Below, one piece after another: positions 1-64,000 of a DNA stretch of 64,000 nt (position 1 is its first letter; each line of letters opens with the position of its first letter). Source of the stretch: Chryseobacterium sp. ISL-80 (GTDB lineage Bacteria > Bacillota > Bacilli > Bacillales > Cytobacillaceae); NCBI GenBank assembly GCA_018613055.1, contig JAGGQZ010000013.1, positions 248,001-312,000 of the forward strand, written 5' to 3'. Under the pieces are notes generated by a model that worked only from the letters and a program-made list of their open reading frames with translations, was not told where the DNA came from and ran no database searches. Position numbers and translations under genes: made by a program.

Positions 1-6
1 AGAGTT

Positions 7-30
7 GGCCAGGATACCATCGACCTGGCC
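7..30 (-). terminator. possible hairpin terminator after the LtaS-type gene
   Basis: A 7-bp GC-rich perfect stem (GGCCAGG / CCTGGCC) with a 10-nt loop lies just downstream of the minus-strand LtaS gene. No clear U-tract follows on the minus strand, so it may be a weak or Rho-independent-like end, or only an RNA-stabilising hairpin. Confidence 0.35.
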
Positions 31-48
31 AGTTTCGCATAAAGCATT

Positions 49-1851
49 TTATTTAAAAGAACGTACATAATCATCTGATAATTTCATGTAATGGATAATT
101 TTCTTTAATTCATCTTTCGCTTCTTCGGTAACTCCACTTTCAAGTCTATCCGATATGGATGTCAGCAGACCGCTGTCATTCGTTTTACCCGGAGTAAAAG
201 CATATTCATCTGTCACAAATGTTCCGGTTGGAGCATAAAAGCGAATACCGATTGTATTGGAGGTAGCATTGATCAAATCCGTGCCAAATATAACGTCTTT
301 GCCCAGATCAAGTCCCAATAAATTTGCGATAGTAGGATTGACGTCAATCAAGCCGCCAACCGAGTTAACGGTTTTTCCTTTTTGATTTGGTATCTTTACA
401 ATGAATGGGACATTTAAATGATCTAATATGGGATGATATTCATGGCCAAGAAGTTCATTAACAAGTGTGGTATCTTTTTTGTTTTGGGTCTGGACACCTT
501 GGTGGTCACCGTAAACTACGATCATTGAATCGTCATACAGGCCAGAGGTTTTAAGTGCTTCAACGAGAATTCCAAATGCATAGTCAGCATAACTGACAGA
601 TTTGATATATGATCCGACAATTGACTCATTATACTCTTCAGGTAAAGCTACTGTATATTGGCTTTTGATTTCAGGTAGATCGTAAGGATAATGGCTTGAT
701 AAAGCGATAATGTGAGCGTAGAATTTCTTATCTTTTATTTCCGCCAATTTTTCGACCGTCTTTTTATATAAAATTTCATCGGATACACCATAAGCTATAA
801 AATCTTCTTTTCCAAAGTAGTCTTGATCGAAATATTTTTCAAAACCCAGTGCTTCATACATCTCTTTTCTGCTCCAAAAGGAAACCTCATTAGCATGGAA
901 AGTCGCTGTATAGTAACCAGCCTGTTTCAATTGTCTGGGTAAACTCGGTACAACCTTGCCTGCAATGGCAGTGGACATTGGTTCATTGCCAAGTGCATAT
1001 ATGGAGCTGTTAACCAGGAATTCAGCATCTGATGTATTACCCTTGCCTACCTGAGTGTAGAAGTTCGGAAAATAATATGACTCCTTGATCAGCCGGTTCA
1101 AGTTTGGGGTGATCTCGGCTCCTTCAATACGTTTGTTGAGCAGAAAGTTTTGGACGGACTCCAATTGCACGATAATCAGGTTTCTACCCTTTGCGATTCC
1201 TTTTAACTTTGAATTTGTGTTCAAGTGTGATGGTTTTTTGCTGGCAACCAACTCAGGAGTTATATCCCTCTCTCCCCTGAATAAAGTACTGGTTTCAGAA
1301 GAGATTTCCATTAATTGATAAGCAAAGAACCCTATTGTATTGTATTGGTTTATTTCGCTGATTTGCTGTGAGGCTCTGTAAAAACTAATGGAAAGAAATA
1401 TGATATTGATTGCTGCGAGTATAACAATCAGTTTACTTTGGATTCGTATTATTTTTTCTGAAAGTTCTTTTGTATACTTCCATAGTAAGGACATGAACAG
1501 AATATCTAAGAAAAACCATAAATATTTTGCTTTGAATAATGCGTAGATGCTGGTCCGGATATCACCAAGCTGACCAGCTTGTGCCAGGGATTTATATGTA
1601 ACGAGTGAATTGTAGTAGTCAAAGTACATAACAGCTGTTAAAAAAAAGAAAGAGCCGATTATGTTTAGAATCAAATAAACTAATAATTTTTTATTTAATA
1701 AATTGGTTAACAAAAAGAATATTACTAAGAAGGAGACTTCCATTGCTGCTCCGCTTGCATCCAGGGTGCCCAGAATCTCGAAGCGGGTATAGAGTGATTT
1801 AATCCCAAGAGAAAATATAGTCAGGAGTGCTAGAAAAGAGAACTTTTTCAC
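49..1851 (-). CDS. LtaS-family lipoteichoic acid synthase / sulfatase-fold transferase
   Basis: Polytopic membrane enzyme of the LtaS family, which transfers glycerol phosphate from phosphatidylglycerol onto growing lipoteichoic acid outside the membrane. The protein has 600 residues, in the usual LtaS range. About five hydrophobic segments fill residues 5-160, followed by an extracellular sulfatase-fold domain from about 220. The metal-binding Glu is in the VQLESVQ segment (E231), the catalytic Thr lies in GKGNTSDAEF (T273), and a YGDHQG metal motif occurs late in the domain. The GTG start follows a near-perfect GGAGGTGAT ribosome site. It is a single-gene unit. B. subtilis has several paralogues (LtaS, YfnI, YqgS, YvgJ) and I cannot say which one this matches. 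It lies far from other teichoic genes here. Confidence 0.9.
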   Translation of the reverse strand: MKKFSFLALLTIFSLGIKSLYTRFEILGTLDASGAAMEVSFLVIFFLLTNLLNKKLLVYLILNIIGSFFFLTAVMYFDYYNSLVTYKSLAQAGQLGDIRTSIYALFKAKYLWFFLDILFMSLLWKYTKELSEKIIRIQSKLIVILAAINIIFLSISFYRASQQISEINQYNTIGFFAYQLMEISSETSTLFRGERDITPELVASKKPSHLNTNSKLKGIAKGRNLIIVQLESVQNFLLNKRIEGAEITPNLNRLIKESYYFPNFYTQVGKGNTSDAEFLVNSSIYALGNEPMSTAIAGKVVPSLPRQLKQAGYYTATFHANEVSFWSRKEMYEALGFEKYFDQDYFGKEDFIAYGVSDEILYKKTVEKLAEIKDKKFYAHIIALSSHYPYDLPEIKSQYTVALPEEYNESIVGSYIKSVSYADYAFGILVEALKTSGLYDDSMIVVYGDHQGVQTQNKKDTTLVNELLGHEYHPILDHLNVPFIVKIPNQKGKTVNSVGGLIDVNPTIANLLGLDLGKDVIFGTDLINATSNTIGIRFYAPTGTFVTDEYAFTPGKTNDSGLLTSISDRLESGVTEEAKDELKKIIHYMKLSDDYVRSFK

Positions 1852-1990
1852 CTTATCACCTCCATATTCGGAAAATTACTTTATGGCAATCAGTGTAGAC
1901 CAGGAATTGTTTAGTTAAACGATGAATGTTATTTGGTTCTGTTTAGGAATCTGAAGAATCTACATTATAAAAATTCTTAGCTAATAATAA

Positions 1991-2017
1991 AAGCCCTGCA
2001 GCCAATCTGCAGGGCTT
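1991..2017 (-). terminator. intrinsic terminator of the hupE-like gene
   Basis: Perfect 11-bp stem AAGCCCTGCAG / CTGCAGGGCTT with a 5-nt loop. Read on the minus strand it is followed by TTTTATTATT, directly after the HupE-like stop codon. Confidence 0.85.
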
Positions 2018-2029
2018 AATTTCAATTAT

Positions 2030-3205
2030 TTAAGAAAATAGTCTCTGAACGAGCCAATATGTTCCAAAAAGAATAATAACGATGGATCCGTATTTGATTA
2101 TTTTGGAGGAAGCTTTCAGACGGTGAAGATAGCTAAGCAATGGAAGTAAAAGCAGAACAATTACAAGCTGAACCACTTCAATTCCGATATTGAAACTTAT
2201 TAATGCTGAAGCAAGGTTTGCTTTAGACAGGTTCATTTCCTGCAGGATGTTGGCAAATCCTAGCCCATGAATCAGCCCAAACAAAAATGTTAATCCCCAG
2301 CGGTGATTTACTTCTTTTTTAAGAATATTTTCAACCGCTACATAAATAATGCTCAATGCAATGAAGGATTCTACAATTCTTGATGGCAGATCCATGATTC
2401 CCAATACTGCTAAACTCAAAGTAATACTGTGAGCCACCGTAAAGGATGTAACGATTAAAGCATATTGTTTGAACGTCTGTTTTCTTAGCAGTAATGCGAA
2501 TAGGAACAAAAGATGATCATAGCCGGTTAAAATATGAGACATACCCAGCTGAAAAAATGATAACCAGGATGATGAAGCTTGTACTTCAGGTTTTGTTTCT
2601 TGTGTAGGTGTAGATTGATTATTCTGTTCTCCTGCTGCTTGTTGTTCTTGCTGTACCTCTGTAAGCAGAATGGTCCAGGAACGATTTTCCCCTTGTAGTG
2701 CTGCTTGACTTGATTCTCCATTAACTGAAGCGGAGAGTAAATTAACATAGTTTGTATTTGGATCGTTTCCATAAAGTCCATCATTGACCGTGATGGTATC
2801 ACCGGCTTGAAATGATGGATATTTTAAGGATAACGTCAGAAATTCTTTATTGTCTTTCTTAGCGATTTTTATATCAATTAGTTCTGGCTCTTGCTGTTCA
2901 TTATTTTTGTCGAGTATTACGCTATGGGTCAGGAACTCTACAATGTGGTCTTGATTATCTGCAATTTCCTTTTCTTGTAGAATTTGATCCTTGTTTTGAT
3001 CGATATCCTCCTGAAGTTCAAGGATGGATAAAGTGTCAACCGAGAATGCGAATTTCGTTTCCTGTTCATTAAACTCAATCGTTGTAAAGCTTGCACTGTA
3101 TGGATGGGCAGACGCCAAGGATGGGAAGGAGTTGATAGTAAAAATAAATAATAATAGAAAATAAAAAAATACTTTCATCTTTTTCTTGCCGCTTGCTGCT
3201 TTCAA
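2030..3205 (-). CDS. HupE/UreJ-family secreted-domain membrane protein
   Basis: A 391-residue membrane protein of the HupE/UreJ_2 family. Members are found beside nickel enzymes in some bacteria and are suspected metal transporters, but the Bacillus members have no proven role. A signal peptide lies at about residues 1-33, ending near the ASAHPYSAS segment. A soluble extracytoplasmic domain runs to about residue 215, with a Gln-rich linker at 185-210. Six or seven membrane helices follow, containing the family signature HILTGYDHLLFLFALL. The TTG start is set by GGGAGG eight bases upstream. It stands alone between two terminators and diverges from the large PHP gene. No urease or hydrogenase genes are nearby, so a nickel role is not supported by context. 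Confidence 0.8.
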   Translation of the reverse strand: MKAASGKKKMKVFFYFLLLFIFTINSFPSLASAHPYSASFTTIEFNEQETKFAFSVDTLSILELQEDIDQNKDQILQEKEIADNQDHIVEFLTHSVILDKNNEQQEPELIDIKIAKKDNKEFLTLSLKYPSFQAGDTITVNDGLYGNDPNTNYVNLLSASVNGESSQAALQGENRSWTILLTEVQQEQQAAGEQNNQSTPTQETKPEVQASSSWLSFFQLGMSHILTGYDHLLFLFALLLRKQTFKQYALIVTSFTVAHSITLSLAVLGIMDLPSRIVESFIALSIIYVAVENILKKEVNHRWGLTFLFGLIHGLGFANILQEMNLSKANLASALISFNIGIEVVQLVIVLLLLPLLSYLHRLKASSKIIKYGSIVIILFGTYWLVQRLFS

Positions 3206-3306
3206 TTTATATCCTCCCTTAAATGATCAAATAGTACAAACAACTTAATATAATCATAAATTCCTATAGGTGTATAGAAGGTTGCGGAACTTTTAACAAG
3301 AGATTT

Positions 3307-3334
3307 TTGAAAATTATTTATTTCCAGTTATATC
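3307..3334 (+). promoter_or_regulatory. candidate sigma-A promoter for the PHP surface protein
   Basis: TTGAAA, a 16-bp spacer, then TATATC, about 137 bp ahead of the ATG at 3471. The match to consensus is moderate. I saw no convincing tandem PhoP-box repeats here, although the product could suit phosphate control. Confidence 0.3.
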
Positions 3335-3470
3335 ATTAGCCTTAAAAATTCTGTAAAATTAAATTGCTATTAAACTTACATAATAGAAAGGTTGTCGATG
3401 ATCTTCTGAATTATATCTTTCTTATTTTAAGAGTTTGGGGAAAAATCATAGAAGAAAGGATGGTAAATCA

Positions 3471-6400
3471 ATGAAGAGAAAAAAGAGAATCTACAGGCAG
3501 CGGACGAGCTTGTTTCTGGCTGTACTATTGCTTGTCAGCACCTTCTTTCCAGGTGGCCTCGCACTAAAAGCAAGCGCTTCCATTGCTGAACATCTTGTAA
3601 TCAGCCAAGTTTATGGCGGGGGTGGGAATAAGGATGCAGTCTACTCAAACGATTTTGTAGAATTGTACAACCCGACAGAAAAGGAGATTTCTCTAGAAGG
3701 CTGGTCAATTCAAAAAGCCAGCAGTACAGGGACCTCTTGGCAAAAAATTGATTTGAACGGAGTAATCAAACCTTATGGTTATTACTTAATACAAGGAAAA
3801 GCAGGGACTTCGGTCACTGATAAACCACTTCCTCAGTACGATGCAAACGATTCATCCTTTGATTTAAGCAGTACAAAAGGGAAAGTGGTTTTGGTCAATA
3901 ATACGGATCTTGTTTCCGGTCAATATCCTGAAAACATTGTTGATTTTATTGGCTTCGGTGAAGGAACGGTTGGTTTTGAAGGGACGGGACCATCTGCGAC
4001 ACTAACGAATCAAACGAGTGCCCAACGGAGACCATATGCCAATGTGGATCCGGCAACCGGTAAAGGGAATGCATGGGATACAGATGATAATGTGTCTGAT
4101 ATTGTTAATGCAACTCCAGTTCCAAAGAACAGTGTAAGTCCTGTAGAGCCGCCTATGCAATCTGATAAGAGTTTGCAGCCGGTAGGAAACAATGTTCAAT
4201 TTACACTTGATAGTTCTAACGGAAAAGTAATCGGAAACCCTGGAGCTGTTTTGGCAGATTCAGATATTAAAATCTATGAAACTTCCTCAAAAGGTACTGT
4301 CCTAGGCTCTAATAAAGCAGAAGCAGACGGTTCTTTTGAAGTAAGCCTCATAACAGATAAGAATTTATCTTCAATCTTTATCACTGCAACACAGGCTGGA
4401 AAAAAAGAAAGTAATGCGGTCGAAATAAATCTGGCCACTGCCAGTGAGGGCGTTAATGCTGAAAATCTTAGCTACAGTGTTGATGAAAACGGAAATGGGA
4501 CATTGATCGGAAATGAGGGAGCAGCTGTTAGTAATTCCCTGATCAATGTATACCCTGATTCATCAGCAAATAAAGCGGAGCGCCTTAATTCTGAGGTCAC
4601 CGAAGCCATGTCAAATGGCGGATTCAGTGCAATCACCTTTAGCAACGCACCTGAAACAGTTTATGTGACCCAGCAATCAAGCAGTGCGAATGGGATTATG
4701 CTTGAAAGTTCGCCTGTCTCTGTTGAAAAGGCAGATACAGACGCTGTCACTCCTTTGAACGTTGTAAAACAAACAGATTCCAAAGGGCTTTTGACAAATC
4801 TTAATCAATATTTCACTGTCGAAGGTGTTGTCACTGTTGATAATGGAATAATGGGGACACAGAAGAATAACTTCTATATCCAGGATGCGACAGGCGGCAT
4901 CAATATATTTGGCAACTATGATTCAGAGTTGACAATTAAACGCGGGGATAAGCTGCGAATCACAGGTAAAGTCATTGAGTATAAGGGACTAACTGAATTA
5001 GAAGCTACTGCCATTACTAGAGTTGGCGAAGGTAAAACTCTTCCAGCAGCAAAGGAAACGACGATTCAGGAATTAAACACGTTTACTGTAGCGGAGCTTT
5101 TGGAAGGCAGCCTGGTAAAGGTAACTGGTAAAGTTTCCGCTGTTTCTGGTTCAGGTAATGTAAATGTTACTTTAGTGGATGAAAATAATAAATCAACAAC
5201 TGTCAGGGTCATGTCAGCAACAGGAATCAATACGGATACTGACCTTGTAATCGGTAAAAGCTATTCAGTAACCGGAATTGTTGGCCAATATACATCTTCT
5301 ACTACATCACATACAAACGGATATCAAGTATTCCCTCGGGATAAGAAAGATATTGCAGGTGAACTGGGTGTAGAACATACACCATTAACAGAAGTCTATA
5401 AAAATACTCATATTGAGTTTGTAGCAAATGCCAGCGGCGCAGAGTCAGCTGCCGTATACTACAAGGCAAAAAATACCGCTGAGTATACAGTTCTCCCTAT
5501 GACTGCCGGCAGCGATGGCCGATATACTGCGGTTTTGGAAGCATCTCAAGTTCCTGCGGATGGATTCGATTATTTTATTGAAGTTAAAGCAGGAGAAAGT
5601 GTTAAGACATCTGGTACAAAGGATGCTCCGTTTCAGGTGAAAGTGGTTTTGGATGAAGAAGGGCCAAGAATTTACAGCGAAACTCCTGTAGGAGGATCGA
5701 AAGTTGAAAGTCCACGCCCTGAAATCTCGGTATTGCTCGAGGATCCAAGCGGTGTGGATGAAACAAGTGTGAAAGTTTCGCTTGATGGCAGCGAACTTAC
5801 TTCGGCAACCATCTCAAAGAGCCAGGTGAAATTCGTTCCTGCTGAAGATCTATCTCTTGGTGTTCATACCGTTAAGGTAACAGCAAGCGATTCAAGAAAA
5901 AACAACAGTACGTATGAATGGACATTCGAAGTAGTGCCACGCTTTGAAGGCGGACAGCATTTCCGTGGTACAACCCATAACCATACAAATATTTCACATG
6001 ATGGTGCGGGTTCACCTGAGGATGCTTTAAAAGCAGGCAAGAAGTACGGCTACGACTGGTTTGCATTCTCCGATCACTCACATGACATCGATCCGTCTTT
6101 GCTTGGACAGGATACAGTTGATCGTGACGGAATGCAGGAAAGAAAAGGCGGTGCAGACTGGCAGTTAACAAAAAAACTTGCTGCCGACTACACCAAAAAT
6201 GATGAGTTCGTGGTATTCCCTGCGTTTGAAATGACTGCCACTACCTGGGGACACTCAAATATCTTTGGGACAGAGAACTTCATCGATCGCAATATTAATG
6301 GAAAAACATATCAGGATTTAAACAATTATTACGCATGGGTCATGAAATACGATGACATAGTCGGGCAGTTCAACCATCCGGATATGTCAAAAAATGCGTT

Positions 6401-9400
6401 TAACAACTTTAAACCTTACGATAAAGGAGCAGACAAGCTCTTTACAATGTTGGAAGTTGGTAACGGTTCAGGTCACTACGGTTACGCTAATGCGGAAAAG
6501 AAGTTTTTCTCAGTACTTGATTTAGGCTGGCATGTGGCACCGACTTATGGTGAGGACAACCATGAAGGTACTTGGGGACAAACAAGAGCCCGTACGGTAA
6601 TCGTCGCTGAGGACCTTACTCAAGAATCCCTTCTTCACTCAATGAGAAATATGCGAGTCTACATGGTTGAAGATCCAAACTTCACACTCAATGTGAAAGC
6701 AAATGGATTCTACATGGGTTCAACAGTTGACAGCAAATCATTGAAGTTCGATATTTCGGGCAGTGACTTTGTCGCAGAGTCGAGGAGCATACCAGAATAT
6801 GACTACCTGGCAGCTGATTATCAATCCGACGACCGAATTGAAAAAGTAGAACTGATCACGAATGGCGGAAAAGTTGTAGATTCTATTACCCCTATGGAAA
6901 AAGAGTTTACCTGGGATCCATCCTATACAGTTACTGGCGGACAGCAATGGTTTGTCGTAAAAGTAACCCAAAAGGATGGCGAGCAGATGTACTCCGCTCC
7001 AATCTGGTCAAAAGAAGAAGCTGTGGATGTGAAAGTAAATGGAATTGATGTCGAGGGAGATGTCATCATCGAAGGAAATCCAGCGACGTTAAAATCCAAC
7101 GTAAGCAATAATGGAACACAAGAAGTTAAGAATATAAAAGTGGAGCTTTATTATGATGAGGTTAAAGAAGCAAACCTGATCGGTTCACAAACGATTTCTT
7201 CCATCATTCCAAAAGGTGTGGGAACGGCTTCTGCGGTCTGGGAGAGCCCGATGAAGGGAGACCACGAAATCATCGCGGTTGTTACCTCATTGGATGGACT
7301 GGACCTTGGTGATTCAACCTTTGTTTTACAAGTGAAAATTAAAGAACCGCTAGGCATAAAAGTAATGATCGATGCCAAGCATGGCAATGAGAACACAAGT
7401 GGTGACAGCGGATCCTATAAGGATAACCTGAAATCCTTCACAACAATGATGCAAAAAGAGGGATATACAGTTGCCGAAAATAAAGCAACTTTCACGGATG
7501 CTTTACTCAGTGATGTAAATGTTCTGGTCATTACGCATCCAAAATATGCTTATACGGCGGACGAAAGCGCAGCAATCGCGAAGTTCGTTAAAAACGGCGG
7601 ATCAGTCCTAATGGCGAGCAAGAGTAACTATGGTACAGATCCTACGATTAATAATGCAATGTTGAGTGAGATTGGTACCGAAATCAGAATGGGCAATGAC
7701 GGAGTTTTTGATGTAAGTGAAGACGGAAACTTCTGGAGCGATCCAAGTAAGAGTCCGTTTGCGGTAAGGGTATTCCCTGAGCCTGTCTCCAATTACATCA
7801 CAGACCGGGTATCCTTCCTGGACTACTATAGCGGTGGAAGCTTATCAGGAGCTGATAACAAGCCGTTGACAGATAGTGATAAGGTTACAATCCTTGCAAG
7901 AGGAAACGAAACTACTTATCAGGGAAGCGTAAAAGGCGGTTATACTTACGATGATGTTTCAGATGAAACCGGTGGCTCAGCTATTCCGTTAATTGCCTCC
8001 GAGGAAATCGGCGAAAATGGCAGGGTTATCGTATCAGGAATGAATATCTTTAACGATAAGCAGCTCGATGAATCATATGAGCCAAAAGGCAATGATGAAT
8101 TTGCGCTGAACGCGGTAAACTGGCTTGCTCATCGCGGAACAACAGTTTCTTCAATTGGTGATGCAAGAGACCTTGCTGAAGATACACCTGTAGTGATTGA
8201 AGGAACAGTCACAACCGGAGCCGGAGTTTTCTTTGACGCATTCTATGTACAGGATGAAACTGGCGGAATCATGGCTTTCCAGGAAGTTCCTGCAGGATCA
8301 TTGAAGCCTGGTGATAAGGTCCGTATCTATGGACATATCATCACATTCGATAACAACAAGGAAATCGAGTTTGCGAAGTTTGATCAAGACGTAATCAAAA
8401 TTAGTGAGGGAGACCCAATCCAACCAAAAGATGTAGCTACTGGCGAAGCTACTTCTAATGCTAACCAGGGGCTTCTTGTGAAAGTAACAGGTAAAGTTGT
8501 TTCCCAATTTGACGCCAACTCTTATATCATCAACGACGGGTCAGGCGATGTATTGGTATTTACAGATGGCTATATCACTAACCAGAGTGGACCAGTTCCA
8601 GTTCTGAAAGTAGGGGATACTTTAGAGGCAGTCGGTTTATCAGGCTCTTTCGCGGAAGGTACAAGGATTCGTGTACGTGATACGAAAGAACTTGTAAAGG
8701 TAGATAAAACAGCACCTGTCACTACAGCAACAGTAAATCCTGAAAGTCCTACTGGCAATAACGGCTGGTACACAACCGATGTCACTGTCACACTGACTTC
8801 AGTAGATGAAGAATCAGGTGTGAATTCACCAGAATACAGGATTAATGGTGGAGAATGGTTGGAATATACAGAAGCTATCCAATTTAATAAGGATGGTGTT
8901 TTCACTCTCGAATTCCATGGTTCAGACGTTAGCGGAAATGTTGAAGAGATCAAGTCCATTGAAATCAAAGTGGATAAGACTGCTCCAGAAACATCCGTTA
9001 CGGTAAACCCTGAAAACGCAACAGGTACAAACGGCTGGTATACCTCTGATGTGACTGTTTCTCTATCTGCCACAGACTCGATGACGGATGTTAAGACGAC
9101 ACAATATCGTATTAATGGTGGAGAGTGGACAGCGTACTCAGATGCATTGCAATTAACGTCCGATGGAATCTACAAGATTGAATACCAAAGTGTAGATGGG
9201 GCAGGAAATGTGGAAGAAACGAAAATGAAGGAGATTAAGATCGACCAAACAGCTCCTGAATTATCTGTTTCAGTAGATAAGCCAACCCTCCTTGTGCCAA
9301 ATCACAAGCTAGTCGATATCAAGGCATTGCTAGACTACAGTGATGCCAGATCAGGAATAAGTTCGGTAGTATTGGAATCAATCACGGTTAATGAAGTAAA

Positions 9401-9581
9401 CGCAGACATCAGTGATATAAGTGGAGCGTTATATAAAACGTTAGATACGGATTTTGCCCTTCGTTCCGAAAGAAACGGAAAAGGCAATGGACGCATCTAC
9501 ACCATCACATATCTAGCTACTGATCAGGCCGGAAATACAACAGAGGCTCAAGCTACTGTTACGGTGTTAAAAGGAAGATAA
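3471..9581 (+). CDS. giant secreted multidomain PHP-type phosphoesterase/nuclease-like protein
   Basis: Start chosen at ATG 3471, with AAAGGATGG upstream, rather than an in-frame TTG at 3435. This gives about 2036 residues. A signal peptide comes first. A lamin-tail domain (about 36-160) follows, then Ig-like repeats and an OB-fold pair of the YhcR type (about 440-620). The CehA/McbA-type PHP domain spans about 830-1080, with THNHTN, FSDHSHD, FNHPD and GEDNHEG histidine motifs for metal binding. A CARDB-like domain (about 1190-1290), a glutamine-amidotransferase-like Rossmann domain (about 1295-1550), a second OB-fold pair (about 1560-1740) and two OmpL47-type repeats (about 1743-1920) follow. 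No LPXTG or other anchor is visible at the C terminus, so it is probably released or loosely bound. An extracellular phosphoesterase or nuclease role is inferred from domains only. Confidence 0.85.
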   Translation: MKRKKRIYRQRTSLFLAVLLLVSTFFPGGLALKASASIAEHLVISQVYGGGGNKDAVYSNDFVELYNPTEKEISLEGWSIQKASSTGTSWQKIDLNGVIKPYGYYLIQGKAGTSVTDKPLPQYDANDSSFDLSSTKGKVVLVNNTDLVSGQYPENIVDFIGFGEGTVGFEGTGPSATLTNQTSAQRRPYANVDPATGKGNAWDTDDNVSDIVNATPVPKNSVSPVEPPMQSDKSLQPVGNNVQFTLDSSNGKVIGNPGAVLADSDIKIYETSSKGTVLGSNKAEADGSFEVSLITDKNLSSIFITATQAGKKESNAVEINLATASEGVNAENLSYSVDENGNGTLIGNEGAAVSNSLINVYPDSSANKAERLNSEVTEAMSNGGFSAITFSNAPETVYVTQQSSSANGIMLESSPVSVEKADTDAVTPLNVVKQTDSKGLLTNLNQYFTVEGVVTVDNGIMGTQKNNFYIQDATGGINIFGNYDSELTIKRGDKLRITGKVIEYKGLTELEATAITRVGEGKTLPAAKETTIQELNTFTVAELLEGSLVKVTGKVSAVSGSGNVNVTLVDENNKSTTVRVMSATGINTDTDLVIGKSYSVTGIVGQYTSSTTSHTNGYQVFPRDKKDIAGELGVEHTPLTEVYKNTHIEFVANASGAESAAVYYKAKNTAEYTVLPMTAGSDGRYTAVLEASQVPADGFDYFIEVKAGESVKTSGTKDAPFQVKVVLDEEGPRIYSETPVGGSKVESPRPEISVLLEDPSGVDETSVKVSLDGSELTSATISKSQVKFVPAEDLSLGVHTVKVTASDSRKNNSTYEWTFEVVPRFEGGQHFRGTTHNHTNISHDGAGSPEDALKAGKKYGYDWFAFSDHSHDIDPSLLGQDTVDRDGMQERKGGADWQLTKKLAADYTKNDEFVVFPAFEMTATTWGHSNIFGTENFIDRNINGKTYQDLNNYYAWVMKYDDIVGQFNHPDMSKNAFNNFKPYDKGADKLFTMLEVGNGSGHYGYANAEKKFFSVLDLGWHVAPTYGEDNHEGTWGQTRARTVIVAEDLTQESLLHSMRNMRVYMVEDPNFTLNVKANGFYMGSTVDSKSLKFDISGSDFVAESRSIPEYDYLAADYQSDDRIEKVELITNGGKVVDSITPMEKEFTWDPSYTVTGGQQWFVVKVTQKDGEQMYSAPIWSKEEAVDVKVNGIDVEGDVIIEGNPATLKSNVSNNGTQEVKNIKVELYYDEVKEANLIGSQTISSIIPKGVGTASAVWESPMKGDHEIIAVVTSLDGLDLGDSTFVLQVKIKEPLGIKVMIDAKHGNENTSGDSGSYKDNLKSFTTMMQKEGYTVAENKATFTDALLSDVNVLVITHPKYAYTADESAAIAKFVKNGGSVLMASKSNYGTDPTINNAMLSEIGTEIRMGNDGVFDVSEDGNFWSDPSKSPFAVRVFPEPVSNYITDRVSFLDYYSGGSLSGADNKPLTDSDKVTILARGNETTYQGSVKGGYTYDDVSDETGGSAIPLIASEEIGENGRVIVSGMNIFNDKQLDESYEPKGNDEFALNAVNWLAHRGTTVSSIGDARDLAEDTPVVIEGTVTTGAGVFFDAFYVQDETGGIMAFQEVPAGSLKPGDKVRIYGHIITFDNNKEIEFAKFDQDVIKISEGDPIQPKDVATGEATSNANQGLLVKVTGKVVSQFDANSYIINDGSGDVLVFTDGYITNQSGPVPVLKVGDTLEAVGLSGSFAEGTRIRVRDTKELVKVDKTAPVTTATVNPESPTGNNGWYTTDVTVTLTSVDEESGVNSPEYRINGGEWLEYTEAIQFNKDGVFTLEFHGSDVSGNVEEIKSIEIKVDKTAPETSVTVNPENATGTNGWYTSDVTVSLSATDSMTDVKTTQYRINGGEWTAYSDALQLTSDGIYKIEYQSVDGAGNVEETKMKEIKIDQTAPELSVSVDKPTLLVPNHKLVDIKALLDYSDARSGISSVVLESITVNEVNADISDISGALYKTLDTDFALRSERNGKGNGRIYTITYLATDQAGNTTEAQATVTVLKGR

Positions 9582-9585
9582 AAAT

Positions 9586-9636
9586 AAAAAAGACTGCATA
9601 TGAGAAACCTTATGTTTCTTCATAGCAGTCTTTTTT
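9586..9636. terminator. bidirectional hairpin terminator
   Basis: Long stem AAAAAAGACTGC / GCAGTCTTTTTT with an inner paired arm (GAAAC / GTTTC), immediately after the PHP-protein stop. The A-rich and T-rich flanks let it work for both strands, so it would also end the small minus-strand ORF at 9691-9795. Confidence 0.9.
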
Positions 9637-9690
9637 ATTAGCGCCAATCTTTTATTTATGCTCATACCAGTTGCATCCACACCACTTTCA

Positions 9691-9795
9691 TTATTCATGT
9701 TCACGCTGCTTTTTTGTTTGATTGCTAATGACAGTTAACAATAATAATTTTTCTTCCGGGCTCAACATGCTCCAGCTTCCTGCTTTTACTCTCAT
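9691..9795 (-). CDS. 34-residue hypothetical small protein
   Basis: A short minus-strand ORF, beginning MRVKAGSWSMLSPEEKLL and ending KKQREHE. It has an excellent AAGGAG ribosome site eight bases before its ATG and a bidirectional terminator downstream, which together make translation plausible. The peptide is amphipathic and highly charged, with no signal peptide. I do not recognise a family. It could equally be a chance ORF. A weak TATATAAGG sequence lies upstream on the same strand. Confidence 0.45.
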   Translation of the reverse strand: MRVKAGSWSMLSPEEKLLLLTVISNQTKKQREHE

Positions 9796-9990
9796 GTAAA
9801 ACACTCCTTATTAACTGTATTTTTTTTACTTTTGCTTCTGTAATCCTTATATACCGCCTTTTTTAAAAAATCAAACAACAAAAGTTTCTACAAATTACCA
9901 GTTGGTTCTACATGCATGTCCCGGCTCTTTTGTCGAAGGAGATCAAGGTAGCGAGAAGTATGGGGGATTTACACCAAAATTTGGATGAAA

Positions 9991-10116
9991 GTGCAATTAT
10001 TTTATTTTTGCGTGCAAATAATACTCTTAAACGCGCAATAATCGTGAAGAACGGTGCAATTACTACACCTGACCGTGCAATTAAGTCGCTTAACGGTGCA
10101 ATTATCCACATGCGAC
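9991..10116. repeat. degenerate tandem repeat with exact 21-bp period
   Basis: The core GTGCAATTA, or a one- to two-base variant, begins at 9991, 10012, 10033, 10054, 10075 and 10096. Every step is exactly 21 bp, while the 12 bases between cores vary. Because 21 is a multiple of three, both strands stay open for about 330 bp and give seven-residue periodic peptides (AII... on plus, IIA... on minus). No ribosome site or codon bias supports either ORF, so I treat it as a non-coding repeat. Confidence 0.8.
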
Positions 10117-10248
10117 AAAGAGACCCTGCTATTTTTACGAGTATATCCACTCGGTCCCAGGACCTAGATGACATTACTAACCAAGTCTGTAGAAAAAGAG
10201 GTTGTTTTGAAGTATTGTATAAGGAAGAAAACATTTTTTAACAGCATT

Positions 10249-10277
10249 TGAAACATTCTGCGCCTCCTATTCGTATA
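10249..10277 (+). promoter_or_regulatory. sigma-W-type ECF promoter of xpaC-yaaN
   Basis: TGAAAC at 10249-10254, a 17-bp spacer, then CGTATA at 10272-10277, about 34 bp before the xpaC ATG. This matches the known sigma-W consensus (TGAAAC, 16-17 bp, CGTA). The xpaC-yaaN pair is a known sigma-W target in B. subtilis, so motif and context agree. Confidence 0.8.
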
Positions 10278-10310
10278 AATAGGAAGATTCAATACAGGAG
10301 TCGATGACTA

Positions 10311-10961
10311 ATGAATAAATTCCTTTTACGATTCATGCAAACCGGTTCGGCAATCCCTTTTTCGGCATTTATCTGGCTGCTGGCGTATGCCGGTTTTGAT
10401 CAGACGTTCTGGATGTCTTCGCTATATGGGTTCATCGGCGGGGGTGTCATGTTTTTTGGAGTAGGGTATTATCTTGAAAGAAGAGTCCTTGAAAAAAACC
10501 GACTGACAAAGAAGGAATACAAATATATACAGAGAAATCTTAAAGAAGCGAATGTGAAGATTAAAAAGGTCCAGAAATCGCTCTTTTCGATCCGCCATAT
10601 CCGTTCGTTGAAACAAAGAATGGAGCTGCTAAGGCTTGTGAAAAACATTCAGCGGCTAAACACTCGTGAGCCAAGGAGGTTTTTCAAGGCAGAACAGTTT
10701 TATTTTTCCCATCTTGATTCCATCATGGAACTGAGCGAAAAGTATGCCTTCCTTTCCTCCCAGCCGGGTAAAAACCGTGAGCTGGAGCGCTCATTATATG
10801 ATACACAGGATACATTGAAGGAGCTTACCAAAATCGTTGAGAAAGATTTGAGCTATATGCTGGCTGACGATATTGACCATCTGAATTTTGAAATCGACGT
10901 AGCCAAGCATTCGATCAAAAAACTAAATGAAATTCCTGACGAGACCAGGAGGTTAAAATAA
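10311..10961 (+). CDS. xpaC: XpaC-family membrane protein
   Basis: A 216-residue protein of the XpaC family (named for 5-bromo-4-chloroindolyl phosphate hydrolysis). The true biochemical role is unclear. Two membrane helices occupy about residues 13-57. A basic coiled-coil-like cytoplasmic region (60-120) and a mostly helical C-terminal half follow. GGAG lies about 11 bases before the ATG. The stop TAA overlaps the ATG of the following YaaN gene (TAATG), so the two are translationally coupled. A sigma-W-type promoter just upstream suggests induction by cell-envelope stress. Confidence 0.88.
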
Positions 10962-12139
10962 TGACAGAAAAAAACCCAGAACTTTTAAAAAATACTGGCA
11001 ATATCATGGATGATATATTAACAAATCCGTTTGGCGATTCACCGGAATTGCAGCTGCAGCCTAGTCCACAACAGCACGAAAGCAAACCGGTCAAGCTGAT
11101 TGATGTTATCCCTGAGGAAAATCGCCAGAGAGTTTACCAATTGGCAGAGCAAATCGACCCGAAAAACCATCAGGCCATGATCCAATATGGTACCCAGGCA
11201 CAAGGGAAGCTGCTGACTTTTTCTCATGCGATGCTTGAGCATGTCCAGAAAAAGGATGTCGGTGAAGTAGGGGAGATCATCAATGATTTGATGAAACATC
11301 TCAATGATATTAACCCAGAGGAACTCAGTGCTGAAAAGCAATCATTCTTTGCCCGGATGTTTGGCAAGATTTCGGGTTCTGTCCAGGAGATCCTCTCGAA
11401 GTATCAGAAGACAGGCGCCCAAATTGACCGGATCAGCGTGAAACTGGACCGAAGCAAAAATGTACTTCTATCCGATATCGGAATGCTCGAGAAGTTATAC
11501 GAAACAAATAAAGAGTATTTCAACGCACTAAACATCTATATCGCTGCAGGCGAACTTAAGCTGGAAGAGCTGCACGAAAAAACAATCCCTGAACTGAAAA
11601 AAGCGGCGGAAGCTTCCCAGGACCAAATGAAGTTCCAGGAAGTCAATGACATGATCCAATTTGCCGACCGCCTGGATAAGCGCTTGTATGACCTGAAGCT
11701 AAGCAGGGAAATCACGATTCAGAGTGCACCGCAAATCCGCCTGATCCAGAATACCAACCAGGCCCTTGTGGAAAAAATCCAGTCCTCAATCGTGACAGCT
11801 ATCCCTCTTTGGAAAAACCAGGTTGCGATTGCCCTGACATTAATCAGGCAGCGTCATGCAGTGGAAGCGCAAAAGCAGGTATCGAAAACGACAAACGAAC
11901 TGCTTCTGAAAAACGCCGAAATGTTGAAAACAAACACAATCGAAACCGCGAAAGAAAATGAACGCGGCATTGTCGATATCGAAACATTGAAGAAGACACA
12001 GGAAAACTTGATTACAACATTAGAAGAAACTTTGAGAATCCAAGAAGAAGGTCGTACGAAGCGACGTCAGGCTGAACAGGATTTGGCCACGATGGAGAAT
12101 GAGTTGAGGCTGAAGCTGTTAGAAATAAAGGATAAATAA
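10961..12139 (+). CDS. yaaN: YaaN/TelA-family toxic anion resistance-like protein
   Basis: A 392-residue soluble, almost wholly helical protein of the TelA/YaaN family. The family is linked to tellurite and other toxic-anion resistance, and in B. subtilis to envelope-stress regulons. No signal peptide or membrane segment is seen. The N-terminal 45 residues are Pro/Gln-rich. The rest shows heptad-rich coiled coil, including a strongly charged stretch (about 330-390) that ends the protein. It follows xpaC with a one-base overlap and shares its promoter. A strong terminator follows. The exact function is not known, and resistance is only the family label. Confidence 0.85.
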
Positions 12140-12157
12140 TAACTGAACATAATGAAG

Positions 12158-12202
12158 AGATGCCTGCTCATAAAGAAAGTCTTATGGGCAGGCATCTTTT
12201 TA
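12158..12202 (+). terminator. terminator of xpaC-yaaN
   Basis: A 10-bp perfect stem AGATGCCTGC / GCAGGCATCT with a further CATAA / TTATG arm inside, ending in TTTTT. It lies 19 bp after the yaaN stop. Confidence 0.9.
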
Positions 12203-12419
12203 AAATTGGTAAAAAGAAGCCTTAAATCATACCCGTAAAAAGTTCAGATATCTTTCGTGCTTTATGATTAATAGATTAGCTATTACCTTAACAAGTATTA
12301 TAAAAAAGTTTAAAGTTGCGTTAGAAATGGTACTAATAATTATGCAACTTATTTTAAGTAATTTAATAAAAATTTTAAGTGTCTGAGGATATTGCAAATA
12401 TGTTGATAAGGGAGGAATC

Positions 12420-12602
12420 ATGGTGTTCAAATGGATGTATAACTTAAAGTACAGATTTCATTTGGCTTTACAGTATTATAACCAGGCGCTTATAAAAGAT
12501 GCCCTATGTGATAAATTGAAAGATAGCTTGATTCGAAAAGCAAAATACCATGAAGAAAAAGCAATTTCACTTCTATCAAAGAATGGTAACTACCATTTTT
12601 AA
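12420..12602 (+). CDS. 60-residue hypothetical protein
   Basis: A small ORF with a strong GGGAGGA ribosome site, whose ATG at 12420 follows at short spacing. An in-frame GTG three bases later is better spaced and may be the true start. The product is basic and mostly helical, with a Tyr/Leu-rich N-terminal half and a Lys/Glu-rich second half (KAKYHEEKAISLL). It has no signal peptide, cysteine pair or known motif. It stands alone, with a hairpin terminator about 110 bp downstream at 12715. I do not recognise the family. Translation is likely from the ribosome site but unproven. Confidence 0.55.
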   Translation: MVFKWMYNLKYRFHLALQYYNQALIKDALCDKLKDSLIRKAKYHEEKAISLLSKNGNYHF

Positions 12603-12714
12603 CTCAGGTAGATAACATTATTTCTTTATTACAAAACCGTTAAAAAGACTAGAATAGTGGTTTTGATGACTGTTATTATCCCTTCTTATTGGATTTATAT
12701 CATACTTAATCAAG

Positions 12715-12736
12715 CTTGGTAACTGCCAAGTTTTTT
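12715..12736 (+). terminator. small hairpin terminator
   Basis: CTTGG / CCAAG stem with a 6-nt loop followed by six T residues. It probably ends the transcript of the 60-residue ORF. Confidence 0.6.
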
Positions 12737-12928
12737 CTTTATTCTCTTACATCCTTCTGTAAAGTTCCCTCAAAGTACTACGCATAATCTCTTTTTATAT
12801 CTCACAAAAAAAGCAGAATAAATATTAATCAAGAGACACCATTCTACATACTTTTCAATCTCGTAATGGTATGATGTAAAGATATAGGTAATAATTGGAA
12901 GGCGCTTAATCCCTTCTCAACTAGTACC
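12737..12928. other. intergenic stretch without recognised gene
   Basis: The stretch between the small ORF (ends 12602) and the subtilase (starts 12982) exceeds 300 bp. Apart from the hairpin at 12715 and a candidate promoter at 12929, I see no ORF with a ribosome site, no repeat and no RNA signature. Confidence 0.5.
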
Positions 12929-12957
12929 TTGCATGGTCGATATTATGTATATAGAAT
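12929..12957 (+). promoter_or_regulatory. candidate sigma-A promoter for the subtilase
   Basis: TTGCAT, 17-bp spacer, TAGAAT, about 24 bp before the ATG at 12982. The -10 is good and the -35 is weak. Confidence 0.35.
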
Positions 12958-12981
12958 AATTTTATTTTAAGGGGATTAGGG

Positions 12982-15900
12982 ATGGGGATTCGCGGCACGG
13001 TGTTATTTTTATTTTCTTTTTTGTTTCTGTTTGTCACAGGAGTAGCTGCTGATGAAGTGAAAGTTGAACCGCAAATTTCGAAGTTTAACACGGATGTCAT
13101 TTTTGATGAAGAGAAAGAATTTGATAGCAGAGAACTTATAATAAAGTTTAAGCCTGGAGTATCTACTGAAGAAAAGGGGAGAATACTTCAATCCGTGAAG
13201 GTGAAAGAACTTTCTAATCTAGATAATTTCACATTAGGATCGGCTGCAAAAGGCGACGATTTAAAATCGATTGCTGAAAATCTTTTAAAGTATAAACAAA
13301 TAGAATATGTTGAGCCGAACTATCAGATTGAACCTCACTTCACTCCTGGGGATCCGGGTTACAGCAAGCAATGGTATCTTAAAAAAATACAAATGCCCAA
13401 AGCGTGGGATACAACCAAAGGTGCTTCTAATATTACGGTAGCGGTCATTGATGCCGGTGTTCAAACGAACCATCCTGAATTGAAAGGGAAAATAGTATCG
13501 CCTTATGATGTAACTAGGGGAAGCACAAGTGTATCACCTGATGATCATGGTACACATGTCGCTGGTATCATTGCGGCAACAATCAATAAGTCCGGAATTT
13601 CTGGAATTGCCCCCAATGTGAAAATAATGCCGGTAGACGTTTTTGCTGGAGATGGAGCAAATGTCTACGATGTAGCTGAAGGTATTATGTATGCAGTCGA
13701 CCATAAAGCTGATATTTTAAACTTAAGTCTCGGAAGCTACTATTATAGTTATCCATTGGAATATGCAGTCAGTTACGCCAAATCCAAAGGAGTACTTGTA
13801 GTCGCTGCTGCAGGAAATGATGATTCTTCAGAATACACATATCCAGCCGCATTGCCGTCTGTTTTGGGAGTTAGTGCTACTGACAGTCTTGATCGTATAA
13901 CTCAATTTTCAAACTATGGGGACTATATTGATTTTGCAGCACCAGGAATGGATATATATTCAACGATTTCGGGTAGCAAATATGCAAGTTTAGACGGGAC
14001 ATCCATGGCTTCTCCGGTTGTTTCAGGTGTTTCGGCCTTGGTCTTATCTAAAAATCCCTTTCTATCGCCGTCTCAAGTCCAGAACATTTTAATCAAATCA
14101 TCTTCTGACCTGGGTAGTAAGGGATGGGACTATCTCTATGGTTATGGACGGGTTGATGCGTATAAAGCTATGACGAATACACCAACACCGCTTCATAGTC
14201 TCAAGTTATCATCAAGCACATTTACTATGAAGGGTAGTAACAAGAATAACATCTCATTTTATGCACAGAATGGCACGGCTGTCTCACTTTATATCCAGAA
14301 TTCAAAGGGAACAACTCTAAAAAAGCTTTTAGTAAATAAAAAGTGGTCGGGAGGAAAAGTAACAGTTTCTTGGGATGGCAGGATGGATAACGGAGCATAT
14401 GTAACTAGTGGAACCTATAAGGTCTTAGCAAAAGCCACAAATGGAAAAAAAACGGTTTACAAGAGTACAACTTTAAAAACGATTGATAAAGTCACTCCAT
14501 CAATACAGGTGGCGAGCAGTATTTTCTATTCTCCTCCTGTCAGAGGAAAGCTCGTTGTACCTTACCATTTAAATAAAAGTGCAAAAGTGACCGCCACTAT
14601 TTATGATCGTAACAATAAACTAGTTAAGAAAATATTAAACAATAGTTCAATTTCTTCGGGCAAAAGATCATTAGTATGGGATGGGAAAACGAGTAAAGGC
14701 AAAAAAGTCAGCGATGGAAAATATACACTTATTATGTCTGTTATTGACTCGAGAAAGGTCAAAGGAACTACTAGAAGGACAGCAATAAATGTAGATTCTA
14801 TCAAGCCTGCAGGTAAAGCGACATTGTACTCATCAACCTTGAAGATGGATGGAAAATCAAAACCTGTCCTTAAAATGGATTTTAAAGAAGCGGTACATTT
14901 AAATGCTTATGTAACGACAGATAAGGGCACAAAGATAAAGAAGCTGGCTTATGGAAAGTACTATAAAAAGGGTGTTTCAAATATTCATTGGGATGGAAAA
15001 AATGACAAGGGCCAGTTCGCATCTGAAGGGAAATATCAAATTTACCTAGAGTACAGAGATAGTGCTGGAAATAAAGCAACCTTAAAAAGCTCTTTATTTG
15101 CTCTCCAGGATTGGCTAAAGCCTACTGTTAAATCGTTACCAAACCTTGAATATCGCTCAAAAACAAATGTTCCAGTTTCTTATTCCATCAGTAAACCTGG
15201 ATATGTGACTGTCCAGCTTATAAAGGAAAACACCCTTCTTCGTACGGTACAAACAAGTACCTTTAAAACAAAGGGATCCCATACATTTATTTTTGATGGA
15301 AAAGACCAGTCAGGAAATTATTTAGCAGATGGAGCTTACCAATTTAAGATTGTTATGACAGATAAATATAAATTGGTCAACCAGTTTATAGGCGGTATTA
15401 AGATTGCTTTAACAAGAGTGGAAATAGAATATTCGCCGGTGATTTTCTATGATCCTTTGGAAGAGCGAAAGATTGATGTCTTCTACAAATTGTCCGAACC
15501 AGCAAAAGTTACGATTGAAATCTTTAACGAGTATAACGATAAAGTAAAAACTATTACTACGAATACGCAAGCGCAGATCGACAATTCATTCAGTTGGGAT
15601 GGTATAGATCCTAACTATAATGAGCACGGTAGCTTATACTTTTATAGCATCAGAGCAGTAAATAATGTTGGAAATGAAACGGTAGTAAAAGGGAAATTGA
15701 TTAACGAAGAGAATTCGGCTTGGGTAGAGTCAATTACACATACATTCCTTCCTGATGATGAATACATTGGGAGGAACAAGCAGCTTAATCTTCATATCTC
15801 GCTAAATCAGCCAACAAAACTCTCTATGAAAGTTTTTGATTATTATAGTGAAACTCTATTAGAGCAAAAAGAATTTACATTAACCCAGGGGATGAATACT

Positions 15901-15999
15901 ATAGAATATATTAAATTGCAAAGCACTGACCAGTACTATCTCCTGGATTTCAAAGACCATTTAGGAAACATTGTTTACAGTTACTATTTGAGAGATTAA
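12982..15999 (+). CDS. secreted subtilisin-like (S8) protease with FlgD-type Ig repeats
   Basis: A 1005-residue secreted serine protease. A signal peptide (about 1-23) is followed by a fervidolysin/I9-like prodomain (about 45-120). The S8 catalytic domain (about 130-395) contains D157 in VIDAGV, H189 in DDHGTHVAG, oxyanion N279 in AAAGND and S341 in GTSMASP, so the full triad is present. The C-terminal 600 residues hold at least five FlgD-like Ig repeats, recognisable by recurring WDGK...DG.Y patterns, which probably act as spacers or binding modules. No sortase motif or SLH domain is seen. It is a single-gene unit with its own terminator, and it opens a series of secreted surface enzymes. 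Processing of surface proteins or nutrient proteins is a reasonable guess; the substrate is unknown. Confidence 0.93.
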   Translation: MGIRGTVLFLFSFLFLFVTGVAADEVKVEPQISKFNTDVIFDEEKEFDSRELIIKFKPGVSTEEKGRILQSVKVKELSNLDNFTLGSAAKGDDLKSIAENLLKYKQIEYVEPNYQIEPHFTPGDPGYSKQWYLKKIQMPKAWDTTKGASNITVAVIDAGVQTNHPELKGKIVSPYDVTRGSTSVSPDDHGTHVAGIIAATINKSGISGIAPNVKIMPVDVFAGDGANVYDVAEGIMYAVDHKADILNLSLGSYYYSYPLEYAVSYAKSKGVLVVAAAGNDDSSEYTYPAALPSVLGVSATDSLDRITQFSNYGDYIDFAAPGMDIYSTISGSKYASLDGTSMASPVVSGVSALVLSKNPFLSPSQVQNILIKSSSDLGSKGWDYLYGYGRVDAYKAMTNTPTPLHSLKLSSSTFTMKGSNKNNISFYAQNGTAVSLYIQNSKGTTLKKLLVNKKWSGGKVTVSWDGRMDNGAYVTSGTYKVLAKATNGKKTVYKSTTLKTIDKVTPSIQVASSIFYSPPVRGKLVVPYHLNKSAKVTATIYDRNNKLVKKILNNSSISSGKRSLVWDGKTSKGKKVSDGKYTLIMSVIDSRKVKGTTRRTAINVDSIKPAGKATLYSSTLKMDGKSKPVLKMDFKEAVHLNAYVTTDKGTKIKKLAYGKYYKKGVSNIHWDGKNDKGQFASEGKYQIYLEYRDSAGNKATLKSSLFALQDWLKPTVKSLPNLEYRSKTNVPVSYSISKPGYVTVQLIKENTLLRTVQTSTFKTKGSHTFIFDGKDQSGNYLADGAYQFKIVMTDKYKLVNQFIGGIKIALTRVEIEYSPVIFYDPLEERKIDVFYKLSEPAKVTIEIFNEYNDKVKTITTNTQAQIDNSFSWDGIDPNYNEHGSLYFYSIRAVNNVGNETVVKGKLINEENSAWVESITHTFLPDDEYIGRNKQLNLHISLNQPTKLSMKVFDYYSETLLEQKEFTLTQGMNTIEYIKLQSTDQYYLLDFKDHLGNIVYSYYLRD

Positions 16000-16007
16000 C
16001 ATTTATT

Positions 16008-16042
16008 AAGGCATACCTGATACTCGGGTATGCCTTGTTTTT
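16008..16042 (+). terminator. terminator of the subtilase gene
   Basis: AAGGCATACC / GGTATGCCTT 10-bp stem with a 9-nt loop followed by GTTTTT, just after the stop. Confidence 0.88.
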
Positions 16043-16119
16043 GGTAAAATTTCTATATATTTACTACTTAAAATATATTAAAATTATTTATTATGAATTA
16101 ATCATTGGGAGGATAATAC

Positions 16120-17811
16120 GTGCAATTTTTACGAAGAGTGTTATTAACAACTATTGTTTGGGGTTTGCTTATTCCCGGCATCTTGCCATCACATCAGGTA
16201 CAGGGAGCAACTTTAAGTTCCTATCAATCTTTTAATCAAAATTTATCAAAAGAACTAAAAAAATACATAAAAAAATCTGGAGGCACAATCACTCTTCATT
16301 ATCGAGAATTCTCGACAGGTGATGAGTTTAAGATGAATAGCACCAGTGCCAAGAAAGCGGCGAGTACGATAAAGCTGCCTTTGGCTTTATATGTAATGGA
16401 ACTTGCTGCTGAAAAGAAAATCAACTTAAACGAAAAGCTTACATATAAACGGCATCATTATTATGGTGGCAGTGGTGTCATCCAGAAGAAAAAGTTTGGT
16501 TCAAAATATACTATTAGAGATTTAGTGAAAAAAGCAATGATCCATAGCGATAATATTGCCTTTATTATGCTCCGCGAAAGAGTAGGCAAGAAGAATTTTA
16601 TTGCTTACATGAAAAGAATAGGAGGGAAGAATGCTTATCCTAAAGGGCAGAATCTTACATCTGCTTCTGACTTGATTGTGTATACCAATCGCTTATATAA
16701 CTTCTCGACAACAAATGCATTAGGGAAAGAATTAGTAAGTTATTTAAAAAAAACGGATTACAATACTACAATCCCTAAAGGAATTAAAGGCGTTTCGACT
16801 GCTCATAAGGTTGGGATGATTCCGGCTTCGAGAATTTATAATGATGTTGGAATCGTATATGATAAAAATCCTTTTGCCCTTGCCGTGATGACGAATAATC
16901 TCTCCTATACTAAGTCACAAAAGGTGATTGCGGATATTTCTTCAATTGTTTATAAGCATCATAAAGAAAAGAATAACGTTCATTACTTTAAAACGAAGAA
17001 GGCTACTCCTGTTCATTTAATACCAGTATCCACAACAAAAAATATTGGATCACTGGCAAGAGGTCAGGTATTTAAAATAATATCTGTTAAGGGAGAGTGG
17101 TATGAAATCCTTTATGGGGGAAAAAAAGGATATGTTCGTAAAAACACTTTAACCGCATACACAAGACCGCCTGCTTCTGGGTTTGTAAATCGTTCTATAA
17201 AAAATAATGGATGGATAAGCGCTAAATATTATACTCAAGTTTTAGATAAACCTGATCCTTCCGGAAAAGTATTAATGTCATTATATAAAAAGACCTCCAT
17301 TTACGCGGAATCAATAAGTGGCAATTACTATAAGACTATAATAGGTAACAGAGTTGGATATGTATCCAAGGATTCTGTTCAATTGTTATATACAGCGAAT
17401 GTGAAGCATTTTGAAATTGTCAAAGAGGATGCTAGGATTTATTTTCTTAGGAACGGAATATATGTTCATATGGGCGAGTTGAAAAAAGGACAGATATTTA
17501 CCCGGACTAAGGATGCAGGGGCATTTAATGAGGTACAAATAGGCAACATAAAAGCTTATGTGCACAAATCGGATACCAATCCATTATTTAGTGCTACGAT
17601 TGTATATCCCATCAGTAGCAATGATGTAACGGGTGAAGTTAACTTTAACCTTGTCCAGAAGGTATACAGCAAACCTTCTGCAATCGAAGCAGATATCATA
17701 GGAAGTTTAAATTATTCCCAAAAGGTGGGCTTTTTAAGAGTGATTGATGGCTGGTATGAAATAAACTTTCTGGGGAGAAAAGGATATATACAAATTGAAA
17801 ACCACCAATAA
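16120..17811 (+). CDS. secreted beta-lactamase-fold serine hydrolase with C-terminal SH3 repeats
   Basis: A 563-residue secreted protein; the GTG start is set by GGGAGG eight bases upstream. A signal peptide occupies about residues 1-30. The class A beta-lactamase/PBP-like domain (about 40-290) has S82-T-I-K85 (SxxK), S143-D-N145 (SDN) and K230-V-G (KTG box). The region where class A enzymes carry the deacylating Glu166 reads KGQNLTSASD, without a Glu. A peptidoglycan peptidase or penicillin-interacting role is therefore more likely than beta-lactam hydrolysis. Four SH3-like wall-binding repeats follow (about 295-345, 360-420, 425-480 and 500-560). It is monocistronic, between two terminators. 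Assignment of the fold is secure and the substrate is inferred. Confidence 0.88.
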   Translation: MQFLRRVLLTTIVWGLLIPGILPSHQVQGATLSSYQSFNQNLSKELKKYIKKSGGTITLHYREFSTGDEFKMNSTSAKKAASTIKLPLALYVMELAAEKKINLNEKLTYKRHHYYGGSGVIQKKKFGSKYTIRDLVKKAMIHSDNIAFIMLRERVGKKNFIAYMKRIGGKNAYPKGQNLTSASDLIVYTNRLYNFSTTNALGKELVSYLKKTDYNTTIPKGIKGVSTAHKVGMIPASRIYNDVGIVYDKNPFALAVMTNNLSYTKSQKVIADISSIVYKHHKEKNNVHYFKTKKATPVHLIPVSTTKNIGSLARGQVFKIISVKGEWYEILYGGKKGYVRKNTLTAYTRPPASGFVNRSIKNNGWISAKYYTQVLDKPDPSGKVLMSLYKKTSIYAESISGNYYKTIIGNRVGYVSKDSVQLLYTANVKHFEIVKEDARIYFLRNGIYVHMGELKKGQIFTRTKDAGAFNEVQIGNIKAYVHKSDTNPLFSATIVYPISSNDVTGEVNFNLVQKVYSKPSAIEADIIGSLNYSQKVGFLRVIDGWYEINFLGRKGYIQIENHQ

Positions 17812-17815
17812 GACA

Positions 17816-17858
17816 AATGCAAAAAAGGGTTCCTTAAATAGGAATCCTTTTTTGCATT
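17816..17858. terminator. strong bidirectional terminator
   Basis: An 18-bp nearly perfect stem AATGCAAAAAAGGGTTCC / GGAATCCTTTTTTGCATT with a 7-nt loop, right after the serine hydrolase stop. Confidence 0.92.
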
Positions 17859-17899
17859 AAAAGGGTCAATGCACAACACATCAAACAATTGCCTTCAGG

Positions 17900-17918
17900 T
17901 GGAGGAGCTCCATTTTTT
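17900..17918 (+). terminator. possible second small terminator
   Basis: TGGAG / CTCCA stem with a 3-nt loop followed by six T residues. It may back up the preceding terminator, but the stem is short. Confidence 0.35.
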
Positions 17919-18151
17919 CATAGTTATTAACGAATAGTAAATCTTTTGTCGTAATTGTAAATAACTTATAGTTTTCGTTATTTATTATGCATACAAGCTT
18001 TCTGCAAAGAAACTTAGGATATTATAGTCAATAAATAAGCCGAAAATGAGGAGGATTATTGCAGGAATAACAAAGACAATTCTAGCCAATAATGAAATTT
18101 ATAGTAATCGTGAATGGCCAGAATAAAATCTAAAGAGCTGGAGGAGTATGA

Positions 18152-19468
18152 ATGGACGAAATTGGTGAAGTGATTGTAACTATATTACTGGGGTTGTTTT
18201 TTGTACTCTCTGTTTATGTTAGCCTCAATACACTATATTATGTATTTCTTACTTTCTTTGGCTTTGGAGCAGCTAAAAGAGATTATGAAATAATAGAAGA
18301 CCAAACAAGATTTCTTATCCTGGTTGCAGCTCATAATGAAGAAAAAGTTATAGGATCCACAATCGATAATTTGAAAAACATACGATATCATAGTGACCTT
18401 TATGACATTTACATCGTAAATGATAATAGCACAGACAGAACCGGTGAAATTTGCGAAGCTAAAGGTATGAAATACATTAATACTGGTGAAAAGCTTTTCC
18501 CGAGAGAAGGTGTAGGGAAGCCTGCTGGATTGCAATATGCTTTAAGGTTTTTAGGTTTTGAAAAACTTCAAGAGAAGTATGATTGTTTAATGATATTGGA
18601 TGCGGATAATCATGTCGATCCCGATATCCTTATCGAATTGAACTCACAGTTTATCGCCAAGGGTAGGCCAGAGGCGATTCAAACCTATTTAGATTCCAAA
18701 AACTCCGGTAATAATCTGTCTTTGGGTTATGCCATGAGCTATTACATCACCAATCGTTTTTTTCAGCTTGCAAAATATCGTGCAGGATTGCCCAATGCTA
18801 TTGGTGGCACCGGTTTTATTGTCAGGATGGATTATTTAATGAAGCATGGTGGCTTCCGCTTCCATTCCCTCACAGAAGATCTTGAATTAGAAATGGAAAT
18901 AGTGAAAGACAACGGCAGGGTATTATGGAATCATTTTGTCCGTGTTTATGACGAAAAACCAGAGAATTTCAAAATAAGTATCAAGCAGAGGACACGCTGG
19001 TCACAAGGACATTGGTATGTAGCTTTTACAAACCTTAAGCCAATGGTGAAGAAGCTTTTTACTGACAAAGGAAAGCTGAAGATTATTGATCAATTGATTT
19101 ATTTATTTGGCATGGCACGTGCTGTCCAAATGACCATTGTTCTAATCGGAATTTTGGTCGCTTCAGGATACGGACTCGCAACACAAAATACAGAATTACT
19201 ATCTAGTGCTGGAGAACGTTTCATATTTCTAATTTTTGGTGCCAGTATCATTTCATTAATATTATTCACTTATCAGCTGTTGATTTGTATGTACTATGCC
19301 ATAAGGGTTGATACAGATCATAAATTCAGATTCTTCCGTATGAGCGTATCTGTTTTCTATTATGCTTACACATTTATATACGCCCAGGTAATGGGGTTAA
19401 TTAAATGGAAGCAGCAGCACACCTGGGTGAAAACAGAACATAATAAGACAGCAAGAGAAAACCCTTAA
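18152..19468 (+). CDS. membrane processive glycosyltransferase, GT2 family
   Basis: A 438-residue membrane glycosyltransferase of the GT2 family (poly-GlcNAc/hyaluronan/cellulose-synthase type). An N-terminal membrane helix (about 6-40) precedes the GT-A domain. That domain has DADNH (DxD-like, metal and sugar-nucleotide binding), GGTGF, TED (the general base) and QRTRW (the QxxRW box of processive enzymes). Two or three C-terminal helices span about 325-420. GGAGGA precedes the ATG at good distance. It is a single-gene unit ending in a terminator. The product could be a homopolymeric surface glycan or a glycolipid. No PgaB/IcaB-type deacetylase is adjacent, so a poly-GlcNAc assignment is not justified. 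Confidence 0.85.
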   Translation: MDEIGEVIVTILLGLFFVLSVYVSLNTLYYVFLTFFGFGAAKRDYEIIEDQTRFLILVAAHNEEKVIGSTIDNLKNIRYHSDLYDIYIVNDNSTDRTGEICEAKGMKYINTGEKLFPREGVGKPAGLQYALRFLGFEKLQEKYDCLMILDADNHVDPDILIELNSQFIAKGRPEAIQTYLDSKNSGNNLSLGYAMSYYITNRFFQLAKYRAGLPNAIGGTGFIVRMDYLMKHGGFRFHSLTEDLELEMEIVKDNGRVLWNHFVRVYDEKPENFKISIKQRTRWSQGHWYVAFTNLKPMVKKLFTDKGKLKIIDQLIYLFGMARAVQMTIVLIGILVASGYGLATQNTELLSSAGERFIFLIFGASIISLILFTYQLLICMYYAIRVDTDHKFRFFRMSVSVFYYAYTFIYAQVMGLIKWKQQHTWVKTEHNKTARENP

Positions 19469-19504
19469 TCCTGGAGAGTTTGTCTATATTTTACCCTAAA
19501 AGAT

Positions 19505-19543
19505 ACCTTCTTTTTCCCTATGGAATAAGAAGGTTATTTTTTT
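19505..19543 (+). terminator. terminator of the GT2 gene
   Basis: ACCTTCTTTTTCC / GGAATAAGAAGGT stem (one mismatch) with a short loop, followed by a T-rich run. Confidence 0.8.
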
Positions 19544-19634
19544 AGTGGTTTGAACTTTTTTTATAAGGGTAAGAGTACCGATGACTGGTTTAGTTTACAA
19601 ATTTAGTGGGTATTTTGTTTTAATTTGCAGAAAA

Positions 19635-19663
19635 TTGTCGAAGAATATTTGCTTTTTTATATT
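19635..19663 (+). promoter_or_regulatory. sigma-A promoter of the acyltransferase
   Basis: TTGTCG, exactly 17 bp, TATATT, about 45 bp ahead of the TTG start. A good match to the vegetative consensus. Confidence 0.6.
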
Positions 19664-19707
19664 ATCTAACAAATAATCTACATAAAAGCTTTTTAGGAGG
19701 ATTTATT

Positions 19708-20949
19708 TTGTCTAAAAGATATGAGGAGCTTGATTCTTTAAGAGGGCTGGCGTCAAGTTCGGTAGTCATTCATCATACACTATTGACGTCTTCGGTGTTT
19801 TTAGCTGCGCATTATCACGAGGAAATAAGTAATCCACTTTTAAAGTTATTTGCTTATTCTCCTTTACATTTATTTTGGGCCGGGCATGAGGCTGTAATCT
19901 TGTTTTTTGTTTTAAGTGGTTTTGTCCTATCAATTCCTTTTACAAACAGGAAACCTCATTACGGAAATTACGTTATAAAAAGGGTGACTAGAATCTATTT
20001 GCCTTATATATTTTCTATTGCGTTGTCATATACACTGTACATACTGATCCAGCCTGGTACTCACGAAACTTTGAGCAGTTGGTTTAACCATATGTGGTCA
20101 CGTGATTTAACCCTGAAAGACATTCTTTCTTTTATATTGATGTATGGAGAAGGTTCACATAACATCAATACAGTTATATGGAGTTTAGTCCATGAAATGA
20201 GAATTTCACTCTTTTTTCCTTTAATAATGCTTCTTGTTAATAAGTACAGTTGGAAAACATCATTAATAGCGGGTGTTTCGTTGTTTTCATCCTTATGGCT
20301 TTATTTGAAGATAGGCTTTCCAAAGCAAGTAGACAGTATTGAATCGCTCAATTATGTTGCACACTCGTTCTCAATGACTTTCTATTATAGTTCCTTCTTT
20401 TTGATAGGAGCATTAGTAGCCAAAAATAAAGACCGATTATCCTCTGTTTTTAATAACTTTAGCAAAACGTTTAAATTGTCTTTAATAATAATCGGCACTT
20501 TTCTATATACAATAGAATGGTGGATGCCTAAGGTAGGGTATTACAGATATAATGGGAATCTATATGAAAGGTTATTTTCTACAGCAATTGTTGATTATGC
20601 GGTTGGATTAAGTGTAATCATATTGTTTGTATATACCCTGAATTCTTTTAGGCTCAAGAGAATACTCCATGCAAAGCCTTTATTAATTTTAGGTAAGGTA
20701 TCTTATAGTCTGTATTTGATTCATCCAATCGTGTTGTTAAGTTCTATCAATCTATTGAAGGATATCTTGCCATATACAGCAATATTCATGCTCGTCCCTG
20801 TTATTTCAATAATAATGGCTATGATTATGTATAAATTCATTGAAGAACCGTCCATGAAACTAGGTAAATGGTTAGTTGGGTATCGGGAAAATAGAAAGTA
20901 CACGATAAGAAAACTAATTTACAAAATGAGGGAAGGAATTTCCTGGTAA
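19708..20949 (+). CDS. membrane acyltransferase 3 family protein (OafA/YrhL type)
   Basis: A 413-residue integral membrane acyltransferase of the Acyltransferase_3 family, which moves acyl (often acetyl) groups onto surface polysaccharides, peptidoglycan or lipids. The TTG start has AGGAGG seven bases before it. The N-terminal LDSLRGLASSSVVIHH segment holds the family's conserved Arg and His. About ten membrane helices follow, with the late SYSLYLIHP motif. It lacks the extra SGNH domain found in OatA/OafA, so any partner hydrolase would be separate. It has its own promoter and converges on the M14 peptidase with a shared hairpin between them. Acetylation of the nearby exopolysaccharide is possible but not shown. 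Confidence 0.88.
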   Translation: MSKRYEELDSLRGLASSSVVIHHTLLTSSVFLAAHYHEEISNPLLKLFAYSPLHLFWAGHEAVILFFVLSGFVLSIPFTNRKPHYGNYVIKRVTRIYLPYIFSIALSYTLYILIQPGTHETLSSWFNHMWSRDLTLKDILSFILMYGEGSHNINTVIWSLVHEMRISLFFPLIMLLVNKYSWKTSLIAGVSLFSSLWLYLKIGFPKQVDSIESLNYVAHSFSMTFYYSSFFLIGALVAKNKDRLSSVFNNFSKTFKLSLIIIGTFLYTIEWWMPKVGYYRYNGNLYERLFSTAIVDYAVGLSVIILFVYTLNSFRLKRILHAKPLLILGKVSYSLYLIHPIVLLSSINLLKDILPYTAIFMLVPVISIIMAMIMYKFIEEPSMKLGKWLVGYRENRKYTIRKLIYKMREGISW

Positions 20950-20988
20950 TCACGTACTTTTAATGATAAATTAATAGGATATTATTAA

Positions 20989-21017
20989 AAGGCTGCCGAG
21001 AATATCTCGACAGCCTT
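20989..21017. terminator. convergent-gene terminator
   Basis: AAGGCTGCCGAGA / TCTCGACAGCCTT stem with a 3-nt loop and one mismatch. On the minus strand it is followed by TTTTAATAAT, and it sits between convergent genes. Confidence 0.85.
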
Positions 21018-21031
21018 GGGTACTCCGTTTT

Positions 21032-22762
21032 TTATAAACCTTCTGACTCCATTTGAGAGATAATAGAAAGTTTAAGATCCTTCAGCTTTCCTTCGACCTT
21101 AGGATACGTTTTATACTTTGAAGGATTATTCTGCTTCAAATTTTTGCTTTCCGCTTCCAGTGCATCAAGTTTGCGGAGATTCTCAGTTGCAGCCAAAGTG
21201 TCACCATTATCAAGTTGCGTCTGTATTAAATTCACCAGCTTATAACGGTCCATTTCTAAAACAGTATTCGCCAATGTATTTTTTGCAGGCATTATATATT
21301 TTTTTAGAGCAAGCGATTTTACATGCGCTCCATACATTTTTTTAATCGCATTTTCATTCACTTTGGTTGTTTTAGAAAGTTCGGTATGCTTTTTAAATGT
21401 CACTTCATCAAAATGACCTTCCGCGAAAATCTTTTCGAACTCCTGATTTGCTTTCAATGCTTTTTCTCCTGCATTTACTCCCTCGATAAAGAATTTTGCT
21501 TCACTTCTGTAAGTGTTAATATTCTTAAAGTAAAGAGCTAATCTAGCCTTATGCTTTGAAGGCAGTTTAGCTGATTGCCTTTCAATTTCACTAGTCTCCT
21601 TATTTACAGAGTCAAAAATTCCCTTAAATGATTTATCAATTCTTAAATCCTTTTCATGTTTGATGTTAGTAGAATAATAGGTTCTTAAACTTTTTGCTTT
21701 AGACTGCAGTTTACTTAATTGAACAGCCAGTTTGTCTGCTTCCTTTTTCATTCTTTGGTCATATAATTTATAGCTTTCCTGGGCTGTATAAAGTCCGACC
21801 CCTTGGTTCTCTCTCCATGCACCGTTGAACTCAGCGAGGGGCGGGCTGGTTTCATAATAATATTTTGAAATTTCAGGTGTAAATGCAGGCCTTTTCTTCG
21901 CTTCGATGAACCAATCAGTAAAACCGCCCCCTAAAGGATTTTTACCAGGGTAAATCAGGCGATATCCTGTCATTCTTCCAATCGCTTTTGCGTATGTAAG
22001 ATCCCGGGAGTAGGTTGCTTTTCCTTGTTTGTAATTCCAGAAAAGCATCTTTCCGCTGCTATGATAGGACAAAGCCATCTCAGGATTTATGGCAGAAACA
22101 AAACCAAGAACTGCTTTTGTTTCTGCCGCGCTTTCAGGTGTTTTCCCTTTATAATTTTTGAATGAGGGAGAAGAAGGACTTTTAATCGCTTTCCAACCGG
22201 TATTATATTGACGGTTTAAGTCTACTCCTTTTCCGTTTGCTTTCCATCGCTTAAAATTTTTGCTGCCGCCATTCATTTTGACCAAAGAGCTATGCACTTT
22301 TTTAGGAAATGCCTTTAAACCCTGCTGCTGGAGCGTAACTCCATCAGGATTAACCATAGGGATAAACCAAATGGTCGTTGAGTTTAGAATGTTCCTTGCA
22401 TTATATCCTTTTATCTTTTGATTATTTTTATATGTCTTCGCATATTGCTCAATCATATACATATTTAAATTCGTTGTTAGCCACTCTCTTGCATGATGAG
22501 AGCCGTTTACAAACAATGTTGCTGATCCTTTTCCAATTGAAACGGCGTATAACTTTCGGCCATATTCTGAATTTCCAATGACTTTAACCTGAATTATATC
22601 GGGATAAGCCTTCTTTAGTTTGTTAATATCAGAAACCATTTGATTATAAGAATAAACTTTATTAGGGTTTACAATGCTAGTTCCAGCCTCAGCCTTAATA
22701 TTAAAAGAAAAGCTTGCTGTGATGATTACTATCAATAAAATGATCATTCTTAATTTCTGCAA
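21032..22762 (-). CDS. secreted M14 zinc carboxypeptidase (gamma-D-glutamyl peptidase-like)
   Basis: The start is placed at the TTG at 22762, nine bases after GGAGG. The longer in-frame TTG at 22789 would put the ribosome site inside the gene. The product is about 576 residues. A signal peptide is followed by an M14 zinc peptidase domain (about 30-330) with H90 and E93 in HAREW, H234 in SYHSSG as zinc ligands and E297 in FTPEI as the catalytic Glu. VNPDG and DLNRQYN substrate-pocket motifs are also present. The C-terminal 230 residues are Lys-rich and helical, perhaps wall-binding. Firmicute relatives include gamma-D-glutamyl-diamino acid peptidases that cut peptidoglycan stem peptides. Given its neighbours a wall-peptide substrate is plausible, but a protein substrate cannot be excluded. 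Confidence 0.88.
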   Translation of the reverse strand: MQKLRMIILLIVIITASFSFNIKAEAGTSIVNPNKVYSYNQMVSDINKLKKAYPDIIQVKVIGNSEYGRKLYAVSIGKGSATLFVNGSHHAREWLTTNLNMYMIEQYAKTYKNNQKIKGYNARNILNSTTIWFIPMVNPDGVTLQQQGLKAFPKKVHSSLVKMNGGSKNFKRWKANGKGVDLNRQYNTGWKAIKSPSSPSFKNYKGKTPESAAETKAVLGFVSAINPEMALSYHSSGKMLFWNYKQGKATYSRDLTYAKAIGRMTGYRLIYPGKNPLGGGFTDWFIEAKKRPAFTPEISKYYYETSPPLAEFNGAWRENQGVGLYTAQESYKLYDQRMKKEADKLAVQLSKLQSKAKSLRTYYSTNIKHEKDLRIDKSFKGIFDSVNKETSEIERQSAKLPSKHKARLALYFKNINTYRSEAKFFIEGVNAGEKALKANQEFEKIFAEGHFDEVTFKKHTELSKTTKVNENAIKKMYGAHVKSLALKKYIMPAKNTLANTVLEMDRYKLVNLIQTQLDNGDTLAATENLRKLDALEAESKNLKQNNPSKYKTYPKVEGKLKDLKLSIISQMESEGL

Positions 22763-22882
22763 TTCTAGATCCCTCCGAAGAATATGCAATACTATTTACC
22801 TACAAAGAGTAATAGAATTGCTAAAAAAAATCTTGTGTTTGAGAAAATTTTACCATAGATTTAGAGTAGGAGGTTGGTAGAT

Positions 22883-24529
22883 TTGACAAATAAATACAAG
22901 GTTTTTATTTTTACATTATTGATTGCTTTTTTTGGCCATATAGCAAGTGCAGAAGAAATAGACCAAATCGTTGTAGAAGAAGTTGGATCTAACTATGTAA
23001 AAGGAACGTATAGTGGGGAAGGTACCATTCATGTTTATCAAGGAGAAATGCTGTTAGGAAAAGGAGAAGCAGGACTAAATAAATACAATATAATGTTTAT
23101 CAAACCTCTACAAGATGGTACACAACTTACCTTAAGGATAGATGGTACAGAGCTTTCTAAAGTGGTGGACTACCGTCCGGCTGTCCTCAAGAATGTAGAT
23201 GATAAGGCAAAGCTGATATCAGGAATAACCGTTCCTGGCGCAACAGTTACTGCCAAGGTGAACAGCCAGGCTATTCCTCTAAAGGGCCTTAACGAATCAA
23301 ATGGGAATTTTGAGTTCGAGTACTCTTCACATCTAAAATATGGAGCCGTTGTCGAAGTAACTTCAATGATTGACAATATAAAAAGTGTTGTGTCAACAAC
23401 AGTAATGGCTGGACCTGCGCCAGCAAAACCCAAAGTAAATTCATTATCAAATAAAAATATCTACATATCTGGGAATGCAGAACCCGGGGCCAAGGTGAAC
23501 ATCTTAATCGGGAAGGCAACCTATATGGTTACTGCTTCAGGAAATGGATCTTTCAGGTTAAATCTTCCCCATAAAAAAGCGTTGCCAGCAGGTACAGTCG
23601 TTAAGTTATTTGTAACGGCGGATCGTAAAAACAGTAAAAGTGGAACAGTAACTCTCAAGGTATTGGACAAAATACCACCGGCTGCACCAAAGGTAAACAA
23701 ACTGACTAACAAATCCTTTTCTGTTTCTGGCAGTGCAGAAGCTAATTCGACCTTGTATGTTTTGAGGAACAGCAAAAAATTTAAAACTGTTAAAGTGAAT
23801 TCGAAAGGAAAATTCTCCATAAAAATCCCTTTGCTAGCTGCTAACTCGAAATTAGAGTTTTATTCAAAAGATCCTGCCGGGAATACGGGAACAAAAACAA
23901 AATTAGTTGTAACCAACCAAAAGAGACCATCGAAGAAGGTGATTTCTGCCCCTTTAATTAGGCAGATGCCGGAGCTTCCAAGAGGGTGTGAGGTTACCAG
24001 CCTTGCCATGATGTTGAACCACGCTGGTGTAAAGTCGAATAAGATGACATTGGCCAGGCAAGTAAAGAAGGACCCTACTGTATATAAATACTCGAAAGGC
24101 AAAAAATACTTTGGGAATCCGAATTATGGTTTTGTAGGAAACATGTATACCTTCAGTAAACCAGGATTTGGCGTGTTCAACAAGCCAATTGCCGAATTGG
24201 CCAATACTTATATGCCAGGAAGAATTGTAAACCTATCTGGACAATCATTTGATTCAGTACTGAATTATCTCGCTGCTGGACGCCCTGTATGGGTCATAAA
24301 CACAAGCTGGTTTAGCTATGTCCCAAGCAAGTACTGGCAAACATGGTATACACCACAAGGCCCTGTTAGAATTACGATGAAAGAGCATTCCGTACTTGTA
24401 ACAGGTTATGACAGCAAGTATGTTTACTTTAATGATCCCCTTGACGGCCAAAAGAACAAAAAGCGGCTTAAAAAGTATTTTATTGAGGGGTGGACACAGT
24501 ATGGCAAGCAGGCAATAAGCTATTATTAA
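22883..24529 (+). CDS. secreted C39-like cysteine peptidase with Ig-like repeats
   Basis: The start is placed at the TTG at 22883, nine bases after AGGAGG; an upstream in-frame TTG abuts the ribosome site. The product has about 548 residues. A signal peptide (about 1-22) is followed by a beta-rich N-terminal domain and two or three Big-type Ig repeats with recurring 'V.G.AE.G..V' patterns (about 100-340). The C-terminal peptidase C39-like domain has C369 in PRGCEVTSLAM, H502 in EHSVLVTGYD and D518 in YFNDPLDG, so a papain-like triad is present. Such YvpB-like proteins are common in Bacillus but their substrates are unknown. It is monocistronic and divergent from the M14 peptidase, ending in its own terminator. 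Confidence 0.87.
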   Translation: MTNKYKVFIFTLLIAFFGHIASAEEIDQIVVEEVGSNYVKGTYSGEGTIHVYQGEMLLGKGEAGLNKYNIMFIKPLQDGTQLTLRIDGTELSKVVDYRPAVLKNVDDKAKLISGITVPGATVTAKVNSQAIPLKGLNESNGNFEFEYSSHLKYGAVVEVTSMIDNIKSVVSTTVMAGPAPAKPKVNSLSNKNIYISGNAEPGAKVNILIGKATYMVTASGNGSFRLNLPHKKALPAGTVVKLFVTADRKNSKSGTVTLKVLDKIPPAAPKVNKLTNKSFSVSGSAEANSTLYVLRNSKKFKTVKVNSKGKFSIKIPLLAANSKLEFYSKDPAGNTGTKTKLVVTNQKRPSKKVISAPLIRQMPELPRGCEVTSLAMMLNHAGVKSNKMTLARQVKKDPTVYKYSKGKKYFGNPNYGFVGNMYTFSKPGFGVFNKPIAELANTYMPGRIVNLSGQSFDSVLNYLAAGRPVWVINTSWFSYVPSKYWQTWYTPQGPVRITMKEHSVLVTGYDSKYVYFNDPLDGQKNKKRLKKYFIEGWTQYGKQAISYY

Positions 24530-24596
24530 TAACAAGCAACTATAAGATTAAGATTCAAGGTAATTATTTAAATTCAGCTTAATTATAGCTACTCAA

Positions 24597-24620
24597 AACC
24601 AGGGATTCCCTGGTTTTTCT
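24597..24620 (+). terminator. terminator of the C39-like gene
   Basis: AACCAGGG / CCCTGGTT stem with a tiny loop followed by TTTCTTTT. Confidence 0.8.
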
Positions 24621-24631
24621 TTTAAATTTAA

Positions 24632-24664
24632 AAGGCTGCCAGGAGAGTATCTCCCAACAGCCTT
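24632..24664 (-). terminator. terminator of the SH3-glucosaminidase gene
   Basis: AAGGCTGCC...CAGCCTT stem with inner GGAGA / TCTCC pairing. Read on the minus strand it ends in TTTTAAATTT. Its outer arms (AAGGCTG / CAGCCTT) are the same as those of the hairpin at 20989. Confidence 0.82.
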
Positions 24665-24678
24665 AATGAATCATTTTA

Positions 24679-27027
24679 TTATCTTAGTTCTGCAATAACG
24701 AATGTTGAACTTACCCACCCAGTTCTTCCATCGGGCAATTTAACGTTATACCAAGTTTTCGTTCCATCCATTTTGATATTCCCGTTTGCATCTAACACTA
24801 TATGCACATAGTCATTTAATCTGTAACTTCCAATAGGCGAAAGGGCAATAGAAGGAGTTGGACGGACATTTAAAGAGGCAGCAGTCACTCTTCCAAGATT
24901 CTTTACTGACATAAACTCCTTATATCGATCAAACTTAATATCGTTTGTCCAGTATTCCTTTCCTCCCAAACTAACTTTTACCCAGTAATCATTATGTTTC
25001 TCGACTACATCAAAAACGGTATCCTTTTTAAGAGTCAAAGCAAGAGTAGTGCTTCCTTTTTGACTCACCAGTTTGATATCCTTCCTTGCTATTGCTTCTA
25101 TATCTTGTGGGAAAAGATCCTTACCCTCAGATCTTGAAGGAAGTGGGAACATGGCAGTGCTTTTTACAGTATTTTGATAATCCGCTTGATTATAAGGGAA
25201 GATTTTCTGCATATGTGCGGCAATTTTTTGCCCCCATTTCGGATCGCTAGCATAATAAAAATTCATTCCTGTGCTGTTTGCGTCAATTCTAGTATTTGAA
25301 AGTACGGTCTTAGTGCTAAATCCTAAATTAGCCCCTTTATATTTCCAATGGTTAGGATTAAGATAAGTAGCCTTCATTTCCTGTGCGATATAATCGATAT
25401 TTTGTTCGATAGAACTGAAACGTACCGCTGCGATAAATGGAGAAGAATCATAGGCGCCAAAACCAAATAAATTTAATTTTCCCAACGAAATGTTGGATGC
25501 TCCATATCCGCTTTCATGGATGGCATGTGCTGCCAGGTAAAGTGAATTGATGCCGTATTTATTGCCTGCATTGATAAAAGCTTGTCCCTTTCCTGTAAGG
25601 ACGCTTTGCCTGCCTTTTAAGTAGCCAGCAATATACTGATCTATTTGAGACGCAGTAACCTTTGATGACATTCTCAAGTCTATGAATTGATACCCAGTCC
25701 GGTGGAAAGGGTCACCGGTGACGACATCCTTGACAAAATCTCCGTGGACATAGCCTGACTTTCCATTAAAGGTGAGCTTATACCATCCATTTGACACTTT
25801 ATGAGTTGGGAACACAAATGTCGCGTTAGGAATTACTCCAATGACGCTAGAATTAGTGCCAGCCTCATTTCTAAGGTTAAGAGCCGATGTAGTTACATAG
25901 GTTTTTCCTGAAATCGCTGTTTCCGTCAATACCTGTTCAGTGTCTTCTTCAGAGGTGGACCCAGTATCGAGTTTTTCCTCTTCAGGGATTTCAACTTCCA
26001 CAGGAGGCACATATTGAGTAAGGTAACTAGCTTGAACAAAGCCCTTCTTCCCCATATAGGTAATTTCGAACCAATCGCCGATTCTTACTGTGGAAGTTAT
26101 AATCGTGTTCTCTGGAATTCGTCCTATATTGCTATAGCCTGTACCGTAGGAAGAATAGACAATCGCTTCTTTAGTAGTTACATACTCTTTAGTTTCATAG
26201 TCTTGTCTTGCCATCGATTTAACATTTTTTGCTGGAATATAGACTGTTTGCCTCTGATGCTTCACTTTGTATAAAGTTTGTCCAAGGCTATTCACAACTT
26301 TCTCTGTTGATTCAAAGCCATGATTACTCCTGGCAGTTTGAATGGGCTTCTTCTTTGTATCAGCAGTTTTGTAAAGCTCGCTGGTCCTAATTGTAAAATA
26401 ATAAGTCTTTTTGGTCGTAGTGTACAGGTGATGTTCCTTTAAGTAAGAACCGCTCACCCAGCCTGTTAAAGTGATTTTTTTTCTGTTTGAAGTATATTGG
26501 TAGGAAACCTTATACCAACTTCCTTTTCGTTCAGCAGACGAGACAATCGAATTCTTTGAAATCGTTTTAATCACCTTATATTTTGTTCCCGCACCTGAAC
26601 GGATATTCAGATTAGCAGTTGTCTTATAAGAGGTAGCAGGTGTTTTAACGGTCGTTGATAAGGTACTTTTTAAGGCCGAACTAGACTTGGAAGAGGAAGT
26701 GGTGGCTTTTAGGAAAGATCCTGTCACCCAACCGGTCTTGGTTGTATTTTTTCCTTTTATAGTATAGCTATAGGTAACTTTATACCAATTGCCATTTCGC
26801 TGTGTTGCAGTCACCTTTTTCCCTTTTGGGATCGTGTACAAAACTTTATACTTTGTACTCGCTCCAGAACGGAGATTGAGATTTGAAGTTGTTTGATAGC
26901 TTGAGTTGTTTAATTTGACTACTGACGCAGCTTCAGCCTGGAGAATGTTGAAAGGCAAGGCGGGTACTGAAGCACTTCCTACTAAAATTCCTGTCGACAA
27001 AACCAATGCTTTTCCAAAATTTTTCAT
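24679..27027 (-). CDS. secreted endo-beta-N-acetylglucosaminidase with SH3 repeats (autolysin)
   Basis: A 782-residue autolysin. The signal peptide (about 1-34) ends near LQAEAA. Two classical SH3_3 repeats (about 43-110 and 135-200) and three less regular SH3-like modules follow, up to residue 435. The glucosaminidase (LytD/LytG-type) domain spans about 465-620. Its catalytic Glu is E505 in AIHESGYGASN, with the LFGFGAYD and DPKWGQKIAAHM segments typical of the family. A final SH3 repeat closes the protein (about 705-780). It cleaves GlcNAc-MurNAc bonds in peptidoglycan. Upstream lies a sigma-D-like promoter, as for motility-linked autolysins of Bacillus. It is a single-gene unit with its own terminator. 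Confidence 0.92.
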   Translation of the reverse strand: MKNFGKALVLSTGILVGSASVPALPFNILQAEAASVVKLNNSSYQTTSNLNLRSGASTKYKVLYTIPKGKKVTATQRNGNWYKVTYSYTIKGKNTTKTGWVTGSFLKATTSSSKSSSALKSTLSTTVKTPATSYKTTANLNIRSGAGTKYKVIKTISKNSIVSSAERKGSWYKVSYQYTSNRKKITLTGWVSGSYLKEHHLYTTTKKTYYFTIRTSELYKTADTKKKPIQTARSNHGFESTEKVVNSLGQTLYKVKHQRQTVYIPAKNVKSMARQDYETKEYVTTKEAIVYSSYGTGYSNIGRIPENTIITSTVRIGDWFEITYMGKKGFVQASYLTQYVPPVEVEIPEEEKLDTGSTSEEDTEQVLTETAISGKTYVTTSALNLRNEAGTNSSVIGVIPNATFVFPTHKVSNGWYKLTFNGKSGYVHGDFVKDVVTGDPFHRTGYQFIDLRMSSKVTASQIDQYIAGYLKGRQSVLTGKGQAFINAGNKYGINSLYLAAHAIHESGYGASNISLGKLNLFGFGAYDSSPFIAAVRFSSIEQNIDYIAQEMKATYLNPNHWKYKGANLGFSTKTVLSNTRIDANSTGMNFYYASDPKWGQKIAAHMQKIFPYNQADYQNTVKSTAMFPLPSRSEGKDLFPQDIEAIARKDIKLVSQKGSTTLALTLKKDTVFDVVEKHNDYWVKVSLGGKEYWTNDIKFDRYKEFMSVKNLGRVTAASLNVRPTPSIALSPIGSYRLNDYVHIVLDANGNIKMDGTKTWYNVKLPDGRTGWVSSTFVIAELR

Positions 27028-27083
27028 GTGTCCACTCCCTAAATGATCATATACGGTTTGCCGTAATTTTCTATTTGCTATAC

Positions 27084-27108
27084 TTATCGGCAGATAGAAA
27101 AAGATTTA
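27084..27108 (-). promoter_or_regulatory. sigma-D-like promoter of the glucosaminidase
   Basis: On the minus strand, TAAA followed by 13 bp and then GCCGATAA, about 57 bp ahead of the start codon. The -10 matches the sigma-D consensus (GCCGATAT) at seven of eight bases. The spacer is one or two bases shorter than usual. Confidence 0.6.
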
Positions 27109-27153
27109 GAGAGTGATAGATAAGGAACATTTTGGTATTTTGCTAGAAATAAA

Positions 27154-27187
27154 AAACTGGTCCATAGCAAATGCTTTTGACCAGTTT
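27154..27187 (-). terminator. terminator of the SGNH-like gene
   Basis: A nine-bp perfect stem AAACTGGTC / GACCAGTTT. On the minus strand it is followed by a TTTTTT run, and it lies a few bases after the stop. Confidence 0.88.
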
Positions 27188-27192
27188 ACGGA

Positions 27193-27996
27193 TTAGTTTT
27201 TGGAAATTAAATAATCAATGATATATTCAGCCCAGAGCTGATGGCCTTTTTCGTTTGGTTCACCGTTTGTAAGGTAATCATTTATTTCTGTCGTTGCAGG
27301 ATCAGGCCATGCTGTCCAATGGTCAAGATATGGAATATCATTTTGTCCGGCAAACTCTTTAAGGGCCTCTACCTGAACGGGGTAATATTTTGCGTTATAA
27401 ATCGGATTCGGTGGCTGTAGGATAACGACGGTATCCTGGTTTATTTCTTTAATAGTTTCCATTATAGTTTCAATATTGAGGTGTGAATTCTCTGCTCCCA
27501 CTCCAAAGGTGTTATCATTTAATGTGAAAGGCTCAAAAATGACTAAATCTGCATTTGCTTCGGCAATTTCGTCCTGATCCTCTTCCTGAACAACTTGAAG
27601 AGAAGTTTTTTCGTATTTTAATATTTCAATTGAAACGTTGTTTTCACCGTAAGTTTTGATTAACTCTTCTTTTGTTTGATAGGCCCATCCCTCTGGGTCC
27701 TCACCAATTGCACTAGAACCCGTCAACAGAATTCGATAAGGGCGGCCTTCTTCCTGGGCCTGTTTGAAAGTTTCAACTGCTTCCGTTGGCCAATTCTTAG
27801 TATATGATATGACTTCAGGTTCATTCTTTTCTTTCTCTAGGTTATTTACCTCGCGCTTTTTGGTGGGTTCTTTTTGAACAGTATTCGCCTTCGGCTCAGA
27901 AGCGGAAATCGTTGTTTTATTATCCCAATGAATATTCCCCCACAAGAGAACCCCTCCGCATAGGATCGCTAATAAAGTGGTTAAAAAAGCTTTCAT
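27193..27996 (-). CDS. membrane-anchored SGNH/GDSL hydrolase-like protein, active site degenerate
   Basis: The start is the ATG at 27996, six bases after GGAGG; the upstream in-frame TTG overlaps that ribosome site. The product has 267 residues. One N-terminal signal/anchor helix (about 3-22) has a Cys but no proper lipobox. A charged linker (35-65) leads to an SGNH-hydrolase fold with a block-I-like LLTGSSAIG (candidate nucleophile S95). The usual C-terminal DxxHPN block reads TNGEPNEKGH, so both the Asp and His positions look replaced. It may be a non-catalytic relative or use other residues. It diverges from the Wzz-type gene, and a link to polysaccharide acylation is only inferred from that position. 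Confidence 0.72.
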   Translation of the reverse strand: MKAFLTTLLAILCGGVLLWGNIHWDNKTTISASEPKANTVQKEPTKKREVNNLEKEKNEPEVISYTKNWPTEAVETFKQAQEEGRPYRILLTGSSAIGEDPEGWAYQTKEELIKTYGENNVSIEILKYEKTSLQVVQEEDQDEIAEANADLVIFEPFTLNDNTFGVGAENSHLNIETIMETIKEINQDTVVILQPPNPIYNAKYYPVQVEALKEFAGQNDIPYLDHWTAWPDPATTEINDYLTNGEPNEKGHQLWAEYIIDYLISKN

Positions 27997-28174
27997 ATAA
28001 ACCTCCAACTATTGAATTCGCCTTGATAAATCTTTAATGAACATTGTAAATAATTCCAAATGAAAAAAATGTCTTCACGCAACTGTAATATCCTGTTAAA
28101 TTTAATGAAGAGAAATGAAAAATTACATTATCATTAAAATTATGACAAGAAATTCAAAAAAATACAACAAATTA

Positions 28175-28183
28175 TGATATAAT
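28175..28183 (+). promoter_or_regulatory. extended -10 promoter of the polysaccharide operon
   Basis: TGATATAAT (extended -10, perfect TATAAT), 36 bp ahead of the Wzz-type start codon. No clear -35 box at 17 bp, as is common for extended -10 promoters. Confidence 0.55.
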
Positions 28184-28218
28184 ACTTCATGTTTTAATAC
28201 ATAGTGATGGAGGAGCAA

Positions 28219-28947
28219 ATGGAAGAGACTATTAGTTTAAAAGAATTGATGCAAACATTAAGGAAAAGAGTGAACCTTATTTTAGTCATTACTCTGATTT
28301 CCGTATTAATCAGCGGAATCATCAGTTTCTTTTTCCTTACACCTATATACCAGGCGTCCACTCAGTTGCTGGTTAACCAGACAAAAAGTGATCAATCTAG
28401 TTATAACGTCGGCGAGGTTCAGACAAACCTCCAGTTGATCAATACGTACAATGTCATCATCAAGAATGCAGCCATACTTGAACTAGTTAGCAAAGAACTT
28501 GATTTAGATATGTCGGCAGAAGAATTAAAAGGGAAAATCACCGTTCAAAGTGAACAAAACTCACAAGTTATCAATATTATTGTTCAAGACCCTGATGCCA
28601 AAAGGGCTGCTGACATTGCCAACAAAACAGCGGAAATATTCAAGGAAGAAAATATAAAAATATTCAAAATCGATAATGTAAATATCCTTGCTAAAGCAAA
28701 AGTTGGTGAGAAGCAGTCACCAGTCAAACCAAAGCCATTATTGAATATTGCAATTGCTCTAGTGGTAGGGTTAATGGCCGGAGTCGGTTTAGCGTTCTTG
28801 CTTGAGTACCTAGATAACACCATCAAGACAGAACAGGATATCGAAAAAATACTGGGAATGCCTGTATTAGGGGTAATTGCGACCATTGAAGATGTTAGAG
28901 ACCGAGGCAGCCGACAGGAAAGCAATACAAGAAAGAGGGGCGAGTAG
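28219..28947 (+). CDS. Wzz/YveK-type chain-length modulator and BY-kinase activator
   Basis: The start is the ATG at 28219, directly after GGAGGAG; the longer ORF from GTG 28204 would contain the ribosome site. The product has 242 residues with two membrane helices (about 17-40 and 170-192) flanking an extracellular Wzz domain. This is the CapA/EpsA/YwqC type. A basic C-terminal tail ends the protein; such tails activate the partner tyrosine kinase. It is the first gene of the exopolysaccharide operon, one base before the kinase start. Together with the kinase and phosphatase it would control polymer length and export. Confidence 0.92.
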   Translation: MEETISLKELMQTLRKRVNLILVITLISVLISGIISFFFLTPIYQASTQLLVNQTKSDQSSYNVGEVQTNLQLINTYNVIIKNAAILELVSKELDLDMSAEELKGKITVQSEQNSQVINIIVQDPDAKRAADIANKTAEIFKEENIKIFKIDNVNILAKAKVGEKQSPVKPKPLLNIAIALVVGLMAGVGLAFLLEYLDNTIKTEQDIEKILGMPVLGVIATIEDVRDRGSRQESNTRKRGE

Positions 28948-28948
28948 T

Positions 28949-29656
28949 ATGGCTCTAAATAAAAAAAGCATAAAGAAAACACTTATGGATAACAAGAGAA
29001 AGCTGATTACGAAACTTGATCCGAAATCGCCGATATCAGAGCAGTACAGGACAATCCGGACGAATATCCACTTTTCTTCTATTGATAAAGAAATCCATAC
29101 ACTGATGGTAACATCAACTGGTCCCGGGGAAGGAAAGTCGACGACAGCAGCCAATCTTGCGGTTACATTTGCCCAACAAGGAAAACAAACGCTGATCATC
29201 GATGCAGATATGAGGAAGCCGACAGTTCATTATACCTTCAATCAGACGAACACCACAGGCCTCACAAGTGTGTTGACGAATCAGATGCCTTTGATAGATG
29301 CGGTCAAGCTCACTGATGTAGCGAACTTGATGGTGCTTCCTAGTGGTCCGATCCCTCCGAACCCATCTGAATTATTGTCATCACGTGCAATGCAACAATT
29401 CATCGAGGAGGCTGTAAAGAATTTTTCAGTCGTTATTTTTGACACTCCGCCTGTTCTGGCGGTGACAGATGCCCAGATTCTTGCTAATCAATGTGATGGC
29501 ACAATCCTGGTAGTGAGCAGTGGGAAAACCGAGAATGAACAAGCAATCAAAGCGAAGGAACTACTTACAGCAGCCCAGGGGAAGCTCTTAGGTGTAGTCT
29601 TGAACAATAAGAAAATGGACGGAAAAGAACAATATTATTACTACGGGGCGAATTGA
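28949..29656 (+). CDS. bacterial tyrosine kinase (CpsD/CapB/EpsB type)
   Basis: The start is the ATG at 28949, with GAGGGG upstream; a longer in-frame extension overlaps the preceding gene and is rejected. The product has 235 residues. It contains a Walker A motif GPGEGKST (K63), a Walker A' LIIDADMRKP (D85, D87) and a Walker B VVIFDTPP. The C-terminal tyrosine cluster (Y229-Y232, KEQYYYYGAN) is the autophosphorylation site of this family. It acts at the membrane with the preceding modulator, and its phosphorylation cycle controls polysaccharide polymerisation. The protein phosphatase two steps downstream would reverse it. No oddities. Confidence 0.94.
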   Translation: MALNKKSIKKTLMDNKRKLITKLDPKSPISEQYRTIRTNIHFSSIDKEIHTLMVTSTGPGEGKSTTAANLAVTFAQQGKQTLIIDADMRKPTVHYTFNQTNTTGLTSVLTNQMPLIDAVKLTDVANLMVLPSGPIPPNPSELLSSRAMQQFIEEAVKNFSVVIFDTPPVLAVTDAQILANQCDGTILVVSSGKTENEQAIKAKELLTAAQGKLLGVVLNNKKMDGKEQYYYYGAN

Positions 29657-29754
29657 CAAGATTCGACAAATTTATCCCCTTGTAGGTATGTTAATAGAGT
29701 GCTAACATTATAAAAGTCTTAGAAAATTTACAATTAAAAGGAAGGGGTTTAGCG

Positions 29755-30519
29755 ATGATTGACATACATTGTCACATATTGCCGGGGATTGACGACGGTG
29801 CCAGGGGTCTTGATGATACACTTGATATGGCACGTGAAGCGGTGAATGAGGGTATCCATACTATCATCGCAACGCCTCACCACAAAAATAATAAATATGA
29901 TAATCCTCAAGGAATCATCCTTCAAAAAGTAGAGCAAGTAAACAAGGCGCTTTCAAATGAAGGGATTGATTTGAAAATCCTACCGGGACAGGAAGTAAGG
30001 ATCTACGGTGAAGTGATTGGAGACCTCGACAAAGAGGAGATTTTAACCCTGAATCATACTCAATACCTTTTTGTTGAATTCCCTTCAAACCATGTGCCGA
30101 GATATGCCGAGACCTTGTTGTTCGACCTTCAGCTTAAAGGAATTATACCGATTATTGTTCATCCAGAAAGAAATCAGGAGATCATCGAACGTCCTGAGGT
30201 CCTATATAACCTTGTGAAAAAGGGAGCATTGAGCCAGGTTACTGCTTCAAGTGTCAGTGGCCACTTCGGCAAGAAAATCAGAAACTTTTCCTTTCAACTG
30301 ATAGAAGCGAACCTTACCCATTTCATTGCTTCCGATGCCCACAATGTTAGCAGCAGAGGGTTTAAGATGGCTGAAACAATGGATGTTATTGAATCAAAAT
30401 ACGGAATAGACCTAGTCTACTTCTTTCAAGATAATGCGGAACTACTACTTCAAGGAAACCATGTTTATCAGGAGACACCCGAACTCATCAAAAAGAAAAA
30501 GTTCCTCGGAATTTTTTAA
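29755..30519 (+). CDS. PHP-type manganese-dependent tyrosine-protein phosphatase (CpsB/YwqE)
   Basis: A 254-residue cytoplasmic PHP-domain phosphatase of the CpsB/CapC/YwqE family, which dephosphorylates the BY-kinase. The N-terminal MIDIHCHILPGIDDG carries the first metal ligands (H5, H7). ATPHH, GQEVRI, HPERN and SDAHN motifs complete the metal site. AAGGAAGGGG lies before the ATG. It follows the kinase after about 100 bp that hold no terminator, so the three genes form one unit. The EAR-like leader RNA begins right after it. Confidence 0.93.
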   Translation: MIDIHCHILPGIDDGARGLDDTLDMAREAVNEGIHTIIATPHHKNNKYDNPQGIILQKVEQVNKALSNEGIDLKILPGQEVRIYGEVIGDLDKEEILTLNHTQYLFVEFPSNHVPRYAETLLFDLQLKGIIPIIVHPERNQEIIERPEVLYNLVKKGALSQVTASSVSGHFGKKIRNFSFQLIEANLTHFIASDAHNVSSRGFKMAETMDVIESKYGIDLVYFFQDNAELLLQGNHVYQETPELIKKKKFLGIF

Positions 30520-30557
30520 CCGACTTCCAGATTTAACATATTAATTGTCAGAAGAAT

Positions 30558-30680
30558 TGACCGGCGATGCCTCCTGCCCGTTACCAATGGAGGCACTCGA
30601 CCATGCTGTGGGATACAAACCTGTACTCCTTAGACACTTCGGTTGTCAATAGTGTGGTGTGAGGGTGGGTTAAATGCCCA
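30558..30680 (+). ncRNA. EAR-like (epsC-associated) antitermination RNA
   Basis: A structured intergenic segment between the phosphatase and the epsC-type gene, exactly the place where the EAR RNA (Rfam epsC family) sits in Bacillales eps operons. I see a GCCTCC / GGAGGC hairpin (30569-30594) with a C-rich loop and a GGATACA / TGTACTCC hairpin (30611-30629, one bulge). A GACAC / GTTGTC hairpin capped by a UUCG tetraloop (30633-30647) follows. A GGTGGGTT run (30664-30671) could pair with the first loop (GCCCGTTACC) as a pseudoknot. EAR lets RNA polymerase read through distal terminators. Assignment rests on position and structure; I could not run a covariance model. Confidence 0.7.
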
Positions 30681-30779
30681 AAAAACATTGTTAAGATTTT
30701 GTGATTTTCTCCAGTCATTTTTAGACTTGGAGATTTTAGTAATATGTCAAAGAATCAAATCTTTAAAATAAGCCTTAAT

Positions 30780-30837
30780 AAATATCTAATGAAAGTACAT
30801 GTCAAAATACATGGGTTTCCATTAGATATTTATTTTT
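30780..30837 (+). terminator. long AU-rich hairpin upstream of the epsC-type gene
   Basis: AAATATCTAATG / CATTAGATATTT 12-bp perfect outer stem with an inner ACATGT / ACATG arm, followed by ATTTTT. It looks like an intrinsic terminator between the EAR-like RNA and the next gene, and is a likely read-through target. Confidence 0.65.
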
Positions 30838-30889
30838 GTCAGTGTGTCTTTAATAAAGGAAAGTGTTAAAAATTAAAAGGGGGAATACG

Positions 30890-32710
30890 ATGAGTTACCA
30901 TAAACGTTTGCTATTTTTAGCCGGTCTTGATTCGTTGATTGTCTTGTCTGCAATCTACCTAAGTTACATACCACTTCATCCGTCACTTGAAACCTTCAGT
31001 TACGAAGATCTTTTTATAAGTACGATAGTCTTAGTCAGCAGCTATCATTTATTCGCATCACTTTTACAGCTTTATAACAAGGCATGGGAGTATGCGAGTA
31101 TAGGAGAGTTGGTAGGTATTTTTAGGGCAGTATCACTTGCAGTCCTGTCGGTAACATTATTCCAATTGGCATTCGGTTTGCCGGTTTATGGTAGAGTGCT
31201 CTTTAGTGCGTGGTCAATTCTCGTTTTAATGATTGGAGGCTCACGCTTCATCTGGAGAATCTATCGTGACAGATATATCAAGCCAGCTCATGATATGAAA
31301 CGAGTATTGATAGTTGGTGCCGGACAGGCTGGGTCATTACTGGCGAGGCAAATAAAGAATAACCCGGAACTAGGAATGGTAACTGCTGCTTTTATCGATG
31401 ACGACCTGCGTAAATACAAACTTTATATTCTTGGTATTCCTGTAGCTGGAACATCGAAGGATATTACAGCTACGGTTGAAAAATATCAAATTGATAAAAT
31501 CGTCATTGCGATTCCTTCTTTAAATAGGGAGGAACTGAATCGTATATTTGAAGAATGCGCGAAAACAAATGTTAAAACGCAGATCATGCCTAAGATTGAA
31601 GACGTAATGCTTGGAAAGGTAGCAGTCAGTCAGTTCCGTGATGTAGAGGTCGAAGATTTGCTAGGACGTGAGCCAATAAAGTTGGATATTGACAGTATTT
31701 CTGAATATGTTTCAGGCAAAACAGTGCTTGTTACAGGCGCAGGGGGTTCGATAGGTTCTGAAATCTGCCGCCAGATTTGCAGTTTCAGCCCTGGGAAATT
31801 AGTGCTTGTTGGTCATGGTGAAAACAGTATTTATACAATTGATATGGAGCTGCGAAACCAATATGGACAAGCAATTGAGATAATCCCAGTTATTGGGGAT
31901 GTCCAGGATCGTGACCGGATGTTCGAAATTATGGAAGAATATCAACCGAATGTTGTTTACCATGCTGCTGCGCATAAGCATGTGCCATTAATGGAGTACA
32001 ATCCTAGAGAAGCAGTAAAGAATAATGTATTCGGAACGAAAAACGTCGCTGAAGCAGCAGACACATTTAATGTTGAAACGTTTGTACTAGTATCGACAGA
32101 CAAAGCGGTAAATCCTACGAACGTAATGGGATCAACCAAGCGAATTGCTGAGATGATTATTCAGCAATTGGCTCAGCACAGTAAAACGAAATTTGTTGCT
32201 GTCCGTTTTGGTAATGTTCTTGGCAGCCGTGGAAGTGTTATCCCACTATTTAAAAAACAAATTCAGGCTGGCGGACCGGTTACGGTTACTCATCCTGATA
32301 TGACAAGATACTTTATGACAATTCCAGAAGCTTCAAGACTCGTCATCCAGGCGGGATCACTTGCTCGTGGAGGTGAAATCTTTGTGCTTGACATGGGTGA
32401 GCCTGTGAAAATCACAGACCTTGCTAAAAATCTGATCAGATTGTCTGGATATACAATAGAAGAAATCGGCATCAAGTACTCAGGATTGCGACCAGGTGAG
32501 AAGATGTTTGAGGAGTTGTTGAATGAGAAGGAGATTCATCCAGAGCCAATCTTTCCGAAGATTTTTATTGGGAAAGCTGTATTGGATCAGGAAGAAGAAA
32601 TTATTTACCTTTTGGAGCAATTTGAGAATTTTACATCTCCTCAACTGAAAGAGTATGTTATTAATCTGGCTAATCGGAAAAAGAATAAGATTTTTTTGGT
32701 AGCGAAGTAA
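30890..32710 (+). CDS. EpsC/CapD-type membrane NDP-sugar 4,6-dehydratase
   Basis: The start is the ATG at 30890, after AAAAGGGGG; the in-frame GTG at 30863 is upstream of that site. The product has 606 residues. Four membrane helices (about 8-125) are followed by a CoA-binding-like Rossmann domain and then an extended SDR domain. The SDR domain has the NAD motif TGAGGSIG and STDKAVNPTNVMGSTKR, in which Met replaces the usual catalytic Tyr. That change is typical of UDP-GlcNAc 4,6-dehydratases (PglF/EpsC type). It makes a UDP-4-keto-6-deoxy sugar for the first repeat-unit sugar. It lies downstream of the EAR-like RNA and 16 bp before galU. Confidence 0.9.
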   Translation: MSYHKRLLFLAGLDSLIVLSAIYLSYIPLHPSLETFSYEDLFISTIVLVSSYHLFASLLQLYNKAWEYASIGELVGIFRAVSLAVLSVTLFQLAFGLPVYGRVLFSAWSILVLMIGGSRFIWRIYRDRYIKPAHDMKRVLIVGAGQAGSLLARQIKNNPELGMVTAAFIDDDLRKYKLYILGIPVAGTSKDITATVEKYQIDKIVIAIPSLNREELNRIFEECAKTNVKTQIMPKIEDVMLGKVAVSQFRDVEVEDLLGREPIKLDIDSISEYVSGKTVLVTGAGGSIGSEICRQICSFSPGKLVLVGHGENSIYTIDMELRNQYGQAIEIIPVIGDVQDRDRMFEIMEEYQPNVVYHAAAHKHVPLMEYNPREAVKNNVFGTKNVAEAADTFNVETFVLVSTDKAVNPTNVMGSTKRIAEMIIQQLAQHSKTKFVAVRFGNVLGSRGSVIPLFKKQIQAGGPVTVTHPDMTRYFMTIPEASRLVIQAGSLARGGEIFVLDMGEPVKITDLAKNLIRLSGYTIEEIGIKYSGLRPGEKMFEELLNEKEIHPEPIFPKIFIGKAVLDQEEEIIYLLEQFENFTSPQLKEYVINLANRKKNKIFLVAK

Positions 32711-32726
32711 TGAGGAGGCATAATTA

Positions 32727-33605
32727 GTGAAGAAAGTGAGAAAAGCAATTATTCCGGCGGCAGGGCTAGGAACAAGGTTTTTGCCAGCAACGAAAGCAAT
32801 GCCAAAAGAAATGTTGCCGATAGTTGATAAACCCACTATTCAATACATAGTTGAAGAGGCGGTTGCTTCAGGTATTGAGGATATTATCATTGTTACAGGG
32901 AAAGGAAAGCGCGCGATAGAGGATCATTTTGATTTTGCTCATGAGCTTGAACAGAACCTTTTGGAGAAGGGTAAGTTGGATATTCTTGAAAAGGTTCGTT
33001 ATTCTACTAACCTTGCGGATATTCATTATATTCGGCAAAAAGAGCCTAAAGGTCTAGGTCATGCAGTATGGTGTGCGCGTAACTTTATTGGAGATGAGCC
33101 ATTTGCTGTATTGCTAGGTGATGACATCGTGAAAAGTGATACACCTTGTCTTCGTCAGTTAATAGACCAGTATGAACAAACACATTCTTCTATGATTGGT
33201 GTTCAAACTGTGCCGAATGAGGAAACGCATCGTTATGGAATTGTTGAACCTTCTATTCAGATTGGAAGAAGATATCAGGTTGAAAACTTTGTCGAGAAAC
33301 CTGCGCATGGAACTGCTCCTTCAAATCTTGCAATTATGGGAAGGTATATTCTTACACCTGAGATTTTCATGTTCCTGGACGCAATGGAAACAGGTGCTGG
33401 TGGGGAGATTCAGCTGACGGATGCGATTCAGAAGTTGAACCAGACTCAACGAGTGTTTGCTTATGATTTTGAAGGAAAGCGATATGATGTTGGGGAGAAG
33501 ATTGGGTTCGTGAAGACTACAGTGGATTTTGCGTTGCAGAATGAAGAGCTGCGATCTGATTTGCTTGCCTATCTGGTTGAGGTGTTGGCAAAAGAAAAAG
33601 TTTAA
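32727..33605 (+). CDS. galU: UTP-glucose-1-phosphate uridylyltransferase
   Basis: A 292-residue enzyme of the GalU/GtaB family that makes UDP-glucose from UTP and glucose-1-phosphate. The N-terminal [21 protein letters not shown] nucleotide-binding segment, LLGDD, EKP and [10 protein letters not shown] motifs are all present. The GTG start has GAGGAGG at good spacing. UDP-glucose would feed galE downstream, teichoic acid glucosylation and glycolipid anchors. It is the last gene before a clear terminator and a change to strongly A+T-rich glycosyltransferase genes. Confidence 0.95.
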
Positions 33606-33616
33606 TATTATTGATT

Positions 33617-33658
33617 AACCCGGGTTCTCTTGAATATAAGAGATCCGGGGTGTTTTTT
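33617..33658 (+). terminator. terminator after galU
   Basis: AACCCGGGTTCTCTT paired with AAGAGATCCGGGGT (nearly perfect), followed by GTTTTTT. It separates galU from the variable glycosyltransferase block, so read-through or a new promoter is required there. Confidence 0.88.
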
Positions 33659-34012
33659 GAGTGCTTTCTGAGATAAATCCTTTACAAGTGATTAGTGAAA
33701 TATAGTTAGAAAGGTTTATGAGGGATACAAGAGGTTACGGTGAGAGTTGTTAGCTGTTTTGTCTCATATTCAGAAAGTTTAATGGTTGCTGTTCCTTCCT
33801 TTGATCGTTTTACGATGGAGCTATAAAGAACGTAATGTGAGATTAATGAGACAAGTTGATAAAAATCACGAAGAGTTTCCGGTGGCCTTAACATTTGTTA
33901 ATTGGGAAGTTTTGTGTATCAATGTTTAGTAGTTTAGTAGTTGGTTAGAACGGGGTCCAATTTATCTACTTAAGTCCTAAATTACTAAATATTTATTAGG
34001 GAGTGTGACATT
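33659..34012. other. intergenic stretch, possible decayed coding remnant
   Basis: About 350 bp between the galU terminator and the sugar transferase. A minus-strand frame of 62 codons (33706-33894) is open but has no ribosome site. I see no inverted repeats or transposase motifs and no convincing promoter. It marks the junction between the conserved and A+T-rich variable parts and may be debris from past exchange. Confidence 0.4.
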
Positions 34013-34642
34013 ATGTATTTTAAAATAAAAAGACTGCTAGATATTATTCTTTCTTTATTAGGACTTATAGTTTTATCTCCTATTTTCTTAATGCTAGTTA
34101 TCGCCATCAAAATCGATTCAAGAGGCCCGGTACTGTTTAAGCAGAAACGGATAGGAATTAACAAAACGCATTTTAATATATTAAAATTCAGGACTATGAC
34201 AGTAGATACTCCTAATGACACACCTACTCATCTATTAACAGATCCGGAGCAGTACATTACAAGAGTGGGTAAGTTCTTGAGAAGAACTTCACTTGATGAA
34301 CTACCGCAAATTTGGAATATCTTTGCTGGGCATATGAGTATTATTGGGCCAAGGCCAGCACTGTGGAATCAGTACGATTTAATCGCTGAACGAGATAAAT
34401 ATGGTGCCAATAATATACCTCCCGGACTAACAGGTTGGGCACAAATCAATGGGCGTGATGAGCTTCCGATTGAAGTTAAAGCAAAGTTAGATGGGTATTA
34501 TGTTGAGAAAATTAGTTTTCGAATGGATGTCAGGTGCTTTCTTGAAACTATTATAAGTGTTGCAAAAAGTGACGGGGTTGTTGAGGGTGGTACTGGCGTT
34601 AAGAAAGAAAATGCCGGTATTAAGGAGAGAGCTTTTAAATGA
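34013..34642 (+). CDS. initiating sugar phosphotransferase (undecaprenyl-phosphate, WcaJ/EpsL type)
   Basis: A 209-residue Bac_transf enzyme that moves a sugar-1-phosphate onto undecaprenyl phosphate to start the polysaccharide repeat unit. It has one N-terminal membrane segment (about 10-35), then the catalytic helix region with KFRTM and the family signatures RRTSLDELPQ, IIGPRP and PGLTGWAQINGR. It is the short monotopic form. With a 4,6-dehydratase and a reductase next door, the first sugar may be a 6-deoxy-amino sugar. GGGAG precedes the ATG, and the stop overlaps the next start (ATGA). Confidence 0.93.
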   Translation: MYFKIKRLLDIILSLLGLIVLSPIFLMLVIAIKIDSRGPVLFKQKRIGINKTHFNILKFRTMTVDTPNDTPTHLLTDPEQYITRVGKFLRRTSLDELPQIWNIFAGHMSIIGPRPALWNQYDLIAERDKYGANNIPPGLTGWAQINGRDELPIEVKAKLDGYYVEKISFRMDVRCFLETIISVAKSDGVVEGGTGVKKENAGIKERAFK

Positions 34643-35508
34643 AAAAATTATTGATTACTGGCAAGAATAGCTATGTGGGTAGGAGTCTTGAAAATTGGCT
34701 TGAAAAATATCCCAACAAATTTATGATAGATTCAATAAGCCTAAGAAATGATTTGTGGAAGGAAAAAGATTTTTCAAAATATGATGTAGTATTTCATGTG
34801 GCTGGAATTGCACACGTTTCAACTGATCCGAAAATGGAGGATCTATACTATAAAGTAAATCGTGATCTTGCAATAGAAACTGCTAAAAAAGCTAGAGCGG
34901 ATGGTGTTAAGCAGTTTATTTTTATGAGTAGCATTATTGTATATGGTGATAGTAGTAGAGATAATAAAGTTATCGATAAAAATACAGTACCTTCTCCGAG
35001 TAACTTTTATGGAAATAGTAAGTTACAGGCAGAAGAGGCAATTATAAGTATGAGTAGTGATACTTTCAAAGTAGTTATTATAAGGCCACCGATGATTTAT
35101 GGAAGGGGTTCTAAAGGCAATTATTCAAAACTTGCAAAAGTAGCTCAAAAACTACCGGTATTTCCCAAAGTCGATAATCAGAGAAGTATTCTTCATATTG
35201 ATAATCTTTGTGAGTTTATAAGAATAATGATTATTAATGATGAAAGCGGGATATTCTTCCCGCAAAATAGTGAGTACGTTAAGACTAGTGAGCTTGTAAA
35301 GTTGATAGCTGAAGCTCATGGTAAGAGGATATTACTCACAGAGTTGTTCAATCCGTTTTTGAAATTACTCGGTTTGAAGTTAGGGATTATTAACAAAATA
35401 TTTGGTAATCTAGTAGTCGAAAAAAACATGAGTAATTATATAGTGGATTATAGAATTAGGAATCTTAAACAATCTATTAATGTCACTGAATTGGAGAGTG
35501 AGGAATGA
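34639..35508 (+). CDS. NAD-dependent epimerase/dehydratase (probable C4 reductase)
   Basis: A 289-residue extended SDR-family enzyme. The N-terminal LLITGKNSYVGRSL is a slightly atypical NAD-binding loop. FHVAG, MSSIIVYG and NFYGNSK (the YxxxK catalytic pair) follow. Relatives in polysaccharide loci reduce or epimerise 4-keto sugars made by EpsC/CapD-type dehydratases. It overlaps its neighbours by four bases on both sides (ATGA), so it is translated together with the initiating transferase and the next glycosyltransferase. The exact sugar product cannot be read from sequence. Confidence 0.82.
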   Translation: MKKLLITGKNSYVGRSLENWLEKYPNKFMIDSISLRNDLWKEKDFSKYDVVFHVAGIAHVSTDPKMEDLYYKVNRDLAIETAKKARADGVKQFIFMSSIIVYGDSSRDNKVIDKNTVPSPSNFYGNSKLQAEEAIISMSSDTFKVVIIRPPMIYGRGSKGNYSKLAKVAQKLPVFPKVDNQRSILHIDNLCEFIRIMIINDESGIFFPQNSEYVKTSELVKLIAEAHGKRILLTELFNPFLKLLGLKLGIINKIFGNLVVEKNMSNYIVDYRIRNLKQSINVTELESEE

Positions 35509-36629
35509 AGGCGGTTATTGTAAATTGCTTTGATACCTATGAAGATAGGATAAATTTATTATATGAATTCTTTAAAAATACAGGTCACGATATAACTGTC
35601 ATCCAATCAGATTTTAGGCATTTTAAAAAGATTCATCGTACTGATATAAAGACGGACTTTGTTTTTGTTAAATCTAAACCCTATTTTAAAAATTTGTCGA
35701 TAGCACGTTTATCTTCACATTACTTTTTTGCAAAACAGGCTTTTAAAATTGTAGAGGATATAAACCCGGACTTATTATATGTAATTATTCCTCCTAATTC
35801 ACTAGCTAAATTCGCATCTCAGTATAAGAGAAAAAATAAAAAAGTGAAATTAATCTTCGATTTAATCGATCTTTGGCCAGAAACCATCCCGCTTGGAAAA
35901 GTTAAAAGTATGCCACCGTTTACATTTTGGGGGATGATGAGAGACAAAAGCATCAAATTTGCAGATATTATTATAACTGAATGTAATTTATATCAAGCAG
36001 TCTTAGAAAATGTCCTTAAGGGTTCAAAAACGAAAACAGTTTATTTAGCAAAAAGGGATATTAATGTAGTTAGTTCTCCATCGCTCACAAAAGATGAGAT
36101 GAATCTTTGTTATTTAGGGTCTATAAATAACATTATTGATATCCCAAAAATTAAAGAAATTGTGGAGTCATTTAGTAAATACAAGTCAACGACCCTGCAC
36201 ATAATTGGTGATGGAGAAAGCAAAGGATCGTTGATAGAGGAAGTAAAGAAGGCAGGCGCTAAAGTAGAATATCATGGGAAAATTTATGATCCTCAACAGA
36301 AACAGAACATTTTCGACAAATGTCATTTTGGATTAAATATAATGAAAGATACTGTATGTGTTGGACTTACAATGAAATCTATAGATTATTTCCAACATGG
36401 TTTACCTATTATTAATAATATAAAGGCGGATACTACAGAAATTGTAAAACAGCATAAAGTTGGAGTAAATCTCTCTGAAATAAATCTTAATGAACTGGCC
36501 AATGAGGTTTCAAATATGGATTTAGAAGAATATTATGAAATGAGGAGAAATGCTACAAAAGTCTTCGATGAATTATTTTCTAAGAGAGCTTTCGAAGGAA
36601 AAATAAATTTATTACTTGAACAATTATAA
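35505..36629 (+). CDS. glycosyltransferase, GT4-like (GT-B fold)
   Basis: A 374-residue GT-B glycosyltransferase of the polysaccharide cluster. It has an N-terminal acceptor domain (about 1-165) with DLIDLWPE, and a C-terminal nucleotide-sugar domain with CYLGSIN, LHIIGDGESKGSL and a degenerate EX7E region near GLTMKSIDYFQHGLPIINN. It starts inside the stop of the preceding gene. It probably adds the second sugar of the repeat unit, because such enzymes often sit next to the initiating transferase. Donor sugar and linkage are unknown. Confidence 0.83.
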   Translation: MKAVIVNCFDTYEDRINLLYEFFKNTGHDITVIQSDFRHFKKIHRTDIKTDFVFVKSKPYFKNLSIARLSSHYFFAKQAFKIVEDINPDLLYVIIPPNSLAKFASQYKRKNKKVKLIFDLIDLWPETIPLGKVKSMPPFTFWGMMRDKSIKFADIIITECNLYQAVLENVLKGSKTKTVYLAKRDINVVSSPSLTKDEMNLCYLGSINNIIDIPKIKEIVESFSKYKSTTLHIIGDGESKGSLIEEVKKAGAKVEYHGKIYDPQQKQNIFDKCHFGLNIMKDTVCVGLTMKSIDYFQHGLPIINNIKADTTEIVKQHKVGVNLSEINLNELANEVSNMDLEEYYEMRRNATKVFDELFSKRAFEGKINLLLEQL

Positions 36630-36695
36630 TTGGGTTTGGAAAAGCGCAATGAATATAACGAAAAAAATAATTAACGATGAAAAGATGGATTAAAT

Positions 36696-37709
36696 ATGTT
36701 GAATGAAAATAAGATGCCCTTTTTAAGTATTATAGTCCCTGTTTATCAAGTAGAAAAATATCTGTCAAGGTGTATCAATTCCATCATAAACCAGGATTAT
36801 GATGATTTTGAGCTTATACTGGTAAACGATGGCTCACCAGATTCCTCAGGTATTATTTGCGATAGTTATGCAAAGTTAGATAAAAGAATACGAGTTATTC
36901 ACAAAAAAAATGGTGGACTGGGTTCGGCTAGAAATGCAGGCCTAAAGGTTGCCAAAGGTATGTATGTAGGCTTTGTTGATAGTGATGACTGGATTACTCC
37001 TGATATGTATACCTTTTTAATTGAAATTGCCAAAACTTATAATGCCGATATAGTAGCATCTTCATATATATTAACAAAGGGATCAACTGATATAAATCAA
37101 ATTAACCATTCCATTAAATGTTTTGTAGGGGAAGAGAAACTTAAATATTATCTTGAATCTGGTATGAAACACAGAGTTGCAGATTATTCAGTATGCAATA
37201 AGATATATAACCTTAGATTGTTTCAAGGTATAAAGTTTCCGGAAGGTCAATTTTATGAAGATGTTGCTACTAATTACAAATTAATAAAATCTGCTAATAA
37301 ATTTATTAAAAGTGATAAAATAACATATTTTTATTTCCAAGATAGCAGTAGTATTACTAGAAATGGTTTTAAAAAACAAGATCATGACCTATTATTAGTG
37401 AGTAAGGAATTAGTTGCACTTGTACAAGAAGAAGCTAATAACCGTTTAATTGAGATAGCAAGAATGAAAGAAGCTAGAGCATACTTCTCGATGCTTTCCA
37501 AAATTGTAGTATATGGCTTCCAAGATAATGTTGAAGATAGTAAAGAAATTACAAAGTGGCTTACAAAAAATTTAAGGGAAAATTATATTCTACTTTTAAA
37601 ATCTCCTATGCCTTTGAATAGAAAGATAATAATGACATTATTATGTATAAATAAAAACATAATAAAAATACCATTTAATATCTACCAACAATTGATAAAT
37701 AGAGTATAA
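36696..37709 (+). CDS. glycosyltransferase family 2
   Basis: A 337-residue GT-A glycosyltransferase with the N-terminal motifs SIIVPVYQVEKYLSRCI and LVNDGSPDSS, then KNGGLGSARN and the DSDDW metal-binding site. The C-terminal part is basic and helical, probably membrane-associated. It is a close relative of the genes at 40388 and 41397, with which it shares the same order of motifs. It extends the repeat unit of the exopolysaccharide. The sugar is not predictable. The genes around it are strikingly A+T-rich. Confidence 0.88.
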   Translation: MLNENKMPFLSIIVPVYQVEKYLSRCINSIINQDYDDFELILVNDGSPDSSGIICDSYAKLDKRIRVIHKKNGGLGSARNAGLKVAKGMYVGFVDSDDWITPDMYTFLIEIAKTYNADIVASSYILTKGSTDINQINHSIKCFVGEEKLKYYLESGMKHRVADYSVCNKIYNLRLFQGIKFPEGQFYEDVATNYKLIKSANKFIKSDKITYFYFQDSSSITRNGFKKQDHDLLLVSKELVALVQEEANNRLIEIARMKEARAYFSMLSKIVVYGFQDNVEDSKEITKWLTKNLRENYILLLKSPMPLNRKIIMTLLCINKNIIKIPFNIYQQLINRV

Positions 37710-37794
37710 AAGTAGAGTAACAATTTCGGCTTCCTTAAATAATCCAACTTAATGTTGAGTACAGCAGCTTAAAATAGGGTGGAATCGAATAAAA

Positions 37795-38907
37795 ATGAAA
37801 AGAATATTAGTATCTGGACTATCTACACAATATGGAGGAATTGAATCTATTATTATAAATATTGTAAAACATATTGACAAAAGAAAATATAAATTTGACT
37901 TTGTATTTTCTTCTGAGGATAAATGTAAGTTTGAAAATGTAATAGAAGAACATGGAGGGGAAATTTACAGAGTAACACCTTGGGGAAAAAACCCAATAAA
38001 GTATACTCGCGATTTAAAATCAATATTTAGTAATAATAGTAATTATGATTTTATATGGGTTAATACTAGTAGTGCAAGTATTATTGCATTACAAAAGTTA
38101 GCTAGTAAATATACTAATGCAAAAATTATAGTTCACTCTCATGGAACTTCATTTGAAACAGCAGGATTTTTTAAAAGAAACCTTCTGTTAATGTTGCACA
38201 AGTTAAACTATAAAAAATTTATAAAGTTAACTGATTTAAAATTTGCATGTTCTATTGATGCTTCATCATGGCTATTTGGCAAACAAAAAACAAATGGTCA
38301 AAAGGTCCATATTATTAAAAACGCCATTGAATCAAAGAAATATATTTATAATGCCGACATGAGAAATAAATATAGGCAAGAATATGGTTTAGTAAACAAA
38401 TTTGTTATTATTCACGTTGGTAGAATAACAAAGGTAAAAAATCATAGTTTTCTTATTGAAGTATTTAATGAAATTAGCAAGAGGAATTCAAACAGTCTAT
38501 TAATGATTGTCGGGGATGGAGACTTGGAACAAAATACAAGAAATAAAGTTAAAACCTTAAATTTGGAAGACAAGATTATGTTTATGGGTCCACGGGATGA
38601 CATCGCTAATTTATTACAAGCTGCTGATATCTTTGTTTTACCATCATTAAGTGAAGGATTACCTTTGGTAACTATTGAAGCACAAGCTTCGGGTTTAAAA
38701 AGTATTGTTTCGAGTGTGGTACCATTAGAAGCTCAAATAACCGACTTGGTTGAATATTGCACATTAGAACAATCAGCAGAAACATGGGCAAAGAATATTC
38801 TAAAGTCAAAGTCTTATGAAAGACGTGATACAAGTAAAGAAATAGAAAATGCAGGTTTTGATATTAAAAATGTTGTGAAAGAAATTGAAGATTTGTTACT
38901 TAAGTGA
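37795..38907 (+). CDS. glycosyltransferase family 4/1
   Basis: A 370-residue GT-B enzyme. It starts with LVSGLSTQYGGIESI, a typical loop of EpsF/CapH-type transferases. It contains HSHGTSFET in the N-terminal domain and IIHVGRITKVKNH, LMIVGDGDLE and the EX7E-type LPSLSEGLPLVTIEAQASGL in the C-terminal domain. It acts in the cytoplasm at the membrane, adding a sugar to the lipid-linked repeat unit. It is separated by 85 bp from the GT2 gene before it and followed by a 335-bp stretch without a gene. Confidence 0.9.
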   Translation: MKRILVSGLSTQYGGIESIIINIVKHIDKRKYKFDFVFSSEDKCKFENVIEEHGGEIYRVTPWGKNPIKYTRDLKSIFSNNSNYDFIWVNTSSASIIALQKLASKYTNAKIIVHSHGTSFETAGFFKRNLLLMLHKLNYKKFIKLTDLKFACSIDASSWLFGKQKTNGQKVHIIKNAIESKKYIYNADMRNKYRQEYGLVNKFVIIHVGRITKVKNHSFLIEVFNEISKRNSNSLLMIVGDGDLEQNTRNKVKTLNLEDKIMFMGPRDDIANLLQAADIFVLPSLSEGLPLVTIEAQASGLKSIVSSVVPLEAQITDLVEYCTLEQSAETWAKNILKSKSYERRDTSKEIENAGFDIKNVVKEIEDLLLK

Positions 38908-39242
38908 GTGAAGGAAATCCCCAAAAAATGCATTATAAGAATCTTCTTCAAGTTAATGTATGCTGCCTCTGGTATTTACTTATTTAACCGATCATAATGC
39001 TTATCAAAACGATATTTATTGTTATAACCGCTTATTATTTCTTGTTCTAACTGCATTATAAACTTATAACTACAGCAAGTTAAAAGATGTTTATCTAGAT
39101 ATAGCTAAACAATTTAGTGAGTTCTTAATAAAAGTGAAGTGGATTATCCTAGGCATAACAAGATTCCAGGAGATAAAAAAATCATACACTAATTCAATAA
39201 TATCTAATTATGTAATACAGGATATGTATTAGAGGAGACAAA
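38908..39242. other. A+T-rich intergenic stretch without recognised gene
   Basis: 335 bp between two polysaccharide genes. The ten-base TGCATTATAA occurs twice (around 38929 and 39052). No ORF with a ribosome site, terminator hairpin or transposon end is apparent. It may be the remains of a deleted gene, a common sight in exchangeable capsule loci. Confidence 0.4.
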
Positions 39243-40376
39243 ATGGGTTTTTTATTTGTTATTTCAGTAACATATTTGTGTTTTTATTTCACAAAACTAA
39301 TCGTAGGAACTATGTACGAAATTAAATCAAGTAAAATTTTTGATTTTTCATTATCTTTACTAGTCGTAATATCAATAGTAATTATATCAATTAGTATAAA
39401 ACCTGATATTGAATATGATTTGTCACGACATTATGAAATAGTTAATAATATGCGTTATTATGGATATGAATATGAGACTGGATATGAAAGTTTAGTAATT
39501 ATTAAAGTTATATTTTATCTAGTTTCATTATCCCGATATAATGAACTTTTACCTGCTATATCCGTAGCAATTACTTATAGTATCTTTATATATATCACTC
39601 GTAATTTTATTAATAAATATAAAACAAGTAATAAGTTATTCCTTCTTTCGTGGTTAATTAATATTTCAATTTTGCCATTTTTAGTTTCATATTCAGGGGT
39701 AAGGACTTCTATGGCCTTTGCAATTTTTGCATTAGCTTTATATAGAGATATAATACTAAAAAAGAAGAATTTAACAATAATTATTTTATATGTTATTCCA
39801 TTGTTTATTCATCCAGCTAGCGGTATTCTGGTAGGTTTGAGAATACTATATTTTAACAGAAACTTATTCGTTTCGAAATTAAAATATTTACTTTTATTTT
39901 GGAGTTTTTCTAGTTATATACTAATAGACCTGTTGGAATCTATATCAATACCATATATAAGTTATACAGCTCAAAAGTTACAAATCTATTTTCTGAAATT
40001 TGATGGAGATCATAGACTATACTTTGTTAACATGTGTTTCTTTATTTTCTTGTTTATATTATTTAGGTGGATTAATTTAGGGAAAAAGGCAGATTGGTCA
40101 GAAAATATTAATAAATTGATGGAATATATAGAGTTAGTAATATTATTTGCGATTGGAAGTTTTTATATTCCTAGTATAACTGAAAGACTATTATACTTTA
40201 TAGCATTTTTCGCATTCCCAATAATCTATTTATCTGTAAACAATTCAAGGACAAGATTGAAATTAATGGTTATAATAATATTTTCTTTGTTTATAGTAGG
40301 ATATATAACCTATCAATATATACAAGTTTCCTCACATAATATCTATATTTCATTTGATTTCTTAAGAATGAATTAA
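39243..40376 (+). CDS. EpsG/Wzy-type polysaccharide polymerase
   Basis: A 377-residue integral membrane protein with ten or more predicted helices. The central SYSGVRTSMAFAIFALALY segment is characteristic of the EpsG family of Wzy-like polymerases, and IKPDIEYDLSRHYE in a first loop also fits. It joins lipid-linked repeat units on the outer membrane face. GAGGAG precedes the ATG. It lies amid glycosyltransferases and before the Wzx-type flippase, so the cluster contains a full Wzx/Wzy system. Confidence 0.85.
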   Translation: MGFLFVISVTYLCFYFTKLIVGTMYEIKSSKIFDFSLSLLVVISIVIISISIKPDIEYDLSRHYEIVNNMRYYGYEYETGYESLVIIKVIFYLVSLSRYNELLPAISVAITYSIFIYITRNFINKYKTSNKLFLLSWLINISILPFLVSYSGVRTSMAFAIFALALYRDIILKKKNLTIIILYVIPLFIHPASGILVGLRILYFNRNLFVSKLKYLLLFWSFSSYILIDLLESISIPYISYTAQKLQIYFLKFDGDHRLYFVNMCFFIFLFILFRWINLGKKADWSENINKLMEYIELVILFAIGSFYIPSITERLLYFIAFFAFPIIYLSVNNSRTRLKLMVIIIFSLFIVGYITYQYIQVSSHNIYISFDFLRMN

Positions 40377-40387
40377 GGAGAGAAAAG

Positions 40388-41395
40388 ATGATAAGTGTTA
40401 TTGTTCCAGTATATAATGTGGAAAAATTTCTACCAAGGTGCATAGAAAGTATTCTAAATCAAACGTATAATGATCTAGAATTAATACTTGTAAACGATGG
40501 TTCACCTGATAACTGTGCTGAAATTTGCAATCAATATGAGAAACAAGATGCCAGAATACGGGTTATTCATAAAAAGAATGGAGGTGTATCATCCGCAAGA
40601 AACTCAGGTATCGAGGCCGCAACCGGAGAATTTATTTTGTTTGTTGATAGCGATGATTATTTAGATCTTAATATGTGTGAGGTCTTAATGCATAATCAAG
40701 AACAAACTAATTGTGATATTGTAATTTGTGGATATAAGTCTGTCGATGCCAACCACGAATTTGATTACAACTTAGGAATCGAATATAAAGGTAATTTAAT
40801 TGAAATGGGGCATAGATTTAGTGAGTTATTAGAAAAAAGTCTATTGAATGTTCCTTGGAATAAACTTATAAGGAAAAGTTTGATAAAAGTAAAGTTTGAT
40901 ACTGAAATGGATATGGGTGAAGATTTGGTATTTAACTTAAGTTATCTTGAAAATGTAGAGTATATCTGTTCAATAAAAGACGCATTATACAATTATTATA
41001 ACAACCAAAATTCTGCTACTAATAATAAAAGGTATATACCGATAAATATTACTGAAGATTTTTATAGAAATATTAAAAACTTTTGTGATAAATCGGTGCG
41101 GCAATACGAAATAAAACCCATTTATATGGAATTTATGGACAGTCTTTTTTCAACTGTACAATATATTTCCGAAAGAGAGAGAAATTATAATAAAAAGAAA
41201 CGATTATTGTCAGATTGCTTTAACAATGAATTCTTACAGGAAATTTATTCAGTTGGGTCATTTTATAGAAATTACGAAAAAAAATTTGTATGTGGCTTAT
41301 TAATAAAGTTTAAATTTTATAATTTAATTCTATTTTATTTTCTAAATAGAAAATTAATAAAGAGATTCGTAAATATTAATTGGAGAACTAGTTAA
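40388..41395 (+). CDS. glycosyltransferase family 2
   Basis: A 335-residue GT-A enzyme, 11 bp after the polymerase gene. Motifs in order are VIVPVYNVEKFLPRC, LVNDGSPDNC, KKNGGVSSARNSG and DSDDY, then MDMGEDLVF in the C-terminal part of the GT-A fold. It is closely similar in layout to the following gene and to the one at 36696; the three are probably paralogues within the locus. It adds one sugar to the repeat unit, donor unknown. Confidence 0.88.
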   Translation: MISVIVPVYNVEKFLPRCIESILNQTYNDLELILVNDGSPDNCAEICNQYEKQDARIRVIHKKNGGVSSARNSGIEAATGEFILFVDSDDYLDLNMCEVLMHNQEQTNCDIVICGYKSVDANHEFDYNLGIEYKGNLIEMGHRFSELLEKSLLNVPWNKLIRKSLIKVKFDTEMDMGEDLVFNLSYLENVEYICSIKDALYNYYNNQNSATNNKRYIPINITEDFYRNIKNFCDKSVRQYEIKPIYMEFMDSLFSTVQYISERERNYNKKKRLLSDCFNNEFLQEIYSVGSFYRNYEKKFVCGLLIKFKFYNLILFYFLNRKLIKRFVNINWRTS

Positions 41396-41396
41396 T

Positions 41397-42368
41397 ATGA
41401 TCACTATTATTATTCCAATATATAATTCGCAGCGATATCTTGATAAATGTTTGGATAGTGTAATTAATCAATCTTTTAGTGACATTGAAATAATTTTAGT
41501 TAATGATGGGTCATCCGATGAGAGTGGTAAGATTTGCGATGAGTACAAACAAAAGGATTCCAGAATTAAGGTTATACACAAAGAAAATGGCGGAGTGTCT
41601 TCAGCAAGAAACGTTGGATTAAAAATGGCAACTGGAGATTTTATTGGTTTTGTTGATAGTGATGACTATATAAATAAGGAAATGTTTAAAGTATTATTTA
41701 ATGATATTAAAGAAAACGATTGTGATGTGTCAATTTGTAATTGGTACTACGAGATTGATGGAGAACTTAGACTAGATAAGACAATGTTAAAAGACTATAA
41801 GGTCTTAAATAATATATCAGCTATAGAGGAACTATTAAAAGACTCGTTTAAAGGCTTTTTATGTAATAAATTATTTAAAAAAGAATTATTCTCAAATGTT
41901 AAGTTTGAGCATGATCTTACAATGTGTGAGGATTATTTGGCTGTTTACCAAGTACTGAAAAGAGCAAAGCGTGTTAGTATAAATCCTACTCCACTATATT
42001 TTTATGTAATGAATACTGATAGTGCAACCTTTAATGCAAACAATAATTTTAATTATAAAAATCACAAAAGTTCTGAGAAAGTATTTAGATTAATTCATGA
42101 AGATATTCTCCATAATTATTTTCACTTGCGAAAATTAGCACAATTTGCTGTTGCAAGGAACTCAGTAATAACTGTTTGTGAAATTTGCCGAAGTAATATA
42201 GATGATAAGGGTTTGCTTAAGTCTCATAAAAATATAATAATGGTTAATATATATTCACTATTATCAGGAAATAAAAGTAATATTAAAATTAAAATATATG
42301 GATTGTTTATTGCTTTCTCAGCAAATTTATTTAAATGTATATATAAGAACTTGAGAAGATATTTATAA
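41397..42368 (+). CDS. glycosyltransferase family 2
   Basis: A 323-residue GT-A enzyme beginning one base after the stop of the previous gene. It has IIIPIYNSQRYLDKC, LVNDGSSDESG, KENGGVSSARNVG and DSDDY, plus CEDYLAVY. The C-terminal 100 residues are basic with a hydrophobic stretch near the end, suggesting membrane attachment. It is the third GT2 of the cluster. A 208-bp spacer with no terminator precedes the flippase gene. Confidence 0.88.
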   Translation: MITIIIPIYNSQRYLDKCLDSVINQSFSDIEIILVNDGSSDESGKICDEYKQKDSRIKVIHKENGGVSSARNVGLKMATGDFIGFVDSDDYINKEMFKVLFNDIKENDCDVSICNWYYEIDGELRLDKTMLKDYKVLNNISAIEELLKDSFKGFLCNKLFKKELFSNVKFEHDLTMCEDYLAVYQVLKRAKRVSINPTPLYFYVMNTDSATFNANNNFNYKNHKSSEKVFRLIHEDILHNYFHLRKLAQFAVARNSVITVCEICRSNIDDKGLLKSHKNIIMVNIYSLLSGNKSNIKIKIYGLFIAFSANLFKCIYKNLRRYL

Positions 42369-42576
42369 AATTTAATCGTCTTTGTTCTTTTAGGTAAAGT
42401 TATTTGTAGTTGTAATATTCTAAAACAGAAAAGCTGTGGTTGTGGAAAAAATATAAATAGTTTAAAGGGCATTTAATAATTTCAGTAGAGTAATAATATA
42501 TGACTTAGTCAAAGGAAGAAGTATAAATAATGAAATTAGTTGTTTTACAAAATAGAAATACTAAGGAACTTATAGC

Positions 42577-44094
42577 ATGAATCAGATTCGCATTGGTGCA
42601 TTACTATCTTATATTTCAATATTTTTGACATTTATTGTGGGTTTTATTTATACCCCAATTTTAATAAGAATACTAGGACAGACTGATTATGGAATTTATT
42701 CCCTTATATTAGCATTTGCTTCTTATTTGAGTTTAATGGATATGGGTGTAGGAAATGCAATTGTACGGTATATTGCACGGAATAGAGTATTAGGTGATTC
42801 AAATAAAGAATCAGATTTAATCGGACACTTTTTAAAGTTCTTTCTAGTAATCAGCTTATTTACTATTGTTGTTGGGGTGCTTATTTGTATAAATGCTCCC
42901 TTCTTTTTTCAAAATAGTTTAGAAACACCAGATATAAAGACAGCGCAGATAATGATTATTATTTTAACAATTAATTTCGCATTGTCTTTTCCGTTAAATG
43001 TTTATAGTTCTGTTTTACAAGCATATGAGCGTTTTATATTTTTAAAATTATTTTCGATTATTAGAATAGTGATAGTTCCTATTGTGACATTAATTTCACT
43101 TACTATTGGTTATCGTTTAATTGCTATGACGGTAATATCTTCCTCTGTGAATATTATTATCTTAATAATCGGGTACCTATATTGTAAAAAGGTAATTGGT
43201 ATAAAGGTTACATACTCTCCAATTAACCTGAATTATAAAAAAGAAATATACTCATATGCCTTATTAATATTTTTAACAGCTATTGCTGATAAAATTTACT
43301 GGCAGACTGATCAAATTTTACTTGGGATATTAAAAAATCCCGAAAGTGTTGCAATATATGCAGTTGCTATACAATTTATTTTTATTTTTATTTCATTATC
43401 AGGAGCATTAAGTACTTTGTTTTTACCCCAAATAACTAAATTAGTTACAGAGGAAAATCACATATCAAGGTTAGATGAACTATTTATAAAAATTAGTAAA
43501 TATCAATTTTTTATCCTAGCCTTAGTATTTAGTGGTTTTTTTCTATTTGGTCAAGATTTTATAATTTTGTGGGCTGGCCAAACTTTTGAACAAGCATATA
43601 TTATTGTGATTATTTTAATGATTCCTTTTTTCTTTGATTTAGTCCAAAATACAGGACTTGTTATTTTACAGGCAAAAGGACTCTATTTATTTAGAACAAT
43701 TTCGTTAATTGTTTGTTCTATATTAAATATTGTAATATCGATTCCAATTATTAATCTGTACGGAAGTATAGGTACAGCCATTGTGACATCCCTATTTGTG
43801 GCAATAGGCAATGTAATTTTATTGAATGTTTACTATCACTATAAAGTTGGTCTAAATATAAAATTATATTGGAAAAATATTATTTCTATCACTGTTCCTA
43901 TATTACTATTGGTTACTTTCATTTATATAATAATATTCAATCAAAGAATGCAAATAATGGAGCTAATTATTTGGATAGTTCTTTATACTGTTTTATATAC
44001 CGCTGTAATCTACTTTTTTTGTTTCAGTACAACTGAAAAACGAGCTCTTAAAAGAACGTTAAGTAATATTATATCTATTGTTATTAAAATTTAA
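42577..44094 (+). CDS. Wzx-type oligosaccharide flippase
   Basis: A 505-residue membrane protein with about 14 helices, of the MOP superfamily (polysaccharide flippase). The N-terminal YISIFLTFIVGFIYTPILIRILG and DYGIYSL segments and the central YWQTDQILLG are typical. It turns the lipid-linked repeat unit to the outer face for the polymerase. The likely ATG at 42577 has no strong ribosome site, only AAGGAA at a distance, so expression may be low. This is usual for flippase genes. Confidence 0.9.
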   Translation: MNQIRIGALLSYISIFLTFIVGFIYTPILIRILGQTDYGIYSLILAFASYLSLMDMGVGNAIVRYIARNRVLGDSNKESDLIGHFLKFFLVISLFTIVVGVLICINAPFFFQNSLETPDIKTAQIMIIILTINFALSFPLNVYSSVLQAYERFIFLKLFSIIRIVIVPIVTLISLTIGYRLIAMTVISSSVNIIILIIGYLYCKKVIGIKVTYSPINLNYKKEIYSYALLIFLTAIADKIYWQTDQILLGILKNPESVAIYAVAIQFIFIFISLSGALSTLFLPQITKLVTEENHISRLDELFIKISKYQFFILALVFSGFFLFGQDFIILWAGQTFEQAYIIVIILMIPFFFDLVQNTGLVILQAKGLYLFRTISLIVCSILNIVISIPIINLYGSIGTAIVTSLFVAIGNVILLNVYYHYKVGLNIKLYWKNIISITVPILLLVTFIYIIIFNQRMQIMELIIWIVLYTVLYTAVIYFFCFSTTEKRALKRTLSNIISIVIKI

Positions 44095-44223
44095 AGTTCA
44101 TAATAGCAACTTAATGGTAAGGAAATTGTTATTTATATATCTGATAACCAACTACCCCCCCTATACTTTCTTATTTCAGAGATAATAGGAAAAGTATTAT
44201 AACCGGAAAGGAGTTTTAAATTA

Positions 44224-45216
44224 GTGAATATATTAGTTACTGGAGGAGCTGGTTATATTGGCTCTCATACCTGTGTTGCTTTATTAGAGGCAGGGCATTC
44301 CGTAATAATTGCTGATAATCTTTGTAATAGTAAAGTTGAAACTATTGAAAGGATTATGCATATTGCCAAAAAAGAAGTGACTTTCTACAAGATTGATGTA
44401 ACCGATTTAAAGGCTGTCGATGATATTTTTAAAAATCATATAATAGATGGTGTCATTCACTTTGCCGGCCATAAAGCTGTTGGAGAGTCAGTGGATAAGC
44501 CGCAAGATTACTATTACAACAATCTAGTAAGTACCATGGTACTTACTAGGGCTTGTCTTAAATATAATGTTTATAAATTTATATTTAGTTCATCAGCAAC
44601 GGTCTATGGAGATAATAAAGTGCCTTTTGAAGAGACGATGGAGCTTCTGCCGACGAGTAATCCATACGGTGAAACAAAGGCCATGAGTGAGCGTATTTTA
44701 ACTGATATAACTAATGCTTACCCTGCCTTCTCCATATCACTACTTAGATATTTTAATCCAGTTGGAGCTCATGAGAGTGGGTTAATCGGTGAAGCCCCTA
44801 ATGGAATACCAAATAACCTTATGCCATATGTAACTCAAGTGGCAAGAGGTAAACTTGAGAAGTTGCGTGTGTTTGGAAACGATTATCGAACGATAGATGG
44901 CACAGGAGTACGAGATTATATTCATGTAGTGGATTTAGCTGAGGGTCATGTTGCGGCATTAGAAAATCTGACTGCAGGGGTTCATATTTATAATTTGGGA
45001 ACCGGAAAAGGGACTAGTGTATTGGAATTAGTGAAAGCGTTTGAAGAAGCTAATGAGATTGAAATCCCTTATGAAATTGTTGAACGAAGACCTGGGGATA
45101 TTGCTGAGTGCTATGCTGATGCTTTAAAAGCAAAGCGGGAACTAGGCTGGACAGCTAGACGAGACATTATTACAATGTGCCGGGATGCCTGGCAGTTCGA
45201 GAAAAATTATAAGTAA
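44224..45216 (+). CDS. galE: UDP-glucose 4-epimerase
   Basis: A 330-residue SDR enzyme that interconverts UDP-glucose and UDP-galactose. It contains VTGGAGYIGSHT, HFAGHKAVGES, SSSATVYG, NPYGETK (the YxxxK pair) and RYFNPVGAH, all hallmarks of GalE. The GTG start follows GGAG at somewhat long spacing. It ends the polysaccharide block. With galU upstream it makes UDP-galactose available to the cluster's transferases. The base composition returns toward that of the core genes. Confidence 0.95.
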   Translation: MNILVTGGAGYIGSHTCVALLEAGHSVIIADNLCNSKVETIERIMHIAKKEVTFYKIDVTDLKAVDDIFKNHIIDGVIHFAGHKAVGESVDKPQDYYYNNLVSTMVLTRACLKYNVYKFIFSSSATVYGDNKVPFEETMELLPTSNPYGETKAMSERILTDITNAYPAFSISLLRYFNPVGAHESGLIGEAPNGIPNNLMPYVTQVARGKLEKLRVFGNDYRTIDGTGVRDYIHVVDLAEGHVAALENLTAGVHIYNLGTGKGTSVLELVKAFEEANEIEIPYEIVERRPGDIAECYADALKAKRELGWTARRDIITMCRDAWQFEKNYK

Positions 45217-45318
45217 TGACTATAAAGCACAAGGATTATGGTACAATTATCCAGCGAGAGTGTTTTTCGGCTAGCGTGATGCCAATCATAAAAAATTCTT
45301 ACAGCTTTATAAGGATTA

Positions 45319-45352
45319 AAAAGCCCTTTTGAAGGATTCAAAAGGGCTTTAA
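45319..45352. terminator. convergent bidirectional terminator
   Basis: AAAGCCCTTTTGAA / TTCAAAAGGGCTTT stem between galE and the minus-strand LCP gene. It has A/T-rich runs on both sides and works for either direction. Confidence 0.88.
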
Positions 45353-45359
45353 ATTAATA

Positions 45360-46295
45360 TTAATTAAGATTTAAATGTGTCTTCATTTCAACTTGAACTC
45401 TTTGCTTTTCTCTTTCCGAAACAACTTGATAATAAATCTTATTAATTATTGTTCCGCTGCCTTGTACCTGAATTTGTTCCAAATTTTCACCTGCACTCTT
45501 ATAATTCTTTTGGATGTCTACCATCGCATCAAATGTCATGTTTGTTTTTACATTTTGTCCCAAAGCTTTAAAAATATCATCGAACTTAGTTAAGGAATTG
45601 AAGCTTGCTCCTTTTCTGATCACACCCTGGATGACTTCTCTTTGTCTTTGCTGACGACCGAAATCTCCGCCTGGGTCTTGTTTACGCATTCTTACAAATG
45701 AAAGAGCTTCTTTGCCGTCAAGTACTATTTCTCCTTCAGGGAAGTTTTCTCCATCTTGGGAGAAAGCAAAGCTGTTATTGACTGTTACTCCTCCAACAGC
45801 GTTAACGACATCTTCAAAACCTTCCATATTTACTTTCATATAATAATCAATCGGAATATCAAGGAAGTTCTCAACTGTATCCATGGACATTTCTACTCCA
45901 CCGAATGCATAGGCGTGATTGATTTTATCGTCGAACCCTTTGCCTACGATTTGTGTTCTCGTATCACGAGGGATGCTCAGCATTTTAGTAGAGTTTTTTT
46001 CTGGGTTTACTGCTAATACAATCATAGTATCTGATCGCCCTCTATCACCGGTGCGTTCATCTACTCCTAACATCAGTACAGTGAAGGGATCTTTCTTTTC
46101 AAAGGTTAGTTCATCTGTCCTTTTATCAGAAACTTTGCGCTCGATTGGCTCATGCATTGTATCAACTGCTTTAGTTAATGATGAGTAAACACTGTATACA
46201 TAAGCACCTACACCTAATATTAACAAAAGAAAAATGACTCCAGTTACGCGGAGCCACGTTCTTTTCTTCTTGCCTTTATGCTGTTCGGCTCTCAT
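45360..46295 (-). CDS. LytR-CpsA-Psr (LCP) family wall-polymer ligase
   Basis: The start is the ATG at 46295, with GGAGG seven bases before it; the in-frame TTG at 46319 lies upstream of that site. The product has 311 residues. One N-terminal membrane helix (about 15-36) is preceded by a basic cytoplasmic stretch. The extracellular LCP domain contains VLMLGVDER, GRSDTMIV, SIPRDTR, KINHAYAFGG and the later SFVRMRKQDPGGDFGRQ. LCP enzymes attach teichoic acids or capsule from lipid carriers to peptidoglycan, consistent with the polymer loci on both sides. It diverges from the lytB-like gene, as lytR does from lytABC in B. subtilis. Confidence 0.93.
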   Translation of the reverse strand: MRAEQHKGKKKRTWLRVTGVIFLLLILGVGAYVYSVYSSLTKAVDTMHEPIERKVSDKRTDELTFEKKDPFTVLMLGVDERTGDRGRSDTMIVLAVNPEKNSTKMLSIPRDTRTQIVGKGFDDKINHAYAFGGVEMSMDTVENFLDIPIDYYMKVNMEGFEDVVNAVGGVTVNNSFAFSQDGENFPEGEIVLDGKEALSFVRMRKQDPGGDFGRQQRQREVIQGVIRKGASFNSLTKFDDIFKALGQNVKTNMTFDAMVDIQKNYKSAGENLEQIQVQGSGTIINKIYYQVVSEREKQRVQVEMKTHLNLN

Positions 46296-46478
46296 TTGTT
46301 GTCCTCCATGTAGTGACAAAATAATTTAATTGCTAACCATAAGAATACCAAAAAGTATAGTATTTGAATATCCCTCTTTTTGTAAATTGGCAACTTTTTT
46401 CATAGATTACAAATTTATTTTAAATACGTGTAATTTTCCTTATTTTTTACAAAAATCGACCTTTTTGTTAAACAATTG

Positions 46479-46487
46479 TGATATACT
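46479..46487 (+). promoter_or_regulatory. extended -10 promoter of the SpoIID/CWB2 gene
   Basis: TGATATACT (TGn plus TATACT), about 36 bp ahead of the TTG start. The -35 region is poor. It lies in the divergent LCP/lytB-like intergenic region, so control of both genes could be shared. Confidence 0.45.
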
Positions 46488-46522
46488 CGTAAAATAAAAG
46501 ACTACAAGGGGGAACTTAGGAA

Positions 46523-48709
46523 TTGTATTTAAAAAAAGTACTTTCGTTGGTCATTGTTTTTGTTTTGGTGCTGTCTGTTAGTAGTTTAAAGCCAGTGGAT
46601 GCTAATGCAGAGACGATTTCTGTGAAGCTTAGCAATTATATAGGAAATAAAACGGAGTTGACCTTCTCTTTTACAGGCGCTCATAGTATTAAAGAAGATG
46701 CGGAAATTGAATTGAAGGAGAATACGGTATATAAAGTTAAAGTTGAAGGTGGAAAGTTAAGCCTTTATTTGGCCGCAGAGAAACTAAAAGATTTTGACAC
46801 TCCTTTTACAGTTGTATCAAATTTGTATTCTACCAGTAGTGTTCACACCATTTATGGTACAAAAGAAAAGAAGTATTTAGGGGATATTAAATACGAATTA
46901 GAGGCAGGAAAATATGTCCGTCCTACTAATTTGAATATTCCATTCGAAGATTATCTGAAAAGTGTAGTCCCGCATGAAATGCCAGCGCTATGGAGCCTTG
47001 AAGCTCTTAAGGCGCAGGCAGTTGCTTCTCGTACATATTCTGCTGGGAAAATTGGGAGTACTGAGTCTGTGTCTGATACTCAATCTTTCCAGGTTTACGG
47101 AGGATATGAATGGCATCCTAATTCAACAAGAGCTGTTGAAGAAACCCGGGGAAAAGTTCTTAAGTACAATGGATCCCGCATTAGTGCGGTTTATTCATCG
47201 AGTAACGGAGGAGAAATTGAATCGAACTCTAACATGTGGGGAACATCTCAGGTTCCTTATCTTCCTGCAAAGGCAGATCCATATGATCCAAAAATGGAAT
47301 GGAATGTCACTTACAACAAAGATCAAATCGATCCTAGAAAGCTGGATTTAGCGAACCCGCAAAATTGGTGGGGCGCAACTGTAGAAAAAACACCGTCAGT
47401 AACCAATTACATTAAAAATTGGCTTTATACTCTTACTGACTATAAAAATACAGAAATAAAGATTGTCAGAATTCCTGAACTTAAGTTTATCAATAAAAAC
47501 AGCAGCGGAAGAAGCATCAGTGCTTCGATGACAGTGGAATTCTTTGTGAAGGACAAATCTACAAATACCTTCAGGATGGAAAATGGCAAGATTAAAACCT
47601 TTACTGTCACTCACCAAACGACTGCTAATGCAATGCGTACGATTCTTGGCACATTAAACATGAAAAGCACGCTAGTTTCTGGAAGCGAGACGTTAGGTCA
47701 CCCGCGTTTATCGGGAATGGACCGATTTGATGTAGCCATCAATGTTTCTAAAGCAGGTTGGTCAAGTGCAAATAATGTGGTATTGGCAAATTGGGAGGCA
47801 TTTGGTGATGCTCTGGCAGCTACACCGCTAGCTTATAAATATAATGCTCCATTGCTTTTAACAAAATCTGCTGCTTTAACTCCTAGAGTAAAAGATGAGA
47901 TTAAGAGATTGAAAGCTAAATCGGTCATTATTGTAGGTGGGCCTATTAGTGTCTCTGAAAATATCGTGAGTGAGTTAAGGGGTATGGGAATATCCGTTGA
48001 CCGTATTGCTGGTAATAGCCGTATGGAAGTGGCCAACAATATCGCTAAAAAAATTGGACCAAGCAGCAAAGTGGTAATCGCTGATGGCTTCAACTTTCCG
48101 GATGCCCTTTCCATTGCACCTTATGCCGCAAGAAATGGTTATCCGATTTTGCTGACAAATCATAACCATGTATTGACTTCTTCAACACAGAATCTAATTA
48201 AGAGTTGGAATATTAGCCAGACAATAATATCCGGCGGGCCATTAAGTGTATCTGATACAGTTTATAAAAGCGTTCCTAACCCACGAAGGTTTGGCGGAAA
48301 CAGTCGATTTGAAGTCTCTGCAAATATAGCAAATGCTTATTTTTCAACAAGTTCACAGGCTTTCATAACAAGAGGTTTTATTTTTGCTGATGCTCTTACT
48401 GGTTCGGTGTTGGCGGCCAAAAATAATGCGCCGATTCTTCTGATCCAGCCTGACAAGCTTACGCAGCCAATTGAAAACTCGATTGCAAATAATGTTTTTG
48501 ATCAGTTCACGATTTTAGGCGGACCGATTTCGGTTAATGAAAGTGTAGCAGCCAATCTGCCGAATGTGTCGATTAATTACTCCGGTAGTGGTTTCGGGCA
48601 TGGTGTTGGCATGAGCCAGTATGGTGCCTATAAAATGGCGACCCTCGGAAAAAAGTATAACGAAATCTTGAGCTTCTACTATCCTGGAGCTTCATTAGTA
48701 AATAATTAA
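46523..48709 (+). CDS. LytB-like SpoIID-domain protein with inserted CWB2 repeats
   Basis: A 728-residue secreted protein; TTG start after AAGGGGG. The signal peptide spans about 1-29. A SpoIID/LytB domain begins near 110 with the VVPHEMPALWSLEALKAQAVASRTY region, holding the lytic-transglycosylase-like Glu (E152). Three CW_binding_2 repeats (about 392-683) follow, each with DRFDVA or SRFEV and IVGGP or ISGGP motifs. The usual SpoIID ending GSGFGHGVGMSQYGA reappears at 688-702, so the repeats interrupt the SpoIID domain. B. subtilis LytB (CwbA) enhances the LytC amidase, and the next gene here is that amidase type. A terminator follows. Confidence 0.9.
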   Translation: MYLKKVLSLVIVFVLVLSVSSLKPVDANAETISVKLSNYIGNKTELTFSFTGAHSIKEDAEIELKENTVYKVKVEGGKLSLYLAAEKLKDFDTPFTVVSNLYSTSSVHTIYGTKEKKYLGDIKYELEAGKYVRPTNLNIPFEDYLKSVVPHEMPALWSLEALKAQAVASRTYSAGKIGSTESVSDTQSFQVYGGYEWHPNSTRAVEETRGKVLKYNGSRISAVYSSSNGGEIESNSNMWGTSQVPYLPAKADPYDPKMEWNVTYNKDQIDPRKLDLANPQNWWGATVEKTPSVTNYIKNWLYTLTDYKNTEIKIVRIPELKFINKNSSGRSISASMTVEFFVKDKSTNTFRMENGKIKTFTVTHQTTANAMRTILGTLNMKSTLVSGSETLGHPRLSGMDRFDVAINVSKAGWSSANNVVLANWEAFGDALAATPLAYKYNAPLLLTKSAALTPRVKDEIKRLKAKSVIIVGGPISVSENIVSELRGMGISVDRIAGNSRMEVANNIAKKIGPSSKVVIADGFNFPDALSIAPYAARNGYPILLTNHNHVLTSSTQNLIKSWNISQTIISGGPLSVSDTVYKSVPNPRRFGGNSRFEVSANIANAYFSTSSQAFITRGFIFADALTGSVLAAKNNAPILLIQPDKLTQPIENSIANNVFDQFTILGGPISVNESVAANLPNVSINYSGSGFGHGVGMSQYGAYKMATLGKKYNEILSFYYPGASLVNN

Positions 48710-48718
48710 ATTTATCTA

Positions 48719-48755
48719 ATAGCTTCTCTATAATTTAGAGAAGCTATTTTTATTT
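48719..48755 (+). terminator. terminator after the lytB-like gene
   Basis: AATAGCTTCTCTA / TAGAGAAGCTATT 13-bp stem with a 4-nt loop, then TTTATTT. Confidence 0.9.
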
Positions 48756-48870
48756 ACACATATCCTCTTAGTTTTAAACATAAATGAAGGCAAATTTAAG
48801 AAAAACTCTAGTAAATATTTATCAAAAATAGAAGTAAATTAAGAGAGCAACCAAATATTGTGTAGAAATA

Positions 48871-48879
48871 TGTTATAAT
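48871..48879 (+). promoter_or_regulatory. extended -10 promoter of the lytC-like gene
   Basis: TGTTATAAT (TGn plus perfect TATAAT) about 107 bp before the start. No good -35. It gives the amidase gene its own promoter after the lytB-like terminator. Confidence 0.5.
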
Positions 48880-48985
48880 TTAGGAAGTCTTGTAATATGC
48901 CACCGGTATTTAATCATAAAGGAGGATAGGATTTAATTTAAATTTTTTTTATGAGAAAAAACAATACACCATGGGGAGCAGAATG

Positions 48986-50479
48986 ATGAAAAAAAAGCTT
49001 TTACTCAGTGTTCTTGCCCTGGTTATGTCGTTATTTGTCGGTATTCAGGCTTCTGCTGCAGCTGATGACATAAGACTAGGCGGAAACGATCGTTTTGATG
49101 TTGCGATTAATGTTTCGAAGAATGGATGGTCCAGTGCCTCGACAGTTATTATTGCAAACTGGGATGCATATGGAGATGCACTTGCTGCAACGCCTTTGGC
49201 TTATAAATACAATGCACCAATTCTATTAACAAAACCAATTGCTTTAGATAGCAGGGTAAAAACAGAAATTCAAAGATTAAATGCTAAATCCGTCATCATT
49301 GTCGGTGGCACAATCAGTGTCTCTGATAATATCGTTAGAGAACTTAGAAATCTGGGAATATCGGTAAGAAGGATTTCAGGGTCGAATCGTGTTGAGGTAG
49401 CGAATAATATCGCAAAGGAAATTGGGCCAACAAGTAAAGTGGTAATTGCTGACGGCTTTAATTTCCCTGATGCCTTATCAATTGCACCTTATGCAGCAAG
49501 AAATGGTTATCCTATTTTACTTACAAATCCAAAGTCTTTATTGGATAGCTCGACGCAGGCACTTATTGACCAATGGCCAATCAGCCAAACGATTATATCA
49601 GGTGGGCCCTTAAGTGTTTCCGAAACAGTTTATAATAATGTCCCTAATCCAAGGAGATTCGGCGGAAATAGCCGATTTGAAGTTTCCGCAAATATTGCAA
49701 ATGCATACTTTTCAGCCAGTACTGCAGCTTTTGTTACAAAAGGCTCTATTTTTGCAGATGCCTTAACAGGGTCGGTTCTAGCTGCAAAAAAGAACGCGCC
49801 TATATTGTTAACAGAACCTGACCGTCTTCCTGTCGCTATTACCAACTCGATTGTTAATAATGGGCTTAGCAGGTTTACCGTTTTAGGCGGACCAATTTCC
49901 GTAAGTGACAGTGTTTTTGTTAAAATAAGCAATAATATTGTAGGGGAAACGATTGTGCTGGATCCGGGCCACGGTGGAACAGACCCCGGAGCAGCTGGTT
50001 ACAGTTTAGTAGAAAAAGAGATTGTTCTGGATATAGCTAAAAGAGTCAATTCAAAGCTTAGCAATTCTTTGTCTAAAGTAGTCATGACGAGACAAACTGA
50101 CACTTACCTATCTTTAGACCAAAGAGTTAAAACGGCTGAGAAATCAGGGGCCGATGCTTTTGTGAGTTTCCACGTCAATTCTTATACTTCTGGCTCAGCA
50201 AATGGGACAGAAACATGGTATGATAGCACCTATGCTTCAGCCTCCAGTAAAAAACTTGCTGAAGAAATACAGACTGAACTGGTTAAAGCGATGGGGACTA
50301 GAGATAGAGGAGTCAAAGAAGGCGGGTTTTATGTTATTCGAAATTCAAAGATGCCTAGTGTTTTAGTGGAGATTGCCTTTATCAGTAATTCGACAGATGC
50401 ATCTAAATTAGCCAGCAATACTTACAGACAAAAGGCAGCTGATGCCATTTATAAAGGGATCATGAATTACTACAATTAA
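48986..50479 (+). CDS. lytC: LytC-like N-acetylmuramoyl-L-alanine amidase with CWB2 repeats
   Basis: The start is placed at the third in-frame ATG (48986), seven bases after GGGGAG; ATGs at 48971 and 48983 are possible but badly spaced. The product has about 497 residues. The signal peptide ends ASAAADD (about residue 27). Three CW_binding_2 repeats follow (about 28-312), very like those of the preceding protein. The Amidase_3 domain (about 320-495) has VLDPGHGGTDPGA (zinc His), EKEI (zinc Glu), FVSFHVNS (zinc His) and LVEIAFISN (catalytic Glu). It cuts the amide between MurNAc and the stem peptide. Architecture and length match B. subtilis LytC. Confidence 0.92.
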   Translation: MKKKLLLSVLALVMSLFVGIQASAAADDIRLGGNDRFDVAINVSKNGWSSASTVIIANWDAYGDALAATPLAYKYNAPILLTKPIALDSRVKTEIQRLNAKSVIIVGGTISVSDNIVRELRNLGISVRRISGSNRVEVANNIAKEIGPTSKVVIADGFNFPDALSIAPYAARNGYPILLTNPKSLLDSSTQALIDQWPISQTIISGGPLSVSETVYNNVPNPRRFGGNSRFEVSANIANAYFSASTAAFVTKGSIFADALTGSVLAAKKNAPILLTEPDRLPVAITNSIVNNGLSRFTVLGGPISVSDSVFVKISNNIVGETIVLDPGHGGTDPGAAGYSLVEKEIVLDIAKRVNSKLSNSLSKVVMTRQTDTYLSLDQRVKTAEKSGADAFVSFHVNSYTSGSANGTETWYDSTYASASSKKLAEEIQTELVKAMGTRDRGVKEGGFYVIRNSKMPSVLVEIAFISNSTDASKLASNTYRQKAADAIYKGIMNYYN

Positions 50480-50491
50480 TAGGAATTGAAA

Positions 50492-50529
50492 AATCAGGCT
50501 AAAGGTTTTACCAGCCTGATTTTTTTTTA
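50492..50529 (+). terminator. terminator of the lytC-like gene
   Basis: AATCAGGCT / AGCCTGATT 9-bp stem with a 12-nt loop followed by a long T run. Confidence 0.92.
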
Positions 50530-50657
50530 TTGCCTATCAGTACTGTACATTGACTGTCTTGGGTTTTGCCTTTGCTTGATAATGAAAATGAAAAAGTGTA
50601 TATTGAATTATGTATTTTACTATCAATCTTTTACAATATACTTCAAAAACTTACATT

Positions 50658-50666
50658 TGCTATAAG
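50658..50666 (+). promoter_or_regulatory. possible extended -10 promoter of the tar operon
   Basis: TGCTATAAG (TGn plus TATAAG), 34 bp before the tarI ATG. The -35 is poor. Some promoter is needed here because a strong terminator lies upstream. Confidence 0.35.
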
Positions 50667-50699
50667 CTCGAATAAAAACACAGTAGAACAGGAGTGGTA

Positions 50700-51416
50700 A
50701 TGGTGATTTACGCAGAAATCTTGGCAGGGGGTAAAGGAACGCGTATGGGCAATATTAATATGCCTAAACAGTTCTTGACTCTCAATAATCGACCAATTAT
50801 TATTCACACAATTGAGAAGTTCTTATTGAATGACCGTTTTGATAAAATTATCATCGTTTCACCAAAGGATTGGATCAACCACACGAAGGATATCATTAAA
50901 AAGCATATCGGTGATAACGGTCGAGTGGTTGTCGTCGAGGGTGGAAAAGACCGCAATGAATCGATCATGAGCGGCATTCGATATGTGGAAAAGAACTTTG
51001 GACTTAATGATGATGACGTCATTATCACTCATGATTCTGTACGTCCATTCTTGACACACCGCATTATTGATGAAAATATCGATGCGGCTTTAAAATATGG
51101 AGCAGTTGACACTGTGATTGAAGCCATTGATACGATTATCCAATCGGAAGACGGCGAAGTAATTTCGAATATTCCTGTCCGTGACACGATGTATCAGGGG
51201 CAAACACCACAAAGCTTTAACATTAATAAATTAGTCAATTATTATAATGCATTGACTGAAGAACAAAAAACCATCTTAACAGATGCAGCTAAAATCTGTG
51301 CGCTTAACGGGGATAAGGTTAAGCTGGTAAGGGGAGAAGTGTTCAATATCAAAGTCACGACTCCTTACGATTTAAAAGTTGCTAATGCCATAATTCAGGA
51401 GCGGATCTCAAAATGA
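50700..51416 (+). CDS. tarI: ribitol-5-phosphate cytidylyltransferase
   Basis: A 238-residue IspD-like nucleotidyltransferase that makes CDP-ribitol from CTP and ribitol-5-phosphate. The N-terminal [23 protein letters not shown], the central [15 protein letters not shown] and the late GQTPQSFNI and [11 protein letters not shown] all match TarI. An in-frame GTG at 50694 is too close to the GGAG site. ATG 50700 or GTG 50703 is the probable start, the latter giving the usual MIYAEIL opening. It overlaps tarJ by four bases. This is the first gene of the teichoic acid operon. Confidence 0.95.
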
Positions 51417-52438
51417 TTAATCAAGTGTACCGTCTAGTCTCTCCGCGGCAGTTTGAAGTGACTTATAAGGATCGTTCCCTACAATCTGAGTATGTTGTAG
51501 TCCGGCCGACACATCTTTCTATCTGCGCAGCTGACCAGCGTTACTATACTGGGACTCGCGGAAAGGAAGCCATGGCGAAGAAGTTGCCGATGGCTCTTAT
51601 CCATGAAGGGATAGGTAAGGTAGTTTATGACCCAAAAGGGGAATTCAAAACAGGTACTCCTGTAGTGATGGTTCCTAATACACCTACGGAAACGGACGAG
51701 GTTATTGCTGAAAACTATTTAAGATCGAGTAAATTCCGGTCGAGCGGTTATGATGGATTCATGCAGGATTATGTATTCCTGAATCGTGACCGTCTGGTTG
51801 TGTTGCCGCAGGATATTGATCCTTATGTTTCCGCATTTATCGAATTAATCACAATTGCTATGCACTCTCTTGTGCGTTTTGAAACAAGAGCACATCATCG
51901 CCGGAATGTGTTTGGTGTATGGGGTGATGGCAATCTGGGTTACATTACTTCTTTAATGCTGAAAAAACGTTATAAGGACAGTAAAGTTATTATATTCGGA
52001 AAGAATCAGTATAAGCTCGATCATTTTTCATTTATTGATGAGGCTTATCAAATAGATCAAATTCCTGAGGATCTCTTTATTGACCATGCATTTGAAGCAG
52101 TAGGCGGAAAAGGCAGTCAATATGCAATTAACCAGATCATTGATCATTTACAGCCTGAAGGCTCTATCTCCATTATGGGAGTATCTGAGTACCCAGTAGA
52201 AATAAACACTAGAATGATACTGGAAAAGGGAATTACAGTAATAGGGAGCAGCCGTAGTGGACGAGTTGATTTCCAGAATACGGTGGACTTCATGGTAGAG
52301 CATTCTGAGTTTGTCGATCGACTGGGTACCCTTGTTGGAGAAGTGCATGAGGTAAGAACGATCCAGGATATCATTGATGCCTTTGAAAAGGATTTAACCT
52401 CCTCATGGGGCAAGACAGTGATGGAGTGGAAAATATAA
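51413..52438 (+). CDS. tarJ: ribulose-5-phosphate reductase (zinc alcohol-dehydrogenase type)
   Basis: A 341-residue medium-chain dehydrogenase-like enzyme that reduces D-ribulose-5-phosphate to ribitol-5-phosphate with NADPH and works as a complex with TarI. It has [13 protein letters not shown] with the zinc Cys, [10 protein letters not shown] with the His-Glu pair, and a [15 protein letters not shown] dinucleotide loop, as in TarJ. The start codon overlaps the tarI stop (ATGA), consistent with coupled translation of the two subunits. Confidence 0.94.
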
Positions 52439-52469
52439 TTGTAACGCTGAATATGAGAAAGGCAGGATC

Positions 52470-53654
52470 ATGTCCGTGAACTTAAAAATGATTCCCACTA
52501 TTTTGGTGAAAAATCTAATCCGGATTCCTTTTTTCATATTCAGCTTTTTATTTCCTGTCGATCAAAAAAAGGTTACCTTCGCCTCCTACCGTTCTGGAAA
52601 AATCGAAGGAAACCTTCTTTGTATTTATAATGAGTTCATAAAAAGAGAGGATTCATATAAATATCATTTTCTGTTTAAAAAATTCAACAGTTCTATTTCC
52701 GGGAAAATCACCTATGTGATACATATGATAAAGGTGAGCTATTTACTGGCTACCTCTCGTTTTTTTATCATTGATGATTTTTATTTTCCTGTCTATGCCA
52801 TAAAACCGCGTGAAGGTACAGATATTGTACAGCTTTGGCATGCGGCTGGGGCATTTAAGAAGTTCGGCTTAAGTACGATCGATAAACCTTTTGGTCCAAG
52901 TAAAGCCTACTTAAAGCATGTGAAGATTCATTCAAACTATACAAGAGTATATGTTAGTTCAAGTAATGTCGTAGAGTTTTATGCCGAAGCTTTTGATATG
53001 GACTCTAGTCAAATTTATCCTTTTGGAATCCCGCGTACTGATTTCTTCTTTAAAGAGAATGTAAAGGAGGAAGCAAAAAGAAAATTTGATAGGATTTTTC
53101 CGGAGTTCCAAGATAAAAAGTTTATTCTCTATGCCCCGACATTCAGGGGAAGCAGCCATTATCAAAATGAGTTTTTGCCCCCATTGAATATTCCCTTCTT
53201 AAAGGAACAGTTAGGAAATGAGTATTGTTTATTGATTAATCTTCATCCTTATATGAAAGCAGGTCTGATGATCGAAGAGGATACAAAAGATTTTGCTATA
53301 AAGCTTGAGGGGCAGTTGACGATTGAGGAGCTGTTAGTTATTTCAGACATTCTGGTTACTGACTACTCTTCCGTTATTTTTGATTATAGCCTATTATGCC
53401 GGCCTATTGCATTTTTTGCTCCGGATTTGGAAGAATATATAGCTGAGCGCGACTTTTACTTTGATTTTAGAAGGTTTATACCTGGCCCGTTATTTACTGA
53501 TACTGAATCCCTGGCTGGATGGATTGTTGAAAAGGATTTTGATGAAAGCTTGGTCAGTGAATTCAGGGGATTCTTTTTTAACCATTTCGATGGCAAATCA
53601 AGCAAAAGAATCGTCAATCATTTACTGGGAATGCCGGCTAATCAAAATAATTGA
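52470..53654 (+). CDS. CDP-ribitol/glycerol phosphotransferase, TarK-type primase
   Basis: A 394-residue member of the CDP-glycerol glycerophosphotransferase family (Glyphos_transf, GT-B fold). It has IVQLWHAAGAFKKFG, FGIPRTDFFF, APTFRGS, INLHPY and VTDYSSVIFDY, the last three being the catalytic and binding motifs. It is the short form without the extra N-terminal domain. Its position after tarIJ and before a long paralogue matches tarK of B. subtilis W23, which adds the first ribitol phosphate to the linkage unit. TarB or TarF roles are alternatives. A hairpin lies between it and the next gene. Confidence 0.8.
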   Translation: MSVNLKMIPTILVKNLIRIPFFIFSFLFPVDQKKVTFASYRSGKIEGNLLCIYNEFIKREDSYKYHFLFKKFNSSISGKITYVIHMIKVSYLLATSRFFIIDDFYFPVYAIKPREGTDIVQLWHAAGAFKKFGLSTIDKPFGPSKAYLKHVKIHSNYTRVYVSSSNVVEFYAEAFDMDSSQIYPFGIPRTDFFFKENVKEEAKRKFDRIFPEFQDKKFILYAPTFRGSSHYQNEFLPPLNIPFLKEQLGNEYCLLINLHPYMKAGLMIEEDTKDFAIKLEGQLTIEELLVISDILVTDYSSVIFDYSLLCRPIAFFAPDLEEYIAERDFYFDFRRFIPGPLFTDTESLAGWIVEKDFDESLVSEFRGFFFNHFDGKSSKRIVNHLLGMPANQNN

Positions 53655-53660
53655 ATATGA

Positions 53661-53692
53661 AAATAGGGGATTAAGGAAATCCCCTATTTATT
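53661..53692 (+). terminator. hairpin between the tarK- and tarL-type genes
   Basis: AAATAGGGGATT / AATCCCCTATTT 12-bp perfect stem with a 5-nt loop, then ATTATTAAT. The T-tract is interrupted, so it may act as a partial terminator or as an mRNA stabiliser inside the operon. Confidence 0.6.
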
Positions 53693-53737
53693 ATTAATAA
53701 AATAAGTAATTTGTTCTTATAGATTGGAGCGAAATAT

Positions 53738-55636
53738 ATGATTTCTAGGGTGAAAAGGAAAATTAAGCGAATCCTCTTCAAGTCAAGTACTCCTGTTAAG
53801 ACATCGATTGTTGATAATTCTTACAGTTCTTCGGATCTGCCGGTACTGATTGATGATGAACGCATCATTATTAAAAAAGATCATTTAGGTGAATCACTTC
53901 CTATTATCAATGAACTTGCTGGAGAAGAAGAGAATCTGATACCTAGGCGTAAAGTGACCTACTTAAAGTGGAATGGTCCAATCATGACTGTTAAAGGTTA
54001 CTATTACCTTGAGAACCTTCCTATCACAGACGAAGATCTTGTAAAGAAAAGATTGGTTTTAATCGACAAAATGGGGAAGAAAATTATTATATCACTTCAG
54101 GACATTCCTGTGGAAACAGTTTATGCCGAAGAAAAAATTGATTTTATATATAGATGGGCTGGATTTGAGGGGAAGGTCAACTTTGCAACAATTGATGATA
54201 ACAAGCCTCTTCCCGATTCTGAATATAAAGTTTATATTGAAATTGAAGTCCATGTGTTGGGAGATAAAAGATATCGGAAAATCTATCCGTTAGGTAACAT
54301 TCAGCCTTATCTTGAAAAAGGATTCCATTCGGCTAAAATGGAATATTTCACCGCCAAAAGAGAGATGAAATTTAATTTGCTGGCTACTTATGACCAGCCT
54401 GTTAAAACTCTAAAGATTACTTCTTCCAAATTAAAAGACTTTGACCCAAGGGAAATGAGCCTGGATGCCGATGAGAAAAAGCGGGGAGTTATTTATCGTT
54501 TCTTTAATTCCACTGGCTTCAGATTGTTATATAAAATGTACTCAATGCGCCCGATTAATCAAAACAAAGTGATCTTCGCATCTGACAGCAGAAGTGAGAT
54601 GAGCGGGAATTTCCAGTTTGTTTACGATGAAATGATCAAAAAAGGATTGAATTATGAATATCACTTCCTGCTGAAAAGGGGAGTGGATGAGAAAAAATCT
54701 TTTAAGGAAATCAAAGAACTGGCATACCATTTGGCTACTTCCAAATTTATCATTCTGGATGACTTTTATCCGATGATTTATCCGCTGGAAATACGCGAGG
54801 ACGCGGAACTTATCCAACTATGGCATGCTGTTGGCGCATTTAAAACTTTCGGGTTCAGCCGTATTGGGCGTCCTGGAGGTCCTTCACCTACATCAAAGAA
54901 CCATAGAAACTATACTAAAGCAATCGTCAGTTCCAAGCATGTAGCGAAATATTATGCAGAGGGATTTGGCATAGATGAAGAAAAGGTTGTTCCAACCGGA
55001 ATTCCAAGAACAGATATCTTCTTTGATGAAAAGTATAAAGAAGAAGTGAGACAAAGGCTTTATCAGGAGTTTCCCTTCCTGCGAAATAAAAAAGTGATTA
55101 CCTTTGCTCCAACGTTTCGTGGAAATGGCCAGCAATCCGCTCATTATCCAATGGAAGTGCTAAACCTGGAAAAGCTTTATCAAGAATTAAAGGATGATTA
55201 TGTTTTCTTGTTCAAAATTCATCCTTTTGTGAAAAACGATTTTAATATTCCATATCAGTATAAAGACTTCTTCTATGATTTCTCTTCGTATAGGGAAATT
55301 AACGATTTGCTATTTGTTACTGATCTTCTTATTACTGACTACTCATCAGTATGCTTTGAGTACGCCCTGCTTAACAGGCCGATGATTTTCTTTGCATACG
55401 ACGTCGAGGAATATGTACAAAAGAGAGACTTCTATTATGAGTACACTTCTTTTATTCCTGGCCCACTCGCTCGCTCAACTGATGATATTATACAGACGAT
55501 AAAAGAAGAAGATTTTAAAATGGAGAAAATTAAGCCATTTATTGAGTATTTCTTTGATCATCACGACGGAAAATCGAGCTCGAGGGTTGTAGATCATCTT
55601 ATCTTAGATAAAGAACTGGAAGAAAGACAATTTTAA
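53738..55636 (+). CDS. tarL: poly(ribitol phosphate) polymerase, TarL-type
   Basis: A 632-residue member of the same family as its neighbour, with about 240 extra N-terminal residues. This is the arrangement of TarL/TagF polymerases (W23 TarL is about the same length). The catalytic half has LIQLWHAVGAFKTFG, TGIPRTDIFF, FAPTFRGNG, FKIHPFV and ITDYSSVCFEY. It adds many ribitol phosphate units from CDP-ribitol to the primed linkage unit at the inner membrane face. The ribitol assignment rests on the tarI-tarJ genes of the same operon. A glycerol polymerase (TagF) is the alternative. Confidence 0.86.
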   Translation: MISRVKRKIKRILFKSSTPVKTSIVDNSYSSSDLPVLIDDERIIIKKDHLGESLPIINELAGEEENLIPRRKVTYLKWNGPIMTVKGYYYLENLPITDEDLVKKRLVLIDKMGKKIIISLQDIPVETVYAEEKIDFIYRWAGFEGKVNFATIDDNKPLPDSEYKVYIEIEVHVLGDKRYRKIYPLGNIQPYLEKGFHSAKMEYFTAKREMKFNLLATYDQPVKTLKITSSKLKDFDPREMSLDADEKKRGVIYRFFNSTGFRLLYKMYSMRPINQNKVIFASDSRSEMSGNFQFVYDEMIKKGLNYEYHFLLKRGVDEKKSFKEIKELAYHLATSKFIILDDFYPMIYPLEIREDAELIQLWHAVGAFKTFGFSRIGRPGGPSPTSKNHRNYTKAIVSSKHVAKYYAEGFGIDEEKVVPTGIPRTDIFFDEKYKEEVRQRLYQEFPFLRNKKVITFAPTFRGNGQQSAHYPMEVLNLEKLYQELKDDYVFLFKIHPFVKNDFNIPYQYKDFFYDFSSYREINDLLFVTDLLITDYSSVCFEYALLNRPMIFFAYDVEEYVQKRDFYYEYTSFIPGPLARSTDDIIQTIKEEDFKMEKIKPFIEYFFDHHDGKSSSRVVDHLILDKELEERQF

Positions 55637-55663
55637 CTTATAACAGGAAGGGGGCCATCTGAA

Positions 55664-56599
55664 TTGGTAGAAAAAGTTTTGGTTACCGGTGGATGTGGAT
55701 TCATTGGATCCCATATCGTTGAACAGTTGGCCCTGAAAGGCTTTGAGATATTAGTTGTTGATAATCTATCCACTGGCAAAAAGAGTAACATATCAGGGAT
55801 GGATGTTTCTCTTTATGAATGCAGCATACTCAGTCCTGAATTTCACGAGATTGTTTTGGAATCTCAGCCTGATTACATCATACACCATGCCGCCCAGGTA
55901 AGTGTGGCTAACTCGATAGAGCGTCCTATTTTGGATGAAGAGATAAACATTAAAGGATCCATAAAAGTAATAGAGGCTGCACTGAAGGCAAAGGTGAAAA
56001 AGATTGTCTATGCCTCTAGTGCTGCCGTTTATGGAGAACCAAAATATTTCCCGATTGATACTGAACATCCTGTCTATCCCTTGTCTCCGTACGGTGTTTC
56101 TAAGCTGACAGTAGAAAAGTATTTGGAAATGTATCACCACCTTCATGGGTTGGATTATACCGTTCTCAGGTATTCTAATGTTTTTAGCCCACGGCAGGAT
56201 CCAAACGGTGAGGGTGGAGTCATTTCGATTTTTATGGAAAAAATAAAAAACGGTGAACCTCTGACTATTTTTGGTGATGGTGAACAAACCAGAGATTTTG
56301 TATATGTAAGAGATGTAGCACACGCAAATCTTATGGCATTAAAAAATGGAAGTGGGAAAACCTTTAATGTTTCAACATGCAAAGCAATTAGCTTGAATGA
56401 ATTATCGAATACAATGATTCAAATGGCTGATGATCCAGGAAAGATTATTTTTCAAAATGAACGAGATGGGGATATAAAAAAGAGTGTCCTAAGCAACCAG
56501 TCTACTATATCTCAATTAGGCTGGAAGCCAAAGGATTCTATAAAAGATGGGCTTAATGAAATGTATGATTTGCATTTTTCAGCAGGCAAAGAAATATAA
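55664..56599 (+). CDS. UDP-sugar 4-epimerase, GalE/Gne-like
   Basis: A 311-residue extended SDR enzyme beginning with TTG after GGAAGGGGG. Motifs are VTGGCGFIGSHI, HHAAQVSVANS, ASSAAVYG, SPYGVSK (YxxxK) and RYSNVFSPRQDPNGEGG. The closest families are UDP-glucose and UDP-GlcNAc 4-epimerases; the Ser-Asn substitution in RYSNVF points more to the latter (WbpP/Gne-like) type. Placed between tarL and a glycosyltransferase, it probably supplies a galacto-configured sugar for teichoic acid decoration. It differs from the canonical galE at 44224. Confidence 0.85.
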   Translation: MVEKVLVTGGCGFIGSHIVEQLALKGFEILVVDNLSTGKKSNISGMDVSLYECSILSPEFHEIVLESQPDYIIHHAAQVSVANSIERPILDEEINIKGSIKVIEAALKAKVKKIVYASSAAVYGEPKYFPIDTEHPVYPLSPYGVSKLTVEKYLEMYHHLHGLDYTVLRYSNVFSPRQDPNGEGGVISIFMEKIKNGEPLTIFGDGEQTRDFVYVRDVAHANLMALKNGSGKTFNVSTCKAISLNELSNTMIQMADDPGKIIFQNERDGDIKKSVLSNQSTISQLGWKPKDSIKDGLNEMYDLHFSAGKEI

Positions 56600-56614
56600 A
56601 GGGGGGGAGGTATC

Positions 56615-58162
56615 TTGAATAGGAAAATCTTTATGCTCCTTTATGATATCGATATAAATAAAGGTGGAATCACAAGTGTCATGCTGAGCAGATCTGCGGA
56701 ACTTACAAAACGCTTTAATTTTGATGTTGATTTAATCAGCTTGGATGATAAAGACAACTATGATGAAATTCAGGATAAGCTTCGAAAAGATGGAAGACTC
56801 TCCAAGAAGGTAAACATTTTAAACATACATAATTATTATGAGCAAATAAATACTACTGGCGTTGTAACAGAAAAACAACGGAAATATTATCGTACGGCCT
56901 CCTTCTTAATGGAAAAAGGGTTTTCCGTTCAGGATAATGACTACAAAGATAAAAAGTATGCGCGGTATTTTCGGGATGGACTTTATATTAAGTATAAAAA
57001 ATGGTCTAAATCAGGGCTTATTTCCCATATTGACTATTTTAATGAAAATAGGGCCAGAGTTTTTAGAGAAGTTTTCCACAAGGAAGGCTATATAAGCCGA
57101 AAAATATACTTTGATTTTATCAGCAACGAGCCCAGCCAGGAATTGTACTATACCAAAGACGGTTTTTGTTACCTAAACAAATGGTATAATCACAAGAATG
57201 GCATTATCCAAAGAATATACTTGTTTAATAAATTCTCTAATCAGGTAAAGGAATTCAAGAACAATAAAGAATTTCATGTATACTGGCTGAATGAGTTATG
57301 CCGTGAACAATTGGAAAAACCATTTCTAATCTGTGACGGAGTAGGTTCGGCCGCTAAAGTGTTAAGCATGGATAGCGAAGTGGCATACAGGATTTATCCG
57401 ATTCATACGAATCATCTTGACTCTCCTTATGTGTATGGCAGTCCTATTAAGCAAGACCATGTAACCTTGCTCCAAAACGTGGAACAGGCAGATGCTTTAA
57501 TTGTACTGACTGAATCGCAAAAAAAAGATATACTAAAGCAGTTTGGCGATTCTGGGAATGTTTACGTCATCCCTAATTTCATTACTCCAATCAGAAATTT
57601 TAAAGTCAATCGTGTTCCCAATTTAGTAACCATGATTTCAAGATATCATCCGGAAAAAGCTATAGATGAAGCAATTCAGGCATTTAGCTTTGTAATCAAA
57701 GAAATCCCGGATGCTAAGCTGGAGATTTATGGCCACGGGGAAGATAGGAAAAGACTCAATGGAATTATTCGAAATTTAGGCTTGGAAAAAAGTGTTTTTC
57801 TTAAGGGGTATACTCCCAATGTTGGTGAGTTATTAGGTAAGACCAATGGTACAATTCTTACTTCTCAATTTGAAGGGTTAAATGTTGCGAGCTTAGAATC
57901 AATGTTTTGTGAGGTACCAGTCGTTAGTTACGATGTAAATTATGGCATGAGGGACATTATTAAGGATGGACAAACTGGCTTCCTTGTTCCAAAAGGAGAC
58001 AGAGAGGCCTTATCTGCGAAAATAATTGAGCTATTAAGAAATCCCGAATTAAGACTTAAAATGGGAAGAGCGGCAAAAGAATTTGTTGTCAGTAATTTCT
58101 CAACAGAATTAGTCATTAGTAAATGGATTGAACTTTTTAACCAGTTGAGGAAAGAGGAGTAA
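56615..58162 (+). CDS. TagE/TarM-like teichoic acid glycosyltransferase (GT4)
   Basis: A 515-residue GT-B glycosyltransferase; TTG start six bases after GGGGGGAGG. The N-terminal part contains a long insertion (about 100-215) of beta-rich, Tyr- and Lys-rich sequence, as in TagE/TarM proteins that glycosylate poly(polyol phosphate). HTNHLDSPYVYG and LTESQKKDI lie near the domain junction. The C-terminal domain has MISRYHPEKAID, LEIYGHGEDRKRL and SQFEGLNVASLESM (EX7E-like). It should attach an alpha-linked sugar to the teichoic acid made by the tarL product. The donor could be UDP-GlcNAc, UDP-Glc or the epimerised sugar. Confidence 0.82.
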   Translation: MNRKIFMLLYDIDINKGGITSVMLSRSAELTKRFNFDVDLISLDDKDNYDEIQDKLRKDGRLSKKVNILNIHNYYEQINTTGVVTEKQRKYYRTASFLMEKGFSVQDNDYKDKKYARYFRDGLYIKYKKWSKSGLISHIDYFNENRARVFREVFHKEGYISRKIYFDFISNEPSQELYYTKDGFCYLNKWYNHKNGIIQRIYLFNKFSNQVKEFKNNKEFHVYWLNELCREQLEKPFLICDGVGSAAKVLSMDSEVAYRIYPIHTNHLDSPYVYGSPIKQDHVTLLQNVEQADALIVLTESQKKDILKQFGDSGNVYVIPNFITPIRNFKVNRVPNLVTMISRYHPEKAIDEAIQAFSFVIKEIPDAKLEIYGHGEDRKRLNGIIRNLGLEKSVFLKGYTPNVGELLGKTNGTILTSQFEGLNVASLESMFCEVPVVSYDVNYGMRDIIKDGQTGFLVPKGDREALSAKIIELLRNPELRLKMGRAAKEFVVSNFSTELVISKWIELFNQLRKEE

Positions 58163-58271
58163 ATAATATTAAAACTTTGTTTGTACGTATTAACATTAAT
58201 TGAATGCGTTTTTTAAAAGTTCGCTTACTAATTATTACTTTGGTTCACAAACTAAAGATGGAGGAAAGACA

Positions 58272-59786
58272 TTGAAAGTTACTGTAGCAATTCCTATTTA
58301 CAATGCAGCAAGGCATTTAAATGTTACATTGGATTCGTTAATTAATCAGACTATGCCTTCTAATGAATTTGAAGTCATATGTGTTAATGACTGCTCTACG
58401 GATAACAGTAAAGAAGTTATAGAATCCTATAGTAAAATTATGGACAACCTTATTTTGATCGACAGGGAAGTTAATTCAGGAGGACCAATGATTCCACGAA
58501 ATAATGCAATTGAAGCAGCTCGTGGAGAGTTTATCATGTTTCTCGATAATGATGATTTTCTAGGAGAGGAAGCACTCGAAAGACTTTATAATTCGGCTAA
58601 AGAGAATAAATCCGATGTAATTTACGGCAAATATGTTGGAGTAAATGGTAGGCATGTGCCACAATCAATGTTTAAAAAAGGTAATCGTTTAAATGCTGAC
58701 ATCATTTCAGATAATCTCATTTATTCACTTGCTCCTCATAAAATGTTTAACCTTTCGTTTATAAGAGAAAATGGCTTTGAATTTCATCCTAAGGCTGTAG
58801 TTGGGGAAGATCAGCTCTTTGTGATGCAATGTTATATAAGTGCTAAAGTTATTACAGTTATGGCCGATTATGATTATTATTTTGTTGTTGCCAGGGGAAA
58901 TGAGAATCTTAGCCTTAAGTATTTCCCAGCAGAAGAATTCTTTTTCTCTTTTAACCGAATCATGGAGTTTATTAGAGAAAGCAACCTAAATGCACTTTAT
59001 AAGAAAGAATTAAAAATTGCTTTTTTAAATCGGTTTCTCCATGCTAGTCGTCTTAAAGGGCATCTTTTATCGGGACTGTTAACTCTGGAACAAAAAGTAG
59101 AATGGCTCAATGAAACCAAATTATTTTTTAATACTTTTGTTGAAGACGAGATTATCCCCTCATTAGCTACAAGGTTTCAGTATTTAGTAAAAGTGGCGAA
59201 AGATAACGATGTATCTAAATTATTATCTGTCCACAGAGATATACAAAAAATAACATCGAATGATATAACGAGAGTTGAAAATGGCTTAATTTATGCAAAT
59301 CTTAAACAATTGTCAAAGGAATGTTCCTATGATGAAGAATTTGTTGTGAATTTTAAAAATACCTCAAATGTGTTTATTAACGATTTATTTTTTGGACAAA
59401 AGGAATTCATTATTAGAGGCGAATTTGTTCAAAACTTATTAATAAATTTTGATGTTCATTACGACTTGATTCTTGTACATCGAAATTCTGGCCTTGAAGT
59501 ATCGCATAAAAATGAATCTTCAATATCAAAGGGAAATTTTGAATTTGTGGTTGATTACCGAGAAATTCTGTTTGATGAAAACCTGATTGGTCCATGGGAT
59601 TTATTTGTAGAAGCATCTATCGGTGGTTATACAAAAAGAAGGCGGATTGGGGCTTCGAGGGCAGCTTCGGTAGCAGCCCAAAAGACAAATTCCAATATCT
59701 CTTCTTTTGGTCATAATTACTCTATCCGTGCCTATTTTACAAAGCCTCATGATAATATTTCATTGGATGTAAAAATTCACAGTTAG
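58272..59786 (+). CDS. TarS/RmlT-like teichoic acid glycosyltransferase (GT2)
   Basis: The start is placed at the TTG at 58272, six bases after GGAGGA, which gives the normal MKVTVAIPIYNAARH opening. The longer frame from 58200 has no ribosome site. The product has about 504 residues. The GT-A domain has VNDCSTDNSK, FLDNDDF and VGEDQLFV, as in TarS/TarP. A helical linker and a C-terminal beta-rich domain (about 370-500, ending GGYTKRRRIG) follow, like the trimerisation/Ig-like end of TarS. In Listeria an RmlT enzyme of this type lies directly before rmlACBD and rhamnosylates the teichoic acid. The same order here suggests a rhamnosyltransferase. Confidence 0.8.
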   Translation: MKVTVAIPIYNAARHLNVTLDSLINQTMPSNEFEVICVNDCSTDNSKEVIESYSKIMDNLILIDREVNSGGPMIPRNNAIEAARGEFIMFLDNDDFLGEEALERLYNSAKENKSDVIYGKYVGVNGRHVPQSMFKKGNRLNADIISDNLIYSLAPHKMFNLSFIRENGFEFHPKAVVGEDQLFVMQCYISAKVITVMADYDYYFVVARGNENLSLKYFPAEEFFFSFNRIMEFIRESNLNALYKKELKIAFLNRFLHASRLKGHLLSGLLTLEQKVEWLNETKLFFNTFVEDEIIPSLATRFQYLVKVAKDNDVSKLLSVHRDIQKITSNDITRVENGLIYANLKQLSKECSYDEEFVVNFKNTSNVFINDLFFGQKEFIIRGEFVQNLLINFDVHYDLILVHRNSGLEVSHKNESSISKGNFEFVVDYREILFDENLIGPWDLFVEASIGGYTKRRRIGASRAASVAAQKTNSNISSFGHNYSIRAYFTKPHDNISLDVKIHS

Positions 59787-59817
59787 TTGACCGTTTGGAA
59801 AATTAGGGAGGGTTAAA

Positions 59818-60147
59818 ATGAAAAAAGTAAGGACTTTGAGGGAGAACGTGAAAACATATGCTAGGCCTTCGGTTAATGCAAAGGTTGTTAATGAGCATAA
59901 TAATTCAGGCCAGGAATTAATAGTATATCCTAGTGTAGAAGGTTGGTTTGAACTTCGTCCTGTTGATACGGATGGAGTGATGAATACAGAATTTGTCCAG
60001 ATTAGGGATGTTGAAGAAAAATCAATTAAAGTACAGAATGATGTAAACACACAAACTGTAAATCACTCACCAACACCGCAAAATCAAAAAAATTCAATGA
60101 AGAGAATATTAAAAACCATAAAAAAAGTTATTCGAGGTGATAATTAA
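59818..60147 (+). CDS. 109-residue SH3-like protein of unknown function
   Basis: A small protein with GGGAGG before its ATG. Residues about 5-62 look like a bacterial SH3 repeat ([14 protein letters not shown]...GWFELRP), normally found in secreted wall proteins. No signal peptide is present. A polar Asn/Gln-rich linker (70-92) leads to a basic amphipathic tail ([14 protein letters not shown]) that could touch the membrane or a partner enzyme. Its stop overlaps the rmlA start (TAATG), so it is translated with the rhamnose genes. I do not know a characterised relative. An adaptor for the adjacent glycosyltransferases is a guess. Confidence 0.75.
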
Positions 60148-61034
60148 TGAAAGGTATTATATTAGCGGGCGGAAGTGGGACAAGACTGTACCCGTTAACT
60201 AGAGCTATTTCTAAACAAATGTTACCGATTTACGATAAACCTATGGTATATTATCCGTTATCAATACTTATGCTGGCGGGAATCAAGGATATTTTGGTCA
60301 TATCTACACCTGAAGACACACATCGTTTTGAACAGTTGCTTGGTGACGGTTCTGATTTAGGAATTAATCTTTCATATAAGGTACAGGAAAAACCAGAAGG
60401 CTTGGCACAGGCTTTTCTTATCGGTGAAGAGTTCATTGGTGACGACACCGTAGCACTTATACTAGGAGATAATATCTTCTATGGGCAAGGGTTGTCAAAA
60501 ATGCTTCAGCGCGCTGCGTCAAAAGAAAAAGGAGCAACTGTATTTGGGTATCATGTTCATGATCCTGAACGATTTGGCGTTGTCGAATTTGATGAAAATA
60601 TGAAAGCCATTTCTATTGAGGAAAAGCCTAACAATCCAAAGAGCAACTATGCTGTAACTGGACTTTATTTTTATGATAATAGGGTTGTGGAGTTTGCTAA
60701 ACAAATTGAGCCATCGCCAAGAGGCGAATTAGAGATTTCCGACTTGAATAGCTTATATCTTGAAAGTGGCGATTTAGAAGTGGAATTAATGGGAAGAGGA
60801 TTTGCCTGGCTGGATACAGGAACACACGAATCTTTACTCGAAGCTTCGACTTTTATCGAAACCGTTGAAAAGCGTCAGCGCTTAAAAATTGCTTGCCTTG
60901 AGGAAGTCGCCTTCCGCATGGGCTATATTGACGCGGAACAAGTAAAGAAATTAGCGGAGCCACTTAAGAAAAATGAATATGGCCAGTACTTGCTTCGCTT
61001 AGTAGAGCGTGAAGCAGCAAAGGAAGGAAAATGA
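60147..61034 (+). CDS. rmlA: glucose-1-phosphate thymidylyltransferase
   Basis: A 295-residue RmlA enzyme, the first step to dTDP-L-rhamnose (dTTP plus glucose-1-phosphate to dTDP-glucose). It has the signature [47 protein letters not shown] and [10 protein letters not shown]. It is the short allosteric bacterial type. It overlaps the upstream SH3-like gene and is one base from rmlC. The order rmlA-rmlC-rmlB-rmlD is the same as in the Listeria wall teichoic acid locus. Confidence 0.97.
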
Positions 61035-61035
61035 T

Positions 61036-61602
61036 ATGAAGGTTATTGAAAGCAAATTAAAGGGTGTCAAATTAATCGAACCAAAGTCCTTCGGCGATCA
61101 CCGCGGTTTTTTCATGGAAAGCTATAATGAAAAGCTGTTTCATGAAAATGGAATAACTGAAAAGTTCATTCAGGACAACCATTCGCTATCTAAAGAAGCA
61201 GGTGTTTTAAGAGGGATGCATTATCAATTAGCTCCCAAGGCGCAAACCAAGCTGATAAGAGTGGCAACTGGAGCAATTTATGATGTCGTGGTGGACATGC
61301 GTAAAGGCTCTCCAACCTATGGTGAATGGGAGGGCTATATCCTTAGCGAGCATAACAAACGTCAATTATTGGTTCCAAAGGGATTTGCCCATGGATTCTG
61401 TACAATAACTGAAAATGTAAATGTACTTTATAAAGTGGATGAGCTATATTCCCCAGAGCATGACCGTGGGGTTGCCTGGGATGATGAGAACTTGTCAATC
61501 GATTGGCCGGTTTCTGCTCCAATCCTGTCTGAAAAGGATGGAAAACATCCGAAGCTAAAGGATGCAGAAAACAATTTTGTTTGGGAGGATTTTAAAGGAT
61601 GA
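61036..61602 (+). CDS. rmlC: dTDP-4-dehydrorhamnose 3,5-epimerase
   Basis: The start is the ATG at 61036, shortly after AAAGGAAAA; a longer in-frame extension into rmlA is rejected. The product has 188 residues. It is a cupin-fold RmlC with FGDHRGFFMESYNEK, QDNHSLSKEAGVLRGMHYQ (catalytic His) and LLVPKGFAHGF. It converts dTDP-4-keto-6-deoxyglucose to the L-rhamno-configured keto sugar. It overlaps rmlB by four bases. Confidence 0.97.
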   Translation: MKVIESKLKGVKLIEPKSFGDHRGFFMESYNEKLFHENGITEKFIQDNHSLSKEAGVLRGMHYQLAPKAQTKLIRVATGAIYDVVVDMRKGSPTYGEWEGYILSEHNKRQLLVPKGFAHGFCTITENVNVLYKVDELYSPEHDRGVAWDDENLSIDWPVSAPILSEKDGKHPKLKDAENNFVWEDFKG

Positions 61603-62585
61603 ATTTAATCGTAACAGGTGGAGCCGGATTTATCGGCAGCAATTTTGTAAGGCATATTTTAACTACTTACCCAGAGTATAAAGTAGTGAACTTAGACTTA
61701 TTGACCTACGCAGGGAATATTCACAACCTTGATGATTTGAAAGATAACCCTAACCATGTATTTGTAAAAGGCAATATTACTGATAGAGAGTTAGTGGTGG
61801 GGCTTATTAAGGAACACAATATTGATGCAATCATCAATTTTGCCGCAGAATCTCACGTTGACCGCAGCATTTTAAATCCAGGAGTATTTGTAGAGACAAA
61901 CGTACAGGGAACTCTTGCCCTTTTAGAGGCTGCAAAAGAAACCGGTATCCAGAAGTATTTACAGGTTTCAACTGATGAAGTATATGGTTCACTGGGTGAA
62001 ACAGGATACTTTACAGAAGAAACGCCACTGGCTCCAAACAGTCCTTATTCAGCAAGTAAAGCAGGAGCAGACATGCTCGTTCGCTCATACCATGAAACTT
62101 ATGGAATGAATGTAAATATTACTCGTTGTTCCAATAACTACGGTCCATATCACTTCCCGGAAAAATTAATCCCTTTAATGATTACGAACGGGCTTGATGG
62201 TGAAGAGTTGCCGATTTATGGCGATGGAAAAAATGTTCGGGACTGGCTTCATGTAAAGGATCATTGTTCTGCAATTGACCTCGTACTTCATGAAGGAAAA
62301 CCAGGTGAAGTATATAACGTAGGCGGACATAATGAAAGGACTAACAATGAGATAGTTGAAATCATTGTTGAGAAATTAAAGCTTTCAAGAGATAAAATTA
62401 AATATGTTGAAGATCGTCTTGGTCATGACCGTCGCTATGCAATTGACCCTCAAAAAATACAAAACGAATTAGGCTGGAAGCCAAAGTACACCTTTGAAAC
62501 AGGTATTGTTGAGACAATTGACTGGTACTTAAATAATGAAGCTTGGTGGCGCCCGCTGAAAGAACGCGCTAAATTGGAGAAATAA
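61599..62585 (+). CDS. rmlB: dTDP-glucose 4,6-dehydratase
   Basis: A 328-residue extended SDR dehydratase. It has VTGGAGFIGSNFVRH (NAD binding), NFAAESHVDRSI, the catalytic VSTDEVYG (Thr-Asp-Glu) and SPYSASKAGAD (YxxxK), and RCSNNYGP. It produces dTDP-4-keto-6-deoxyglucose from dTDP-glucose. It overlaps rmlC by four bases and lies one base before rmlD. The encoded protein has normal length with no missing motif. Confidence 0.97.
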   Translation: MNLIVTGGAGFIGSNFVRHILTTYPEYKVVNLDLLTYAGNIHNLDDLKDNPNHVFVKGNITDRELVVGLIKEHNIDAIINFAAESHVDRSILNPGVFVETNVQGTLALLEAAKETGIQKYLQVSTDEVYGSLGETGYFTEETPLAPNSPYSASKAGADMLVRSYHETYGMNVNITRCSNNYGPYHFPEKLIPLMITNGLDGEELPIYGDGKNVRDWLHVKDHCSAIDLVLHEGKPGEVYNVGGHNERTNNEIVEIIVEKLKLSRDKIKYVEDRLGHDRRYAIDPQKIQNELGWKPKYTFETGIVETIDWYLNNEAWWRPLKERAKLEK

Positions 62586-62586
62586 A

Positions 62587-63432
62587 ATGAAGATAATAGT
62601 AACTGGCGCGAATGGACAATTAGGACAGGATGTTGTTTCGATATTAAAAGAAAATGATCAGTTCGAGGTATTTTCATTCGGGCGTGAAGACTTGGATATT
62701 GTTAACGAACAAAAGGTGAATGAAGTGATTCATTCTATCAATCCTGATTGGATTCTACATTGTGCAGCGTATACAAATGTCGAGGCGGCCGAAGATACCG
62801 GTAAAGAACTGAACTGGAAAGTGAATAGAGATGGATCGGCAATCATCAGCAAAGCGGCATCAAAGGTTTCTGCCAAATTAATCTACATTAGTACTGATTA
62901 TGTATTTGACGGTACAAAGCAAGACCAATATCAAACAAATGATCCTACAAATCCTTTGAATGAGTATGGCGCGGCTAAGTTAGCAGGTGAAAAAGCTGTC
63001 TTGGAATATAGTCCGAATGCTCATATTATACGTACGTCTTGGGTTTTTGGGGAAAATGGCAATAACTTTGTCTATACCATGCTTAAATTGGCCGGAAAAA
63101 TGGATACTCTTAAAGTAGTGAATGACCAATTCGGCCGGCCGACATATGCCTATGATTTAGCATCATTTATGGTGTACATTGTAAAGAACAATATCCCGGG
63201 CGGAGTTTACCACTTTTCGAATGATGAACAAGCTACCTGGTTTGAGTTTGCAAAAGAAATTCTCAAGGATCAAGATGTCGAGGTATTACCCGTGGACTCA
63301 AATGAATTCCCACAAAAGGCTACTCGCCCTAAGCACACGATTATGTCGCTTAGCAGTGTGAAGGAAACTGGGTTCGTTATTCCATCATGGAAGAATGCTC
63401 TTGTACGCTTTATGGAGGATGTAGAAAAATAA
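62587..63432 (+). CDS. rmlD: dTDP-4-dehydrorhamnose reductase
   Basis: A 281-residue RmlD enzyme, the last step to dTDP-L-rhamnose. It has VTGANGQLGQDV, HCAAYTNVEAAE, ISTDYVFDG, NEYGAAKLAGE (YxxxK), RTSWVFGENGNNFV and FGRPTYAYDLA. It ends the four-gene rml unit; a strong terminator begins at its stop codon. The product sugar is probably used by the GT2 enzyme at 58272. Confidence 0.97.
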   Translation: MKIIVTGANGQLGQDVVSILKENDQFEVFSFGREDLDIVNEQKVNEVIHSINPDWILHCAAYTNVEAAEDTGKELNWKVNRDGSAIISKAASKVSAKLIYISTDYVFDGTKQDQYQTNDPTNPLNEYGAAKLAGEKAVLEYSPNAHIIRTSWVFGENGNNFVYTMLKLAGKMDTLKVVNDQFGRPTYAYDLASFMVYIVKNNIPGGVYHFSNDEQATWFEFAKEILKDQDVEVLPVDSNEFPQKATRPKHTIMSLSSVKETGFVIPSWKNALVRFMEDVEK

Positions 63433-63467
63433 AGTGAGGGAAACTTTTGTTTCCCTCACTTTTTTTA
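63432..63467 (+). terminator. terminator of the tar/rml operon
   Basis: AAGTGAGGGAAAC / GTTTCCCTCACTT 13-bp stem with a short loop, followed by TTTTT. It starts at the rmlD stop codon. Confidence 0.93.
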
Positions 63468-63516
63468 TATAGGGAAAAATTAGGCTGTTGAGGAAATGAA
63501 ATAAACGTTAATGAGT

Positions 63517-63545
63517 TTGAAATTATGCATTCTGAGCTATATAAT
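63517..63545 (+). promoter_or_regulatory. sigma-A promoter of tagD
   Basis: TTGAAA, exactly 17 bp, TATAAT: one base from the perfect vegetative consensus. It lies about 97 bp before the tagD ATG and right after the rml terminator. Confidence 0.75.
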
Positions 63546-63641
63546 GAAGAATAGGTTAAATTTATGTTGATTTATTGAGATTTTGTAAATATTAAAATTG
63601 ACCTTATAAATTAACCTGTACAACAAGGAGTTGAGAAGCTA

Positions 63642-64000
63642 ATGAAAAAAGTATTGACATATGGTACCTTTGATTTGCTTCATACAGGTCATATTAACAT
63701 CCTGAAAAGAGCAAAGGAGTTAGGCGACCATTTGATTGTTGGCCTTTCTACAGATGAATTCAATCTAATGAAGCATAAAGAAGCTTATCATTCTTATGAG
63801 GATAGAAAATTGATCCTGGAAGCAATAAAATACGTTGATGAAGTTATTCCAGAAAACAACTGGGAGCAAAAAATTAAAGATGTATTAGACCATGAAGTTG
63901 ATATTTTCGTAATGGGAGAAGACTGGAAGGGACATTTTGATTTCCTTAAGGAGTTATGCCAGGTGATCTATCTTCCGCGAACTACGGGAGTGTCTACGAC
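63642..64000 (+). CDS. tagD: glycerol-3-phosphate cytidylyltransferase (partial, cut by window end)
   Basis: The first 119 codons of a TagD/TarD enzyme that makes CDP-glycerol from CTP and glycerol-3-phosphate. It has VLTYGTFDLLHTGHINIL with the HxGH catalytic motif, HSYEDRK, and the late RTTGVST motif of the family. The B. subtilis protein has about 129 residues, so only the last few residues lie outside. AAGGAG precedes the ATG. In a ribitol teichoic acid cell it supplies CDP-glycerol for the linkage unit. It has its own promoter. Confidence 0.95.
   Translation, partial: MKKVLTYGTFDLLHTGHINILKRAKELGDHLIVGLSTDEFNLMKHKEAYHSYEDRKLILEAIKYVDEVIPENNWEQKIKDVLDHEVDIFVMGEDWKGHFDFLKELCQVIYLPRTTGVST

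Follow-up and report, generated by a model that had tools for sequence, protein, structure and literature searches.

The 64-kb window analyzed here (the whole stretch of DNA, 64,000 nucleotides) carries an EAR (epsC) RNA ahead of an EpsC-type gene and, behind this RNA, a long AU-rich hairpin that is conserved and covarying in the company of EARs. EAR itself is known and common and its presence is ordinary; the conserved long hairpin behind it is the less expected part of the finding. From the computational comparisons set out below we consider it reasonably likely that this hairpin is a putative terminator standing behind the antiterminator EAR, where it would control entry into the operon, and such a gate is the simplest reading of the two elements together. 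In the parts of the literature available to us, EAR is described as a requirement for polymerase to transcribe the eps operon in full, past distal intrinsic terminators (PMC7858274), and as able to antiterminate foreign terminators as well (PMC7858274, citing Irnov and Winkler 2010), and it is one of two systems named as RNA antiterminators without a dedicated protein (PMC8955417). The searched portion of the EAR literature, the scope of which excludes Irnov and Winkler 2010 and the Goodson and Winkler review, makes no mention of a hairpin directly behind EAR and no statement of what EAR must first overcome.

When the whole window was searched with Infernal, RF01735 (epsC/EAR RNA) was the sole Rfam family above its curated threshold, with a full-length match (model positions 1-117 of 117; E = 1.1e-16) that scores far above the gathering score of 42 (Table 1); scanning the short stretch alone with cmscan returned the same position and score. 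The first-pass annotation had placed the element at 30558-30680, and the three hairpins that it described are P1, P3 and P4 of the Rfam consensus, its cUUCGg loop being apical in P4 (30637-30642); it had overlooked helix P2 (30596-30607 with 30651-30663), which encloses P3 and P4, as well as hairpin P5 at the 3′ end. The fold was examined over 61 EARs, namely the window and 60 loci from many genera chosen among the highest-scoring listed matches of the order, a choice in which weak EARs are under-represented. Standard pairs occupy 94.8% of the pair cells in this alignment, and double-sided changes are seen in 23 of the 40 EAR pairs (pseudoknot included), against 0 of 500 shuffles, a count that is not a probability since many rows are related; P3 varies in its distal part. 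Given this covariation and standard pairing, the fold is not a product of chance. The folding energy is unremarkable (z = -1.27, with 19 of 200 shuffles equally good), so that the element would not be detectable from folding energy alone. The window sequence is a genuine EAR copy.

One part of the original description did not stand, namely the pairing of the first loop with a downstream G-rich run. Near 30665, in the one register tested, none of the four pairs of such a pseudoknot is doubly changed, and columns 20 and 117 of the alignment are unpaired in 44 of the 61 EARs. The P1 loop covaries instead with the four bases at the EAR 5′ end, for which 95.5% of the cells are paired over the same 61 EARs; the pair between columns 1 and 20 shows a double change in 30 of the 61 rows (CG 17, UA 15, AU 14, UG 8, GU 1, other 6). 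As read from this alignment, three of the four pseudoknot pairs are standard in the window, the exception being a C-C. Once the partner of the loop is corrected in this way, the earlier interpretation of an EAR ahead of an epsC-type gene is supported by the match to the Rfam covariance model, by covariation that extends to the pseudoknot, and by placement within a polysaccharide cluster.

Table 1. Features of the EAR locus, in window coordinates (5′ to 3′).
Feature	Position	Strand	Evidence
CpsB/CapC-type phosphatase gene, 5′ of EAR	29755..30519	+	PF19567, 213.6 bits
EAR / epsC RNA (RF01735), full length	30562..30680	+	cmscan 102.8 bits; alignment and pair counts
EAR pseudoknot 5′ strand, partner 30577-30580 in P1 loop	30562..30565	+	covariation, 61 EARs
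EAR hairpin P1, large loop	30568..30595	+	Rfam consensus structure; 99.5% of cells paired
EAR helix P2 around P3 (30610-30630) and P4 (30633-30647)	30596..30663	+	Rfam consensus, pair counts
EAR terminal hairpin P5	30666..30680	+	Rfam consensus, pair counts
Short hairpin (9 bp) then TTTTAG, first terminator-like site behind EAR	30708..30733	+	fold scan
EAR-companion long AU-rich stem (~23 bp), terminator-like	30777..30834	+	folding, covariation, genome searches
EpsC-type nucleotide-sugar dehydratase gene, 3′ of EAR	30890..32710	+	PF02719, 425 bits
galU, UTP-glucose-1-phosphate uridylyltransferase	32727..33605	+	TIGR01099, above cut-off
GC-rich hairpin then GTGTTTTTTG, intrinsic-terminator-like site within the cluster	33619..33649	+	hairpin scans

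The genes around the element are those of a polysaccharide cluster. On the upstream side of EAR the cluster encodes a Wzz-type chain-length protein and a tyrosine autokinase in addition to the CpsB/CapC-type phosphatase, and among the cluster genes that were searched downstream of galU there are a sugar transferase, at least one family 2 glycosyltransferase and a polysaccharide-export-type membrane protein. A simple script assigned the gene starts. That of the EpsC-type gene is an ATG preceded by a GGGGG site, in an open frame that at its longest begins at 30863, and a PseB-like match of this gene falls below the PseB family cut-off. The window EAR thus lies among polysaccharide genes and before an epsC-like gene, which is the placement of RF01735 and agrees with the available parts of the published descriptions, where the family precedes an EpsC-type gene in a polysaccharide cluster (PMC2864571, PMC7858274). 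In sequence, fold, pseudoknot and position it is like the EAR of Bacillus subtilis and other Bacillales (RF01735).

The terminators that the first-pass annotation had named at 30780 and 33617 were recovered as hairpins with U-rich tails (30777-30834 and 33619-33649); the standard terminator scan does not list the former, and the latter is absent from the list of a simple terminator scan. Behind the second of them, and sharing with it a gap of 407 nt, a further long hairpin (24 pairs) occupies 33923-33991, some 20 nt ahead of the sugar-transferase gene at 34013; after it comes TTTATTAG. Between EAR and the long hairpin there is also a short U-tailed hairpin (Table 1), and comparable short ones precede the long hairpin in two loci of the genus (L026, L027) and in locus L007. 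The long hairpin has a dG of -20.5 (z = -4.84, equalled by 0 of 200 shuffles), and its stem runs into a U-rich stretch at 30830-30838, so that it shares with intrinsic terminators a stable stem joined directly to a U-tract. It differs from them in that their stem is short and G+C-rich: across 37 convergent gaps from this set of loci, the stems of U-tailed hairpins have a median of 13 bp. Of 15 such convergent-gap hairpins 5 nonetheless reach at least 18 bp, which slightly lowers our confidence in the gate reading. Searched against this genome, the 86-base DNA of the long hairpin has no match with E below 0.3 other than itself and its reverse complement, and we therefore discarded a dispersed repeat as its origin; membership in a described Rfam family was likewise rejected, as non-epsC matches lie far under their gathering scores.

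Evidence that the paired structure itself is maintained comes from 36 sequences, that of the window among them, namely stretches behind EARs that carry the motif of the stem 5′ arm and in which both arms are visible, chosen by eye. Of 173 regions 43 have this motif, and the seven left out are L010, L011, L012, L014, L015 and L113, where it falls on the ribosome-binding site, and L200, which is genuine. Over the 36 sequences 92.7% of the cells are paired and 17 of the 24 pairs are doubly changed, against 0 of 500 shuffles and 5 to 9 pairs in slid controls. A narrower alignment of 15 sequences (14 from the genus and L007) has 8 of 24 pairs doubly changed, by one cell each and, as we read the alignment, mostly from L007. 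The sequence beyond the pairing is conserved on one side: the 12 nt after the CG/UA pair of columns 10 and 52 hold on average 7.86 T, and the mirror 12 nt before it 5.17 A (p = 1e-7, 36 sequences), and one base of the U-tract is T in 36 of 36 sequences, the opposite base being A in 18, G in 16 and T in 2. Selection on a U-tract would be expected to produce just such one-sided conservation of T.

Hairpins of this type are tied closely to EAR. A covariance model built from the window-type alignment was searched over whole genomes, and in 41 relatives all 18 distinct model places adjoin an EAR, as compared by reading. In 299 genomes of the order the model finds 50 distinct places, of which 46 have an EAR 9-274 nt upstream, counting as one place the matches on both strands of a stem, of which the better strand may differ from that of EAR (as in genome G204). 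Leaving out 12 training places the figure is 34 of 38, with 14 further training rows from named records that are possibly the same genomes as some of those searched. Conversely, 46 of the 69 EARs in the 49 genomes that hold model places have a window-type match. One place away from an EAR, L245 (about 3535-3605, minus strand), is a strong match of 62 bits directly before galU, and no EAR was found in its 8-kb locus; L246 lies between two genes that are not polysaccharide-like, with no EAR within 400 nt. L247 and L248, also without an EAR within 400 nt, are weak matches, with surroundings searched by Rfam only.

Such close association, together with the short spacing (9-116 nt for 42 of these 46), also accords with a hairpin that belongs to the antitermination machinery itself, for instance one at which polymerase would pause while EAR folds and docks. 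We regard this as improbable, because the spacing varies from 9 to 274 nt over all places and 24 of 125 pooled EAR regions have no such stem.

These pooled regions give the broader picture of long stems behind EAR. They are 125 of the 173 regions; the other 48 were too short or had no gene start that could be called 40 nt or more downstream. In the stretch from EAR to the following gene, 101 of the 125 have a stem of at least 16 bp with dG of -14 or lower, against 213 of 2500 shuffles (8.5%), and under a strict criterion the numbers are 76 of 125 and 17 of 2500. The 89 regions without the 5′-arm motif of the window have 68 stems, 52 of them strict (shuffles: 162 and 15 of 1780), in a split whose motif group includes some ribosome-binding-site motif matches. 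Comparison with neighboring gaps, for which EAR gaps of 50-400 nt were used (8 of 61 loci gave none), points the same way. When a U-tail, a stem of 18 bp or more and a dG of -15 or lower are all required, 31 of 53 EAR gaps qualify, against 11 of 140 downstream same-strand gaps and 0 of 25 gaps upstream of EAR; compact stems, for which no tail was required, are found in 35 of 53 EAR gaps, 13 of 124 downstream and 2 of 24 upstream gaps. A loose criterion with the same length and energy and no tail gives 45 of 53 EAR gaps, 43 of 124 downstream gaps, 2 of 24 upstream gaps and 145 of 1060 shuffled EAR gaps; being frequent in controls, it yields here to the stricter ones. Within the genus a long stem is found at 24 of 25 EARs from 21 genomes, with a mean GC of 27%; a long stem with a T-rich tail was found in 21 of 22 loci, all but L013, in a search of which the tail was a part, and at the other three EAR places there are matches to the hairpin covariance model.

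The tail is less general than the stem. A search that did not ask for it gave many stems without a U-tract, and the idea that the companion of EAR is always a terminator was dropped: the terminator reading is not general, as other lineages keep the stem without the U-tract. Over all hairpin types, at least 7 T of 12 follow the stem in 33 of 71 cases and at least 7 A precede it in 16 of 71 (T versus A, p = 0.14), the 71 stems being what is left of 102 after 31 were omitted in which the sequence spacing EAR and stem was insufficient; these 102 come from a separate count over the 125 pooled regions, for which 101 is the figure used above. Several EAR loci have a long stem and no U-tract at all. 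Among them are five EpsC loci in which the stem ends on the ribosome-binding site or just ahead of it; L055 and L057 have no such stem. In these seven loci the EpsC start is one that we take to resemble that of Bacillus subtilis EpsC, and by this likeness the window differs from B. subtilis-like EAR loci, its long stem being U-tailed and theirs having no U-tract. The long stem behind EAR in L031, L040 and L041 carries a run of 6-7 T in its apical portion, where a shorter terminator-like fold could form ahead of the complete long stem.

Variation of this kind bears on another explanation, in which the long stem would be an RNA-processing or stability element, either an RNase III cut site or a protective 5′ barrier, and EAR would act only on distal terminators such as 33619-33649. 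The 71 counted stems, which have at least 20 pairs regardless of sequence, are consistent with it, as are the many lineages in which the U-tract is absent and the usual proximity of the stem to the gene start (median 40 nt, 71 stems). The window type speaks against it by keeping its U-tract beyond the pairing, and so do the T-rich tails behind the stems of the genus, to the extent that a tail which was part of the search can. We judge a processing or stability role rather unlikely overall and treat it as a serious rival, at least beyond the lineage of the window.

For the window itself we return to the gate. The nascent EAR RNA would fold into P1-P5 and the pseudoknot between its 5′ flank and the P1 loop, and the folded EAR would then join the transcribing polymerase and make it resistant to downstream terminators. 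The hairpin that ends in the U-rich stretch at 30838, coming after the shorter one at 30708-30733, would stop any polymerase on which EAR has not formed, and only the EAR-modified polymerase would reach the biosynthetic genes, going on to pass 33619-33649 too. Termination at the hairpin, its override by EAR and an EAR that acts as in Bacillus subtilis are all inferred here. On the side of the gate are a stem that is conserved, covarying and nearly exclusive to EARs, and a U-tract kept beyond the pairing; against it are an AU-rich stem unlike that of textbook intrinsic terminators, an excess of U-tracts that is not directional over all types, and the occurrence of long U-tailed stems outside EAR loci. 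Terminators with long stems reportedly resist processive antitermination, to go by the title of Miguel-Arribas 2023; resistance of this kind would work against a gate opened by EAR, and it makes the arrangement something of a puzzle.

The long hairpin might instead be the ordinary end of the upstream transcript, with the EpsC-type gene transcribed from its own promoter and EAR irrelevant in this species. A promoter scan restricted to sigma-A-like sites gave no match in 30500-30950, a restriction that leaves this alternative some room, and the hairpin is separated from the EpsC-type start codon by only 55 nt. From these two observations polymerase presumably passes both hairpins. They also make a separate promoter very improbable, as do the high-scoring EAR and its covarying family. 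The first-pass annotation had the whole operon depend on EAR because of clear terminators behind it; for 30780 that inference is strengthened by the conserved EAR-companion hairpin and by the lack of a sigma-A-like promoter match.

Several known systems resemble the proposed arrangement in part. The put RNA of phage HK022, which we liken to EAR by description alone, is, in the available parts of the accounts, also a cis-acting nascent RNA that antiterminates without a dedicated protein (PMC11658703, PMC8955417), and the same parts do not exclude host factors for EAR (PMC11658703, PMC8955417). The conAn system of plasmid pLS20 and canT of Tn916, as far as their partly available descriptions go, share with EAR an RNA-based processive antitermination that serves long operons with internal terminators; they differ in belonging to conjugation operons, and conAn also has a protein component. 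LoaP, a NusG paralogue, likewise brings about processive antitermination in Bacillus according to the accessible part of its literature, but as a protein factor; a LoaP-type paralogue was not detected in the present genome, in which the NusG domain (PF02357) occurs in a single protein.

Beyond the window, we put forward more tentatively a two-part module in much of the order, consisting of EAR and a dedicated long-stem hairpin, the commonest type of which covaries and is rarely found away from EARs. In the lineage of the window this hairpin may be an EAR-gated terminator or a loading pause and would make access to capsule or biofilm operons all-or-nothing. The terminator would overlap the last helix of EAR in a few loci, so that the two folds would be mutually exclusive. 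Under a criterion of exact pairing over 6-7 bp, one strand of the last EAR hairpin can pair instead with a stretch shortly downstream that is followed by a T-run in 3 of 172 distinct EAR stretches, namely those of Anoxybacillus mongoliensis (L138), Geobacillus thermodenitrificans (L199) and one genome represented by L048/L070; in these three, terminator and P5 of EAR would exclude each other. If the gate is real, it predicts how leaky transcription of costly polysaccharide operons stays off. EAR and gate together span about 280 nt and form a compact natural substrate for test-tube work on antitermination.

Among the 41 genomes searched as relatives, which include that of the window, 27 hold an EAR, as do 259 of the 397 sampled from the order and 49 of the 299 sampled from the class, the searches over more than 40 genomes having used strict filters by which weak matches are lost. 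A pattern scan of species genomes gave at least 118 EAR stretches, and the 80 listed ones used here belong by record title to Bacillaceae, Paenibacillus, Cohnella and others. One locus with an EAR-pattern match, L201, comes from a record titled Pseudomonas sp. ISL-84, which may be mislabelled or mixed. A single pattern run over viral contigs returned 0 matches.

A second EAR of the genome lies on another contig (L001; G000 C9, 235615-235727, minus strand, 108.8 bits), and the gene that it precedes is EpsC-like by its start and length. Within about 10 nt it is followed by a different long U-tailed hairpin, then by a small ORF (MKEIDKFPKS...) and then by the EpsC-like gene; small ORFs similar to this one are found at related loci.
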